Shown piece after piece: positions 1-49,792 of a DNA stretch of 49,792 nt. Positions within the stretch are counted from its first letter, which is position 1, and every line of letters begins with the position of its first letter. Source of the DNA: Prevotellaceae bacterium (GTDB lineage: Bacteria; Bacteroidota; Bacteroidia; Bacteroidales; Bacteroidaceae); NCBI GenBank assembly GCA_022508665.1, contig JAFLUT010000007.1, forward strand, positions 1-49,792, given 5' to 3'. The notes below the pieces were generated by a model. The model saw nothing but the letters and a program-made list of their open reading frames with translations, was not told where the DNA came from and did not search any database. The translations under genes were made by a program, and so were the position numbers.

Positions 1-79
1 TATAATTTGTCACGGCTGACTATTGTAATCGTGAACGGCAGGGCATTTCAGAGGTGCGCTGTTGTTGTTTTGAATATAA
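1..79 (+). repeat. Dispersed repeat, copy 1 (left contig end)
   Basis: The first ~54 bases (core from ttgtcacggctgac to tttcagagg) match the sequence at 36224 and the reverse complement of the last 58 bases of the window with only a few mismatches. Similarity to the 36.2-kb copy fades over the next ~25 bases. The core contains the short inverted repeat TCACG...CGTGA. It can be read as a short open frame (LSRLTIVIVNG...FQR), but I treat it as a repeat and not as a gene. Confidence 0.85.
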
Positions 80-192
80 AATAGGTAATTAGGTTAGTGG
101 TAAAAGGTTATGGATGAGAGGGGGAAATGGCTGAAAAGGTTAGAGGTGAGGGGTTAGAGGTGAGATGGGAAATTTATTGCGGTCGCTATAAT
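80..192. other. Purine-rich spacer with a short duplication
   Basis: No gene is visible. The only structure seen is a 13-nt direct duplication, GGTTAGAGGTGAG at 138-150 and 152-164. Confidence 0.5.
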
Positions 193-235
193 GAAACTCC
201 CCCGATAGTTCATGCGGAACTATCGGGGGAGTTTC
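193..235. terminator. Strong hairpin terminator downstream of the glycoside hydrolase gene
   Basis: A perfect 18-bp stem (193-210 with 218-235, arms beginning GAAACTCCCCC) encloses a 7-nt loop. The 3' flank on the plus strand is T-rich (tgtttgtttc). The minus-strand side lacks a long T run. The position, ~70 nt past the stop codon of the leftward gene ending at 303, suggests it ends that transcript, perhaps bidirectionally. Confidence 0.75.
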
Positions 236-255
236 TGTTTGTTTCGATGTCGCTT

Positions 256-290
256 ACATTATTTCAATGTGAGTAACATTATTTCAATGT
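256..290. repeat. 20-nt period tandem duplication
   Basis: ACATTATTTCAATGT occurs at 256-270 and 276-290. The duplication lies between the hairpin at 193-235 and the stop codon at 303, so it is in the 3' untranslated region of the leftward gene. Confidence 0.6.
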
Positions 291-302
291 CGCTATTCAT
301 GT

Positions 303-3182
303 TTATTTCACAACCACCTTTGCAGATTTGCCGTTAGCCTTGACCACATAGATGCCCGGCTCGAGCGATGATTTAGCATCTAACTTCGCTCCTGCTATGC
401 TGTATACCTCGAAGTACGCTGTGCCGTCCACGATGATGCGGCGGTCAACCACACGTGGGGCAAGTGTCGATACCTCCTTGTTGGCTGGTGCTACGGTGAT
501 AGATGTTGGCAGAGTGCCGCCCTCCTTCGCCTTGCTGATTGTCACCCAGCCGAGGTTGTCACGTATGGCAAGGTTATTGGTGTCGGTAGCGGGAACGCTG
601 GTTGGCGTGCCGTCCTCGCCAATAACTGTGAAAGTGCTGACGTCGAGAATACGTTTCACCTTTGTGCCAACGACCCAAGTGTTGCCGTCGTCATCCTTTG
701 CCGTAGAGTCTGTGCGGCGAAGCATGGTTACGGAAGGCGAGTTGTTGGTTTGCAGTTGCGTCAGAACGACTGGCGAACTGAGGTAGAGCTGTTCGGTTGT
801 CGGGTTGCCGCTGTCGTCAGTTGTGTCGATAGTGAACTTGTTCTCACGCTGTGCTGACGCATAGATTTGGTTGTCCTTGCCTTGTCCTGCGGCGATGAGG
901 ATGCCAGCCTCATTGTCGGCGTAGTCCAGTCCCGGAGTAATGGCAAGGTAGCACACGTCTTGCGCAACGGCGATTTTGCGCTCGGCCTTGTATTCAGAGT
1001 AGATGATAAACTTAAAGCCTGTGTTTGTCACGTCGAAGATGCGGACTGTAAGAGCAGACAAGAGGTTGCCGCTTGTGTAACTTGGCTTGCGTATTTCTGT
1101 CAGCACAACAGGTGTTACGCCCTCGGGGAATGGCTTGCTGAAAGTCACCTCCGTCGTGTCGGTCCACATTTCGTCGCCAGTAGCCTTGTTCGCTTTCACC
1201 AATCCAACCTCGCATGCCATGTCGCCGAAGGTGTAGTTGCCTTCTTGCAGGGCAAGGAATGGCACTTCCTCGTTCTTGCTCATTGAGCCTTTGTTGCTCT
1301 GCCAAGGGAAGAGTTGGTAAGTGAAGTAAGTCGCATTGTTTGTTTTGCCGGTGTTGTTGCTTGCATACAAAGAAGTGTTGTTGTTGGTGATGGTTCCGAT
1401 GAACACGCAAGGTGCGTTTTCAAACGCTTCAGAGTATCTGATAGTGTTGGATTCAAGGTTGTCAAGCCCGAATTTGCCGTACTGCATCTCGCTTGTACCC
1501 TGTGCAGGTGCTACGCTGACTGTGACGTCATTTGTTGTGTATGTCTTGCCGTCGTATGCCTTTGCACTGATGCGGAAGTAATATACTCCCGGTTCGTCCA
1601 CTGACACGGCGCAAGAGTATGACGCACCGTCTTTTGAGTTCTTATCCTTTGGCTCTACTGTTTCAATAGCAGTAAAGGATGTTGTTTCGGGCTGTTTGCA
1701 GAGGATTTCAATCTTGTCCATAAGGTCGCCGTTAGGGTCATTCCATTTCAGAGTAACTGTTTCTGCTGCTTGGTTGTAGGTTGCAGTCAATTCGCCAAGA
1801 GCCTCAATAGGAGGAGTTTTGGGGATGTATTCGTTGGATGCTTTATAGCCAAGTCCGTCGTCCATATTAGCATAGTATTGTCCGAGCGAGGTGAGTCTGC
1901 CATTTTCGTAGATGTGTCCTTTGCTTTCACTGTTCCAGTATGCATAACGCTCAATGATTGCTGTATTGTTGAGAGTTGTAAGGATGTTTTTTGTTTGGTT
2001 GAGAATTTGAGTATCTGTCACGCCATTTCCCCAACAACCATTATGATTCCACGATGCACCCCATATCCACTCTGAAATCCAGATTGGACGACCATTGCCA
2101 TAATGACTGCTGTACCATTCCAAATTTCCACTTGTGAATTGACCCTCATTCCAATAGCAGTGGAGGTCGAGTATGTCGCATCGCCAACCGCGTGCATCGA
2201 TAGCCTCGATGAACTGTTTCAGGTGATTCATCGAGCCGTCGTGTGATGACTCTGAGCAAAGACGCATGCCTGTACGCATGAGGTTTTGCCAGTTGTCAAG
2301 CACAACTTCTACTGTTTGTGGGTGGTCGTCAGCAGAGTTTCCCGGCTCGTTGTTGGTCTTCATGTGGCATGAGCCAGTCACGCTACCGCAAACTGAGGAT
2401 GTAGGATAGTCCTCATAAATATGGTTAGGCACCCACTCTGTATCGGGCAGGTTGCTGTCGTTGCCCTGCGCCCAGTCGTAGCACCATGAAGAGTTAAGTG
2501 CTTGGTTTGCAGCGGCATTGCCATTGCTTGCCAAACCTGCCTTCTTTGCGTTGTGCCACTTGAAGATGCGGTAGGATGATATTCTCTTGTCAAGAATAGC
2601 GGGGAGAGTCTTCATTTCGAGGTCTTCTTGGTCGGCAATGAAGCAACGGCTGTAACCCCAACCGCCTGTTCCGATAGCAAATGTGACCATGTAGCCACGC
2701 TTGAGTTTGAAAGAGCGGATTTTGTTGTTGAGTGTCGCTATTGCCAGCGACTTCATGTAGCCGCCGCTGTGTCCCTCGGTGTAGGTGTTGCAACTTTCAC
2801 CCTCGAAGTTCTGCTCGGTGTAGCAGGTCAGCGGAGCCATGTCCTTTGCGTAGGGGAAGATGATTGCACCGTGGCTGTACATCTTCACTTGGCAGTTCTC
2901 GCCGTTCACAGCCTTTTCGCCGTTGATGTAGATGTAGTTCATCCAGTTGCTGAGAACCTTGCTTGGCTTGATGTTGGAAAGGATAAGCACAGCATGCTCG
3001 GTGCTTACGATGTCCACACTTCCCGAAGATGTGAAAGGTGTAGTGCCAGTGACGATGTAGTCGACATCGGTAGTGAGTTTCACTCCATTTGTCACTTGCG
3101 TCACTGTTGTCTTCGTGTTTGCAGCGCTTGCCGAAAGGCTAAGGACTGCAAGCATGGTTAACGCTAAAAGTTTTAGTTTCAT
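303..3182 (-). CDS. Secreted GH128-like glycoside hydrolase with sorting tail
   Basis: 959 aa. Residues 1-20 are a clear signal peptide ending SASA. Residues ~190-450 look like a (beta/alpha)8 glycosyl hydrolase catalytic core. The motif KTNNEP gives a candidate acid/base E279, LHCYWN sits at 340-344, and PIWISEW gives a candidate nucleophile E371. This pattern fits the GH128 (beta-1,3-glucanase-like) family of clan GH-A. The segment before it (~25-185) looks like an accessory beta domain. After ~460 comes a fibronectin-III-like module, then a long beta-rich region. The C-terminus (YSIAGAKL...PGIYVVKANGK) resembles a type A type-IX-secretion sorting domain. It therefore probably acts at or outside the cell surface. 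The substrate cannot be told from sequence alone. Its leftward neighbour in the transcript direction is the hairpin at 193. Confidence 0.7.
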   Translation of the reverse strand: MKLKLLALTMLAVLSLSASAANTKTTVTQVTNGVKLTTDVDYIVTGTTPFTSSGSVDIVSTEHAVLILSNIKPSKVLSNWMNYIYINGEKAVNGENCQVKMYSHGAIIFPYAKDMAPLTCYTEQNFEGESCNTYTEGHSGGYMKSLAIATLNNKIRSFKLKRGYMVTFAIGTGGWGYSRCFIADQEDLEMKTLPAILDKRISSYRIFKWHNAKKAGLASNGNAAANQALNSSWCYDWAQGNDSNLPDTEWVPNHIYEDYPTSSVCGSVTGSCHMKTNNEPGNSADDHPQTVEVVLDNWQNLMRTGMRLCSESSHDGSMNHLKQFIEAIDARGWRCDILDLHCYWNEGQFTSGNLEWYSSHYGNGRPIWISEWIWGASWNHNGCWGNGVTDTQILNQTKNILTTLNNTAIIERYAYWNSESKGHIYENGRLTSLGQYYANMDDGLGYKASNEYIPKTPPIEALGELTATYNQAAETVTLKWNDPNGDLMDKIEILCKQPETTSFTAIETVEPKDKNSKDGASYSCAVSVDEPGVYYFRISAKAYDGKTYTTNDVTVSVAPAQGTSEMQYGKFGLDNLESNTIRYSEAFENAPCVFIGTITNNNTSLYASNNTGKTNNATYFTYQLFPWQSNKGSMSKNEEVPFLALQEGNYTFGDMACEVGLVKANKATGDEMWTDTTEVTFSKPFPEGVTPVVLTEIRKPSYTSGNLLSALTVRIFDVTNTGFKFIIYSEYKAERKIAVAQDVCYLAITPGLDYADNEAGILIAAGQGKDNQIYASAQRENKFTIDTTDDSGNPTTEQLYLSSPVVLTQLQTNNSPSVTMLRRTDSTAKDDDGNTWVVGTKVKRILDVSTFTVIGEDGTPTSVPATDTNNLAIRDNLGWVTISKAKEGGTLPTSITVAPANKEVSTLAPRVVDRRIIVDGTAYFEVYSIAGAKLDAKSSLEPGIYVVKANGKSAKVVVK

Positions 3183-3295
3183 AGTAATTTAGGTGTTAGT
3201 TAATGATTATTATCTATCTCTTGTTGTCTTTTAGATTAAATTATGTTGAATAGGTTTAATTGGCTGCAATGGATTGTGATGTATTATAATGCGTG

Positions 3296-4726
3296 TCACT
3301 TCGCCGTGTAGAAGTCAGTTATCCGCTGTATCGCCCTTGTGCATACGGGGCAGAAGTCCTGCACCTCGTTGATTTTCATGCGGCACTCTTGTGCTGGGCG
3401 GTAGCATCCTTTGCTTTGGTAGCCCGCTCCTTCGAACACTCCCACTACTTGCGTTGCCTTGTTCAGTGCTTCCATTGCCTTGGCGTCGTCTTTGCTGACC
3501 TGCTTGAAGTCTGGCACTCGGGGGTCGAGTGGGGTAGGGATGGGCTGCTTCTTTGGCATGAGGTCTGCCCATTTAGAGTTGAAGTCTTTCAGTGTGGTGA
3601 TGTTTGGCTCCCATGGCTCGGTGTCGGAGGGATACCATTCGGTGTCCATGTCGTCGTAGGCATATTCGTCTGCCAGTCCGCCGTAACTGTGTCCGAACTC
3701 ATGCACGAACACCTCTTTGAAGGTGGGGTGGTCGCTTGTGGAAAAAGTCACTTGGTTGTATATGCCACCGCCTCCGTAGGTGTCGGAGTTGACAAGCACC
3801 ATGATATGCTCGAATGGCACTCCGCTCAGCAGGTCGTAGATGCGGTGCATGTCCTGCGACATGAGGTAGCGGTCGGAATAGAACGTGTCGTAGTGGCTGT
3901 TGGAAGGGGTGTTGTGCCACACTCCGTGGTGCGGAACGGTAGGCCCTGCATCCCGTGAGGGTGCTGCCACGGCAACCACGTTGAACCTGTTTTTCAACGA
4001 CTTAAACGGTTCCCATGCAAACAGAGCATCCACCGCCCTTTGGCAGTCGGCATAGAACTTGCCCATCTGCGCCTCAGTGTATCCTTCGGCAAGGATGGCG
4101 AGGTCTATGCAGTCGGTGATGTTCACATCTTTGAATGGGTCATATTCGCTCGCAATGTAGTTTCGTCCCCCACCGTTGCGTGGCTCGTCGCTTGTCGTCG
4201 TTGCCTGTCCGTTGTCGGCATTGCCTTTCCAGATGTAGTGGAATGGTATGCCGTTGTCGCCAATCTTTCTGATGAGGATGTCGGCAGGGTCAACGGTGTG
4301 CGTCATTTCCGCCGTCACGGCATTGTGGTTGTTGGTCAGCGTGACGGTCACGTCAACAGGCTTCTTGGGGAAGGGTATGTTGTATGACGTTTCAAATGCC
4401 TTGTCCACTTTTTGTGCCTCGTCATATTGCAGCCACTCTTGGAAGAGTGTGGAGAATGTCGTTACATATATGACCTCTTGCGATGCGTGGTCTTTCACGG
4501 TCAGTTGTCCGTTGCCGTTGAGGAATTTCTCCGCCAGCCGGCTCTTCCGTCCAGCCCACTTGTCCTGCTTCAGCAGATGCTCTAAGTATATGTGCTGTTC
4601 CCTTGCATTGCCTGCGAAGATGTAGTCGAGCCGCAGCGTCGCATCCTCGAAGTAATCTCCGAAGTTCTGAGCCGTTGCGGACAATGTGCAGAGCATGGCA
4701 ATGATGAATGTTGTGTATGATTTCAT
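3296..4726 (-). CDS. Secreted M64 family metallopeptidase (IgA peptidase M64-like)
   Basis: 476 aa from the ATG at 4726. An upstream TTG start at 4750 is possible in frame but lies inside the predicted promoter, and the 4726 start gives a proper signal peptide (MKSYTTFIIA...ATAQ). Residues ~20-200 match an M64 N-terminal beta domain and ~205-476 the catalytic domain. The zinc motif is HEFGHSYGGLADEY, with HEFGH at 342-346 and catalytic E343. A cysteine pair near the C-terminus (CPVC) may be structural. M64 enzymes are secreted zinc endopeptidases, and Bacteroidales carry several; cleavage of IgA itself is not implied. It appears to be a single-gene transcript. Confidence 0.85.
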   Translation of the reverse strand: MKSYTTFIIAMLCTLSATAQNFGDYFEDATLRLDYIFAGNAREQHIYLEHLLKQDKWAGRKSRLAEKFLNGNGQLTVKDHASQEVIYVTTFSTLFQEWLQYDEAQKVDKAFETSYNIPFPKKPVDVTVTLTNNHNAVTAEMTHTVDPADILIRKIGDNGIPFHYIWKGNADNGQATTTSDEPRNGGGRNYIASEYDPFKDVNITDCIDLAILAEGYTEAQMGKFYADCQRAVDALFAWEPFKSLKNRFNVVAVAAPSRDAGPTVPHHGVWHNTPSNSHYDTFYSDRYLMSQDMHRIYDLLSGVPFEHIMVLVNSDTYGGGGIYNQVTFSTSDHPTFKEVFVHEFGHSYGGLADEYAYDDMDTEWYPSDTEPWEPNITTLKDFNSKWADLMPKKQPIPTPLDPRVPDFKQVSKDDAKAMEALNKATQVVGVFEGAGYQSKGCYRPAQECRMKINEVQDFCPVCTRAIQRITDFYTAK

Positions 4727-4747
4727 ATACGGTTTCTTTTTTCGCCA

Positions 4748-4755
4748 CAAATGTA
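4748..4755 (-). promoter_or_regulatory. -7 box of the M64 peptidase promoter
   Basis: On the minus strand the sequence is TACATTTG, a match to the Bacteroidota TAnnTTTG -7 element, 21 nt upstream of the ATG at 4726. No convincing -33 TTTG is seen. Its position makes the upstream TTG start unlikely. Confidence 0.55.
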
Positions 4756-4841
4756 CGGAAATATCTCTGAAAAAGGAAGGAAACGGGCGGAAATTTTCTT
4801 TATGCTTCGTTGTTTATTGTATTTATAAGTGAAATTGATAG

Positions 4842-4927
4842 CGATACACCGTTTATCGGCAAATCGATGCAAGGTGCAGCGATGAGTCGATAAACGGTGT
4901 ATCGGTTTGGTGATAAACGGTGTTAAC
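4842..4927. repeat. 17-bp perfect inverted repeat plus third half-site
   Basis: CGATACACCGTTTATCG at 4842-4858 is the exact reverse complement of 4888-4904. A third partial copy, GATAAACGGTGTTA at ~4912-4925, runs into the uvrA stop codon. There is no T-tract on either side, so it is not a standard intrinsic terminator. It lies between the 3' end of uvrA and the promoter of the M64 gene. Confidence 0.8.
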
Positions 4928-7760
4928 TTTTGCAGATGTTTGGCTTAATGTAATCCTGCAAAAACTGCCCCGTGTAACTGTATGCGCATCGTGCTATATC
5001 CTCAGGCGTTCCTGTCACAACCACGTTGCCGCCTGCTTGTCCGCCTTCGGGACCGAGGTCGATGATGTGGTCGGCACATTTGATAACGTCCATATTATGC
5101 TCGATGATGACGATGGTGTGACCACGGGAAATGAGGGCATTGAAGGCATCGAGCAGTTTGCGGATGTCGTGGAAATGCAGTCCTGTGGTAGGCTCGTCGA
5201 AGATGAACATGGTGGGCGTTGCTCGTTCTTGGCTGAGGTAGTACGCTAACTTTATTCGCTGGTTCTCGCCGCCAGAGAGGGTGGATGATGTCTGTCCGAG
5301 TTTTATGTAGCCAAGCCCCACGTCTTGCAGAGGCTTCATCTTCTCCACAATCTTTGTCTGCTTGTGTTTGGTGAAGAACTCAACGGCTTGGTTTATGGTC
5401 ATGTTGAGGATGTCGTATGCGCTCATTCCCTCGAACTTCACTTCGAGGATGTCGCTCTTGAACCTCTTGCCGTGACACTTCTCGCATTCCAGCACGATGT
5501 CGTTCATAAATTGCATCTCCACCGTCACCGTGCCTTCGCCCTTGCACTCCTCGCATCTGCCTCCGTCGGCATTGAAGGAGAAATAGGCAGGGGTATATCC
5601 CATTTGCTTAGCAAGTTGCTGATTGGCAAAGAGTTTGCGGATTTCGTCCCATGCGCCGATGTAGGTGACGGGGTTGGAGCGTGAGGACGTGCCGATGGGG
5701 TTTTGATTGATGAAGTCGACGTGCTTAATCATGTCCGTGTCACCCGAAAGACCCGAAAAGAGTCCCGGCTTTTCCTCGTTCTCTCCCAACTTCCGCTTCA
5801 ATGCTCGGAACAGAATGTCACGCACAAGGGTAGATTTTCCCGACCCTGAAACGCCTGTTACGCAGGTCATTACGTTGAGCGGAAACTTCACGTCGATGTC
5901 TTTCAGATTGTTCTCTCGTGCATTCGTCACCTGTATGTAATTGTTCCACGGGCGTCGGCTTTCGGGAATGTCGATGGTCTCCTTTCCTGTGAGGTAGTCG
6001 AGCGTGTGAGAGTGAATGCCTTTCATCTCTGCCTTTGTTGGCTTTGGCGAACCCGAATAGACGATTTCTCCGCCAAGGCGACCTGCGTCGGGACCTATGT
6101 CGATGATGTGGTCGGCGGCACGCATTATCTCCTCGTCATGCTCAACGACAATGACGGTGTTGCCTAATTGTTGCAGTTGTCGGAGTACGTGGATGAGGCG
6201 CTGCGTGTCTCGTGAATGAAGTCCTATGCTCGGTTCGTCCAATATGTACATACTGCCGACGAGCGACGAGCCGAGGCTTGTGGCGAGGTTGATGCGTTGG
6301 CTCTCACCGCCAGATAATGAATTGCTTAGGCGTGAGAGGGTAAGGTAACTAAGCCCTACATCCACAAGGAATTTCAGTCGGCTCTTTATCTCTATCAGCA
6401 GGTTCTTCGCAATCTTCGCCTCCTGTGCCGTTGGTTTGAATGTGCGGAAGAAGTCGCTAAGTTCGTTGATGGATAGGTCGCACAGTTCAGTGATGCTCTT
6501 GCCGCCAACCTTCACATATTCAGCCTCTTTCTTCAGTCGGTGTCCGTGGCAAGTGGGGCATACGGTCTTGCCGCGGTAACGTGCCAGCATTACCCGATAT
6601 TGTATCTTATACTGGTTCTCTTTCAGCATGCGGAAGAACTCGTCGATGCAGATGGAGCGGTTGCCCCATTCGTTCTCTTCATATACGCCGTGCCACAACA
6701 CATCTTTCTGTTCATCAGTCAGTTGGCGATAAGGCGTAAAGACGGGGAAGTCGTTGTATTTGCTCGCTCGTCGCACAAACTCCTTCTTCCATTCGCCCAT
6801 CTTTTCTCCCTTCCAGCATACCACCGCACCATCATACACGGAGAGGTCGGGGTCGGGAATGACAAGGCTCTCGTCAATGCCGATAATCTTGCCATATCCC
6901 TCGCATTCGGGGCATGCACCAACAGGAGAGTTGAAAGAAAACATCTGGTCGGTCGGCTCTTCAAACTCAATGCCGTCAGCCTCGAACTTCAAAGAAAAAT
7001 CGTGTGTCTCGCCATTCTCGAACTTTAAGATGCACCGTCCGTCGCCCTCATACATTGCCGTGTTTGCCGAATCCGCAAGGCGGTTGATGGTCGCCTTGTC
7101 GTCAGCCACTTTCAGACGGTCGATAACCAAGTTTATGGTCTTGTATTGATGGCTTTCCTCTTTCAGAAAGTCAGCGATACGCACAATCTCTCCGTCCACC
7201 TCGATACGCAGAAAACCTGTCTTGAAATCAATATCCAACTGCTCCTCCACGCTTCTGCCTCCACGCACAACGAGCGGTGTCAGTACCATGAAGCGCTCTC
7301 CTGCCGAATGCTCCAACATGCACCGCACAATGTCGTCGGTCGTGTTCTTCTTCACTTCCTTTCCGCTCACAGGCGAATATGTCCGTCCGATACGTGCATA
7401 CAGCATCCGCAGATAGTCGTATATCTCCGTGCTTGTCCCCACCGTCGAGCGAGGATTGCGACTGCTCACCTTCTGCTCAATGGCAATGGCAGGCGATATG
7501 CCCTCGATGAAGTCGCAATCTGGCTTCTTCAATCTACCCATAAATTGCCTCGCATACGTCGAAAGGCTTTCCACATACCTCCTCTGTCCCTCGGCATACA
7601 GCGTGTCGAATGCCAGCGACGACTTGCCGCTGCCACTCACTCCTGTTATGACCACAAACTTATCGTGCGGTATCTCTACATCAATGTTTTTCAGGTTGTT
7701 AACCCTTGCACCTTTGATGGTTATATACTCTTGTAACCGGTTCTTCTTCTGCGTCATCAT
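4923..7760 (-). CDS. uvrA: Excinuclease ABC subunit A
   Basis: 945 aa, the usual UvrA length. This is the DNA damage-recognition ATPase of nucleotide excision repair, which loads UvrB. Two ABC modules are visible: Walker [10 protein letters not shown] at 40-48 and a second GVSGSGKST past the middle. Signature LSGGE motifs and Walker B segments LDEPSIGLH and FDEPTTGLH are present, along with CxxC zinc-finger pairs (CPECEG, CPTCHG, CEECKG, CEKCHG). The ATG overlaps the stop of the upstream alcohol dehydrogenase (TAATG), so translation is probably coupled. Bacteroidales often carry more than one UvrA paralogue, so this could be a secondary copy, but all motifs are intact. Confidence 0.96.
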
Positions 7761-8941
7761 TATTTAGCTATTCGATAGATAGCCTCAATATCCTCTGGCT
7801 TCAATGCCTTGAACTTGCCTTGAGTGATGGTGTAGTTGCGGCTGCACTTGCGCACCATTTCCTTTATTTCTTCGTCAGTCACTTCACGGCCGATGAGTTC
7901 GTGGATGTTGATAGGCATGCCTATGGCGTGGTAGAAACGCTCCATTGCCTCGATACCTTTTAGGGCAGTGCCTTCGGGGTCGGTGAAGTCGTTTGGTACA
8001 CCCATCACATTTACGGCAAAACGGACGAAACGGCTCACGTTCTCCTTATATACATACCTCGCCCAACTTGGCCATACGGCTGCGAGACCTGCACCGTGAG
8101 TTACATCGAAAAGACCGCTCAACTCATGTTCTATCTGATGTGTCGCCCAGTCGCCATTGCCACGGTCGCCTGTCACGTCGTTATGCGCTAAACTGCCAGC
8201 CCACATGATTTGTGCGCGGTTGCGGTAATCTTCGGGATTTTTCAGCACGGCAAACACGCATTCCTTCATTGTGCGCATCAGAGCCTCGGCAATCTCGTCC
8301 GTGATAGTCATGTCGCAGTCGGGGTTGAAATAGCGCTCCATCGTGTGCATCATTATGTCCGTCACTCCTGCCGCCGTCTGATAGGGTGGGAGAGTGAATG
8401 TGCGGCAAGGGTTCATAATGGCGAACTTGGGGCGAGAGATGTTGTTGGAATATCCCAACTTCACATCGCCATCTTCATTTGTGATGACACTCGCCTCGCT
8501 CATCTCGCTTCCGGCCGCAGGGATGGTAAGCACACATGCCACGGGCAGACATACCTCTGCCTGTGCCTTTCCCACATAGAAATCCCACACATCGCCCTCG
8601 TATGGCACACCGTAAGCAATCGCCTTTGCCGAGTCAATCACGCTTCCTCCGCCCACAGCGAGGATGAAGTCAATCCCCTCCTTACGGCAAATCTCGATGC
8701 CCTCCTTCACTTTCGACAAGCGAGGATTAGGCACAACTCCACCGAGTTTCACTGCCTCTACACCTCCATCACTGAGCAATCCACACACCTTGTCGAGCAG
8801 TCCCGACTTCACCGCACTCTGTCCGCCATAATGCACCAGCACCTTATGGCCGCCATAGTGCTTTATCAAACTCGCTACCTTCTCTTCAGAATTTGCTCCG
8901 AACACGACTTCTGTGGGAGCATAAAAATTAAAATCTTTCAT
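7760..8941 (-). CDS. Iron-containing alcohol dehydrogenase (YqhD/BdhA-like)
   Basis: 393 aa. It is an NAD(P)H-dependent group III alcohol dehydrogenase that reduces aldehydes or oxidises alcohols. The dinucleotide-binding GGGS is at 97-100. Candidate metal ligands are D195, H199, H268 and H282, which match the YqhD spacing. The family acts on butanal and other short or toxic aldehydes; the true substrate is unknown. It sits in a run with an efflux pump upstream and uvrA downstream, overlapping the uvrA start by one base, so a detoxification or stress role is a reasonable inference. Confidence 0.92.
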
Positions 8942-8943
8942 TG

Positions 8944-9534
8944 TTATTGTTCTTTATCGTTTTGTTTTAAGAAGGATGTGCCATTCCATTGCAGTGTATG
9001 GCTGACGGAGGTTTGCTCTGCTGGCTTGTCGCTTCCGTTGGTTTGCAATGCAAGAGGATTGGAAATTGTGATAGTGAGTGTGTCGTTTTCAGGGTTGAGA
9101 ACGATGTAGCGAAACTCTTCTGAAGTCGGCTCACTAATATAGGCTGTGGCATCGAGAGGCTGCCATTCGGTGGAATAGAAACTGACGGAGGAGTCGGGGA
9201 TGCTGTCGCAGAAGACAGTGCTTATTATCATTATGATTGGGATGCTGTCGGTCTTTGTCAGCAGTTTTATGACTTTCTCGGAACTGTCGGAAACGGAGAG
9301 GTGGGCATAGTCGTCTGTTAGAGACTGCATGGTGGAGTATGTCTGAAAGGCGTTTCGTGTACGCATTTCCTTTCCGTTTTTTTGATTGTCAACTAACTCT
9401 AAACGGTTGTACTCCGTCAGTGCAGGACATACTTCCATTGGCATGTGAAGGAAGAGGTCTTTGAGCGATTGTGCTTGAAGGGTGTATGGCATCAGAGCCA
9501 TCGCAAGAAATGCTGTTTTGATGATTTTATTCAT
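8944..9534 (-). CDS. DUF3256-like periplasmic protein
   Basis: 196 aa with an N-terminal signal peptide (residues 1-22, ending LQAQ). The start of the mature protein (LKDLFLHMPMEVCPALTEYN) fits DUF3256, a family I know only from Bacteroidales and which has no assigned function. The ATG overlaps the end of the upstream MacB-type permease gene by 8 nt and the stop is 2 nt from the alcohol dehydrogenase start, so it is co-transcribed with both. It may be an accessory envelope protein of the pump; this is inference from position only. Confidence 0.75.
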   Translation of the reverse strand: MNKIIKTAFLAMALMPYTLQAQSLKDLFLHMPMEVCPALTEYNRLELVDNQKNGKEMRTRNAFQTYSTMQSLTDDYAHLSVSDSSEKVIKLLTKTDSIPIIMIISTVFCDSIPDSSVSFYSTEWQPLDATAYISEPTSEEFRYIVLNPENDTLTITISNPLALQTNGSDKPAEQTSVSHTLQWNGTSFLKQNDKEQ

Positions 9535-10753
9535 GTCTTATTGCTTCTATTGGATCCATGTTTGCAGCCTTACGTGCCGGGATATATCCGAAGACAATAC
9601 CGATGAAGGTGCAGACAGCGAATGATACATATATAGACCATGCAGGGATGCTTGACGGCATACCTATCATTGGTACTATAAATTGACTTATACCTCCTCC
9701 CACAAGTATGCCGAGTATGCCTCCTGTCACGGAGATTACAACTGATTCGATGAGGAATTGGAGTGATATGACCATACCAGTAGCACCTACTGCCATGCGA
9801 AGGCCAATCTCTTTTGTGCGCTCCGTTACCGACACAAGCATTATATTCATGATGCCGATGCCAGCCACGAGCAAGGAGAATGCGGCGGCAACGACGAGGA
9901 TGATGGTAACAGTGTCCATAGTGGACGACATCGTCTCCATCATTTCTGCTTGTGAACGGATTGTGAAGTCGTCAACACCGCCATCTTTTATTTTATGGTT
10001 GTCGCGCAAGATTTGCGTGAGTTCCTCAATGGCTGCGTCGGAGAGTTCTTCGGTAAGTGCCGAGCAGTTGATTGACGAGAAATATGTCTGTGCCGCAATA
10101 CGTTTCATCACACATGTGTAGGGGGCGATGATGACATTGTCTTGATCCATTCCCCAAGAGTTATATCCCTTGCCTTTCAGCACACCCACGATGCGCATAG
10201 GTATTGACTTGAAGCGGATATTCTTGCCTATTGCCTCTGCCTCTTTTCCTTCGCCAAACAGTTCGTTGACGATAGTTTTGCCGACCACGCACACCTTGGC
10301 CGCTTTCTTTACATCTTCATCGGTGAAGCAGTCGCCTTCTTCCACTTCCCACAACTTTATTTTTAGGTATTCGGGCGACTCGCCATACACGGTTGTCGTG
10401 GTGTTGTTATTGCCATAAATGACCTGTCCTGCAGCATTCACTTCGGGCGAAACATAACTGACAAACTTTTTCTCGTTGAGGATGCGTTCATAGTCCGCAA
10501 TCTTCAGCGTCTGCATGGCTGACGGGTCTTGTCTCACGCCTCCACGCATATCTGCCCCGGGGCGGATGGTGAGCAGGTTTGTTCCCATTGTAGAAAGTTC
10601 CGCACGGATGCTCTCCTTCGAGCCTTGACCGATGGACATCATAATGATGACTGCCGCCACACCGATGATGATACCGAGCATTGAGAGGAACGAGCGCATC
10701 TTGTTGTTTCCTACGGCTCGTATGCTGACTTTGAAAAGGTTCAGTATATTCAT
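9527..10753 (-). CDS. MacB-type ABC transporter permease
   Basis: 408 aa. Architecture is typical of the MacB/FtsX permease family: one transmembrane helix at ~20-42, a periplasmic domain (MacB_PCD) to ~275, then three C-terminal helices (~280-305, ~330-360, ~370-395) with the conserved ERTKEIGLRMAVGA loop. In this family substrates are moved from periplasm to the TolC channel by mechanotransmission and not by crossing the inner membrane. Its ATPase is encoded separately just upstream (3-nt gap), unlike E. coli MacB, where the two are fused. Confidence 0.92.
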   Translation of the reverse strand: MNILNLFKVSIRAVGNNKMRSFLSMLGIIIGVAAVIIMMSIGQGSKESIRAELSTMGTNLLTIRPGADMRGGVRQDPSAMQTLKIADYERILNEKKFVSYVSPEVNAAGQVIYGNNNTTTTVYGESPEYLKIKLWEVEEGDCFTDEDVKKAAKVCVVGKTIVNELFGEGKEAEAIGKNIRFKSIPMRIVGVLKGKGYNSWGMDQDNVIIAPYTCVMKRIAAQTYFSSINCSALTEELSDAAIEELTQILRDNHKIKDGGVDDFTIRSQAEMMETMSSTMDTVTIILVVAAAFSLLVAGIGIMNIMLVSVTERTKEIGLRMAVGATGMVISLQFLIESVVISVTGGILGILVGGGISQFIVPMIGMPSSIPAWSIYVSFAVCTFIGIVFGYIPARKAANMDPIEAIRHE

Positions 10754-10756
10754 TGC

Positions 10757-11554
10757 TTAGTCGTCTTGTGGTTTAGGCAGAGCCGCCAACGCTTCGGCTG
10801 CCGACTTGATGTTGTGGTTTATGGTGTCTTCACGTATTTTGCCGTCGCGCAGGTTTATGTTGCGTGAGGAGTATTCGGCAATCTCGGGGTTATGTGTTAC
10901 GAATATTATTGTGTGTCCTTCTTGATGCAGTTTCTGAAAAAGCACCAGCATTTCAAACGACGTGCGTGTGTCAAGGTTTCCCGTTGCCTCGTCGGCGAGC
11001 AACACAGCAGGGCTGTTGACAAGGGCGCGGGCGATTGCCACACGTTGCATCTGTCCGCCAGACATCTGATTGCTCTTATGCTCAAGGCGGTCGCCCAATC
11101 CAACAGCCTCCAATGCCTTTACCGCCGCCTCGCGACGCTGCTTGGCATTATACTTATTATTATACATCAGAGGAAGTTCCACGTTCTCCACAGCAGTGGT
11201 CTTTGCCAATAGATTGTAGTTTTGGAAGACAAAGCCAATCTTCCTGTTGCGCAGTTTCGCACGTTGGTTTTTGCTCATCTTGCGCACTGGCGTGCCGTCA
11301 AGATAGTACTCACCAGATGTTGGCGTGTCGAGGCATCCCAACTGGTTTAGCAGGGTTGACTTGCCCGAACCAGATGTACCCTGTATCGTCACGAATTCCC
11401 CTTCGTATATCTTGAAACTAACGCCACGCAATGCTTTCACGGTCTCCGAACCGACTTGGAAGTATCGCTTCACGTTGTCGAGTTCGATAACCACCTTGCG
11501 GTTATCTTGACATTGTTTATCCTCTTTGCGCTTATCCTCTTGTCCGTTCATCAC
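10757..11554 (-). CDS. ABC transporter ATP-binding protein (MacB/LolD type)
   Basis: 265 aa. Walker A GTSGSGKST at 59-67, Q-loop FQNYNLL, signature MSGGQMQR and Walker B VLLADEATGNLD are all present. A ~20-residue charged N-terminal extension (MMNGQEDKRKEDK) precedes the domain. The start overlaps the stop of the adaptor gene by 4 nt. It powers the downstream permease. Confidence 0.94.
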   Translation of the reverse strand: MMNGQEDKRKEDKQCQDNRKVVIELDNVKRYFQVGSETVKALRGVSFKIYEGEFVTIQGTSGSGKSTLLNQLGCLDTPTSGEYYLDGTPVRKMSKNQRAKLRNRKIGFVFQNYNLLAKTTAVENVELPLMYNNKYNAKQRREAAVKALEAVGLGDRLEHKSNQMSGGQMQRVAIARALVNSPAVLLADEATGNLDTRTSFEMLVLFQKLHQEGHTIIFVTHNPEIAEYSSRNINLRDGKIREDTINHNIKSAAEALAALPKPQDD

Positions 11555-12723
11555 TTCTTGCCGTTGTTATTGTTGCCGTTTTGTCTGCCTCTTGGTCGTG
11601 GCATAAAAGGATTTCCAGCCTGTTCGTTACGTTCTTCTTCTTTGCCGCCGATGATATCGAAGTCAGTCAGCACTTCCGTCCCAGCCGATACGCCAGACAC
11701 AATCTCTGTCAGCATTCCGTTGGTTGTGCCAATCTCCACTTTGTGAGCCTTGAATACATTACCCTCTTTCGTCCACACCTTGTTAGGGGCATTGACATCT
11801 TCCACAGTTTCATCATCTGTCAGCAATGCCTCATTAGGGGTGAACCTCAACGCCCTCGACGATACGGCAAGCACATCGTTCTTTTCCAATGTATATATAG
11901 TAACATTAGCTGTCAATCCAGGTTTCAGTTTGAGGTTGTCATTAGGTGCTGAAATCACAACTTCGTATGTCACCACATTGCTCTCTGTCTTTGCCTCCTG
12001 ACGTACCTGTGTCACATCTCCTTCAAACACGTCGTCTGGGAAAGCGTCAACGGTGAATGTCACACGCTGCCCCTCCTTCACACCGCCAATGTCTGCCTCG
12101 TCAATGTTGGCAATCACACGCATGGCTGTAAGGTCCTGAGCAATGATGAAAAGGGTAGGGGTGGTCATTGCAGATGCCACGGTTTGTCCCTCTTCCACCT
12201 CCTTCGATAGCACGATTCCGTCGATAGGCGAAGTGATGGTTGCATAACCGAGGTTCGTCTGCGCCTTCTGTACATTCTGCTGCTGTATCTTCACCTGCTG
12301 CACTGCTTGTTCGTATGTCAGCCTTGCGTTCTCAAAGTCGTTTGCCGATACCAAACCTTTGTCAAACAGCGCCTTATATCGCTTATAGTTAGCGCTCTGA
12401 TAGTTGAGCGTCGATTGTGCATTAGACAAGTTGCTTTGCGCCGAAGCCAACTCTGAGAGAAGGTTCGTCTTGTCGAGTTCGGCAATCACCTGCCCCTTAT
12501 GCACTTCGGAATTGTAATCCACATAAATGCGGTCGATGATGCCCGACACCTGCGTACCTACTTCCACCTCGGTCACAGGCTCTATTGTTCCCGTAGCGGT
12601 GATGCTTGTGCTAATGTTCTGCTTCTCCACAGAAGAAGTTGAATACACAACCTTTGGCCCTTCGCTGCAAGCCGCCAGTGCAGATGCTATAATGATAGAT
12701 GCGAATATATGTTTTACTTTCAT
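11551..12723 (-). CDS. macA: MacA-type periplasmic adaptor lipoprotein (HlyD/RND family)
   Basis: 390 aa. The lipobox LAAC places the lipidated cysteine at C19. A biotinyl-lipoyl-like half domain at ~50-85, an alpha-helical coiled-coil hairpin at ~90-155, the second lipoyl half (~160-190) and beta-barrel domains follow. The C-terminus is Gly/Asn/Lys-rich (GRQNGNNNNGKK). It should bridge the inner-membrane permease with the outer-membrane channel. It lies between the TolC-like gene (22-nt gap) and the ATPase (4-nt overlap). Confidence 0.92.
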   Translation of the reverse strand: MKVKHIFASIIIASALAACSEGPKVVYSTSSVEKQNISTSITATGTIEPVTEVEVGTQVSGIIDRIYVDYNSEVHKGQVIAELDKTNLLSELASAQSNLSNAQSTLNYQSANYKRYKALFDKGLVSANDFENARLTYEQAVQQVKIQQQNVQKAQTNLGYATITSPIDGIVLSKEVEEGQTVASAMTTPTLFIIAQDLTAMRVIANIDEADIGGVKEGQRVTFTVDAFPDDVFEGDVTQVRQEAKTESNVVTYEVVISAPNDNLKLKPGLTANVTIYTLEKNDVLAVSSRALRFTPNEALLTDDETVEDVNAPNKVWTKEGNVFKAHKVEIGTTNGMLTEIVSGVSAGTEVLTDFDIIGGKEEERNEQAGNPFMPRPRGRQNGNNNNGKK

Positions 12724-12745
12724 AACGATATACTTATTTTATTAG

Positions 12746-14086
12746 TTACAGATTTATCTTTTCCCCTGCGTAGAAGTTCAGCAAGGCATAGTTCAGCAGA
12801 GCCATATATTTGCTTTGCAACAGTTGCTGCTCTGCCTGCAAAAGGTTGTTTTTCCCCGTGGTCAGTTCCACGATATTCTTCAGTCCGAGGTTGAACTGCT
12901 CGCTAACCAAGTCATAACTCTCCTGCATGCTCTTTTCGTTGGCAAGTGCATAGATGTACTGCTGTTGCGACGTAGTTGCGTTCAGCCAATAGTTCTCAAT
13001 GGTCGAATACAGTTGCTTCTGCTGGTCTTGCAGGTTCAGTGCGCTTGTATGCAACGCATATTTCGCCTTGCGAATGTTCGTGCGTGCCTGCATATTGTCG
13101 AAGATAGGCACCGACAGCGTCAAACCAATCGAGTTGCTCAAATTGTTCTTTATCTGCGTGCCAAAAGCAAGGTCTTGACCCGACGAATTGCTCGACCCTA
13201 TGCCAGCATTGATTGACACCGTTGGCATATATCCAGCACGCGCCGATGCAACGGCAATCTCTGACGATTCTATATTAAGTATGCTTGCCTGTATCTCTGG
13301 ACGATTGGCAAGAGCAGCGTTGTACACACTCTGCTCGTCTGGCACAATGCCCAAAATCCTTTCGTCAGCAATATTGGGGATAGCCACTTCAAACGCCTCT
13401 TCATTATGAATTTCAAGCAGTTGCTTCAACTGCAATTTGTAGTTAGCAAGTTGAGCCTCTGCTTGCGACAGCGAATACTTATCTTGATTTACCTGCGCTT
13501 CCAACTGCACCAAGTCCACGCGAGCCAAACTCCCCACTTCAACCATCACCTTCGCCCTGTCTCTTTGCAACTCGCTCGCCTTGATGATTTCCTCACACAC
13601 CTTCACCGCCTCCGTCTCATACAGCACCTGCACATACAACTGCGCTATCTGCTCCTGAATGGTGTTTGCCTGCTGAGCCACATCCAGTTTAGCCAACTGC
13701 TCCGACAGTTTGTTCTGCTTGACATTGTTCGTGTTGCGGTTGCCGTTCCACACCGTCCAGTTGGCGTTGATACCATACGAACCGTTATATGAAACAGAAC
13801 TTCTGTTCGTTGTCATCGAGCCATTTGTCAGATTGATAGTACTTTCCGCAAATGGTCGCCACGACACATTCTGATTGGTGCTGAACGACACCGACGGAAA
13901 CAGCGCCGACTGGCTCTGCAACACATCCTCGTGTGCCGACGCAGCGGTTATCCTCGACTTCCGCAACTGGATGTTGTGTACAAGGGCATAGTCAAGACAC
14001 TCTTGCAGTGTCCAAGCCTTCTGTCCCCATGCCACACCGCCAGCCATCAGCAGCGATAACGCCGTCAGTAAATGTTTTCTATTCAT
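12746..14086 (-). CDS. TolC-like outer-membrane efflux protein
   Basis: 446 aa from the ATG at 14086, chosen because it gives a signal peptide (MNRKHLLTALSLLMAGGVAWGQ). A TTG further upstream at 14143 is in frame but unlikely. Two OEP repeats with long amphipathic helices are recognisable. It is the exit duct of the tripartite pump encoded by the next three genes and is the first gene of the leftward run. A weak -7-like box (TAAACTTTG, one base off consensus spacing) lies ~50 nt upstream of the ATG. Confidence 0.92.
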   Translation of the reverse strand: MNRKHLLTALSLLMAGGVAWGQKAWTLQECLDYALVHNIQLRKSRITAASAHEDVLQSQSALFPSVSFSTNQNVSWRPFAESTINLTNGSMTTNRSSVSYNGSYGINANWTVWNGNRNTNNVKQNKLSEQLAKLDVAQQANTIQEQIAQLYVQVLYETEAVKVCEEIIKASELQRDRAKVMVEVGSLARVDLVQLEAQVNQDKYSLSQAEAQLANYKLQLKQLLEIHNEEAFEVAIPNIADERILGIVPDEQSVYNAALANRPEIQASILNIESSEIAVASARAGYMPTVSINAGIGSSNSSGQDLAFGTQIKNNLSNSIGLTLSVPIFDNMQARTNIRKAKYALHTSALNLQDQQKQLYSTIENYWLNATTSQQQYIYALANEKSMQESYDLVSEQFNLGLKNIVELTTGKNNLLQAEQQLLQSKYMALLNYALLNFYAGEKINL

Positions 14087-14210
14087 ACCAGATGTTTGTT
14101 GTTTTGTTCTGCTATTGATGTTTGAACCTCCTAAACTCCACAAAGTTTAATTGACCCACATCGTCTTTAACAAACTTTAATCATTCTTATGCCTATTATG
14201 TAAAAAGAAA

Positions 14211-14605
14211 GCAGACGGACTATAAGCCGGGTTCTGTTCGTCTCCACCAAGGATACGAGTCTGTCATTTATCTACTCCATGAGTCGCCCCATGGCTCAAG
14301 CGTTCTACCCTCTACCGAACTGTCGGGCGGGCTACCCTAATGGCGGTAGTTTACATGAACTTGCAGCTCCCAAGATGCACAGCCAACGTGTCGCCACGCC
14401 GCTGGTAGGCTCTTACCCTACCTTCTCACCATTTCAATCCATAATGGACTGTTGTTATTTTCTTCTGCATTGCTCAACCCTCACGGACTGCTTCTACATT
14501 AGGAAGTGGGATGCCCTGTGCTGCCCGGACTTTCCTCTTGTCACCGCATAATACCCATTATAAAAATATATGCAACGACCAGCGACAGGCTGTCCGACTG
14601 CTTTC
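14211..14605 (-). ncRNA. rnpB: RNase P RNA, bacterial class A
   Basis: Read on the minus strand, the 5' end is agtcggacaggctgtcgctg, which forms P2 with the 3' region, and the 3' end carries the family hallmark gaacccggcttatagtccg. Internal conserved blocks of RNase P RNA (for example the gaggaaagtccgggca-type segment near 14530) are present. The length, ~395 nt, is normal. It cleaves 5' leaders from pre-tRNA. The ends are estimated to within ~10 nt. Confidence 0.95.
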
Positions 14606-14611
14606 ACGTCA

Positions 14612-14619
14612 CAAAGTTA
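14612..14619 (-). promoter_or_regulatory. -7 box of the rnpB promoter
   Basis: The minus strand reads TAACTTTG, an exact TAnnTTTG match a few bases before the estimated rnpB 5' end at 14605. The spacing fits a transcript starting at the mature RNA. A -33 TTTG at the usual distance is not evident. Confidence 0.6.
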
Positions 14620-14671
14620 ACTCTTTTTTTCGCAAATGCCTTAAAACCACTCGTTTTTTTCTCCATAAAAC

Positions 14672-14710
14672 AAAAATATCAGAGATAATATGTCTATTTT
14701 CTCTGATATT
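14672..14710 (-). terminator. Intrinsic terminator of the polysaccharide operon
   Basis: An 11-bp perfect stem (AATATCAGAGA at 14675-14685 with TCTCTGATATT at 14700-14710) is followed on the minus strand by tttgtttt. It lies ~40 nt past the last operon gene (stop at 14752) and before rnpB. Confidence 0.8.
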
Positions 14711-14751
14711 CCGTTGAAAGTGAATTTATAACCCACTATTTTATTGCTGTT

Positions 14752-15906
14752 TTACTTATTCCATAAACGCCAGAAGAAATGCCAAGTTCGGAAAATAGGT
14801 TCGCATAGTGCTTCGGCTGGATATTCACGCACAAACTGTAGATTGCGTCTAATTTTAAGAAAGTACTTCATGCCTGTGCTATGGTTAGTTAAGCCTGAAT
14901 ATCTCCCGAAGTTACCTCCTTTCAAAATTTCAGTCATTAATGTTTTCCCTCTTTTCGTGTCCAAAGGAACAATCATTCGTTCTTTCTCTAATCCAAAAAC
15001 TTCGTGCATCACATACATCACTGCACCAGCAAAATTATATAAACCCAAATATCTTAATTCTTTTTGTAGTGCGTAAATGTTTTTTCTGTTTGTGTTTTCT
15101 CTATTGGATGATGATTGGCAATCTTCTATGTTTGTGATAAAAGATTGCTGTTTCAGCACAAGGTAGTAGTCTAGCATCTGTCTCAAACCAATTCCCTCGT
15201 CAAAAAAATGGTGCATTAAATGCGATAATTGGTATATGAGATTGAAACTGGGAGTTGGAACAGGGATTGTTCCTGCTTTATTAGGTAAACAGATTGTGTT
15301 ATGGCATTGTTGGAACATTTGATTGTCTGCCCAATGCTGGATGCGACGATTATATATAGGATTGTTTTTGGCTGCAGGGATAAAATGCATTTCAACAGAA
15401 ACATCCTTAAAAACGGGGAAATCTATATGCTGATAACGCATTTTTGTTTGAGGAAAAATCTTCCTAACATAATCTATTATAATTTTGCGCCGTTCTTTTA
15501 TGCTTGTCAATTCTTTTTTCATCACAAACACGTCAATATCGCCAGATGTGCGTGCATAAGGGTTTGAGTATAGAATGGCATTACCCTGTCCTTTTAATAT
15601 ACAACTACAAAAACCGTCTTCCTTCAGCCTTTCTATGAGTCTTACGCAACACTCATTTACATGAATGTTGCGAGTCCGTATTTTCTCACTCAAGGCATAC
15701 CATTTCATAAAAATAGGCTTGGGAATATCAACACCTTCTTTTTTCAGTCTTTCAATACCACAATATCCGACTCCCGTCAAAGCCTGTTGTCGCATAAAAG
15801 CAAACAAAGCATCCCAATCTATATTATGTATAGAAGCAGGAATTGGTAAATAGTCGTCAAGACAATAGCGTATAAATTCGAAGTATGGATTAAATTTATT
15901 TGTCAT
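14752..15906 (-). CDS. Nucleotidyltransferase-family protein (NTP_transf_5-like)
   Basis: 384 aa. The motif LKGQGNA at 104-110 followed by RTSGDIDVF (D123 and D125 as candidate metal ligands) matches the nucleotidyltransferase family PF14907, common in polysaccharide loci. A further acidic residue in VEMHF completes the usual triad. The family is thought to transfer a nucleotide or phospho group; its actual reaction in capsule loci is not settled. It is the last gene of the operon, 45 nt after the DUF4422 gene. Confidence 0.75.
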   Translation of the reverse strand: MTNKFNPYFEFIRYCLDDYLPIPASIHNIDWDALFAFMRQQALTGVGYCGIERLKKEGVDIPKPIFMKWYALSEKIRTRNIHVNECCVRLIERLKEDGFCSCILKGQGNAILYSNPYARTSGDIDVFVMKKELTSIKERRKIIIDYVRKIFPQTKMRYQHIDFPVFKDVSVEMHFIPAAKNNPIYNRRIQHWADNQMFQQCHNTICLPNKAGTIPVPTPSFNLIYQLSHLMHHFFDEGIGLRQMLDYYLVLKQQSFITNIEDCQSSSNRENTNRKNIYALQKELRYLGLYNFAGAVMYVMHEVFGLEKERMIVPLDTKRGKTLMTEILKGGNFGRYSGLTNHSTGMKYFLKIRRNLQFVREYPAEALCEPIFRTWHFFWRLWNK

Positions 15907-15951
15907 TATTGACGAGTAGACGTTTTCATCTTATGTTATTTACAATGCCCA

Positions 15952-16728
15952 TTATTTACTATGGTCATATTTTTTACCATAGAATTTTGCGTTCAAAAAA
16001 TCTTTTATCTTCTCGATCCAATTCTCATTCCCCAACTGAACAAATCCTATTTCTTTGTATTGTATATGATTATGTTCTATCCACACATCAAGGAGCAACT
16101 CGCTAACTCTTCCGAATAACCTTGCATCATAAGGAGATAGGTTGTCTGTATTAACCTCTTTTTCTAAATGGAACAAAATAGTAAACAACCAAGTACAATA
16201 TTGGTCAAATATGTCTTTCTTCATGATACACATATTAAACATATGTGCATAAGAACGCTGCATTACTTTGTCAAACTCTTTCTGATACTCAGGGTATTGT
16301 ACTTTGATTATTTCTCTTGTTAGTTCCAAATGTTCTATATCATGGGTATGCTTATAATGTGAAGCCAACGACTCTATATAATATCGTCTTTTTTTAGGCA
16401 AAATAACATTGTATTTATTGCACAAATTGTTAACCTCTTCTGTCTTAAGGATACATGCAAATTTCGATTTTCTTTTTTTCTTTAAACAAAAATGACGGCG
16501 GTAATGAACCAGTCCTACATAATCAACATGAAGATTTTTCCATGCCCAATACATCGCTGTCAATTCGCAAAAAAAAGGGTTCCGACTTGAGATGTTCTCT
16601 CCCTCGTCATCCCTTTGATACCCAAAATCATCATCGCACAATGTGCTACCTACCATCACAGGAAGATATATGTCATCTTGTGGCATGTGATATTTCTTAT
16701 GAGTGGCAATAAGTATCTTTATGTTCAT
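15952..16728 (-). CDS. DUF4422-type glycosyltransferase
   Basis: 258 aa. The N-terminal motif IATHKKYHMP and the central ELTAMYWAWKN...VGLVHYRRHF are diagnostic of DUF4422, a GT family found in capsule and exopolysaccharide loci. The acceptor and donor are unknown. No membrane segment is visible, so it is probably cytoplasmic or peripheral. It sits 79 nt after the LicD gene. Confidence 0.8.
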   Translation of the reverse strand: MNIKILIATHKKYHMPQDDIYLPVMVGSTLCDDDFGYQRDDEGENISSRNPFFCELTAMYWAWKNLHVDYVGLVHYRRHFCLKKKRKSKFACILKTEEVNNLCNKYNVILPKKRRYYIESLASHYKHTHDIEHLELTREIIKVQYPEYQKEFDKVMQRSYAHMFNMCIMKKDIFDQYCTWLFTILFHLEKEVNTDNLSPYDARLFGRVSELLLDVWIEHNHIQYKEIGFVQLGNENWIEKIKDFLNAKFYGKKYDHSK

Positions 16729-16807
16729 TTATAGTTCTTTTTTATCACTTATTTTATCAAGATATATGGCATATTTTATGAAAAAAATCAAAAACTATTA
16801 TTCCTCA

Positions 16808-17725
16808 TTAGTAGGGAAATTTCAAACTTACAATAGGGTGAGTCTCTCTTCTGTCTTCTGGAGGAAGTTTCATATAATTACCATATATGATAGTCAAATA
16901 ATCATGTGTATTGTTCGGCAAATTTACCTCATTCCCTTCAAACAATCCTTTGCTATACGGGAAAAATACTTCTCTCTTTAACATTTCCCCTCCATATCTC
17001 TTCAGCCCCGTCGGAACTGTTACGTATTTTGATGTTTTGTTTACATTGTGTCGAGAAACGAATCTATCGAACCATAAGCACCAAGTCTTGTGCGGAATCA
17101 GAGAGAAAAGCAAACCTGCAACTTGACGTATATAATAATATATAAATAATGAAGGAGTTGAAGTCATTACACGTTTCTGCAAAGGGTTCGGGAATCTAAA
17201 TTCTTGTGATGTTATAGATGCGACTCTCATAAGATTGGCAACGAATGTGTCAAACTTCCGAACTAAAAAACTGTCTGACACATTATCTATAATAAAGACA
17301 TCTATAAAAATACAGTTGTTATATGGAAAGTTCATTTCCTCCAGCATCACATACTCTGTCCCTTTATAGTATATCTTGCTAAGTAGTTGTTTAGAGTCTT
17401 TATTCTCATAATTTGGTGCTTCTAAAATATACTTATCGCCTAACAACTGCTGGAAGTTTCTCTTGAACACCTCCCATTCATCACGAGTCATTCCTATATC
17501 AAAATCATCATCCCAAGGAATAAAACCATTATGGCGAACTGCACCTAAAGCCGAGCCACCAACCAAAGTACAACCAATATCCAAAGCCCTGCATGCGCTC
17601 ATTATATCAATATACATCCCCAAAAGAACATTCTGCAATGTTTGGCGTTCATCATCTGTTATCCGCCTTAACATTTGCAACTTGTTCCCATGGCTTGCCA
17701 TGATATTTTTGATATTCTTAATCAT
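16808..17725 (-). CDS. LicD-family phosphotransferase (second in operon order before the end)
   Basis: 305 aa. The LicD signature is seen as GGSALGAVRHNGFIPWDDDFDI (the acidic DDDFD at 72-76), preceded by a helix with ERQTLQN. LicD proteins transfer phosphocholine or phospho-alditols from CDP donors to sugars. The second acidic I is replaced by F in the motif, unlike the other two copies here. The gene starts 37 nt after the neighbouring LicD gene. Its AT-rich composition is typical of the whole locus. Confidence 0.85.
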   Translation of the reverse strand: MIKNIKNIMASHGNKLQMLRRITDDERQTLQNVLLGMYIDIMSACRALDIGCTLVGGSALGAVRHNGFIPWDDDFDIGMTRDEWEVFKRNFQQLLGDKYILEAPNYENKDSKQLLSKIYYKGTEYVMLEEMNFPYNNCIFIDVFIIDNVSDSFLVRKFDTFVANLMRVASITSQEFRFPNPLQKRVMTSTPSLFIYYYIRQVAGLLFSLIPHKTWCLWFDRFVSRHNVNKTSKYVTVPTGLKRYGGEMLKREVFFPYSKGLFEGNEVNLPNNTHDYLTIIYGNYMKLPPEDRRETHPIVSLKFPY

Positions 17726-17762
17726 TATTGTATAGACTTCGATAATAGTCCTATTTAATTAT

Positions 17763-18593
17763 TTATTTCCAATAATACTTGTTAAAATTATGCGTTTCTC
17801 TTTCGTTTTCAGGTGGCAACTTCATATAATCCCCGAAAAGACTTTTGAGGTTTGCGTCATATCCAGACATTACATAAAATTCCGCATCCTCGAATTTGTG
17901 CAATTCAAAACTCTCCATATTTTTCTTTGGTTGCCACTCTCGTATTCCATAGTGCGGTGTGGCAAAAAAATACTCGGAAACATTATAATCGTACATCCTT
18001 CTTATATGCCGAATTTCGATAAAAGGATCATGACGTATCAATAAACTTCCTATTTTCTTAATGCCGAACTTTATTTTCTCTACCAAAGTTCTGCCTTTCT
18101 TGATATTAGTCCAAGAAGATAACCTAACTCCATACCAATATGCTTTATGAAGAGCCTTTTGGGATTTCTTTATGTGTTTGTATGCTTTTTGAGAATCGGA
18201 CGGCAATCCATCGCATGGAAGAATGTCAATCCACACTCCAACTTCTTCAGACACCCAAGGTCTAATTCCTGTATCCACCATAGTGCGAGTCATATCACAA
18301 ACACGAGCATGCGAAAACATCACATTCTTTTCCTTGCCCTCTTTGGTGTCATGGCAGAACATTTTATAGCCTTTGTTTGATGTATATGTCTGAACCAATT
18401 TATCGTAATCTGGTCGTGGCAATTGAATGTCAATGTCGTCATCCCACGGAATAAATCCGTTGTGCCGTATCGCCCCAAGCAATGTTCCTCCACTCAAAGA
18501 ATATCTAATGCCATTCTTCACACAAAACTCGTGAACATTTTTAAGAATGTCCAAACTCACCTGCTGGACTTCTTTTGTTGTCATTTCCCTCAT
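17763..18593 (-). CDS. LicD-family phosphotransferase
   Basis: 276 aa. The motif YSLSGGTLLGAIRHNG then IPWDDDIDIQLPRPDY places the catalytic acidic cluster at 51-55. The C-terminus (FGDYMKLPPENERETHN) is also a LicD hallmark. It begins 6 nt after the epimerase gene, so the two are probably translated together. A CDP-alditol or CDP-choline donor is expected from the family; the presence of an IspD-like gene just upstream favours an alditol. Confidence 0.88.
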   Translation of the reverse strand: MREMTTKEVQQVSLDILKNVHEFCVKNGIRYSLSGGTLLGAIRHNGFIPWDDDIDIQLPRPDYDKLVQTYTSNKGYKMFCHDTKEGKEKNVMFSHARVCDMTRTMVDTGIRPWVSEEVGVWIDILPCDGLPSDSQKAYKHIKKSQKALHKAYWYGVRLSSWTNIKKGRTLVEKIKFGIKKIGSLLIRHDPFIEIRHIRRMYDYNVSEYFFATPHYGIREWQPKKNMESFELHKFEDAEFYVMSGYDANLKSLFGDYMKLPPENERETHNFNKYYWK

Positions 18594-18599
18594 ATCGTT

Positions 18600-19637
18600 C
18601 TATTTTTTATTGGCAGCCTCTTCAATGGTTGCCTGCATTTTTTCTCTCATTGTGCCAGCAAGCCACCATCCCAATTTCTCTAATTTTTCAGTCGAGAACA
18701 CAGATTTTGTCACCACATTAAATCCTGCTTTCTCTGCATCGCTCGGCAGGTCTATCACGACTTTCCGTCCTCCGATAGATGCTATCATTTCCGCCAAATC
18801 CTTAACGCTTATGTTGGATGTTGCATCGGCAATATTGTATGCATGCCCACTTTCGCCTTTCAGCAGAATATGCAACAGTGCCGCTACACAGTCCACCACA
18901 TAACACCACGAGCGAAACTGCTCGCCTGTACTTTTCATCACGATGTCCTCGCCCCTCAGCACGTTGCGGATGAACTGAGCATACACCCTGCTATCCGCCT
19001 CCGTGAAGTGCGGTCCATAGACATGGCACGGTCTTGCAATGACCACGTCTGCCCCATATTCTGCGACATACGCCACACAAAGAGTTTCCGCAGCTCTCTT
19101 CGATGAAGGATAGCAAGCGCGCGGAGTGGCACAATTAACATATCCGCTATAATCCTCAGAGAAAACTCTTCCGTCGCCCTCTCCATACACTTCGCCTGAA
19201 GATACATAAAGAAAACGTTTCATTGCATGCTTAAGTCCATATTCTATGAGGTTGGATACTCCATCAATATTGCCTTTCATCACCTCTACTGGCTTGTTTG
19301 CAAAGAAAGTGGGGCTGGCGTTGCTTGCTGCATGAATGATGTAGTCGAATGGTATTTCACTCACCAAAGGCATCACCACATCATGGCATATAAAATGAAA
19401 ACAAGGGTCATCAGCAAAATCCACAAAACGTGCTTTTGCCCTATCCTTGTTGCGACCAGAGGCGTAAACATGATAGTCTTTCTTAGTATTACGCATAAGA
19501 ACCTCTACAAGACAACCACCAATCAGCCCTGTTGCTCCAGTCACAAGAATGTTGCACCCGGAAAGCCTTTCCCATGGCAGGTATGCACTGAAAATGTGCA
19601 GGATGTCCTTTCTATATGTGTTTGCTATTTCAGCCAT
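18600..19637 (-). CDS. NAD-dependent epimerase/dehydratase (extended SDR)
   Basis: 345 aa. The Rossmann motif GATGLIGG lies at 34-41, and the catalytic Y176xxxK180 sits in CYPSSK. A serine pair (VSSGEVYG) upstream completes the triad. Extended SDRs of this type act on nucleotide sugars (4,6-dehydratase, 4-epimerase or decarboxylase). The start overlaps the end of the IspD-like gene by 13 nt, suggesting that the two act on the same intermediate, perhaps a CDP-linked one. The substrate is inferred, not shown. Confidence 0.85.
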   Translation of the reverse strand: MAEIANTYRKDILHIFSAYLPWERLSGCNILVTGATGLIGGCLVEVLMRNTKKDYHVYASGRNKDRAKARFVDFADDPCFHFICHDVVMPLVSEIPFDYIIHAASNASPTFFANKPVEVMKGNIDGVSNLIEYGLKHAMKRFLYVSSGEVYGEGDGRVFSEDYSGYVNCATPRACYPSSKRAAETLCVAYVAEYGADVVIARPCHVYGPHFTEADSRVYAQFIRNVLRGEDIVMKSTGEQFRSWCYVVDCVAALLHILLKGESGHAYNIADATSNISVKDLAEMIASIGGRKVVIDLPSDAEKAGFNVVTKSVFSTEKLEKLGWWLAGTMREKMQATIEEAANKK

Positions 19638-20344
19638 GATTCTTTTGATGTATGCATGAGCGCCTTTATCATTTCCAGGTCTTCTACAGTAGTAATCTTA
19701 ATGTTTTTTTCCGACCCTGGCACGATATGCATCACTATGTCTGTGCCAAGTTCTGCAATCAGTGTGCATGATGCGACGGAGTCGGTAATGCCTTTCTCTT
19801 TAGCCTCTTCATGCACCTTGATGATATTGCCCAAACGGAATGTCTGTGGAGTCTGGGTTCGTATCAATGTATCTCTCGGAATACTGCTCGTAGTCGTAAA
19901 GCCATCCTCACTCTCAAGTATCGCCTCACGGCACTGTATGCCTGTGATAGCATATCCGTATGCCTTGCAAATCGCAATATTCGATGAGATAATCTCTTGG
20001 GAAAGCAGCGGACGCACGGAGTCGTGTATCAGCACCAAATCCTCATCTCCACACCCTGCATCTTTCAATCCGTAAATGCCATTGTGGATTGATTCCATGC
20101 CACTATTTCCTCCTTGGAAAATCCAGTTCAGTTTCTTAATACAGAACTGGTTAGCATAACTCTGAAGCACAGTCTCCCAGCCTCTCAAACAAACTACCGC
20201 AATAGCATCTATGTCGGGATGTCTCTCAAAAGCCTGCATCGTCATGATGATTACAGGAGCACCATCCACGTGCATAAACTGCTTGGGGATGTCCTGTCCC
20301 ATACGATTGCCAGAACCACCAGCAATAATTAGTCCAATGTTCAT
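19625..20344 (-). CDS. IspD/TarI-like cytidylyltransferase
   Basis: 239 aa. The N-terminal nucleotide-binding loop IIAGGSGNRMG...PKQF (6-23) and the HDSVRPL segment identify the IspD/TarI superfamily, which makes CDP-methylerythritol or CDP-ribitol. Because it sits inside a polysaccharide operon with three LicD genes, a CDP-alditol such as CDP-ribitol is more likely than isoprenoid synthesis. It follows a 143-nt gap that contains a 22-nt tandem repeat. Confidence 0.82.
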   Translation of the reverse strand: MNIGLIIAGGSGNRMGQDIPKQFMHVDGAPVIIMTMQAFERHPDIDAIAVVCLRGWETVLQSYANQFCIKKLNWIFQGGNSGMESIHNGIYGLKDAGCGDEDLVLIHDSVRPLLSQEIISSNIAICKAYGYAITGIQCREAILESEDGFTTTSSIPRDTLIRTQTPQTFRLGNIIKVHEEAKEKGITDSVASCTLIAELGTDIVMHIVPGSEKNIKITTVEDLEMIKALMHTSKESWLK

Positions 20345-20381
20345 ATAAATATCTGATTGTTTTTATGTTCGTTTTATCCAA

Positions 20382-20470
20382 GAGTACTACACTAAGAAAT
20401 ACTGCAGTCCTCCATTAGAAGTACTGCAATCCTCCTAAGGAAGTACTCCAGTACTCCTAAAGGAGGACTG
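20382..20470. repeat. Intra-operon tandem repeat of 22-23 nt
   Basis: Units of the form AGTACTgcagtCCTCCta are seen at ~20398, 20420 and 20442, with a degenerate start at 20382. Outer arms CAGTCCTCC (20405-20413) and GGAGGACTG (20462-20470) are exact reverse complements, so the transcript could form a large stem. It lies just upstream of the IspD-like start codon. Confidence 0.75.
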
Positions 20471-20487
20471 GCCATAAAACATCATTA

Positions 20488-21318
20488 TTATTTAACCAGA
20501 TACAATCCTCCATTCTGCCCTGTATAGAGTATCATTTTATTTCGGTAGAAATCTATATCTTCTGGTTCGTTAGTTGTAATGTATGTCAAGTCAATAGTTT
20601 TCACAAGTTTTCGCTTCTTTAAATCTATCACTTGGATAGCCCTTGCTGCGTTAAACTGTCCTCGTGATGTTTCTTGCAGTCCTGTGACAATATACAAATA
20701 TTTACCAATTATCTTACCCCCTTGTGTTCCACTGGCAAAATCAACAATGAAAGAATCTATACAGTCTTTTTCTGACAGATTTATATTCACACCTTCCGAC
20801 AAATCAGGCAATCTATATTTAGAAATCTTCACCTTAGCGCTGTTTTTATCTCCTTTGGGCGGCGTTTGACGAGCGATAGCATAAATCCATTTTCCCTCTT
20901 TGTCTACTATCCAAGACTGCACAAATACCGCCTTCCCTTTATTCTGCGCCTGTATTGTTTGTACCAGTGTACTAACCGTATCATTTATGCACTCTACAAA
21001 ACATCTACTTGGTAAATTGTATTCCGAGATGTATATGACAGGGCAACTTCCGCCATTCGCTTTCTCTTTCCCGAAACAAGCAGCATTCACATGGTTTTTT
21101 TTTCCTGCTGAAGCCAACGAAAAAACTTTCGTTACTTCGCCTGTTTTCAAATTAAAAACCCTACAACTTCCTCCGTCATTGAAAAGATACGCTTCATCGC
21201 CCCATATCGCCATCCCTTGAGCGGATTTCCCTTTGTATATACCAACAATAGGATAGAGCATCTGAGCGTGGCAAACAGAAAAAGAAAAAAAGATGATGTA
21301 TAGAATAAAATGTTTCAT
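20488..21318 (-). CDS. Secreted protein of unknown function, possibly beta-propeller-like
   Basis: 276 aa with a signal peptide (residues 1-18, ending CHA). I do not recognise the family. Repeated beta-strand patterns (WGDEAYLFNDG, GKYLYIVTG, NKMILYTGQNGGLYLVK) suggest a small beta-propeller. It overlaps the upstream glycosyltransferase by 4 nt and is followed by the repeat at 20382-20470. Being an exported protein in the middle of a cytoplasmic sugar-assembly operon is unusual. Confidence 0.6.
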   Translation of the reverse strand: MKHFILYIIFFSFSVCHAQMLYPIVGIYKGKSAQGMAIWGDEAYLFNDGGSCRVFNLKTGEVTKVFSLASAGKKNHVNAACFGKEKANGGSCPVIYISEYNLPSRCFVECINDTVSTLVQTIQAQNKGKAVFVQSWIVDKEGKWIYAIARQTPPKGDKNSAKVKISKYRLPDLSEGVNINLSEKDCIDSFIVDFASGTQGGKIIGKYLYIVTGLQETSRGQFNAARAIQVIDLKKRKLVKTIDLTYITTNEPEDIDFYRNKMILYTGQNGGLYLVK

Positions 21319-22388
21319 CGTCTACGCAAATTTTCAGGCATGTGAATATTGCGGTATTGTTTTCCAAAAAATAGTCTTATTCTGAACTTTAGCCGTCGAA
21401 TAGACAAATATAGAGAACTTGCGTAATTGGCTGAACGCCATTCTTGTATATAATTCTTTCCAAAAATTTTGTCTTTTTTTTGGGCAAGCAAATAATAGAT
21501 AAATAACGACTGATTCTTAATGAATTGGTCAAACTCTTTTAAATGTTCATTCCCATAACTTGAATACTCCTTGGTAAGGTAGAAATTGTAAATGACGGAT
21601 AATCTTGATCGCAATTTTTCTATCATATAGGATTTTGCAACAGTATGGATGCTTTGTTCAATATTAGCAAAATATTGTACCATCGATTTACCCACAATAA
21701 TTCGCTTATCAAAAGATGATTTCATAACTATAGGATCAAATGTCTGTCCTTCTCTTCCCAATAAATAATGATATAAAATATAAGGGAAATACGACACGCT
21801 CTCTACCTTGTACATCGGCATAAATATCCATTCATCGTCCGTATAAGATATTCCTTCCGTCTGATGGTAATTGATGGCTTTCAAAATGTCTGTTTTATAG
21901 GTTATACCATGATGCCAAATCCATTCTATCATTGGTTTGGGTATGTCTTGCAATGTAAAAGTATTGTTCGTAGGCAGGTTAAAAGTGTAAGATTCAGTGA
22001 TTGCATCATTCTCATCCACCGTCACAAAATCATTTAGGACTAAATCAATGTCTTTATCCTGCAAATAATCTATGAATTTATCTAACACATTCACAACAAA
22101 ACAATCATCTGCATCCAGAACCTTCACATATTTGCCTGTAACCTCTTTCAACCCCCTGTTGATGCATGAGCCATAGTTCCCATTTCCCTTGTCTATGACT
22201 TTAAATGTTTGTGGATATATTGTCTCATATTCATGAGCAATCTGCAAGGATGAGTCTTTTGAGCCATCGTTGATTACCAATACTTCAAGGCTCGCCATAT
22301 TCATATCAGAAACAATAAGTGAATTCAAACACTTATGGAGATAATTCTCCATATTGTATGTCGGAACAATTATAGATAAAACCTTCAT
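21315..22388 (-). CDS. Family 2 glycosyltransferase
   Basis: 357 aa. The GT-A start SIIVPTYNMENYL (5-17), VINDGSKDSS (38-47) and the metal-binding DADD at 92-95 are clear. It should add a sugar to the lipid-linked repeat unit at the cytoplasmic face. The C-terminal ~120 residues are basic and lack membrane helices. It overlaps the downstream secreted protein gene by 4 nt. Confidence 0.92.
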   Translation of the reverse strand: MKVLSIIVPTYNMENYLHKCLNSLIVSDMNMASLEVLVINDGSKDSSLQIAHEYETIYPQTFKVIDKGNGNYGSCINRGLKEVTGKYVKVLDADDCFVVNVLDKFIDYLQDKDIDLVLNDFVTVDENDAITESYTFNLPTNNTFTLQDIPKPMIEWIWHHGITYKTDILKAINYHQTEGISYTDDEWIFMPMYKVESVSYFPYILYHYLLGREGQTFDPIVMKSSFDKRIIVGKSMVQYFANIEQSIHTVAKSYMIEKLRSRLSVIYNFYLTKEYSSYGNEHLKEFDQFIKNQSLFIYYLLAQKKDKIFGKNYIQEWRSANYASSLYLSIRRLKFRIRLFFGKQYRNIHMPENLRRR

Positions 22389-22429
22389 TGCTTTCGTATT
22401 ATACTATTTAATGTTTCCGTCAGAATAAT

Positions 22430-23800
22430 TCATTTTTTGCTTGAAGAGTGGACTTTGTTTCGTCCCTGAAATACAAGAATTAGAAGCCACCAAACAATAA
22501 GTTGTTTTATAGTTTTATGTATTGTAAAACTCTCAAAAAATTTATTAGAAAAAAAAGATAAAAAGCATGCTGCTGGCATGTATGATGCAAAAAATAACAT
22601 CCATAAGTCTAAACGTCCATTATGCCAGAACTTTGAGGTTATCACTTTCCGATAAAAAAAAGATGCAATAAACGCCATAAGCCCAGTACACAAAATAGCC
22701 CCAATATATCCAAAATCAAGAATGAAATTATAATAGGTTGTGTATACATTACCTAACGGATATACCCCATGCCTATTAAAACTCAAATCGGGACTAAAGC
22801 GTTTTACAATCTCTTTTTCTGCCCCACGTCGTTCTATTAGTCTATCGTACATCCCACATAACGTATATTGAGCAAACAGATCTGTTTCATTTCCTTGTTT
22901 GAAAGGTTGTTGTATATAGTCATCCAAATTTTTTATTTCTGCTCCACAATAAATGGCAAATAACATTGATGTTGCTTGAGTTGTATCACTTTGTTTTCTT
23001 CCAATGGCATAACCAATTTCTGCAAAGCAAAGAATGAAAATAAAACCTATGGACAGGATCGTTATCGTGATTTTTCTCGGAAATAATCCCCCTTTCCACC
23101 CTATTTTGTATTGATAGTTTATATATAAGAAAGTAAAAAAAGATAACAAACCATATAACATATCTGTGCGTCCGCCCGATAATAGTGTACCAATAATGGT
23201 TGTGACAAAATTTAATGTAAGAAGAATTTTTTGCGAATTGTATTTCTTGGATTTGAATATGTAATATGGTAATAATATGCTCCATAATTGATATGCTGCC
23301 ATGCATATAAAGTACAAATTTACAATATAATATGGAAGTTGGACAAATGTATGTTCAAATTTCTTTTCATTATTTATTTCCACCAATGCTTCACTTAAAC
23401 TATCTGTTCCTACATATTTCTTTTTGGCTGCAGCAAACATCGCATATGCGAATAACTGAAAGAAAAAAAAGAGTATTAGTTTTTTATTGCTTATAGGTTT
23501 GCAATTGTAGTTTATCGTATTTAACTTTATTTGTGTAAATAGTCGTTCATGCTTTTTATAATCCCACAACTCAATGCCAAAGAAAGTTAATGCCCCACCG
23601 ATTATAATAAATGCGGTCATAGAAGACATTTTGTTTAATCCCCATTCTTCTTTCCAACACAGTGCGACACATGAACAAATTAAAAATCCGCTTACATATA
23701 AAACAGTTGGTCGTGATATGTTTCTTCCTAAATTATAATACGCAACAATTAAAATTGCCAATAAAGAAATTGTAATAATCTCTATCATAAAACATTTCAC
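22430..23800 (-). CDS. wzy: O-antigen/capsule polymerase (Wzy-like)
   Basis: 456 aa with about 11-12 hydrophobic segments and a large loop at ~290-345, the topology of Wzy polymerases. GGRTDMLYGLLSFFTFL resembles the conserved Wzy region following the first large periplasmic loop. It should join repeat units in the periplasm. It could start at the second ATG, 23788, which also gives an N-terminal helix. Very AT-rich. Confidence 0.8.
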   Translation of the reverse strand: MKCFMIEIITISLLAILIVAYYNLGRNISRPTVLYVSGFLICSCVALCWKEEWGLNKMSSMTAFIIIGGALTFFGIELWDYKKHERLFTQIKLNTINYNCKPISNKKLILFFFFQLFAYAMFAAAKKKYVGTDSLSEALVEINNEKKFEHTFVQLPYYIVNLYFICMAAYQLWSILLPYYIFKSKKYNSQKILLTLNFVTTIIGTLLSGGRTDMLYGLLSFFTFLYINYQYKIGWKGGLFPRKITITILSIGFIFILCFAEIGYAIGRKQSDTTQATSMLFAIYCGAEIKNLDDYIQQPFKQGNETDLFAQYTLCGMYDRLIERRGAEKEIVKRFSPDLSFNRHGVYPLGNVYTTYYNFILDFGYIGAILCTGLMAFIASFFYRKVITSKFWHNGRLDLWMLFFASYMPAACFLSFFSNKFFESFTIHKTIKQLIVWWLLILVFQGRNKVHSSSKK

Positions 23801-23867
23801 TTTTAATTATAATGTCTGATGAGCAGAGAAAAATTGAAAACAATCTCTGTCATATTCTATACAGTAT

Positions 23868-25310
23868 TTATAGTTTCTTTTCTACCATCTGTTTCAGTTC
23901 ATGGTAACTCTCATCTTTTGCCATGATACTGAAACCCGTATATACGATAATGCCGACGAGACTCCCAATCAAAAATTTCACCCATGCATTCTCAAACAGC
24001 ATAATAATAAAATATACAACGATGGCCATCAATATTGACCTAACAATAATGGGAAGCAACGCTTTCATTTGAGCCATAAAACCATATTGCAAAAGTTTCT
24101 TTGTATAATAACAATTGAATACGAAAGCAATAAAACAATAAATAGACCTCCCAATGCACATCCATATAAGCCCCCAAGGAATGCTTGCTATTAGAATAAG
24201 AAATGCTATAGGCTTTTTTATGAGTTCTAATTTCAACACAAGGTCTGACCGCCCTTTGACATATAGTAAATTGAGATTTATATGTGTCAAAGGATTAAAC
24301 ATCCCTCCAATACAGATTATTTGTAGAATAGGTACACATGGAAGCCATATCCGTCCAACCAATGCTTCAATCATCGGCTCAGCCAGCGTTATCATCAGCC
24401 ACAATATCGGATAGAGCAGAAACATCGGTGCAGTCAGCATTTTTTGATATGTCGACACTAATTTCTTATTATCGTCTTGTAATGATGATAAGATTGGATA
24501 ATTTACTTTTACAACCATTTCCTGTACCGTACGTGTAGGCAAGTTTGCAAAATGTTCGCCACGATTGAAAAATCCCGTATCTGATGCATTTAACACCTTG
24601 CCAATCACCAATGTGTATACATTGTTGTATATAGTGTTTATCATGCCAGAACACAATAATTTTGACCCAAAAGAGAACAATTGGCTAAATGAATTATAGG
24701 AAAAAGAACATATCGGTTTCCAACGAGAAAATGTCCATAAAATAATGGCACGGATAAAAGCAGAGCATATCCCTTGAAATACTAACGCCCACACCCCCCA
24801 TCCTTGATATGCAAGGAGTATTGCTATAAAACCCGCTATAATTGTTGATGAAATGTCTGCAATGGCTTGAAGTCTAAAGTTTAAATTTATTGTTAGCCTC
24901 GCAGTCTGAACAATCGTAAGTCCATTTATGATCAGTGATATAGTTACAATACGAGTTACGGAGCATAAAATCGGCATAGAATAGAACTCTGCAATCCACG
25001 GTGCAGCAATGAAGAAGGCTGCATATAGCAACAAAGAAATCCCAATATTAAAATAAAATGCCGTGGAGTAATCCGTTTCACTCCTTTCCTTCTTCTGAAT
25101 CAACGCACTTGCAAAACCGCTGTCAAGGAAAGTTTGAGCAATAGCGATAAAGATTGCCAACATAGCAATAATGCCATAGTCCTCAGGCATAAGCCGACGA
25201 GCCAACACAATACTAATGACAAACTGAGATGCCTGCATTGCCAAACGAGAGACACCCACCCATGCCATTCCTGCTGTAGCCTTTCTTTTTATGGAAGGTT
25301 GAGTCTCCAT
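23868..25310 (-). CDS. wzx: Polysaccharide flippase (Wzx, MOP superfamily)
   Basis: 480 aa with ~12-14 transmembrane segments. The N-terminus GMAWVGVSRLAMQASQF and LARRLMPEDYGIIAM is characteristic of Wzx-like flippases, which move lipid-linked repeat units across the inner membrane. It starts 3 nt after the LicD gene. With Wzy it defines a Wzx/Wzy-dependent pathway. Confidence 0.92.
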   Translation of the reverse strand: METQPSIKRKATAGMAWVGVSRLAMQASQFVISIVLARRLMPEDYGIIAMLAIFIAIAQTFLDSGFASALIQKKERSETDYSTAFYFNIGISLLLYAAFFIAAPWIAEFYSMPILCSVTRIVTISLIINGLTIVQTARLTINLNFRLQAIADISSTIIAGFIAILLAYQGWGVWALVFQGICSAFIRAIILWTFSRWKPICSFSYNSFSQLFSFGSKLLCSGMINTIYNNVYTLVIGKVLNASDTGFFNRGEHFANLPTRTVQEMVVKVNYPILSSLQDDNKKLVSTYQKMLTAPMFLLYPILWLMITLAEPMIEALVGRIWLPCVPILQIICIGGMFNPLTHINLNLLYVKGRSDLVLKLELIKKPIAFLILIASIPWGLIWMCIGRSIYCFIAFVFNCYYTKKLLQYGFMAQMKALLPIIVRSILMAIVVYFIIMLFENAWVKFLIGSLVGIIVYTGFSIMAKDESYHELKQMVEKKL

Positions 25311-25313
25311 TTA

Positions 25314-26237
25314 TTAGAGGTATTCTTTATATGATTTCTCTGTATCAAATATAATGCCTCCATGTATAGATGTTCCAATTACATATTTATGATAATCACC
25401 GTAAGCCTTTGTCAGTAGTTCATCATAATCTATTGGTGCAGGCATTGACATAAACTCAAATGGTAAATATACAATGTCCCTATACCAAGAACGTTTTCTT
25501 ATATAATTATTTTTATAGAAAGGTACTAACACTACATTTTCTGTTTCTGTATTATTATAGGACTGAGATAAAATCTCAGACTTTTTATAAATTGCCTCAT
25601 AGTCGCAGAAAGAGCATGAAGGCCAAATCTTATATAACATATGAACTAATAAATCACGTCCCATTGCAAAGATGTTTTTTCGTAGACGAAATTTATAATA
25701 AATAGTTTGAGAGGCTCGCTTCTTATACTGCTTACGCAATTTTTCCATGCTTTTTAAATAATTTTCCCTCTCAGACATATCGTTTGGTACATTGTCCAAA
25801 GGGAAAATATCTAAAAAAATACCTTGGTTAAAATGCCTTCCTGTATCATATTCGCTCTTCAATATACCAGTTGTTTCACTATTTCTTAATTGTATATGGC
25901 CTCTTAAAGTTCCTTTATCTGTGTATTCTGTTTGAAAAAAATAAGGATGATGAAATTCTTCATTGCCTATCTCGCATAGTTTATTATAATCTTTTCTAAA
26001 CATCATTACATCAATGTCATCGTCCCATGGGATTATGCCTTGGTGCCGCACGGCTCCAAGAAGACTCCCTCCATCAAGATAAAATGTTATATTATATTTA
26101 GTGCATACTCGTGCAAATTCCTTGAGCAAATCCAATTCCACAGCCCATATTTTTTTCATTTGGGTTGATACTTTGTAACCACATCTTTCTTCTTCCTCAA
26201 AGAATTGGTCTGGAAATGTGCAGTTTAATCTAACCAT
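25314..26237 (-). CDS. LicD-family phosphotransferase (first of three)
   Basis: 307 aa. The motif FYLDGGSLLGAVRHQG then IPWDDDIDV places the acidic cluster at 72-76. The N-terminal 25 residues before the first helix are extra relative to the 276-aa copy. It is the first enzyme gene of the operon, ~100 nt after the antiterminator gene, and is followed after 3 nt by the flippase. Confidence 0.88.
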   Translation of the reverse strand: MVRLNCTFPDQFFEEEERCGYKVSTQMKKIWAVELDLLKEFARVCTKYNITFYLDGGSLLGAVRHQGIIPWDDDIDVMMFRKDYNKLCEIGNEEFHHPYFFQTEYTDKGTLRGHIQLRNSETTGILKSEYDTGRHFNQGIFLDIFPLDNVPNDMSERENYLKSMEKLRKQYKKRASQTIYYKFRLRKNIFAMGRDLLVHMLYKIWPSCSFCDYEAIYKKSEILSQSYNNTETENVVLVPFYKNNYIRKRSWYRDIVYLPFEFMSMPAPIDYDELLTKAYGDYHKYVIGTSIHGGIIFDTEKSYKEYL

Positions 26238-26340
26238 TATTTGATATTATAACATTTAGTAGAAAAAATGCTTTGTTGCAGTTAAAAATTTATGTCACAT
26301 TTTAAAGTAGTTACCCCATGCGCTTGTATGTATTATATGT

Positions 26341-26955
26341 TCAAATGATCTTTTCGATGTCCTCCACATGAATAGATGTTTTGGCGGCTCCGAGGAAGTC
26401 GATGTTTATGACAAGTTCTGTTTGCTTGTCATCTTCCTCAACAAAACCTTCGAAGCCAGTGAAAGGACCGCGTGTGACACGGATGCGATCTCCCTGTTTT
26501 ATGGGGATATTTGTAAAACAGACAGGTGAGTTGGCGTGGTAGAGCATGAATTGAAGGGTCGCTATCTGTTCGTCGGGAACGATAGCCATGGGGCGACGAC
26601 CAAATTTGTTGGGCTTGCCAGCCTTGTTGGTTAGGAATACAGGGATAGAGGGGCATGTCTTGAGTATTTGGATGCGTTCCTCTTCCGTTGCCTTTATGAA
26701 CACAATGCCCGAAATGACGACTCGAGAGACTGTGCGTCGGTGGCGATTGGCATATCTGCGGATTTCTTTTTGACTTGCTACATAGGCTTCGTATCCAAGT
26801 TTCTGAACCTGTTGGCAGCAGTGTTCCTCTGTGTGCTGTTTCACTATGGCAATATACCATTTACGTTTTGGCACGCCTCCGGCATTCGGTTGGCGCATAT
26901 CAGTACCTACCGCTACTGTTTCAGAATCGCCTGTATATTCAAGAGAGTCCGACAT
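26341..26955 (-). CDS. upxY: UpxY-type NusG-like transcription antiterminator
   Basis: 204 aa from the first ATG. The NGN domain begins KRKWYIAIVKQHTEE (~30-45) and a KOW motif QGDRIRVTRGPFTG lies at ~154-167. UpxY proteins let RNA polymerase read through their own long capsule operon. The promoter sits only 8 nt before the ATG at 26955, which would leave a nearly leaderless mRNA. The in-frame ATG at 26898 (M20, just before the NGN domain) would give a ~60-nt leader and could be the real start. It heads the polysaccharide operon as expected. No upxZ-like gene follows. Confidence 0.88.
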   Translation of the reverse strand: MSDSLEYTGDSETVAVGTDMRQPNAGGVPKRKWYIAIVKQHTEEHCCQQVQKLGYEAYVASQKEIRRYANRHRRTVSRVVISGIVFIKATEEERIQILKTCPSIPVFLTNKAGKPNKFGRRPMAIVPDEQIATLQFMLYHANSPVCFTNIPIKQGDRIRVTRGPFTGFEGFVEEDDKQTELVINIDFLGAAKTSIHVEDIEKII

Positions 26956-26963
26956 AATTTTTG

Positions 26964-26995
26964 CAAAGATACGATAAAAATAAAAAAGGACAAAA
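26964..26995 (-). promoter_or_regulatory. Promoter of the polysaccharide operon
   Basis: On the minus strand: TTTTG (26991-26995), 19 nt, TATCTTTG (26964-26971), an excellent Bacteroidota promoter. No inverted repeats flank it, so there is no sign of the invertible promoter arrangement seen in Bacteroides fragilis capsule loci. Confidence 0.8.
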
Positions 26996-27050
26996 TATGT
27001 TCTGTAAAAAAGGTTTGTATGTGTAAACTGCCTGAAAAAGTGAGGTTTTC

Positions 27051-27083
27051 TTTTGGGTACTCTGTTTTTTTGTGTTATCTTTG
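27051..27083 (+). promoter_or_regulatory. Promoter of the phosphohexomutase gene
   Basis: TTTTG (27051-27055), 20 nt, TATCTTTG (27076-27083). It is divergent from the polysaccharide-operon promoter, with 55 nt between the two -33 elements. It excludes the upstream TTG at 27053 as a start and supports the ATG at 27113. Confidence 0.82.
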
Positions 27084-27112
27084 CAACATTAAATGTAACA
27101 AAAAACGTAATT

Positions 27113-28849
27113 ATGGATAAAGAACTTATTGAGAAATGTACGGCAGAGGCGCAGAAGTGGCTGTCGCCGTCGTTTGATGCAGAGACACAGGCTGAAGTGA
27201 AGGCGATGCTGGAGGCTGAGGATAAGTCGGCTCTTATTGATGCTTTCTATCAGAATTTGGAGTTTGGAACGGGTGGTCTGCGTGGCATCATGGGTGCTGG
27301 TACGAACCGCATGAACAAGTACATCGTGGGCATGGCTACTCAGGGCTTTGCCAACTATATCAACAAGGCATTTGCTGGTAAGGAGGGTATCTCCGTTGTG
27401 GTGGGGCATGACTGCCGCAACAATTCCCGACTGTTTGCTGAGACTGTGGCTGACATTTTCAGTGCTAATGGCATAAAGGTGTATCTGTTTGAGAGTCTGC
27501 GTCCTACGCCTGAGATTTCATTCGCTATCCGTCAGTTGGGTGCACAGGCAGGTGTGAATATCACTGCGAGCCATAACCCTCGTGAGTATAACGGATATAA
27601 GGCATACTGGGACGATGGTGCTCAGGTGCTTGCTCCGCACGACACGGGCATCATTGAGGAGGTGAACAAGGTGACTATCGACCAAGTGAAGTTTGAGCCT
27701 AACGATGACTTGATACAGATTATCGGCGGAGAGATGGACATTGACTATCTGAATGCTGTGCATGAGGCGTTGATTGACCAAGAGGTTATCAACCGTCAGA
27801 AGGACCTCTGCATCGTATATTCTCCGCTGCATGGCACAGGGCGTGTCATCATCCCTGCGGCGTTGCGTTCTTGGGGATTTAGGAATATCAACGTGGTGAA
27901 GGAGCAGATGGTGATTGACGGCAATTTCCCGACAGTCGTTTCTCCTAACCCTGAGAATTCGGAGGCTATGACTTTGGGCATGAAGTTGGGCGACAAACTG
28001 AATGCTGACCTCGTGCTGGCTTCTGACCCTGATGCCGACCGCCTCGCTGTGGTGTGTCGCGACCCTAAGGGCGAGTGGTGTATTCTCAATGGTAATCAGA
28101 CGGCTCTGATGTTGTCTTACTATATCATTGAGAACAAGAATAAACTCGGTCAGTTGAAGGGCAATGAGTTTATGGTGAAGACTATCGTTACGACTGAGAC
28201 AATCGCTGAGATTGCAAAGCGTAACAATGTGGAAATCCGTGATGTATATACTGGTTTCAAGTGGATTGCTCGTGAAATCCGTCTTGACGAGGGCAAGAAG
28301 AAGTACATTGGCGGTGGCGAGGAGAGTTTCGGCTATCTGCCATTCGACAAGGTGCGTGACAAGGACAGCCCTGCATCTATCTGTCTGCTCTGCGAAATCG
28401 CTGCGTGGGCGAAGGATAACGGCATGACTCTCTATGACTTGCTGATGAAGATTTATCTTGATTATGGCTTCTCATATCAGGATGCTGTGTCTGTGACAAA
28501 GCCGGGCAAGTCGGGTGCTGACGAGATTAAGCAGATGATGGAGGACTTCCGCAAGACTCCTCCTGCACAATTGGGTGGCAGCCCTGTGGTGTGCGTGAAG
28601 GACTACAAGACATTGAAGATGGTGTGCAACGGCAAGGAGAGCGACCTCAATATGCCTGACACAAGCAATGTTCTTCAGTGGTTCACTGAGGATGGCACAA
28701 AAATCTCTGTTCGTCCATCAGGCACTGAGCCTAAGATTAAGTTCTATGTGGAAGTGAAGGGAGAAATGGCATGTCCTAACTGCTATCAGTCGGCTGTGGC
28801 TGAGGCGAAGAAGAAGGTGGATGCTATAAAGAAGGACTTGGGGCTGTAA
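27113..28849 (+). CDS. Phosphoglucomutase/phosphomannomutase family phosphohexomutase
   Basis: 578 aa from the ATG at 27113, chosen because the promoter overlaps the longer TTG-initiated frame. It interconverts hexose 1- and 6-phosphates. The phosphoserine loop TASHNP has S153, the metal loop DPDADR is at 305-310, the sugar-binding GGGEESFGY follows, and the phosphate-binding RPSGTEPKIKFY is near the C-terminus. The length matches the PgcA-like phosphoglucomutase branch. Its position divergent to the capsule operon fits a role in supplying glucose-1-phosphate or mannose-1-phosphate. Confidence 0.94.
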   Translation: MDKELIEKCTAEAQKWLSPSFDAETQAEVKAMLEAEDKSALIDAFYQNLEFGTGGLRGIMGAGTNRMNKYIVGMATQGFANYINKAFAGKEGISVVVGHDCRNNSRLFAETVADIFSANGIKVYLFESLRPTPEISFAIRQLGAQAGVNITASHNPREYNGYKAYWDDGAQVLAPHDTGIIEEVNKVTIDQVKFEPNDDLIQIIGGEMDIDYLNAVHEALIDQEVINRQKDLCIVYSPLHGTGRVIIPAALRSWGFRNINVVKEQMVIDGNFPTVVSPNPENSEAMTLGMKLGDKLNADLVLASDPDADRLAVVCRDPKGEWCILNGNQTALMLSYYIIENKNKLGQLKGNEFMVKTIVTTETIAEIAKRNNVEIRDVYTGFKWIAREIRLDEGKKKYIGGGEESFGYLPFDKVRDKDSPASICLLCEIAAWAKDNGMTLYDLLMKIYLDYGFSYQDAVSVTKPGKSGADEIKQMMEDFRKTPPAQLGGSPVVCVKDYKTLKMVCNGKESDLNMPDTSNVLQWFTEDGTKISVRPSGTEPKIKFYVEVKGEMACPNCYQSAVAEAKKKVDAIKKDLGL

Positions 28850-28880
28850 GGTTATATAGGTTGAAATAGGAAAGAAATAG

Positions 28881-28919
28881 AAAAAAGCGTAAGACTTTTT
28901 GAGAGGTCTTACGCTTTTT
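28881..28919 (+). terminator. Intrinsic terminator after the phosphohexomutase gene
   Basis: AAAAAGCGTAAGAC and GTCTTACGCTTTTT form a 14-bp stem around a ~10-nt loop, with A and T tracts on both sides. It lies 30 nt past the stop codon. The A/T-tract symmetry means it could also end the leftward operon that stops at 29022. Confidence 0.88.
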
Positions 28920-29021
28920 ATTGTACTTGTCGCTTTTTATCTGTGCTTTCTGCTTTTTATGATGCTTATTTCTATTTATCCGCCTATCTTATTCTATCAT
29001 AGTAAATAACATCTCTCCCCT

Positions 29022-30473
29022 TTATATTTCTTCCTCCGTGAAAGACATCCATTCGCCTGTTGTAGGATGCCGAAATCCGATGCTTTCTGCATGAAGATAG
29101 AGGCGGTCGGATGGTGTTCCGTAGAGAATATCTCCCTTTATGGGGCGACCGAGACCATCGGGATGGGCGCAATGGATGCGCAGTTGGTGTGTGCGACCTG
29201 TCTCTGGATATAGTTCCACTCTGTTGTCGCCTTTTAATATATAATGTGTAAGCGAGGGCTTCCCGTATTGATAGTTTACCACTTGGCGTGGCGAGTCAAA
29301 AGGATTGCGGGAGAGAGGTAGGGAAATGTCCCCACTTTCGGGCTTTGCGTTGGCTTGAGAAGGGTCTGAAGGCTCTAATATGGCGATGTACTTTTTCTTG
29401 ATTTCATGCTTGTAAAACTGCATCTGCAAATCTCTACACACGGCGGCGTTTTTGGCTACGAGCAATAGTCCCGATGTGTCCATGTCGAGGCGATGAACAA
29501 GGCGATATTCTGGATTGATAGTGAGCAAATAGGCACTTAGCGATTGCTCTTTTAGGTCTCTGTTGGGTACGGAGAGCAATCCCGAAGGCTTGTACACGAC
29601 TATCAGGTCGTCATCTTCATATATGAACCGCACTTGCTTGAGTTTCTCTCGTACACGGGCAAAGAGCGGATTTTCCTCAACATCAAGCCCTTGCATCATG
29701 TAGGTGAGCAATGGGAAACATTTGTGTTGGCATGAAGGGTAGAAGTTCCCTTCCACACGCATATCGTTCTGCTTTGAAGGGCCTACCCAGAACTCTGCCA
29801 TGCTCAGAGGTTTTAGATTGTGCAGATAAGCATACTGGAGCAGTTTGGGCGCGCAGCATTCGCCTGTACCGCCGGGAGGGATGCCTATGTTTGCCTTTGG
29901 CTTGTCGGGCGTGCGACCAGTCTTGTATTCTATGTATTCTTCTTCGGAAAATGGCGACTTGACATTCTCGAAAATCTCTATCAAATCTTTGGTTTCCTTG
30001 TTGGCATTCAGCATTCGGAATTGGCGGAAAGTCCACATCAGCAAGGCGTTGGACTTTTCTTTTCTGATGGCTTTCAGCGTTACTTTCTCTTCCTCGTCGT
30101 CGCTCTGCTTTATCTTTTCCGTCAGTTCCACAATACTCTTTTCTTCCTCTTTGAAATATCCGTTCTGCAAGTCATAGACGGGTGGCACAAAGCCTTCGTG
30201 ATGGTAAGAGCCATTGTAAATGCCCGAAAAAGCACGAAGATAATAGCGGCTACCCTCATACTCTACCACAAGCACACCGAACATCTTGCCCTCTGTTGGA
30301 CGCATTTCAGGAGTGTTGTAGCAATGCTCAATCACCTCCTTCGCTGCTATTTTGCAAAGAGGGTGTGGCGTATAACAAAAGGGATATGTGAACTGCTTAG
30401 GAGACGGTATGCCGTCTGCCTCTTTGGGGAATGGGTGCAGCATCATCTGTTTCAATGGCGATGAAGACATCAT
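29022..30473 (-). CDS. RluA-type pseudouridine synthase with long N-terminal extension
   Basis: 483 aa. The catalytic domain occupies ~282-483 with HRLDMDTSG and catalytic D330; the closing motif GRTHQLRIH is present. The first ~280 residues form an extra domain with a coiled-coil stretch (~108-142) and a Cys-rich part (GECCAPK at ~204-210, YPSCQHKC at ~245-252). Such extended RluA proteins exist in Bacteroidales and some proteobacteria; their RNA target is not known to me. It overlaps mrp by 4 nt and is the last gene of the dnaX operon. Confidence 0.88.
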   Translation of the reverse strand: MMSSSPLKQMMLHPFPKEADGIPSPKQFTYPFCYTPHPLCKIAAKEVIEHCYNTPEMRPTEGKMFGVLVVEYEGSRYYLRAFSGIYNGSYHHEGFVPPVYDLQNGYFKEEEKSIVELTEKIKQSDDEEEKVTLKAIRKEKSNALLMWTFRQFRMLNANKETKDLIEIFENVKSPFSEEEYIEYKTGRTPDKPKANIGIPPGGTGECCAPKLLQYAYLHNLKPLSMAEFWVGPSKQNDMRVEGNFYPSCQHKCFPLLTYMMQGLDVEENPLFARVREKLKQVRFIYEDDDLIVVYKPSGLLSVPNRDLKEQSLSAYLLTINPEYRLVHRLDMDTSGLLLVAKNAAVCRDLQMQFYKHEIKKKYIAILEPSDPSQANAKPESGDISLPLSRNPFDSPRQVVNYQYGKPSLTHYILKGDNRVELYPETGRTHQLRIHCAHPDGLGRPIKGDILYGTPSDRLYLHAESIGFRHPTTGEWMSFTEEEI

Positions 30474-31570
30474 TTAGAAACCTCAACTCTTTGCGTTGGA
30501 GCAAGTTCCATATTGCGTTTGTCCACCTGTGTAACAACCTTTGCCGCGAGGCTCATAAAGGCAATGCCTTCTGGAGAAGCGGGATTTAATACCGCTGGTT
30601 CGCCGTGGTCGCCGTTCTCTCTAATGGATTGAACAAGAGGGATTTGGGCAAGGAGAGGAACGTGCAGTTCTTCTGCAAGGTTCTTCCCTCCGTCCTTTCC
30701 GAAGATGTAGTATTTGTTCTCTGGCAGTTCCGCAGGAGTAAACCATGCCATGTTCTCCACCAGTCCGAGAATAGGGATGTTCACCTTGTCATTCGTGTAC
30801 ATATTTACACCCTTGCGAGCATCGGCAAGTGCCACCTCCTGCGGCGTTGTGACAATGACAGCCCCTGTGATGCCAAGTGTCTGAATAAGTGTAAGATGAA
30901 TGTCGCTCGTACCCGGAGGAGTGTCTAGAATGAAGTAGTCGAGTTCGCCCCATTGAGCATCGGAAATCAACTGCTTCAGTGCACCGCAAGCCATGCCTCC
31001 ACGCCACAATGCTGCTTGGTCAGGGTCGATGAAAAAGCCGATAGACAGGAGTTTCACACCGTATTTCTCAACAGGAATGATGAGGTCTCTGCCGTCAATC
31101 GTCTCTGCGTATGGGCGTGCATCCTCCACGTTGAACATCTTCGGCATTGATGGCCCAAAAATGTCAGTGTCAAGCAGTCCCACACGATAGCCGAGTTTTG
31201 CCAATCCAACAGCGAGATTTGCGGTAACAGTAGATTTTCCCACACCTCCTTTGCCCGAACTCACAGCGATGATATTCTTCACGTTAGGCAACAGTTTGTC
31301 TGGCTCAGGAGGAAGTGCCGTCCTTGACTTTGTGCCGATAGTCACTTCCACATCGGGATGCACAAAGGTCTTTATAGCCGCCTCGGCAGCCTTCACCACC
31401 GACTTCATAAAGGGGGCGGTAGCCTTCTCGAAGATGAGTGAGAACGACACCTTCATGCCGTCTATCCGCAGGTCATCTTCCAGCATCTCATTCTCCATTA
31501 TGTTTTTGCCGTTGCCCGGATAGCGAACCGTGGCAAGGGCATCGTGTATCAGTTTGGGATATAGTGTCAT
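30470..31570 (-). CDS. mrp: Mrp/NBP35-type iron-sulfur carrier ATPase
   Basis: 366 aa. An N-terminal MIP18-like domain (1-~85) is followed by the deviant Walker [10 protein letters not shown] at 106-114 and Walker B-like [11 protein letters not shown]. Family members carry [4Fe-4S] clusters to apo-proteins. The C-terminal CPxC cluster motif of the E. coli protein is not seen at the expected place after VENMAWF; only scattered cysteines remain. This seems usual for Bacteroidota homologues but I cannot verify it here. It overlaps trmB and the pseudouridine synthase gene by 4 nt each. Confidence 0.92.
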
Positions 31571-32328
31571 TTTCCTGTCTTTTTAGTTGAAACAACCTGA
31601 TGATTATATGAGCGATAGCCATCTACGGGGATTTCAATGTCTGGCTCAACCAATGCTCCCTCATGTGGCAGACGGAACTTTATGTATTTGATTGGTATTC
31701 CACGTTCCAGCCACATGCCCTCGTAGTACGTGCGTATGTCAGTAAGTGATGAGTCAATGCTTTGTTCTGCGTATAGGTCAAAGGTGCAATGCTCCATTGG
31801 CAACGCATTCTTCTCCACCATATATTTAGTATATGTGGCGAGGAAATTCGAGTCGGTCTTCACATTTATTATTCCTCCGTCAATGAGAAAGCGCCTGTAC
31901 CGTTCCATAAAATATGTAGAGGTCAGTCGTTTTGTCGCCTTCTTCATCTGTGGGTCAGAAAAAGTCAGCCATAGTTCTGCCACTTCGTTAGGGGCAAACA
32001 GACCGTCTATGCACTCAATGTTTGTCCGCAGGAACGCAACATTCTTCAGTCCTTCTTCAATGGCTGTCTGTGCGCCGTGCCACATTCTCGCACCCTTAAT
32101 GTCTACCCCTATGAAATTCTTCTCAGGAAATCTCCTCGCCAGTCCTATGGTATATTCTCCTCGCCCACACCCCAACTCAAGCACAATGTCGTTGCTGTTC
32201 TTGAAAAACTCCTTTCCCCAGTTGCCACGCAGAGCAAATCCTTCTTTCTGCAACTGCCAGAAAGGGCATTCCACCACAAATGGGTTTTCAGCCATGTCGG
32301 CAAATTTCGCAAGTTTCCCTTTTCCCAT
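31567..32328 (-). CDS. trmB: tRNA (guanine-N7)-methyltransferase
   Basis: 253 aa. It methylates G46 of tRNA using S-adenosylmethionine. The SAM-binding motif [11 protein letters not shown] is at 50-60, and [17 protein letters not shown] matches the TrmB motif (usually FPDPW.K..H.KRR), with a less common SDPQ variant. It lies 3 nt after dnaX and overlaps mrp by 4 nt. Confidence 0.92.
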
Positions 32329-32331
32329 AGT

Positions 32332-34128
32332 CTATGCCAGTTCCAGTCCTAATTCTTCTTTCAGTTTTTTCAGTGGTTCGCTTTGCTCCAGCATCATGTT
32401 TAACTGCTCCACTTTGCTGAACGCACGCTGTCTGTCAGTCGCTTCGCGCATTCTGACCGACATTGTTATGCCGCTATTGCTCAAACGGTTGCGTAGAAAT
32501 CCGTCAATGAGCGGACTCTTCTTGTTCAGTTCGTTCATTATGGCAGGGTTATCCACAATCACACAAAATGTGCTGTCTCCTTCCTTCCATTCAATGTCCA
32601 TGTTTCTCATCTGCAACGACAAAGCCATTTCCTCTTGTGGCAGACCCTCAGCATATGCACGCCATGCTACCGTCAGGCTCATTTTGTCAATAGGCTTGTT
32701 CTGTTGCGGTAGCACGGATGCAGCCTGTGCTGGTTGGCTTTCTGTCGGTTTCTGCGTTGTATCCTCTTGAAGAGGTCGTCTTATAGAGAAACTTTTAGGA
32801 CGAGCCGCTGTCGATGACGCTGCAGGGGTGTGCGTCTGCCTTGCTGGTGCATTCTCCGCAGTTCTATTCAGTTGTGGTTGAGGCGTTGCCTCTCCCTCAT
32901 GCGCTGTGTTTGTTGGTGCAGCAGGATTGTTGTTTGCCTGCTTTGCCTCGGCAGCAGATGCTGTTCCGCCTTGCTGCTTGTTAAATATCGGTTTAAGAAT
33001 CTTCGTAGGGCCAAGCCCCGACGAAGCCCCGTCATCGGAGGAGAGTTGCGCCGTCTCGATGAGGGTCAGTTCCACCAGCAGCCTTTTGTTTTGGCTCTGT
33101 TTGTAGTTCAAGTCGCATGTGTTCGTCAGTTTCATTGCACGGAACAGGAACTGCGGAGTGCATCGTTGCGCTTGCTCCTTATACTTGTTCCTCACCTCCT
33201 CGCTTGCCTCTATCAGCCCCACGGTCTGTGCATCGCGACTTACCAAAAGATTGCGGAAGTGGCTTGACAAGCCAGTAATGAAATGCTGCCCTTCAAAGCC
33301 TTTCGACAGTATCTCATTGAATGTCAGAATGCACTCCGTTATCTTCCCTCCCAAGAAATAGTCGGTCAGGCGGAAGTAATAATCATAGTCAAGCACATTC
33401 AGATTGGCGATTGTCTGCTTGTATGTGATGTTGTTTCCACAGAACGATGCCACTTGGTCAAAGATAGATAGTGCGTCACGCATGCCTCCGTCCGCCTTCT
33501 GGGCTATAACATTCAGCGCAGCCTCCTCAGCCGTAATGCCTTCTTTGTCTGCCACATTCTTCAAGTGATAGACAATGTTATCCACCGACATGCGGTTGAA
33601 GTCGTATATCTGACAACGAGACAAAATCGTAGGCAGCAACTTGTGCTTCTCCGTAGTGGCGAGGATGAAAATTGCATGGTGCGGAGGCTCTTCCAGTGTC
33701 TTTAGGAAAGCGTTGAACGCCGCTTGCGACAGCATGTGCACCTCATCGATGATGAATACCTTATATTTTCCAATCTGCGGCGGAATGCGCACTTGCTCAA
33801 TTAACTGGCGGATGTCCTCTACCGAGTTGTTTGACGCAGCATCCAACTCATGAATGTTGTACGACCGCTGCTCATTGAATGCCTTGCACGACTCGCACTC
33901 TCCGCATGCCTCACCATTTTCCCGAGGCGACAGACAGTTTATCGTCTTGGCAAAAATCCTTGCGCAGGTCGTCTTTCCCACACCTCGAGGACCGCAGAAC
34001 AAATAGGCATGAGCCAGCCTTCCGCTGCTGATGGCATTCTTCAGTGTTGTGGTCAGCGCCTCCTGCCCCACCACCGTGTCGAATGTCATGGGGCGGTATT
34101 TGCGAGCCGAAACAATATAGTTTTCCAT
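32332..34128 (-). CDS. dnaX: DNA polymerase III subunit gamma/tau
   Basis: 598 aa from the ATG at 34128. That start is fixed by the promoter at 34149 and by the conserved first residues MENYIVSARKYRP. It is the clamp-loader ATPase. Walker A GPRGVGKT is at 46-53, zinc cysteines at 65, 75, 78 and 81, and Walker B DEVH at 128-131. After the ATPase and collar domains (~1-370), an Ala/Pro/Gln/Thr-rich linker (~390-495) leads to a C-terminal domain. No programmed frameshift site was evident, so probably only the full-length form is made. Confidence 0.96.
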   Translation of the reverse strand: MENYIVSARKYRPMTFDTVVGQEALTTTLKNAISSGRLAHAYLFCGPRGVGKTTCARIFAKTINCLSPRENGEACGECESCKAFNEQRSYNIHELDAASNNSVEDIRQLIEQVRIPPQIGKYKVFIIDEVHMLSQAAFNAFLKTLEEPPHHAIFILATTEKHKLLPTILSRCQIYDFNRMSVDNIVYHLKNVADKEGITAEEAALNVIAQKADGGMRDALSIFDQVASFCGNNITYKQTIANLNVLDYDYYFRLTDYFLGGKITECILTFNEILSKGFEGQHFITGLSSHFRNLLVSRDAQTVGLIEASEEVRNKYKEQAQRCTPQFLFRAMKLTNTCDLNYKQSQNKRLLVELTLIETAQLSSDDGASSGLGPTKILKPIFNKQQGGTASAAEAKQANNNPAAPTNTAHEGEATPQPQLNRTAENAPARQTHTPAASSTAARPKSFSIRRPLQEDTTQKPTESQPAQAASVLPQQNKPIDKMSLTVAWRAYAEGLPQEEMALSLQMRNMDIEWKEGDSTFCVIVDNPAIMNELNKKSPLIDGFLRNRLSNSGITMSVRMREATDRQRAFSKVEQLNMMLEQSEPLKKLKEELGLELA

Positions 34129-34148
34129 GTTGCTTGAATTTCTTTTTG

Positions 34149-34179
34149 CAAAGATAGCAAAAAAAATCCTATCTTGCAA
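34149..34179 (-). promoter_or_regulatory. Promoter of the dnaX-trmB-mrp operon
   Basis: On the minus strand: TTG (34177-34179), 20 nt, TATCTTTG (34149-34156). It ends 20 nt before the dnaX ATG at 34128 and rules out the longer reading frame. Confidence 0.8.
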
Positions 34180-34192
34180 CCATTTACACCTC

Positions 34193-35968
34193 TCAGTTAT
34201 CCACCAATACCTTTTTTGTCGTTCCGTCACTGTATTTATAGATGTTCACACCTTTCACAGGAGCATTCACTTTCATGCCCGACATTGTATAAATGCCTAT
34301 CAATGTCCGTGTCGCACTCTGCTCAACATCCGCTACAGTATTTGCATTGGGAGAATAGCCAAAGTAATCATCAAGATATTCAATGCGTTCTGCAACCCAA
34401 CCTCTCAGCCTATCTATGGAGTCAAGGTTAGAATTACGCTTGTAAGGCTTTACATTTATCACATTAGCAGTCGCTTTCCATAGTCGCCCTTCCAGTTTGC
34501 AAATGTCGCCAGCGCAATACCTCGTTGTTGGACTATATTCTTCAAATTCGCCATAGCGTTCCCATTCTTCACACACTTCCCATCCTGCATTGCAGATGGC
34601 ATCGCTGTAGCATGGACTATCAGCCCACTTCGTCATTTCCATCGTATAATATTCATCACCAACTCTATCATACCAATCATTGATGATGTCAATAATACCT
34701 TCAGCGTCAATACCCTTTATTTCTCTCAACTCTTTATATCGTTCCCGTATCTCCATTTGATAATATTTGTGAATCCAATGAAAAGGTCCAGTTGTGAGGT
34801 CGGAAAACTTATGCGCGGCAGGGCGGATGACACCATACAAATTGATTCCGAAAGTTTGGTCGAGGTCGTATGGAGTGACAAACCATTTCGTCCCGTTGTA
34901 TGTAAACCATTGCCAATTTTTCAACGAGCCATCGCCATTAGCCGAAAGATAGAAGAACACATAATAGTCCACAAGACTGCCAATGTCCCACCGCCTTTCT
35001 ATCTCCATTTTCAGCATAGCCTCATTCATGCCTGCTTTCTCCTTCTGCTCTATCTCTCCTCCGTAATTGCTCATCTGCGAGATGTATTTCTTTACCTTGT
35101 TTGTAAGTTCCTTTGTATTCTTAATCTCTTGAGAATCACTGCTATTATTGTAAAAGGAACTGTTCTCATCTATTAGTTCTTTCGGAGTGTTCCCGTCATA
35201 TCTCTGCCCATCGTTAGCGTAAAGCGTTTGTGGTGTACGCACCTCAAACTGAGTCCATGCTATACGTCCTTTGAAAATGTTATCGTCAGACAAATTCCCA
35301 TCCAAATGTATATGCTCCGCCAGTTCCTTCTCTTGATTCATGTTTTTGCGATGCTTCTTCAACTGCCACGCAAACACACCATAAAACTTTCCGTTCAGAT
35401 ATACCGCACACGGAAAACCATCGGGAAAACACCGTGCATCGCTCTCGCTGCTGTAGCCGCCCCTCTCCCAGTAAGGTTCCCTGTCTGCCACAATCATGTC
35501 GAACACCTTATATCCAATTTCGCCAATCCCACGAAAATAATCCGTATAGAAAGCCTTGAAATGAAAAGCATCCTGCTTCACCCAATTGCCAATGTAAAAG
35601 TTTGGCGTGTTCTCCTCTTTCCAGTTTTCATCACAAAAATGGCACACGAAATTCTTCTTGGCATACTTCAGTGATGAGCCTCCCTGTCCAGACAACGTGA
35701 CACGCTTCTTGAAGTAACGCCCTCCGCCGTCATACATTTCCATCCACCCCTTAACCGTATTCCGCTTGTTCGTAGGCATTGATGAAAACCCTGTCAAATT
35801 AACGTAAGCGAACTGAGGCTCAGGCATATATACATTGTCACTTTGGCTGTAATCGGCATGCTGCTCAAGATGGCGTACTTCCACTACCGACTGAAAATCA
35901 CCTATGGATTGCGCCAATGCTACAGCATACCCCAGCAAGGAAAAGACAATTGACAAAAATGCTTTCAT
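34193..35968 (-). CDS. Secreted CotH-like protein with C-terminal sorting tail
   Basis: 591 aa from the ATG at 35968, which gives a signal peptide (MKAFLSIVFSLLGYAVALAQ); an upstream TTG is inside the promoter region. GQGGSSLKYAKKNF and, later, WFVTPYDLDQTFG match the CotH kinase-like family (PF08757), known from spore coat proteins and many secreted bacterial proteins. Residues ~300-330 form a charged helix. The last ~50 residues (LIGIYTMSGMKVN...KKVLVDN) resemble a type-IX-secretion tail. Protein kinase activity is known for some CotH proteins but is unproven here. Its stop codon lies only ~40 nt from the dnaX promoter region. Confidence 0.82.
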   Translation of the reverse strand: MKAFLSIVFSLLGYAVALAQSIGDFQSVVEVRHLEQHADYSQSDNVYMPEPQFAYVNLTGFSSMPTNKRNTVKGWMEMYDGGGRYFKKRVTLSGQGGSSLKYAKKNFVCHFCDENWKEENTPNFYIGNWVKQDAFHFKAFYTDYFRGIGEIGYKVFDMIVADREPYWERGGYSSESDARCFPDGFPCAVYLNGKFYGVFAWQLKKHRKNMNQEKELAEHIHLDGNLSDDNIFKGRIAWTQFEVRTPQTLYANDGQRYDGNTPKELIDENSSFYNNSSDSQEIKNTKELTNKVKKYISQMSNYGGEIEQKEKAGMNEAMLKMEIERRWDIGSLVDYYVFFYLSANGDGSLKNWQWFTYNGTKWFVTPYDLDQTFGINLYGVIRPAAHKFSDLTTGPFHWIHKYYQMEIRERYKELREIKGIDAEGIIDIINDWYDRVGDEYYTMEMTKWADSPCYSDAICNAGWEVCEEWERYGEFEEYSPTTRYCAGDICKLEGRLWKATANVINVKPYKRNSNLDSIDRLRGWVAERIEYLDDYFGYSPNANTVADVEQSATRTLIGIYTMSGMKVNAPVKGVNIYKYSDGTTKKVLVDN

Positions 35969-35992
35969 CACGCATGTATTCACTATTCGTGG

Positions 35993-36000
35993 CAAAATTA
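35993..36000 (-). promoter_or_regulatory. -7 box of the CotH-like gene promoter
   Basis: The minus strand reads TAATTTTG, matching TAnnTTTG, 24 nt before the ATG at 35968. The -33 element is poorly defined. Confidence 0.5.
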
Positions 36001-36060
36001 CAATAAACCTCACAAACAATCCTCCGCAAATGCAACAAGGTATCTACCGAGGTTGAAAGT

Positions 36061-36197
36061 CTTTACCCAAGTAAAGGATTTGTGTTATTAAAGGTAAAGA
36101 TTGCTCAACAAGGGTGATAGCCTTTTGTTCAATTTGTAATCAACCGTTGGCTTCATTAGTAGGTAGCCCTCCACTCAACTAGTAGGTAGCCGTTGGC
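36061..36197. repeat. Short repeats in the intergenic region
   Basis: CTTTAC at 36061-36066 pairs with GTAAAG at 36071-36076. TAGTAGGTAGCC occurs at 36157-36168 and again at 36180-36191 (period 23), and CCGTTGGC at 36144-36151 and 36190-36197 brackets them. No gene is visible between 36001 and 36460. Confidence 0.6.
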
Positions 36198-36223
36198 ATA
36201 TATAAGTTGCATTCGCTGACTAT

Positions 36224-36303
36224 TATAATTTGTCACGGCTGACGATTGTAATCGTGAACGGCTGGGAGTTTCAGAGGGGTGCCGTTGTCGTTTTGTATAA
36301 AAA
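36224..36303 (+). repeat. Dispersed repeat, copy 2
   Basis: From tataatttgtcacggctgac to tttcagagg it matches the window start with four substitutions, and similarity continues weakly to ~36303 (gttgtcgttttg). A partial duplicate of its first 15 bases (gctgactattataat) lies immediately upstream at ~36216. Confidence 0.85.
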
Positions 36304-36306
36304 ATA

Positions 36307-36332
36307 CGCTCTTCCGTATTGTGCGAAGAGCG
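36307..36332. terminator. Hairpin downstream of the repeat, possible terminator
   Basis: CGCTCTTC (36307-36314) pairs with GAAGAGCG (36325-36332) around a 10-nt loop. There is an A-rich stretch on its left, which is a T-tract on the minus strand, so it could end the leftward operon finishing at 36461. Confidence 0.5.
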
Positions 36333-36404
36333 ATTAAGGAATGTGGGTATTGGTGTGTCGTTAAAAAGGGAATTTGTGCAATTTTTTGCTTGTCGAGGAA
36401 GAGA

Positions 36405-36473
36405 AAAAGCAGAGTATGAACTTTATGAAAAGTAGAGTCTGAACTCTATGAAAAGCAGGGTTAGAACTCTATG
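36405..36473. repeat. Three 23-bp tandem repeats overlapping a gene end
   Basis: Units start at 36405, 36428 and 36451 (consensus aaaagcagagtctgaactctatg). The third unit covers the stop codon and last codons of the hydrolase gene at 36461, so the array looks like repeated duplication of that gene's 3' end. Confidence 0.85.
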
Positions 36474-37345
36474 ACTTCTCCGTCGTATGCCAAATGTATG
36501 CCTTTGGGAAGCGACTGCTCCTCGATGGCATGAGGGCTTATGTGGTGGCTCATGTGGATAAGCCACGTGTCTTTTACGCCGAGCGAGCGTGAGAAGTCGA
36601 TTGCCTCCTCAATCGTTTGATGAGTGGGGTGTGGAATGTGGCGAAGACCATTGACAATGAGGTAATCAATGCCTTGAAGATAAGTAAGTTCGGTGTCGGG
36701 GATAGTCTTCATGTCGGTGATGTATGCAAAGTTGTCGATGCGGAAACCGACAATAGGGAGTTTCCCGTGCATGACACGTATGGGGATGACTTCGATGTCT
36801 CTGTGGCTTTCGTTGTTTCCTTGGGATTTAAGCCTTTGTATTTCTTCACACACTTGCTGGCGTTTCATCTTTATAGCATCCTCCAAATACTCTGATGCCA
36901 TTGGCTCTTTCTCTTCGTCTGTGATGATGATAGGCTTGTGAGGCTCAATCTCAATGAGGTTGAGTGCTGGCACGCCGGGGTAGCGCTTGTCCTTAGGTGT
37001 GAAACAATAAGGAATGCGCTCCACAAGGTGGTCGGCACAGAATTTCTCGGCATAGACGTTCACGTCGCCGAAGATGCTGTAAGGGCGGAGGTCGTCAAGC
37101 CCACCCACATGGTCGTAGTGTTCGTGAGTGATGAAGACGGCGTCGAGTGGCTTGAAATCGACGCTCAACATCTGCTGGCGGAAGTCAGGGCTGCAATCTA
37201 TGAGCAGGTTCTTTCCTCCCACTTCGACAAGGGCGGAACACCGCAGACGCTTGTCTTTTGGGTCAGCAGAGGTGCATGTTTGACATGGACAGCCGATTTG
37301 TGGCACTCCGCATGATGTTCCGCTTCCAAGTATGGTTATCTTCAT
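36461..37345 (-). CDS. Metallo-beta-lactamase-fold hydrolase (PhnP-like)
   Basis: 294 aa. The metal motif THEHYDHVGG has H74, H76, D78 and H79; further ligands VMHG and THQ follow. The N-terminal Cys-rich loop GCPCQTC (18-24) occurs in PhnP-like phosphodiesterases. An insertion of ~45 charged residues at ~145-190 (EKEPMASEY...NNESHRD) is not in the E. coli protein. The biochemical role (cyclic phosphodiester cleavage or other) is unproven. It is the last gene of the lipoprotein-murB run, 15 nt after murB. Confidence 0.85.
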   Translation of the reverse strand: MKITILGSGTSCGVPQIGCPCQTCTSADPKDKRLRCSALVEVGGKNLLIDCSPDFRQQMLSVDFKPLDAVFITHEHYDHVGGLDDLRPYSIFGDVNVYAEKFCADHLVERIPYCFTPKDKRYPGVPALNLIEIEPHKPIIITDEEKEPMASEYLEDAIKMKRQQVCEEIQRLKSQGNNESHRDIEVIPIRVMHGKLPIVGFRIDNFAYITDMKTIPDTELTYLQGIDYLIVNGLRHIPHPTHQTIEEAIDFSRSLGVKDTWLIHMSHHISPHAIEEQSLPKGIHLAYDGEVIEF

Positions 37346-37360
37346 GTTGTTTCTCGAGCG

Positions 37361-38359
37361 TCAGATGACGTTTACTTCTGGATGAATGTCAATGCCGAAC
37401 TTATTGAACACATCTTTGCAAATGGTGTCGCACAGACGGATTATTTCGTCGGATGTTGCTCCACCGAGATTGACCAGCACCAACGCTTGTTTGTCATGTA
37501 CCCCAGCCCTGCCGAGCGACTTCCCTTTCCATCCGCACTGCTCAATCATCCATCCCGCAGGAATTTTCACTCCGTTGTCCGTATCGTAGAATGGCATCTG
37601 GGGATAGTCCTTCTGCAAGGCGAGGAACTTCTCACGGCAGACAATGGGATTCATAAAGAAACTGCCTGCGTTGCCCTGCACTTTTGGGTCTGGCAGTTTG
37701 GCGTTGCGGATGTCGATAATGGCCTTTCGTACATCGGCAATAGTGATGTTTTCTTTGTCTTCGAGCATTGTGCGGATGTTGCCGTAGTCGAGTTTCAGCG
37801 ACGGCTGTTTGCTCAGTCGGTAAGTGACGTGCGTCACTGCGTACTTGCCTTTGAACTGGTTTTTGAAGATGCTCTGACGATAAGCATAATCGCACTCTGC
37901 CGTTCCGAAGCACCTCTTCTGTCCGCTTTGCAATTCCACTGCCTCGACAAGCACAATGACATCCTTTGCCTCCACTCCATACGCACCGATATTCTGCACT
38001 GCACTTGCCCCAATCTCGCCAGGAATGAGCGAGAGATTTTCTACTCCTCCATAGCCTTTGGCGACAGCCCATTCCACAAAGTCATCCCACACTTCGCCTG
38101 CGCCGACACGCACTAAGATACTTTCCTCATCCTCGTCTTCTACACTGATGCCTTTAATGCCACTGTGCAACACCGTTCCGTCATAATCTCCGCGGAACAG
38201 GAGGTTGCTGCCTCCGCCAATGTGCAGCACGTCGCCACGAAGGGTAGGGATGAGCATACGGAGTTCGTCCTCGCTGTCGTACTCCACAAATCGCCGTGCC
38301 TTCACGTCCATGCCGAAAGTGTTGTGCTTCAGCAGGCAGTAGTCGCTGTAATCTTTCAT
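37361..38359 (-). CDS. murB: UDP-N-acetylenolpyruvoylglucosamine reductase
   Basis: 332 aa, close to the E. coli type I enzyme. It makes UDP-MurNAc for peptidoglycan using FAD and NADPH. The FAD-binding GGGSNLLF is at 48-55, [17 protein letters not shown] follows, and the NAGSFFMNP segment carries the catalytic serine. The start overlaps the stop of the lipoprotein gene (TGATG). Confidence 0.95.
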
Positions 38360-39204
38360 CAGTATTCTATCTCTATGAGTTTCCAGCCGTCATTATCCTT
38401 GTTGAAACGGAACTTCATCTGCAATCCGTTGCTAAATCCGCACATCATCAGCGTCTTGCGGTTTTGGCTGACGCTCGCCTGCCCATAGTCGATGTTTAGC
38501 AGTTCGTCAGTAGGCAGCGGCAGGTCAGACTTCATGCTGAACCACTCGTCTGCCGACAAGCTTTCCTCGCCCACTCCCTCCTCGTCATCTTCGGGCGTGA
38601 GAACCAATTTCAGAGGCTCTGCCAAGGAGTGACGCTGAAAGGTGCTGTCAGACACAAACTGGATGTAAAAATCAAGAAATTCGCTGTTAGGCATATTCTC
38701 GCGGCGTTCTTTATGTATTTCCGTCAACAGCCATCTGCCTCCGATGCGGTTGAAGTCGAACCTTTCCACATAGTCTCTCTGCAACGAAATCCACTCTAAA
38801 TCAACGCTCTGCAACGTGGTGTCCTTTTGCAGTTCAATGTCCTGCTCGCGTTCATATATTACAGAATAAAAGTCTTGTGTGTGAAAATGGTCAAACTGCT
38901 TCCATTCGTCCACGCCAATGCGCTCTTCCTCCTCGCCGTCTCTGCACAGCAAGGGGAACTGTATGCGCTGACGCTGAAATTTGGGGTCGTCAATAAAACC
39001 GAAAAGAAAATCGTCGAAAAGGACATCGACCGTCACAGGTGGTTCACTCGGCTCGTCAAACAAATGGAGAGTGTCGCCCACATACGCCTCCACCGTGTCC
39101 TCCTGAACATCGTCGTCAGAACTGGATATGTTCGCCACTTTCCCGTCTTTGCACGATGCAAGGACGCCCAATGCAGCAACACCAACAAGTAAACCTTTCT
39201 TCAT
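38359..39204 (-). CDS. DUF4348-like lipoprotein
   Basis: 281 aa from the ATG at 39204. The start upstream at 39246 lies in front of the -7 box and is rejected. The lipobox LASC gives a lipidated cysteine at 18. The mature part is very acidic ([24 protein letters not shown]). It fits DUF4348, a Bacteroidales family of unknown function, though I am not certain of the exact family number. It is first in the operon with murB, so an envelope-related role is plausible. Confidence 0.75.
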
Positions 39205-39233
39205 ATATATATATGATTTGCGAAATATCTGTG

Positions 39234-39241
39234 CAAAGGTA
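39234..39241 (-). promoter_or_regulatory. -7 box of the lipoprotein-murB operon
   Basis: The minus strand reads TACCTTTG, an exact TAnnTTTG match 29 nt before the ATG at 39204. It fixes that start. The -33 element is not clear. Confidence 0.65.
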
Positions 39242-39408
39242 CGCATTTTGTGCGAAAAGACGACAGCGCGAAGTGAAAAATATATGGCAACCCCACAAAA
39301 TAATAACTACACACCAAATAAACCCTTTTCAACAACAACCCCACACCGCCCGTCGCAATGACACTATATTCGCACCCACAAAAATGCTTCGCTAACGACC
39401 GAAAAGGT

Positions 39409-39471
39409 GGTATGCCCCACACCGTATATACCGGTCTGCCCCAGACCGCATACACCGGTGTGGGGCATACC
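39409..39471. repeat. Nested palindrome built from a 24-bp repeated unit
   Basis: GGTATGCCCCACACCG (39409-39424) is the exact reverse complement of 39456-39471. Between them, CGGTCTG (39432-39438) pairs with CAGACCG (39442-39448) over a 3-nt loop. The whole is three versions of the unit GGTnTGCCCCAnACC, the last inverted. The rest of the gap 39242-39703 shows no gene. Confidence 0.85.
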
Positions 39472-39703
39472 GATTTTGAAGAGGAAAACGGAAATAAAGT
39501 CCGACACGCGAATGCGGGATATGGCGGACAACTGTTTGGAGTCGGAGAGAGGCACTTGCAAGGCTGAACATAAGACATTTACAAACATTATCGTCCGCAA
39601 CTTTAACATGCCGTCATCGACAAAAAACCAAATCAGGCAGACATTCGGATTGCCCAACTTCACATTTTTTACATTTCCCCATCTGTCTTTCACTTTTTTT
39701 GCC

Positions 39704-39711
39704 TATCTTTG
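39704..39711 (+). promoter_or_regulatory. -7 box of the pheS promoter
   Basis: TATCTTTG, an exact TAnnTTTG match, lies 28 nt before the pheS ATG. The -33 region is only T-rich. Confidence 0.7.
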
Positions 39712-39739
39712 CAAAGTTTTTACATGAATATATCCAACT

Positions 39740-40759
39740 ATGTTAGAGAAAATCAAAAATATGCTCGAAGAGGTTCAAAATCTCGAAGCACAGACGGCAG
39801 AGGACATTGAACAACTCCGAATAAAATACTTGAGCAAAAAGGGAAGTATCACAGCCCTTATGGCTGACTTCCGCAATGTGCCAGCAGAGCAGAAGAAGGA
39901 GATTGGAATCAAGATAAATGAACTGAAAACCAAAGCGTTGGAGAAGATTAACGCTTTGCGTGATGCTTTCTCTGTGCAGGAGACTGAGGCTGACCATCTT
40001 GACATTACACGCACAGCATATCCTATCGGCTTAGGCACACGTCACCCGTTGACAATCGTTAAGAATGAGATTATCGACATATTCTCTCGCCTCGGCTTCT
40101 CTCTCGCCGAAGGTCCAGAAGTGGAGGACGACTGGCATGTTTTCTCGTCGATGAACTTTGCCGAAGACCATCCTGCGCGAGACATGCAGGACACATTCTT
40201 TGTTGAGGCTCACCCTGACATCATCCTTCGTACACACACCAGTTCGGTGCAGGCACGAGTGATGGAGCGCCAGCAGCCACCTGTGCGAGTGCTGTGTCCC
40301 GGCCGTGTCTATCGCAACGAGGCAATCTCCGCTCGCGCCCACTGCTTCTTTCATCAGGTGGAGGGATTGTATGTCGACGAGCAGGTAAGTTTCACCGACT
40401 TAAAGCAGGTTCTCCTTCTCTTTGCCAAAGAAATGTTTGGCGAGGACACCCAAATTCGTCTGCGTCCGTCGTACTTCCCATTCACAGAGCCAAGCGCTGA
40501 GATGGACGTTAGTTGCACTCTCTGCAAAGGCAAGGGATGCAACATGTGCAAAGGTTCTGGATGGCTCGAAATCCTTGGCTGTGGCATGGTACATCCTAAC
40601 GTCCTCGAAGCCAACGGCATCGACTCCACAAAATACAAAGGTTATGCTTTTGGCATGGGCATTGAACGCATCGCCAACTTGAAGTATCAAGTGAAAGACC
40701 TGCGACTGTTCTCTGAGAACGATGTGAGGTTCTTGAAGGAGTTTGAGGCTGCGAACTAA
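39740..40759 (+). CDS. pheS: Phenylalanine-tRNA ligase alpha subunit
   Basis: 339 aa, full family length. It charges tRNA-Phe together with PheT, which is not in this window. An N-terminal coiled coil (~1-85) binds tRNA; class II motif 2 is in RNEAISARAHCFFHQVEG; motif 3 is FGMGIERI near the C-terminus. The CTLCKGKGCNMCKGSGW loop carries a Cys-rich patch common in bacterial PheS. pheT is not adjacent, which is normal for many Bacteroidota. Confidence 0.96.
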   Translation: MLEKIKNMLEEVQNLEAQTAEDIEQLRIKYLSKKGSITALMADFRNVPAEQKKEIGIKINELKTKALEKINALRDAFSVQETEADHLDITRTAYPIGLGTRHPLTIVKNEIIDIFSRLGFSLAEGPEVEDDWHVFSSMNFAEDHPARDMQDTFFVEAHPDIILRTHTSSVQARVMERQQPPVRVLCPGRVYRNEAISARAHCFFHQVEGLYVDEQVSFTDLKQVLLLFAKEMFGEDTQIRLRPSYFPFTEPSAEMDVSCTLCKGKGCNMCKGSGWLEILGCGMVHPNVLEANGIDSTKYKGYAFGMGIERIANLKYQVKDLRLFSENDVRFLKEFEAAN

Positions 40760-40772
40760 AAAGAAAATCACA

Positions 40773-41612
40773 ATGCAAGCACATACCAAGGAACAGTTTC
40801 AGTCGTTTTTGTCTCAGTTGAGGGAAACTAATGCAACTCTGGACTTCTTTTGTGACTTTGACAAAATTTCACAGAATGTCAAATCTATAGAGGTGAAGTT
40901 AAATCAACTGAATTATCTTTTGGGCAAGGAAAATATCAAAGAGGCGATATACACATTGTGGAATGAAAACCCGAAAGTATTTACAGTTCTTGACATTTTG
41001 ATTGCTGTACGAACAAAGGACAACAAGCAAGTAATCAATGAGGAAGGAGATTATCAATATATAAAATACTATTTTGATACAATTGAGGGTGTCATAGAAT
41101 TTATTGATAAAACAGGACTTGGAGAGGTCTTTATGTCAAAACGAATTACAAATCTTGTAGATTATGTGTTTGGCGTAGAGACGGGGCTTGATACAAACGC
41201 CCGTAAAAACCGTAGTGGAAAACAGATGGAAGAAACTGTAGCAAAGATGTTGCAAGCAAAAGGAGTGGCATATCGCAAAGAAGTTTTTTCTCGTGAATTT
41301 CCTCAAATAGTGGAAGCCTTAGGTTCAGATGAAAAGCGCTTTGATTTTGTGATAGAAACCGCAACTAAAACCTATCTCATTGAAACTAATTTTTATAGTG
41401 GCGGAGGTTCAAAACTGAATGAAGTGGCACGTGCATATACGGATATTGCACCTAAGATAAACGCAGTTGGCGGATTTGAATTTTTATGGATAACAGATGG
41501 GAAGGGATGGGAAAAAGCAAAGAACAAACTTGAAGAAGCATTTTATGCTATTCCTTCAATATATAATCTTACTACATTGAAAGATTTTATTGCAGATTTG
41601 TGTGTAAAATGA
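40773..41612 (+). CDS. DpnII/MboI-like type II restriction endonuclease
   Basis: 279 aa from the ATG at 40773; an earlier in-frame ATG at 40743 overlaps pheS and is less likely. The C-terminal nuclease motif RFDFVIE...YLIETNFYSGGGSKLNE (D191, E204 and N206 of a PD-ExK variant) matches the DpnII family, which cuts at GATC. Residues ~1-130 are the helical N-terminal domain of the same family. The stop codon overlaps the methyltransferase ATG (ATGA). The region is more AT-rich than its neighbours, suggesting transfer into the gap between pheS and the rluA-like gene. Confidence 0.88.
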   Translation: MQAHTKEQFQSFLSQLRETNATLDFFCDFDKISQNVKSIEVKLNQLNYLLGKENIKEAIYTLWNENPKVFTVLDILIAVRTKDNKQVINEEGDYQYIKYYFDTIEGVIEFIDKTGLGEVFMSKRITNLVDYVFGVETGLDTNARKNRSGKQMEETVAKMLQAKGVAYRKEVFSREFPQIVEALGSDEKRFDFVIETATKTYLIETNFYSGGGSKLNEVARAYTDIAPKINAVGGFEFLWITDGKGWEKAKNKLEEAFYAIPSIYNLTTLKDFIADLCVK

Positions 41613-42484
41613 TAAAGCCTTATTATAAATCAGAAGATCGTGCTTTCACTCTATTGCATGGTGATTGTTTTGAACTGCTCAAACAGTTCAAGTTCCATTT
41701 TGACATGATATTTGCCGATCCTCCATATTTCCTATCTAATGGAGGCATTAGCGTGCAGGCTGGAAAGATTGTGAGCGTGAACAAGGGAGAATGGGACGAG
41801 GGAGGAACGGCAGAAAGTATTGAGGCATTTAACCGAGAATGGATTGCATTGTGTAGAGAGAAACTAAAAGACAATGGAACAATATGGGTATCAGGAACCT
41901 ACCATAATATTTTTTCTGTAGCAAAGAATCTGACAGAGCAGGGTTTCAAGATATTGAATGTGGTAACATGGGCAAAAACAAATCCTCCGCCAAACATCTC
42001 ATGCAGATATTTCACCCACTCTACAGAATTTATCATTTGGGCTCGCAAATGTCCTAAAAAACCGCATTACTTCAACTACGAATTGATGAAACATCTGAAT
42101 GACGACAAGCAGATGACAGACGTATGGAGGTTGCCAGCCATTGCTCAGTGGGAAAAATCGTGTGGAAAACACCCTACACAAAAACCACTATCTCTGCTTG
42201 TGCGCATAATCCTTGCTTCTACAACTCTTAATGGGTGGGTGCTTGATCCTTTTTCTGGCTCAGCGACAACTGGCATTGCCGCAAACCTCGTGGGCAGGCG
42301 TTTTTTAGGTATAGAAAAAGAAAAGGAATTTGCAGTAATGAGCAAACTCCGTAAACAAGAAATAGAAGATTACGACACTCTTGTTTCTTATCGTCAGCGT
42401 ATAAAAGACCTTAAAAACATGTGCGAATTAGAGGCTACAAACATTGCATGCGAAGATTATTTATGTGACGACTTGCCTTTTTAA
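41609..42484 (+). CDS. Beta-class DNA adenine methyltransferase of the restriction-modification pair
   Basis: 291 aa from the ATG at 41609, which gives an ATGA overlap with the endonuclease stop; an ATG at 41600 is possible. Motif IV DPPY is at 37-40 and motif I-like DPFSGSATTG at ~213-222. This order defines beta-class N6-adenine methyltransferases such as DpnA. It presumably protects the GATC sites. A second, alpha-class methyltransferase as in the DpnII system is absent. The gene ends 3 nt before the stop codon of the convergent pseudouridine synthase. Confidence 0.9.
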   Translation: MIKPYYKSEDRAFTLLHGDCFELLKQFKFHFDMIFADPPYFLSNGGISVQAGKIVSVNKGEWDEGGTAESIEAFNREWIALCREKLKDNGTIWVSGTYHNIFSVAKNLTEQGFKILNVVTWAKTNPPPNISCRYFTHSTEFIIWARKCPKKPHYFNYELMKHLNDDKQMTDVWRLPAIAQWEKSCGKHPTQKPLSLLVRIILASTTLNGWVLDPFSGSATTGIAANLVGRRFLGIEKEKEFAVMSKLRKQEIEDYDTLVSYRQRIKDLKNMCELEATNIACEDYLCDDLPF

Positions 42485-42487
42485 ACG

Positions 42488-43408
42488 TCATTTCAGCAAC
42501 TCTACAAATGCCGAAGGATGGGGAGTTTCAAACTTCATTAACTCGCCTGTGATAGGGTGGCGAAAGGCTAATCTGAATGCGTGGAGGCAGATGCGGCCAA
42601 CGGGGTTGGCACGTTCATCGTATTCGCTTTCGTTGCTACCGTATTTGAAATCTCCTACTATGGGATGATGCAGGTCTTGCATGTGGACACGTATTTGGTT
42701 CTTGCGTCCGGTGTCGAGTTTTAGTTCTATGAGAGAGTAACCATTCTTACGTTTCAGCGTGCGATAGTTTGTTATGGCATGCTTGCCTCCGTTATCGACA
42801 TCGCTCGAATAGGTAACAAACATCTTGTTGTCGGTCAGCCACGAGGAGACAACACCGCTGTCACGCTCCATTTCTCCCTGCACCACAGCAATGTAGCGGC
42901 GGTCGGTCACGATGTCGTGCCAGTTGTCAGTGAGGATTTTCTGAATGTCTCTACGTTTAGCGAACAAGAGCAGTCCCGACGTTCCTTTGTCGAGGCGATG
43001 AACTGTGCAGACAGAGAAAGTGCGGCTGGTGCGCTTCACATATTCGTCAAGAATAGCCTTCACGTTTTCCTTGCGGTCACCCGGGAGGGCATTAGTGAGG
43101 ATGCCTTCTTTCTTTTCCACCACTATGATGAAGGCGTCTTCATATACAAGCCTTACCCAACGGCTTACAAGGCTGTGCTTGTGGCGGTTCTTGGCTATCT
43201 GCACCAGTTGCCCTGGCTTCAATGGGTAGTTGTACTGGGTAATTATTTCTTTGTCAACATACACCATTCGCTGGCTCAGCAACTCCTTTGCCTTCGTGCG
43301 TGAAATGCCCGAGATGCGGTTCATAAGGAAGTGCATCAGTTCCGACGGCTCTTTTACTGGATAGTCCGTGTATCTGTTTGCTACTTTATGGTCAAAATAT
43401 GTACTCAT
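42488..43408 (-). CDS. RluA-type pseudouridine synthase with S4 domain
   Basis: 306 aa. An S4-like RNA-binding domain (~28-75) precedes the catalytic domain with HRLDKGTSG and catalytic D140. GRKNQIRVHMQDL closes the fold. It probably modifies rRNA; the position is not predictable from sequence. It overlaps the upstream rlmD by 4 nt (ATGA). Confidence 0.92.
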   Translation of the reverse strand: MSTYFDHKVANRYTDYPVKEPSELMHFLMNRISGISRTKAKELLSQRMVYVDKEIITQYNYPLKPGQLVQIAKNRHKHSLVSRWVRLVYEDAFIIVVEKKEGILTNALPGDRKENVKAILDEYVKRTSRTFSVCTVHRLDKGTSGLLLFAKRRDIQKILTDNWHDIVTDRRYIAVVQGEMERDSGVVSSWLTDNKMFVTYSSDVDNGGKHAITNYRTLKRKNGYSLIELKLDTGRKNQIRVHMQDLHHPIVGDFKYGSNESEYDERANPVGRICLHAFRLAFRHPITGELMKFETPHPSAFVELLK

Positions 43409-44826
43409 CGTTTTTCTAATAATACAACATTCTCAACATGTTGCGTGTGTGGGAACATATCCACGGGTTGAACTTTCATTACCTTATAGTCGGCATCAAG
43501 CATTTGCAGGTCGCGCGCTTGGGTGGCAGGGTTGCAACTGACATACACGATGCGACGTGGCGATGCGAAAAGGATTGTATCAATAACGTCAGCGTGCATG
43601 CCTGCACGTGGAGGGTCTGTAATGATGACGTCTGGTCGTCCGTGCTGCTCGATAAACTCTCTGTTGAGGAGGTCTTTCATATCTCCTGCATAGAAAAGAG
43701 TGTTGTCTATTCCGTTCAGTTCAGAGTTCACTTTCGCATCCTCTATTGCTTCGGGAACATACTCAATGCCAATGACTTGCCTTGCGTGCTTCGCCACAAA
43801 GTTCGCAATAGTTCCCGTGCCAGTGTAGAGGTCGTAGACGAGTTCGCCTCCTGTCAGTCCTGCAAAATCTCTCGCCACTTTGTAGAGTTCGTATGCCTGC
43901 TCAGTGTTTGTCTGGTAGAATGACTTAGGCCCAACCTTGAAACGCAAATCCTCCATCTCCTCATAGATATAGTCCTTCCCCTTCACAACGTGGATTTCTT
44001 GGTCACCGAAAGTGTCGTTCAACTTATGATTGTCCACATACAGCAGTGACGTTATCTCAGGGAATGTCTCCGCCAAATGCTGCATGAGCGCATCCACCTG
44101 TGCCTGCTCTTCGGGTGTTTCTATGCGGAACTGCACAAGGAACATCAACTCTCCCGTGTTGCTTGTGCGTATCATAAGAGAACGTAAAAGCCCTCTATTT
44201 TGCCTCAAATCATAGAACTCCAACCCATGCTCCAACGCATAGCGACGGATGTCATTTCTGATACGGTTGTTCACGTCGTCCATCAGATGGCACTCCTCAA
44301 TATCAAGGATTTTGTCGAACGCACCCGATATGTGAAAACCGACAGCATCCATCACCTCATACTTCACATCCTGCTTCACCTCCTCCTCAGTCAGCCATCG
44401 CTTATTGGAGAAACCAAACTCCAACTTGTTCCTATACCCATAAATGTTATGGCTACCCAATATCGGTTCAAACTCAGGCAATTCAACCTTCCCGATGCGA
44501 CTCAAATTATCATACACCTGCTGTTGCTTCGCCTTCAACTGCTCCTCATATTTCAGGCACTGCCACTTGCATCCTCCGCACACGCCATAGTGCCTGCACA
44601 CAGGTTCTGTACGCAAAGGCGAAAACTCATGCACCTTCACTGCCACCGCCTCCATGTACGAACTTTTCTTCTTTTTCACCTGCAAATCCACAACATCCCC
44701 CGGCACGACAAATGGCACAAACACCACCTTATCGTCCACCCTTGCCAAAGCCTTTCCCTCAGCCGCACAAGCCTCAATCCGCACGCCCTCAATCAGTGGC
44801 AACTGTTTATTCTTATTACGAGACAT
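43405..44826 (-). CDS. rlmD: 23S rRNA (uracil-C5)-methyltransferase, RlmD type
   Basis: 473 aa. An N-terminal TRAM domain (1-60) is followed by an iron-sulfur cluster motif CRHYGVCGGCKWQC (C77, C83, C86, with another Cys at 90) and a SAM methyltransferase domain (DLYTGTGTIANF). The catalytic cysteine is in VSCNPAT near residue 430. It methylates uracil in 23S rRNA (U1939 in E. coli). It could also be the related RlmCD, since the two are hard to separate by eye. It heads a two-gene operon. Confidence 0.93.
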   Translation of the reverse strand: MSRNKNKQLPLIEGVRIEACAAEGKALARVDDKVVFVPFVVPGDVVDLQVKKKKSSYMEAVAVKVHEFSPLRTEPVCRHYGVCGGCKWQCLKYEEQLKAKQQQVYDNLSRIGKVELPEFEPILGSHNIYGYRNKLEFGFSNKRWLTEEEVKQDVKYEVMDAVGFHISGAFDKILDIEECHLMDDVNNRIRNDIRRYALEHGLEFYDLRQNRGLLRSLMIRTSNTGELMFLVQFRIETPEEQAQVDALMQHLAETFPEITSLLYVDNHKLNDTFGDQEIHVVKGKDYIYEEMEDLRFKVGPKSFYQTNTEQAYELYKVARDFAGLTGGELVYDLYTGTGTIANFVAKHARQVIGIEYVPEAIEDAKVNSELNGIDNTLFYAGDMKDLLNREFIEQHGRPDVIITDPPRAGMHADVIDTILFASPRRIVYVSCNPATQARDLQMLDADYKVMKVQPVDMFPHTQHVENVVLLEKR

Positions 44827-44852
44827 ATACTCCCTTTATTTGAAATTCCCTA

Positions 44853-44860
44853 CAAAGGTA
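44853..44860 (-). promoter_or_regulatory. -7 box of the rlmD operon
   Basis: The minus strand reads TACCTTTG, 26 nt before the ATG at 44826. A possible -33 TTG is 17 nt away, slightly short of the usual spacing. Confidence 0.65.
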
Positions 44861-44973
44861 GGAATTAAAGTGTAAAACAAAAAAGGAATAAAGGGAAAAC
44901 TGAGGCCTAAATGATTGTTTTTATATCGAAGATGAAAAAATAAAATGGTATTTCTTTGCAAAATCCTTGGAAT

Positions 44974-45023
44974 GGTGTGAAATTTTCTCAGGAGGTCAAG
45001 CAGAAAGTAGAGAATTTCAAACC
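44974..45023. repeat. Imperfect inverted repeat upstream of the integrase
   Basis: GGTGTGAAATTTTCTC (44974-44989) pairs with GAGAATTTCAAACC (45010-45023) with one mismatch and a 2-nt bulge. It is in the gap before the recombinase gene and may mark the island's edge. Nothing else is visible in 44861-45121. Confidence 0.5.
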
Positions 45024-45121
45024 ATTTAATTATCAATAATTTATGAATTGCCATTCTTGCGATTGAGTTTGCGAAATGTTCTTTTCAAAAACAGTTTAAT
45101 AACAAAAACAAAGAACAGGAA

Positions 45122-46775
45122 ATGAAACAATTTTTTCCAAAAGAGATTAAAATTCACTTTAACTTACGCCAACCGAAATCACAGCAGCCTACTGCTGTTT
45201 TTCTTGTTGTTTATATAAAAAATAAACAATACAAAATTCCGATCGGTGCAAAGGTTTATCCGTCCCATTGGTCAAAGAAATATGAACAAGCGATTGTAAG
45301 TTGGAGGTTAAACGATATTGATAATAACAATAATACAATCGTTAATGAAAAAATCAAGTCAATTATTTCCAAACTTTCCAAACTTTTTACATATCTTTGT
45401 TTGGAGGATGATATTGTCCCAACAATAAAAGATGTAATAATGGGCAGGAAACCAAAACCAACAATTGATATAAAAGATGTGCTTTTGAGTGGAATAAATA
45501 AAGATAGCACATTATCGGAGAAAACAAAAGGAAACAAACGTAATTATGTATCGCATTTATGCGAGTTCCTCGAAAGCGATGAGGCTCACCCCTTAAAATA
45601 AAAAATTTTAAGGATCTTGCTAAAACAGAAGTTTTTGAGGTTTTTAGGAATAATATAACGAGACGGCCTCATAAAGAGGGCGGGGATGTTGGCAAAGAAA
45701 AAAGATTAAGAGTCGGGTTTGCAAATAAAATTGCAAAGGAAATAAAGACTATGCTTAGGCATTATGCCGTAAAAAACAAGGAGGGCTTTCTAACGCTGAC
45801 GGATGTTGATAATATAGTTCTTCTGCTACCGACAGACCTCTCAGATGATGACAACAAGATTTTCCTCCGTGATGATGAAGTTTTGAAATTGTATAACTAT
45901 GAGTGCGAAGACCCAAAGGATGCAGTAGTGAAAGATTTGTTTGTGCTGGAATGTACTGTTGGGTTTCGTATTAGTGAAATTATCGAAATCAAAAAACATA
46001 TTCAGTATAGCGAGAACGGTAAAATATACATAAATTTCAAGCCTGAAAAGACAAAAAGGTCAAAAGCAAAAGTTGATTGTGTCGTACATTTTGACCTTGC
46101 AAAAAAAAAATCCTAATGAAATACAAAGATGTTGATTTCCCCCAAATTGATATAAAAGGGGATTACGACCGTCGCATCAAGAAAATAAGTAAAAAATGTG
46201 GGTTTGTAGAATTTTGCGAGCAAGTGAGGCACTATGATGGCGAAGAAGAAGCGAGGTCTCCAAAGGTGGAAAAATACAAATTGATTTCTTCCAATACCGC
46301 ACGGCATACATTTATAGTGCTTATGTTATTGCGTAAATTCCCGTTTGAAGAGATACAGCGTTTTACAGGTCACAAAAGTTACGATATGATACTTTATTAC
46401 AGCCAACGACTAAAACAGATAGATTACGAAAACTTTGAACAACTGAAAAAAGAACACCCTGAGCAGGTGTTGCTGTCTTGCGATGAGGCTGATAATGGAG
46501 GGCTTATTTCTGCTGTATCTCCAGCACAACAAATTAACCCAGACAATAATTATTTTCTGAGATTGTACAATGAAAAAAAGTATCAAGAAGAGGTGAAAGA
46601 GTTAAAAGACATTTTGGTATATTTAGGTGCTGATTATAGAGACATTGCGGACACTGACGACAAAGACTATTTGAGCCATCTGCTATATGGGCAATTTGAG
46701 CGTAAACTTTTGGAAGAGGGGTTGGAAAGGAAGTTGATAAAAAGCATTTACAATACATTGGATTTACCTCTTTAA
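45122..46775 (+). pseudogene. Tyrosine recombinase disrupted by two -1 frameshifts
   Basis: Three consecutive frames give one integrase. 45122-45601 (159 aa) is the arm-binding and start of the core-binding domain. From ~45592 the reading continues in the -1 frame to 46116. After the A10 run at 46101-46110 it shifts -1 again and ends at 46775. The catalytic arginine is in VGFRISE (codon at 45967), the second arginine in NTARHTF (codon at 46302), GHKS carries the box II histidine, and the tyrosine is YY (second Y nine after that histidine). The first histidine of HxxR is replaced by asparagine. The second break is at a perfect A AAA AAA slippery heptamer, so programmed frameshifting is possible there; the first (between 45583 and 45598, ccccttaaaa) has no good slip site and looks like a deleted base. 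On balance it is a decaying gene. Confidence 0.8.
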
Positions 46776-46863
46776 AAAAGACAAGAAAAATTATTTACCG
46801 TGGTTGAGGCTGTACACAACGACCTAAAAAGAAATGATAACTAATTGTATGGCTTACCTATTA

Positions 46864-46883
46864 GGGAACACCCTCCACAGGGG
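46864..46883. repeat. 20-bp direct repeat, left copy, flanking the resolvase
   Basis: GGGAACACCCTCCACAGGGG matches 47768-47787 in the same orientation with a single difference. The two copies bracket the resolvase gene and its promoter (spacing ~900 nt). Confidence 0.7.
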
Positions 46884-46931
46884 ACTGGGATGGCGTTGTT
46901 TTGATGAAAAAGGTACACGCATAGTAAGTAC

Positions 46932-47573
46932 CTATTTCCGCAAAATTCGTGTAATTGACTGTACCGTAGAGGGATTTACCTTGTGTCTTTCCGCTAACGC
47001 CCTCACGCTATAAAGTTTACCCTTTACGCCCTTTGCTTTTTCTCGTAAGTCTGCAACCAAGGCAGGATAATCTTTCTCATATTCTTTAATTGTTTTACGA
47101 TACCCGACTTTTCTGCCAACTTTACCTCCATTAGCACGAAAATAGGTGTACCCAGAACGCATACGCTCTCTTATATTGCCACGCTCTAACTCTGCACATA
47201 CCGCTAACGTGGAAAGCATAACGAGGAAAAAGGGATTTTCTTTACCATCTGAAAAAATGCTGATATTCTCCTTTTTGAAAAAAACATTGACACCCTGCTC
47301 TTTCAATTCAAGAACTGTTTTCAAGAGTTCGCCTGCATTCCTGCCAAGTCTTGACAGTTCCCAAGAAACGATGGTTGCTTGCTCTTTGATGGCACAGTCT
47401 ATGGCGTTTGAAAGCATTGGGCGGTCTGCCACCTTTTTTGCTCCACTTATTTTTTCAGCATAACTGCCTACTATCTCATATTTGCCAACTGCCCAATCCT
47501 CCAACTCTTTAACTTGACGGTCGAAATCTTGTGTATGTGTTGAAACTCTACAATATAAAACTGCTTTTTCCAT
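46932..47573 (-). CDS. Serine recombinase (resolvase/invertase family)
   Basis: 213 aa. The N-terminal resolvase domain has YCRVST with catalytic S11, then SWELSRLGRNAGELL, and the C-terminal ~45 residues form a helix-turn-helix (YSVRALAERHKVNPSTVQS). This is the size of small resolvases and invertases. It could resolve cointegrates or invert a nearby segment. It has its own strong promoter at 47602-47632 and is flanked by 20-bp direct repeats. It faces the recombinase pseudogene. Confidence 0.92.
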   Translation of the reverse strand: MEKAVLYCRVSTHTQDFDRQVKELEDWAVGKYEIVGSYAEKISGAKKVADRPMLSNAIDCAIKEQATIVSWELSRLGRNAGELLKTVLELKEQGVNVFFKKENISIFSDGKENPFFLVMLSTLAVCAELERGNIRERMRSGYTYFRANGGKVGRKVGYRKTIKEYEKDYPALVADLREKAKGVKGKLYSVRALAERHKVNPSTVQSITRILRK

Positions 47574-47601
47574 ATCCTTTTATTGTTTTTGTTTGACGAT
47601 A

Positions 47602-47632
47602 CAAAGTTAGCCAAAAATCCCGATGTAACAAA
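47602..47632 (-). promoter_or_regulatory. Promoter of the resolvase gene
   Basis: On the minus strand: TTTG (47629-47632), 19 nt, TAACTTTG (47602-47609), an excellent Bacteroidota promoter, ~29 nt before the ATG. Confidence 0.8.
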
Positions 47633-47693
47633 GTGTTTCAATAACCTTTGTATGTTTTTAACCTAAAAGATTAAAATAATATAAAAACACCCT

Positions 47694-47721
47694 CATTTTG
47701 CAGCCTCAACATTGCAAAATG
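47694..47721. repeat. 9-bp inverted repeat upstream of the small ORF
   Basis: CATTTTGCA (47694-47702) is the exact reverse complement of 47713-47721. It lies between the divergent resolvase and replication-like genes, so it could be an operator or an origin-related site. Confidence 0.55.
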
Positions 47722-47767
47722 TAAATTATATCCGCACATCCATTAAAACCATACATTGCCCCATAAG

Positions 47768-47787
47768 GGGAACACCCTCCATAGGGG
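47768..47787. repeat. 20-bp direct repeat, right copy, flanking the resolvase
   Basis: GGGAACACCCTCCATAGGGG, one base different from the copy at 46864-46883. Adjacent CCTCC and GGAGG can pair locally. Confidence 0.7.
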
Positions 47788-47964
47788 CGGGGGAGGTATG
47801 TTACCTGTTTTGAAACAGAAAAAGTCCATAATACCCCTCTGTCAAAAAACGGTCTTGTAAAAAAATTTTTTGAAAAAAATGCTTGTTTTCGTTTCCACTC
47901 TACACCATACTACACTATATTTATAGTAGAGGGGCAACCCATAACATTTATAAAAATTATTTTT

Positions 47965-48099
47965 ATGAGTAGACAATACAGAAAGTTAAGCGAAGAACAC
48001 CGAAAACGTATATCGCAAGCGATGAAAGCATATTGGGAGGCGATACCTTATGCACCACAAGAAACTAATATAAATGATAAAAAAGAAAAAAAGCAATGA
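47965..48099 (+). CDS. Small basic protein of 44 residues
   Basis: Starts MSRQYRKLSEEHRKRISQAM and ends in a lysine-rich tail. The N-terminal half resembles a short DNA-binding helix pair such as NUMOD3-like motifs, but this is only a likeness. Its stop overlaps the next ATG (ATGA), indicating translational coupling to the replication-like gene. No promoter of the usual type is seen; the upstream 47890-47935 segment has the direct repeat ctacaccata/ctacactata. Confidence 0.6.
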   Translation: MSRQYRKLSEEHRKRISQAMKAYWEAIPYAPQETNINDKKEKKQ

Positions 48100-49164
48100 A
48101 ATTCAACACAAACATTGATAAATGCGAATTATTTGGCACAACACCACAAAACTTGATGGAATATGTTTCAAAAGTTTCCGTGGGCGATGTTTTGAAACGA
48201 GAAGGCTATACCTTAACCGCCACACAAACAGATGGTTTTGTAGGGATGGACAGGAATACAAGTGTCACCTATTCGGTACGAATAGGCGATAACGAATTAG
48301 GAAAACTAACTTTCAAAAGTTCAAGAAGGTACAAAGGGGTGTGGACTTTCAGAGTTGACAACCGTGTGTTCTATACCTCGTTTTGGGAGATGCCCGACGT
48401 GAACTCAAATAGCAAAGACTGTTGCTCTGACATTGTTTCTGTACAAGAAAATCCATTGCAGAACATAGAGTATAAAGTGCCGATTGGAGACAAGGCACTT
48501 GTGGAACTGCTATCAAAAAAAAGGTTATCAAACAGGTGTGTTGCTATATATCCTCAACACAGATATTCCGCTTTCGGATTTATTCCTTTAATTTTGGATG
48601 ATTTATGCCTTAATCTTAAAAACAGTAACAAAATTAGAGGTCGCTCTTGACACGAATGTCAATGCAGGGCTGCGGATAAAAAGAATACGTAAAAATACAG
48701 ACGGTTTCAATCTGATTTTGCACGGGCGTAATGTCAGAGAAGAAGAACGCTTGATTGGATGTGGTGTGTGGCATAATCTTTCAAGAAAGAAACTTGAAAG
48801 CAATCCGAGCGAATACATTGAAAACTACAAAGGTTTATCATTAAAAACCTATTCCAAAATGGATGAGATAGCGGACGTTGGAAGAAAACAATACATTGCC
48901 GAATGGAACGGTTTGAGGGATAAAATGTGGAGGGCGGAGATTTCCGCCAAAAGTGAGGATGTAAAAGACTGGTTGGATTATTGTGGACGCTCAAACGATA
49001 AAACGCTTCATTCCCCTTGCATAATGCAGTTTATTTACCGTCTTTCTGAACCTGATTATCGCTTGCGTTTTTGGCGTTGGCAGTCACGAAGACTTATGCG
49101 TTATACCCGCAAAACAGACGATGCAAAATTTGATGTGTTTGATGTTATTGTAGGCAATATCTGA
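48096..49164 (+). pseudogene. Frameshifted protein, possible replication initiator
   Basis: Frame 1 (48096-48650) and frame 2 (48598-49164) join as one ~350-residue protein if one base is skipped between 48593 and 48650; the A-run at 48620-48624 (cttaaaaacag) is the likely place. The joined middle reads LDDLCLNLKTVTKLEVALDTN. Later, LKTYSKMDEI and WRAEISAK recall the Y-x-K and R-x-E patterns of Rep_trans-type rolling-circle initiators and filamentous-phage replication proteins. No database match was made; this assignment is tentative. It follows the 44-aa gene with an ATGA overlap. Confidence 0.5.
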
Positions 49165-49523
49165 CGAACAAAGAAGCGGGTTTGGGAGGATGTAACAAGT
49201 TACCCTCTCACAACCTACTTTTTTGTCTTTTTTGTCTAAAAATCAAACAATTATCAAATTTCAAATTGTAATCATTTTTGTACATTACAAAATATACAAA
49301 AAATCCTTATAAAGGAACTCTGTAAAAAACGCCTCAACGGTAAACAAACAACCTCAGAATTAACAAAATTTAGCCTTAAAAGATTGATAAAAAAGTCGGA
49401 TTTCTACAAAAGAAACAGAAATAAACACTAACTTTGCAAAATAAAAAAAGAACAAAAACAAGAATAAACAAGAGGTAACTTATTGATTTTTAGAGATAAT
49501 CAAAATCTTCTCAGGATTTCGGA
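49165..49523. other. AT-rich non-coding stretch
   Basis: No gene seen on either strand. A TAACTTTG box on the plus strand at 49429-49436 could be a promoter pointing right, but no gene with support follows. Low-complexity A-rich runs dominate. Confidence 0.5.
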
Positions 49524-49582
49524 ATGTCAAGAAACAAAGCGAAAGATAAACGCTTTTTTCCATATATGGTATCCCTCGCTCG

Positions 49583-49650
49583 CGTCTGCCGTTGCAGACG
49601 GATTACCCACTATCTGACGATAGTTTCGGCGCAAGGACATTGCAAAGATA
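49583..49650 (-). promoter_or_regulatory. Promoter-like box with two hairpins
   Basis: The minus strand has TATCTTTG at 49643-49650. Immediately downstream are two small hairpins, ACTATC/GATAGT (49609-49624, 4-nt loop) and CGTCTGC/GCAGACG (49583-49600, 4-nt loop). No protein-coding gene follows within 2 kb on that strand, so it may be a short RNA or a stranded leader of a moved gene. Confidence 0.45.
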
Positions 49651-49734
49651 TGGCAAAAATTTTACATACGAAAGTTTTGTGCTGGAAATGTCCTTTGTTC
49701 TCTATCCTTTTTGCTCTTTTTGTGTTCGGGATGA

Positions 49735-49792
49735 CGGCGGCTGACCTCTGAAACTCCCTGCCGTTCACGATTACAATAGTCAGCCGTGACAA
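49735..49792 (-). repeat. Dispersed repeat, copy 3 (right contig end, inverted)
   Basis: Read on the minus strand it starts ttgtcacggctgactattg and matches the left-end copy almost exactly up to tttcagagg. After that the sequences differ, with a new GTCAGCCG that is inverted relative to the repeat's own CGGCTGAC. The window ends inside the repeat. Confidence 0.88.

Follow-up and report, generated by a model that had tools for sequence, protein, structure and literature searches.

Intergenic mosaic repeats such as REP/BIME and BOX are short, modular, bound to a species, and present in many copies, and they are not known to have a 23-nt register. Porphyromonas gingivalis, the host of a repeat named BrickBuilt, belongs to the Bacteroidales, the same order as the Prevotellaceae bacterium that is the subject of this study. 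As described in the available passages of its source, BrickBuilt is a MITE made of a 23-nt tandem repeat with a leader and a tail; it has 19 intergenic copies with IS5-type ends and is found in one species plus P. gulae, and its units are imperfect between copies and vary in number (PMC4596501). For the ISPg3-type MITEs (MITE239 and MITE700), table 2 of the same source lists ACGTCAGTTCGA as the end sequence of ISPg3. The passages available of a second study define constant-size, variable-sequence tandem repeats, in which units of 20-23 nt occur in individual species of many groups, a single unit length is shared by many unrelated sequences, the families are species-specific, and the describers report "no obvious function" (Subirana and Messeguer, PMC8161180). 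A term search of those passages found no Bacteroidales named.

Here we analyze a window of 49,792 nucleotides (contig JAFLUT010000007.1 of assembly GCA_022508665.1) that holds three copies of a dispersed repeat in which diverged 23-nt units surround a nearly invariant core. Literature searches, in which subscription papers are poorly covered, yielded no description of this repeat or of 23-nt arrays in Prevotellaceae.

Copies of the Repeat in the Window

The original prediction placed one core at the left end of the contig, at 36224, and inverted at the right end, and the core was confirmed at each of them: a 33-mer core pattern, with one position left free, matches with zero mismatches at 7-39 (+), 36230-36262 (+), and 49760-49792 (-), and nowhere in 100 shuffles of the window. 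A longer stretch is shared between 1-83 and 36224-36306 at 88% identity, and the inverted right end shares it too. The first 79 positions had been presented as the repeat; they do belong to it, but they are the right-hand half of an element of which the window has a single full copy (table 1), and both window ends hold only this half because the contig was cut inside the element. In most copies the core dyad reads ATTATAAT..GTCA-CGGC-TGAC..ATTGTAAT, and CGTGAACGGC comes next.

Table 1. Features of the window and loci of two further repeats mentioned in the text
Feature	Position or locus	Strand	Basis or remark
Repeat, right-hand half, truncated by left contig end	1..79	+	Pattern match, self-comparison
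Full 162-nt module of seven 23-nt units, sole complete copy in the window	about 36151..36312	+	Row L027
Nearly invariant core of the complete copy	36222..36262	+	Imperfect dyad, then CGTGAACGGC
Repeat, right-hand half, inverted, truncated by right contig end	49718..49792	-	Pattern match, self-comparison
Separate array of three 23-nt units	36405..36473	-	First unit contains the last codons and stop of gene 36461-37345
Unrelated intergenic inverted/tandem repeat	4842..4923	.	Two copies 23 nt apart at 4889-4923
Repeat with AACGTsAGTTCGA ends, examples	L203 (G000:C1:40590), L209 (G000:C99:16992), L232 (G000:C95:51931)		
GGTsTGAsTCAsACC repeat, G016 loci	L184, L186-L188, L190, L191		

A CotH-domain gene and a metallo-beta-lactamase-fold gene flank the complete copy. 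The closest named relatives of the protein beside it, at 82% identity or less, are metagenome-assembled genomes of Prevotellaceae, Bacteroidaceae, and Bacteroidales, several of which come from rumen samples by their titles. Elsewhere the window encodes a serine recombinase with a Resolvase domain (46932-47573, about 2 kb from the right contig end), to the right of which are two ORFs that have no Pfam match, and a Bacterial RNase P class A RNA on the minus strand (14207-14601).

Copy Number, Genomic Position, and Taxonomic Range

The source genome comprises 2,673,002 bases in 149 contigs, contig 117 being the window. Allowing up to three mismatches, a 31-mer core pattern matches 70 places in this genome, 52 of them with zero mismatches; 39 share one strand, the remaining 31 lie on the opposite one, and the reversed pattern, used as a control, has no match. 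A second block, left of the core, is found at 88 places, 44 on each strand, again with a control of zero. Because a broken copy appears as two halves, we counted distinct flanks in the fetched stretches, which gave 82 left and 66 right flanks (83 and 67 before one false positive on each side was dropped). These false positives, the left match L170 and one right match in L086, both lie inside an ORF and were removed from the flank profile and the linkage counts, while L170 was retained among the 82 left rows of the ORF-overlap measurement. The copies are intergenic: of the 82 left and 63 right flanks measured (145 in all), 4 extend more than 30 nt into a predicted ORF of at least 100 amino acids, one of them being L170. 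Counting copies and comparing flanks had been suggested as the check on a repeat family, and the number of distinct flanks together with their intergenic position bears that idea out. On this evidence it is beyond doubt that this is a real dispersed repeat; it has about 80 intergenic sites in its own genome.

A second expectation, that a high-copy genomic repeat halted the assembly, is likewise supported. By a hand count of places, the element occurs in the first 130 bases of at least 58 of the 149 contigs; 24 of these open with the right half, in a few cases together with part of the left, and another 34 with the left half reversed. The cuts are located at or close to the core, the part in which the copies resemble each other most. 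Because so many contigs start in the repeat and the cuts fall at its most uniform part, we conclude that the repeat stopped the assembly, and the practical consequence is that one repeat family is found at 39% of all contig starts in a draft genome.

When the 98-nt consensus was searched against 45 genomes of the genus, 399 of the family, and 118 of the phylum, a single genome matched in each set, and it was the source genome itself. A 30-nt core pattern with up to three mismatches matched 59 places in that genome, whereas the 44 remaining genus genomes had no match. No other species with the repeat was found among species genomes by exact 23-mer, in a set from which the source genome may itself be absent. 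The repeat had no match among plasmids and phages by blastn and was not found in viral contigs by exact 21-mer (the source genome is possibly absent from this set as well), and an origin from a phage or plasmid was rejected on these grounds. Among the genomes searched, the repeat thus appears to be restricted to one species.

Anatomy of the Element

Diverged 23-nt units, strung together around a core that hardly varies, make up the element, which has a rigid module of seven units and about 162 nt. The alignment of 17 complete copies is gap-free across 162 columns; these are the ones, out of 19 copies with both sides, whose left flank was long enough, each trimmed at set distances from the core, the two copies without left flank being left out and at least two other complete copies (C7 and C72) being cut by the fetched stretches. 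Self-identity of the consensus is highest at lag 23 (0.53) and second highest at lag 46 (0.43), the next value being 0.33. Left of the module, most copies carry further degenerate 23-nt units of the form AAAAGnnGACArCsGyTG. Allowing up to four substitutions, 79 of the 82 left flanks contain at least one such unit and some contain seven, compared with any unit in 20 of 410 shuffled flanks and in 11 of 82 reverse complements. The 171 unit spacings listed include 149 of 23 nt, 10 of 46, two of 22, and one of 24, and the last left unit stands 23 nt from the anchor in 60 copies and 46 nt in 19. The unit search and the spacing counts demonstrate that the 23-nt register is kept far better than the sequence of the units. 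The original prediction was right about the core repeat, but this register and the longer element lay beyond what it could see.

Most core positions are 94-100% conserved over the 82 left and 66 right flanks, and at certain nearby positions two or three letters are frequent. There is strong linkage among sites -7 to -1, and site 13 is linked to site 16 and to site -4. Site 20 (39 G, 39 T, and 4 A) shows no linkage to any other tested site at a level of 2 in 200 shuffles, nor does site -15. Conservation declines outward in both directions, over some 60 to 100 nt, and no sharp end is common to the copies; part of this fade is an effect of the varying number of units.

The 23-nt Period Elsewhere in the Window and in Sister Species

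Three unrelated 23-nt arrays were counted in the window. For sampled sister species we recorded the distances between identical 8-mers inside intergenic regions. The 23-nt period is seen in six of the seven species sampled in the genus: lag 23 is the commonest in the sample of the source genome and in those of G016 and G015, ranks third or fourth in G026, G007, and G043, and is not raised in G030, a small sample of 26 intergenic regions. When at least three identical 8-mer pairs at a given lag are taken to define an array region, lag-23 regions make up 26 of 150 in the source genome, a biased value as the sample was taken beside copies of the repeat, and 9 of 93 in G016, 7 of 78 in G015, 5 of 73 in G007, 3 of 59 in G026, 2 of 91 in G043, and 0 of 26 in G030. 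Other genera of the family, assigned by exclusion, had none in 41, 21, 34, 30, and 8 regions; lag 22 leads in G220 (5 of 34) and G150 (2 of 21), which belong to such genera by the same exclusion. Other families of the phylum gave 1 of 37 and then 0 of 29, 37, and 39, and Escherichia coli gave 0 of 20. Block-shuffled controls, one per sample, had at most one region at any lag, and G416, for which 4 kb was obtained, was excluded from the region count.

The period is not the leading one throughout. Lags 7 and 14 outnumber lag 23 in G026 and G043. At the loci of 80 named relatives, the closer 30 have lag 23 in 5 of 89 intergenic regions, where it is outnumbered by lags 7, 14, and 21, and the farther 50 have lag 22 in 5 of 137. 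Away from the main repeat, the sampled intergenic regions of the source genome have lag 23 in 3 of 104, with lag 24 also at 3, so that by this measure the genome is not crowded with other arrays. Intergenic repeats with a period of 7, 14, or 21 nt (such as AAAAGTG) were noted at L193-L202 in G026 and at L263-L272 in G043.

Arrays of unrelated units on a 23-nt grid are numerous in the G016 sample. This sample also contains a palindromic unit, GGTsTGAsTCAsACC, six of whose seven groups have a 23-nt spacing and one a spacing of 46. Genus-wide this palindromic repeat occurs in 17 of 45 genomes, the source genome included (e.g., G000:C64:8956), and the idea that it is specific to its species was rejected for that reason.

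An Array Born from a Gene End

One array of the window can be traced to its surroundings. The separate array in table 1 lies 93 nt beyond the complete copy and consists of three consecutive 23-nt units with identities of 19/23 and 20/23, and the 23 nt that follow the third unit match it at 3/23. Across the stop codon, the same comparison in 26 orthologues with a readable flank (L311, whose flank is masked, was excluded) gives at most 11/23. Because the units are alike here and so dissimilar across the stop in the orthologues, we conclude that local DNA was duplicated in 23-nt steps, and the duplication would most simply have taken place after the split from the sampled relatives. Among the orthologue flanks listed, four (L322, L323, L326, and L327) have their own prominent lag 23, at 32-37 of 46 positions, in unrelated sequences. 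When gene ends were surveyed, lag 23 was not in excess, with 1 of 311 ORF ends in the source genome and none in five sister samples, at a threshold that also misses the array described above. A possible second 23-nt duplication, at 17/20 positions, was noticed in L150 at the end of a putative ORF (position 589, strand as scanned). The birth of an array from local DNA is one clear case and not a rule.

Origin, Spread, and Possible Role of the Repeat

Our preferred explanation is that the repeat is a dispersed, species-restricted element of the minisatellite type, in which arrays arise by local 23-nt duplication and one array has spread. We hold it with moderate confidence because both the spread and the upkeep of the 23-nt step are steps that we infer rather than observe. 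Arrays would arise by tandem duplication of local DNA in 23-nt steps through a process of some kind. The spacing may then be kept as changes in length are selected against, most likely on behalf of a protein that binds the array. Ectopic gene conversion or mobilization in trans could then have carried copies of one array to about 80 intergenic sites, and the core of this array might be kept uniform by conversion or by selection. The 23-nt steps hint at a process or a protein that measures DNA in units of 23 letters, and a cellular use, if there is any, would at a first guess be a DNA-binding role of the nucleoid type. Several findings run against this explanation. A single array has been traced to local DNA, and the gene-end survey shows no excess at lag 23; the equality of lags 23 and 24 away from the main repeat, the lead of lags 7 and 14 in G026 and G043, and the lack of lag-23 regions in G030 point the same way. 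Local duplication leaves the spread to about 80 sites unexplained, and sites -7 to -1 are linked as in the subfamilies of a mobile element.

A stronger version, which we advance only tentatively and think rather improbable, is that a genus-wide molecular ruler duplicates exactly 23 nt of any intergenic DNA, so that unrelated arrays arise in place and one of them has spread to about 80 sites with a fixed core. If this is true, the end of the gene at 36461 is an example of an array arising in place on a 23-nt grid. With 45 species of the genus available, the period in six of the seven sampled, and an array forming from a gene end, the origin of such arrays can be tested by genome comparison.

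Alternatively, the repeat could be a MITE, that is, a non-autonomous transposon with imperfect terminal inverted repeats whose transposase is encoded elsewhere, lies in an assembly gap, or was lost, the 23-nt arrays being secondary as in BrickBuilt. We regard this as possible but doubtful. Dispersal on both strands, restriction to one species, and linked variant sites that resemble subfamilies are all consistent with it, as are the imperfect inverted edges of the consensus, CAAAAnnnGACAACGGCTGA ... TCAGCCGTTGTCnTTTTG, through which, for the most part, the consensus folds better than shuffled sequences (z of -2.31 and -3.47 as RNA on the two strands, -3.09 as DNA). These edges are, however, no better paired within copies than between them: pairing across the 17 copies is 74.0%, against 74.9% with partners shuffled. 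Sliding the edge stem by up to three columns lowers pairing to 27-59%, a drop that is expected because the stem was read from the consensus. The outward fade without a common sharp end also speaks against a transposon, if partly for reasons of unit number, and no target-site duplication is definable. An empty-site search by tblastn used the genes flanking 16 of 19 copies, the other three having no ORF on one side, and no sampled relative had both neighbors. Profile searches of the source genome, a draft assembly with gaps, covered two transposase families and found neither DDE_Tnp_1 (PF01609; found by the control in 9 of 14 genomes) nor Y1_Tnp (PF01797; found in 5 of 14), and an IS5-type transposase was rejected given the absence of PF01609. 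Finally, no two copies on one contig are closer than about 7.5 kb, and therefore none flanks a transposase gene; a composite transposon was rejected because of this spacing.

It is less probable still that the copies are best understood as functional protein-binding sites, with the core an operator-like or nucleoid-protein site under selection at about 80 places and the arrays its drifting remains. Such a site would account for a core of nearly fixed positions adjacent to others with two or three common letters, for the imperfect dyad, and for conservation that fades outward. On its own, however, it leaves unexplained both the 162 gap-free columns and how a single species came to have about 80 copies; none of the 44 other genus genomes has the core, and the candidate site has no known protein.

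A family of structured RNAs or transcription terminators seems very improbable. The consensus folds better than shuffles on both strands, and the right-hand gene is oriented toward the element at 42 of 63 sites (p 0.011), both of which speak for this reading; the left-hand gene is oriented away from it at 48 of 82 sites, L170 included (p 0.15). The short inverted repeat predicted for the core is present as TCACG...CGTGA, but as a hairpin it is weak (z -0.60). In the 17 copies, doubly changed pairs number 4, compared with 4.3 in shuffles, and the RNAalifold covariation term is -0.46. The covariance that had been proposed as a sign of a structured RNA is thus missing from the outer stem, and because the inner repeat also folds weakly, the idea of a structured RNA is not supported. 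Rfam has no family over the repeat in the window at the gathering level and none over the core of six copies at a loose threshold, and with the two transposase families searched in the genome no insertion sequence was found around the repeat. A REP/BIME element spread by a RAYT (IS200-like Y1) transposase would also be short, intergenic, partly palindromic, and present in tens of copies in one species, but it can be rejected almost outright because the source genome has no match to Y1_Tnp in a search whose control succeeded in 5 of 14 genomes.

Comparison with Known Repeats

Like REP/BIME and BOX, the main repeat is short, intergenic, modular, species-bound, and present in many copies; it differs from them in its 23-nt register, and no RAYT gene was found in its genome. 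A second small palindromic repeat of the source genome has the ends AACGTsAGTTCGA, which equal the end sequence given for ISPg3 in the available table of its source, and 46 such half-sites were found with up to two mismatches (reversed control, 3). This second repeat often adjoins copies of the main repeat. Ends of the type listed for the ISPg3-type MITEs belong to it, whereas the main repeat lacks them.

The closest named element, as far as the accessible description of BrickBuilt allows the comparison, is this 23-nt repeat of P. gingivalis. Both are intergenic and species-bound, occur in tens of copies, and consist of tandem units, precisely 23 nt long and without spacers, that differ imperfectly from copy to copy and vary in number. 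The likeness is one of description, as the BrickBuilt unit is published in that source as a logo and not as a sequence that could be compared. In contrast to the 19 copies of BrickBuilt, there are about 80 here, the units are far more diverged and partly in an inverted sense, a fixed core takes the place of leader and tail, and IS5-type ends (of the GAGACCTTTGCA type) are absent from the conserved profile of the 82 left and 66 right flanks.

The repeat probably belongs to the 23-nt constant-size class as outlined in the passages available of PMC8161180, whose authors' detection settings ask for at least four repeats. As in that class, one unit length is strictly kept (149 of 171 spacings are 23, and 17 copies are gap-free), and arrays of the same length and different sequence occur in the window, which has three, and in sister species. 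It departs from the class as those passages present it in that one array is dispersed with a nearly fixed core and in that the period of 23 is shared by several species of one genus. We file the repeat as a distinct form of the constant-size, variable-sequence tandem repeats.
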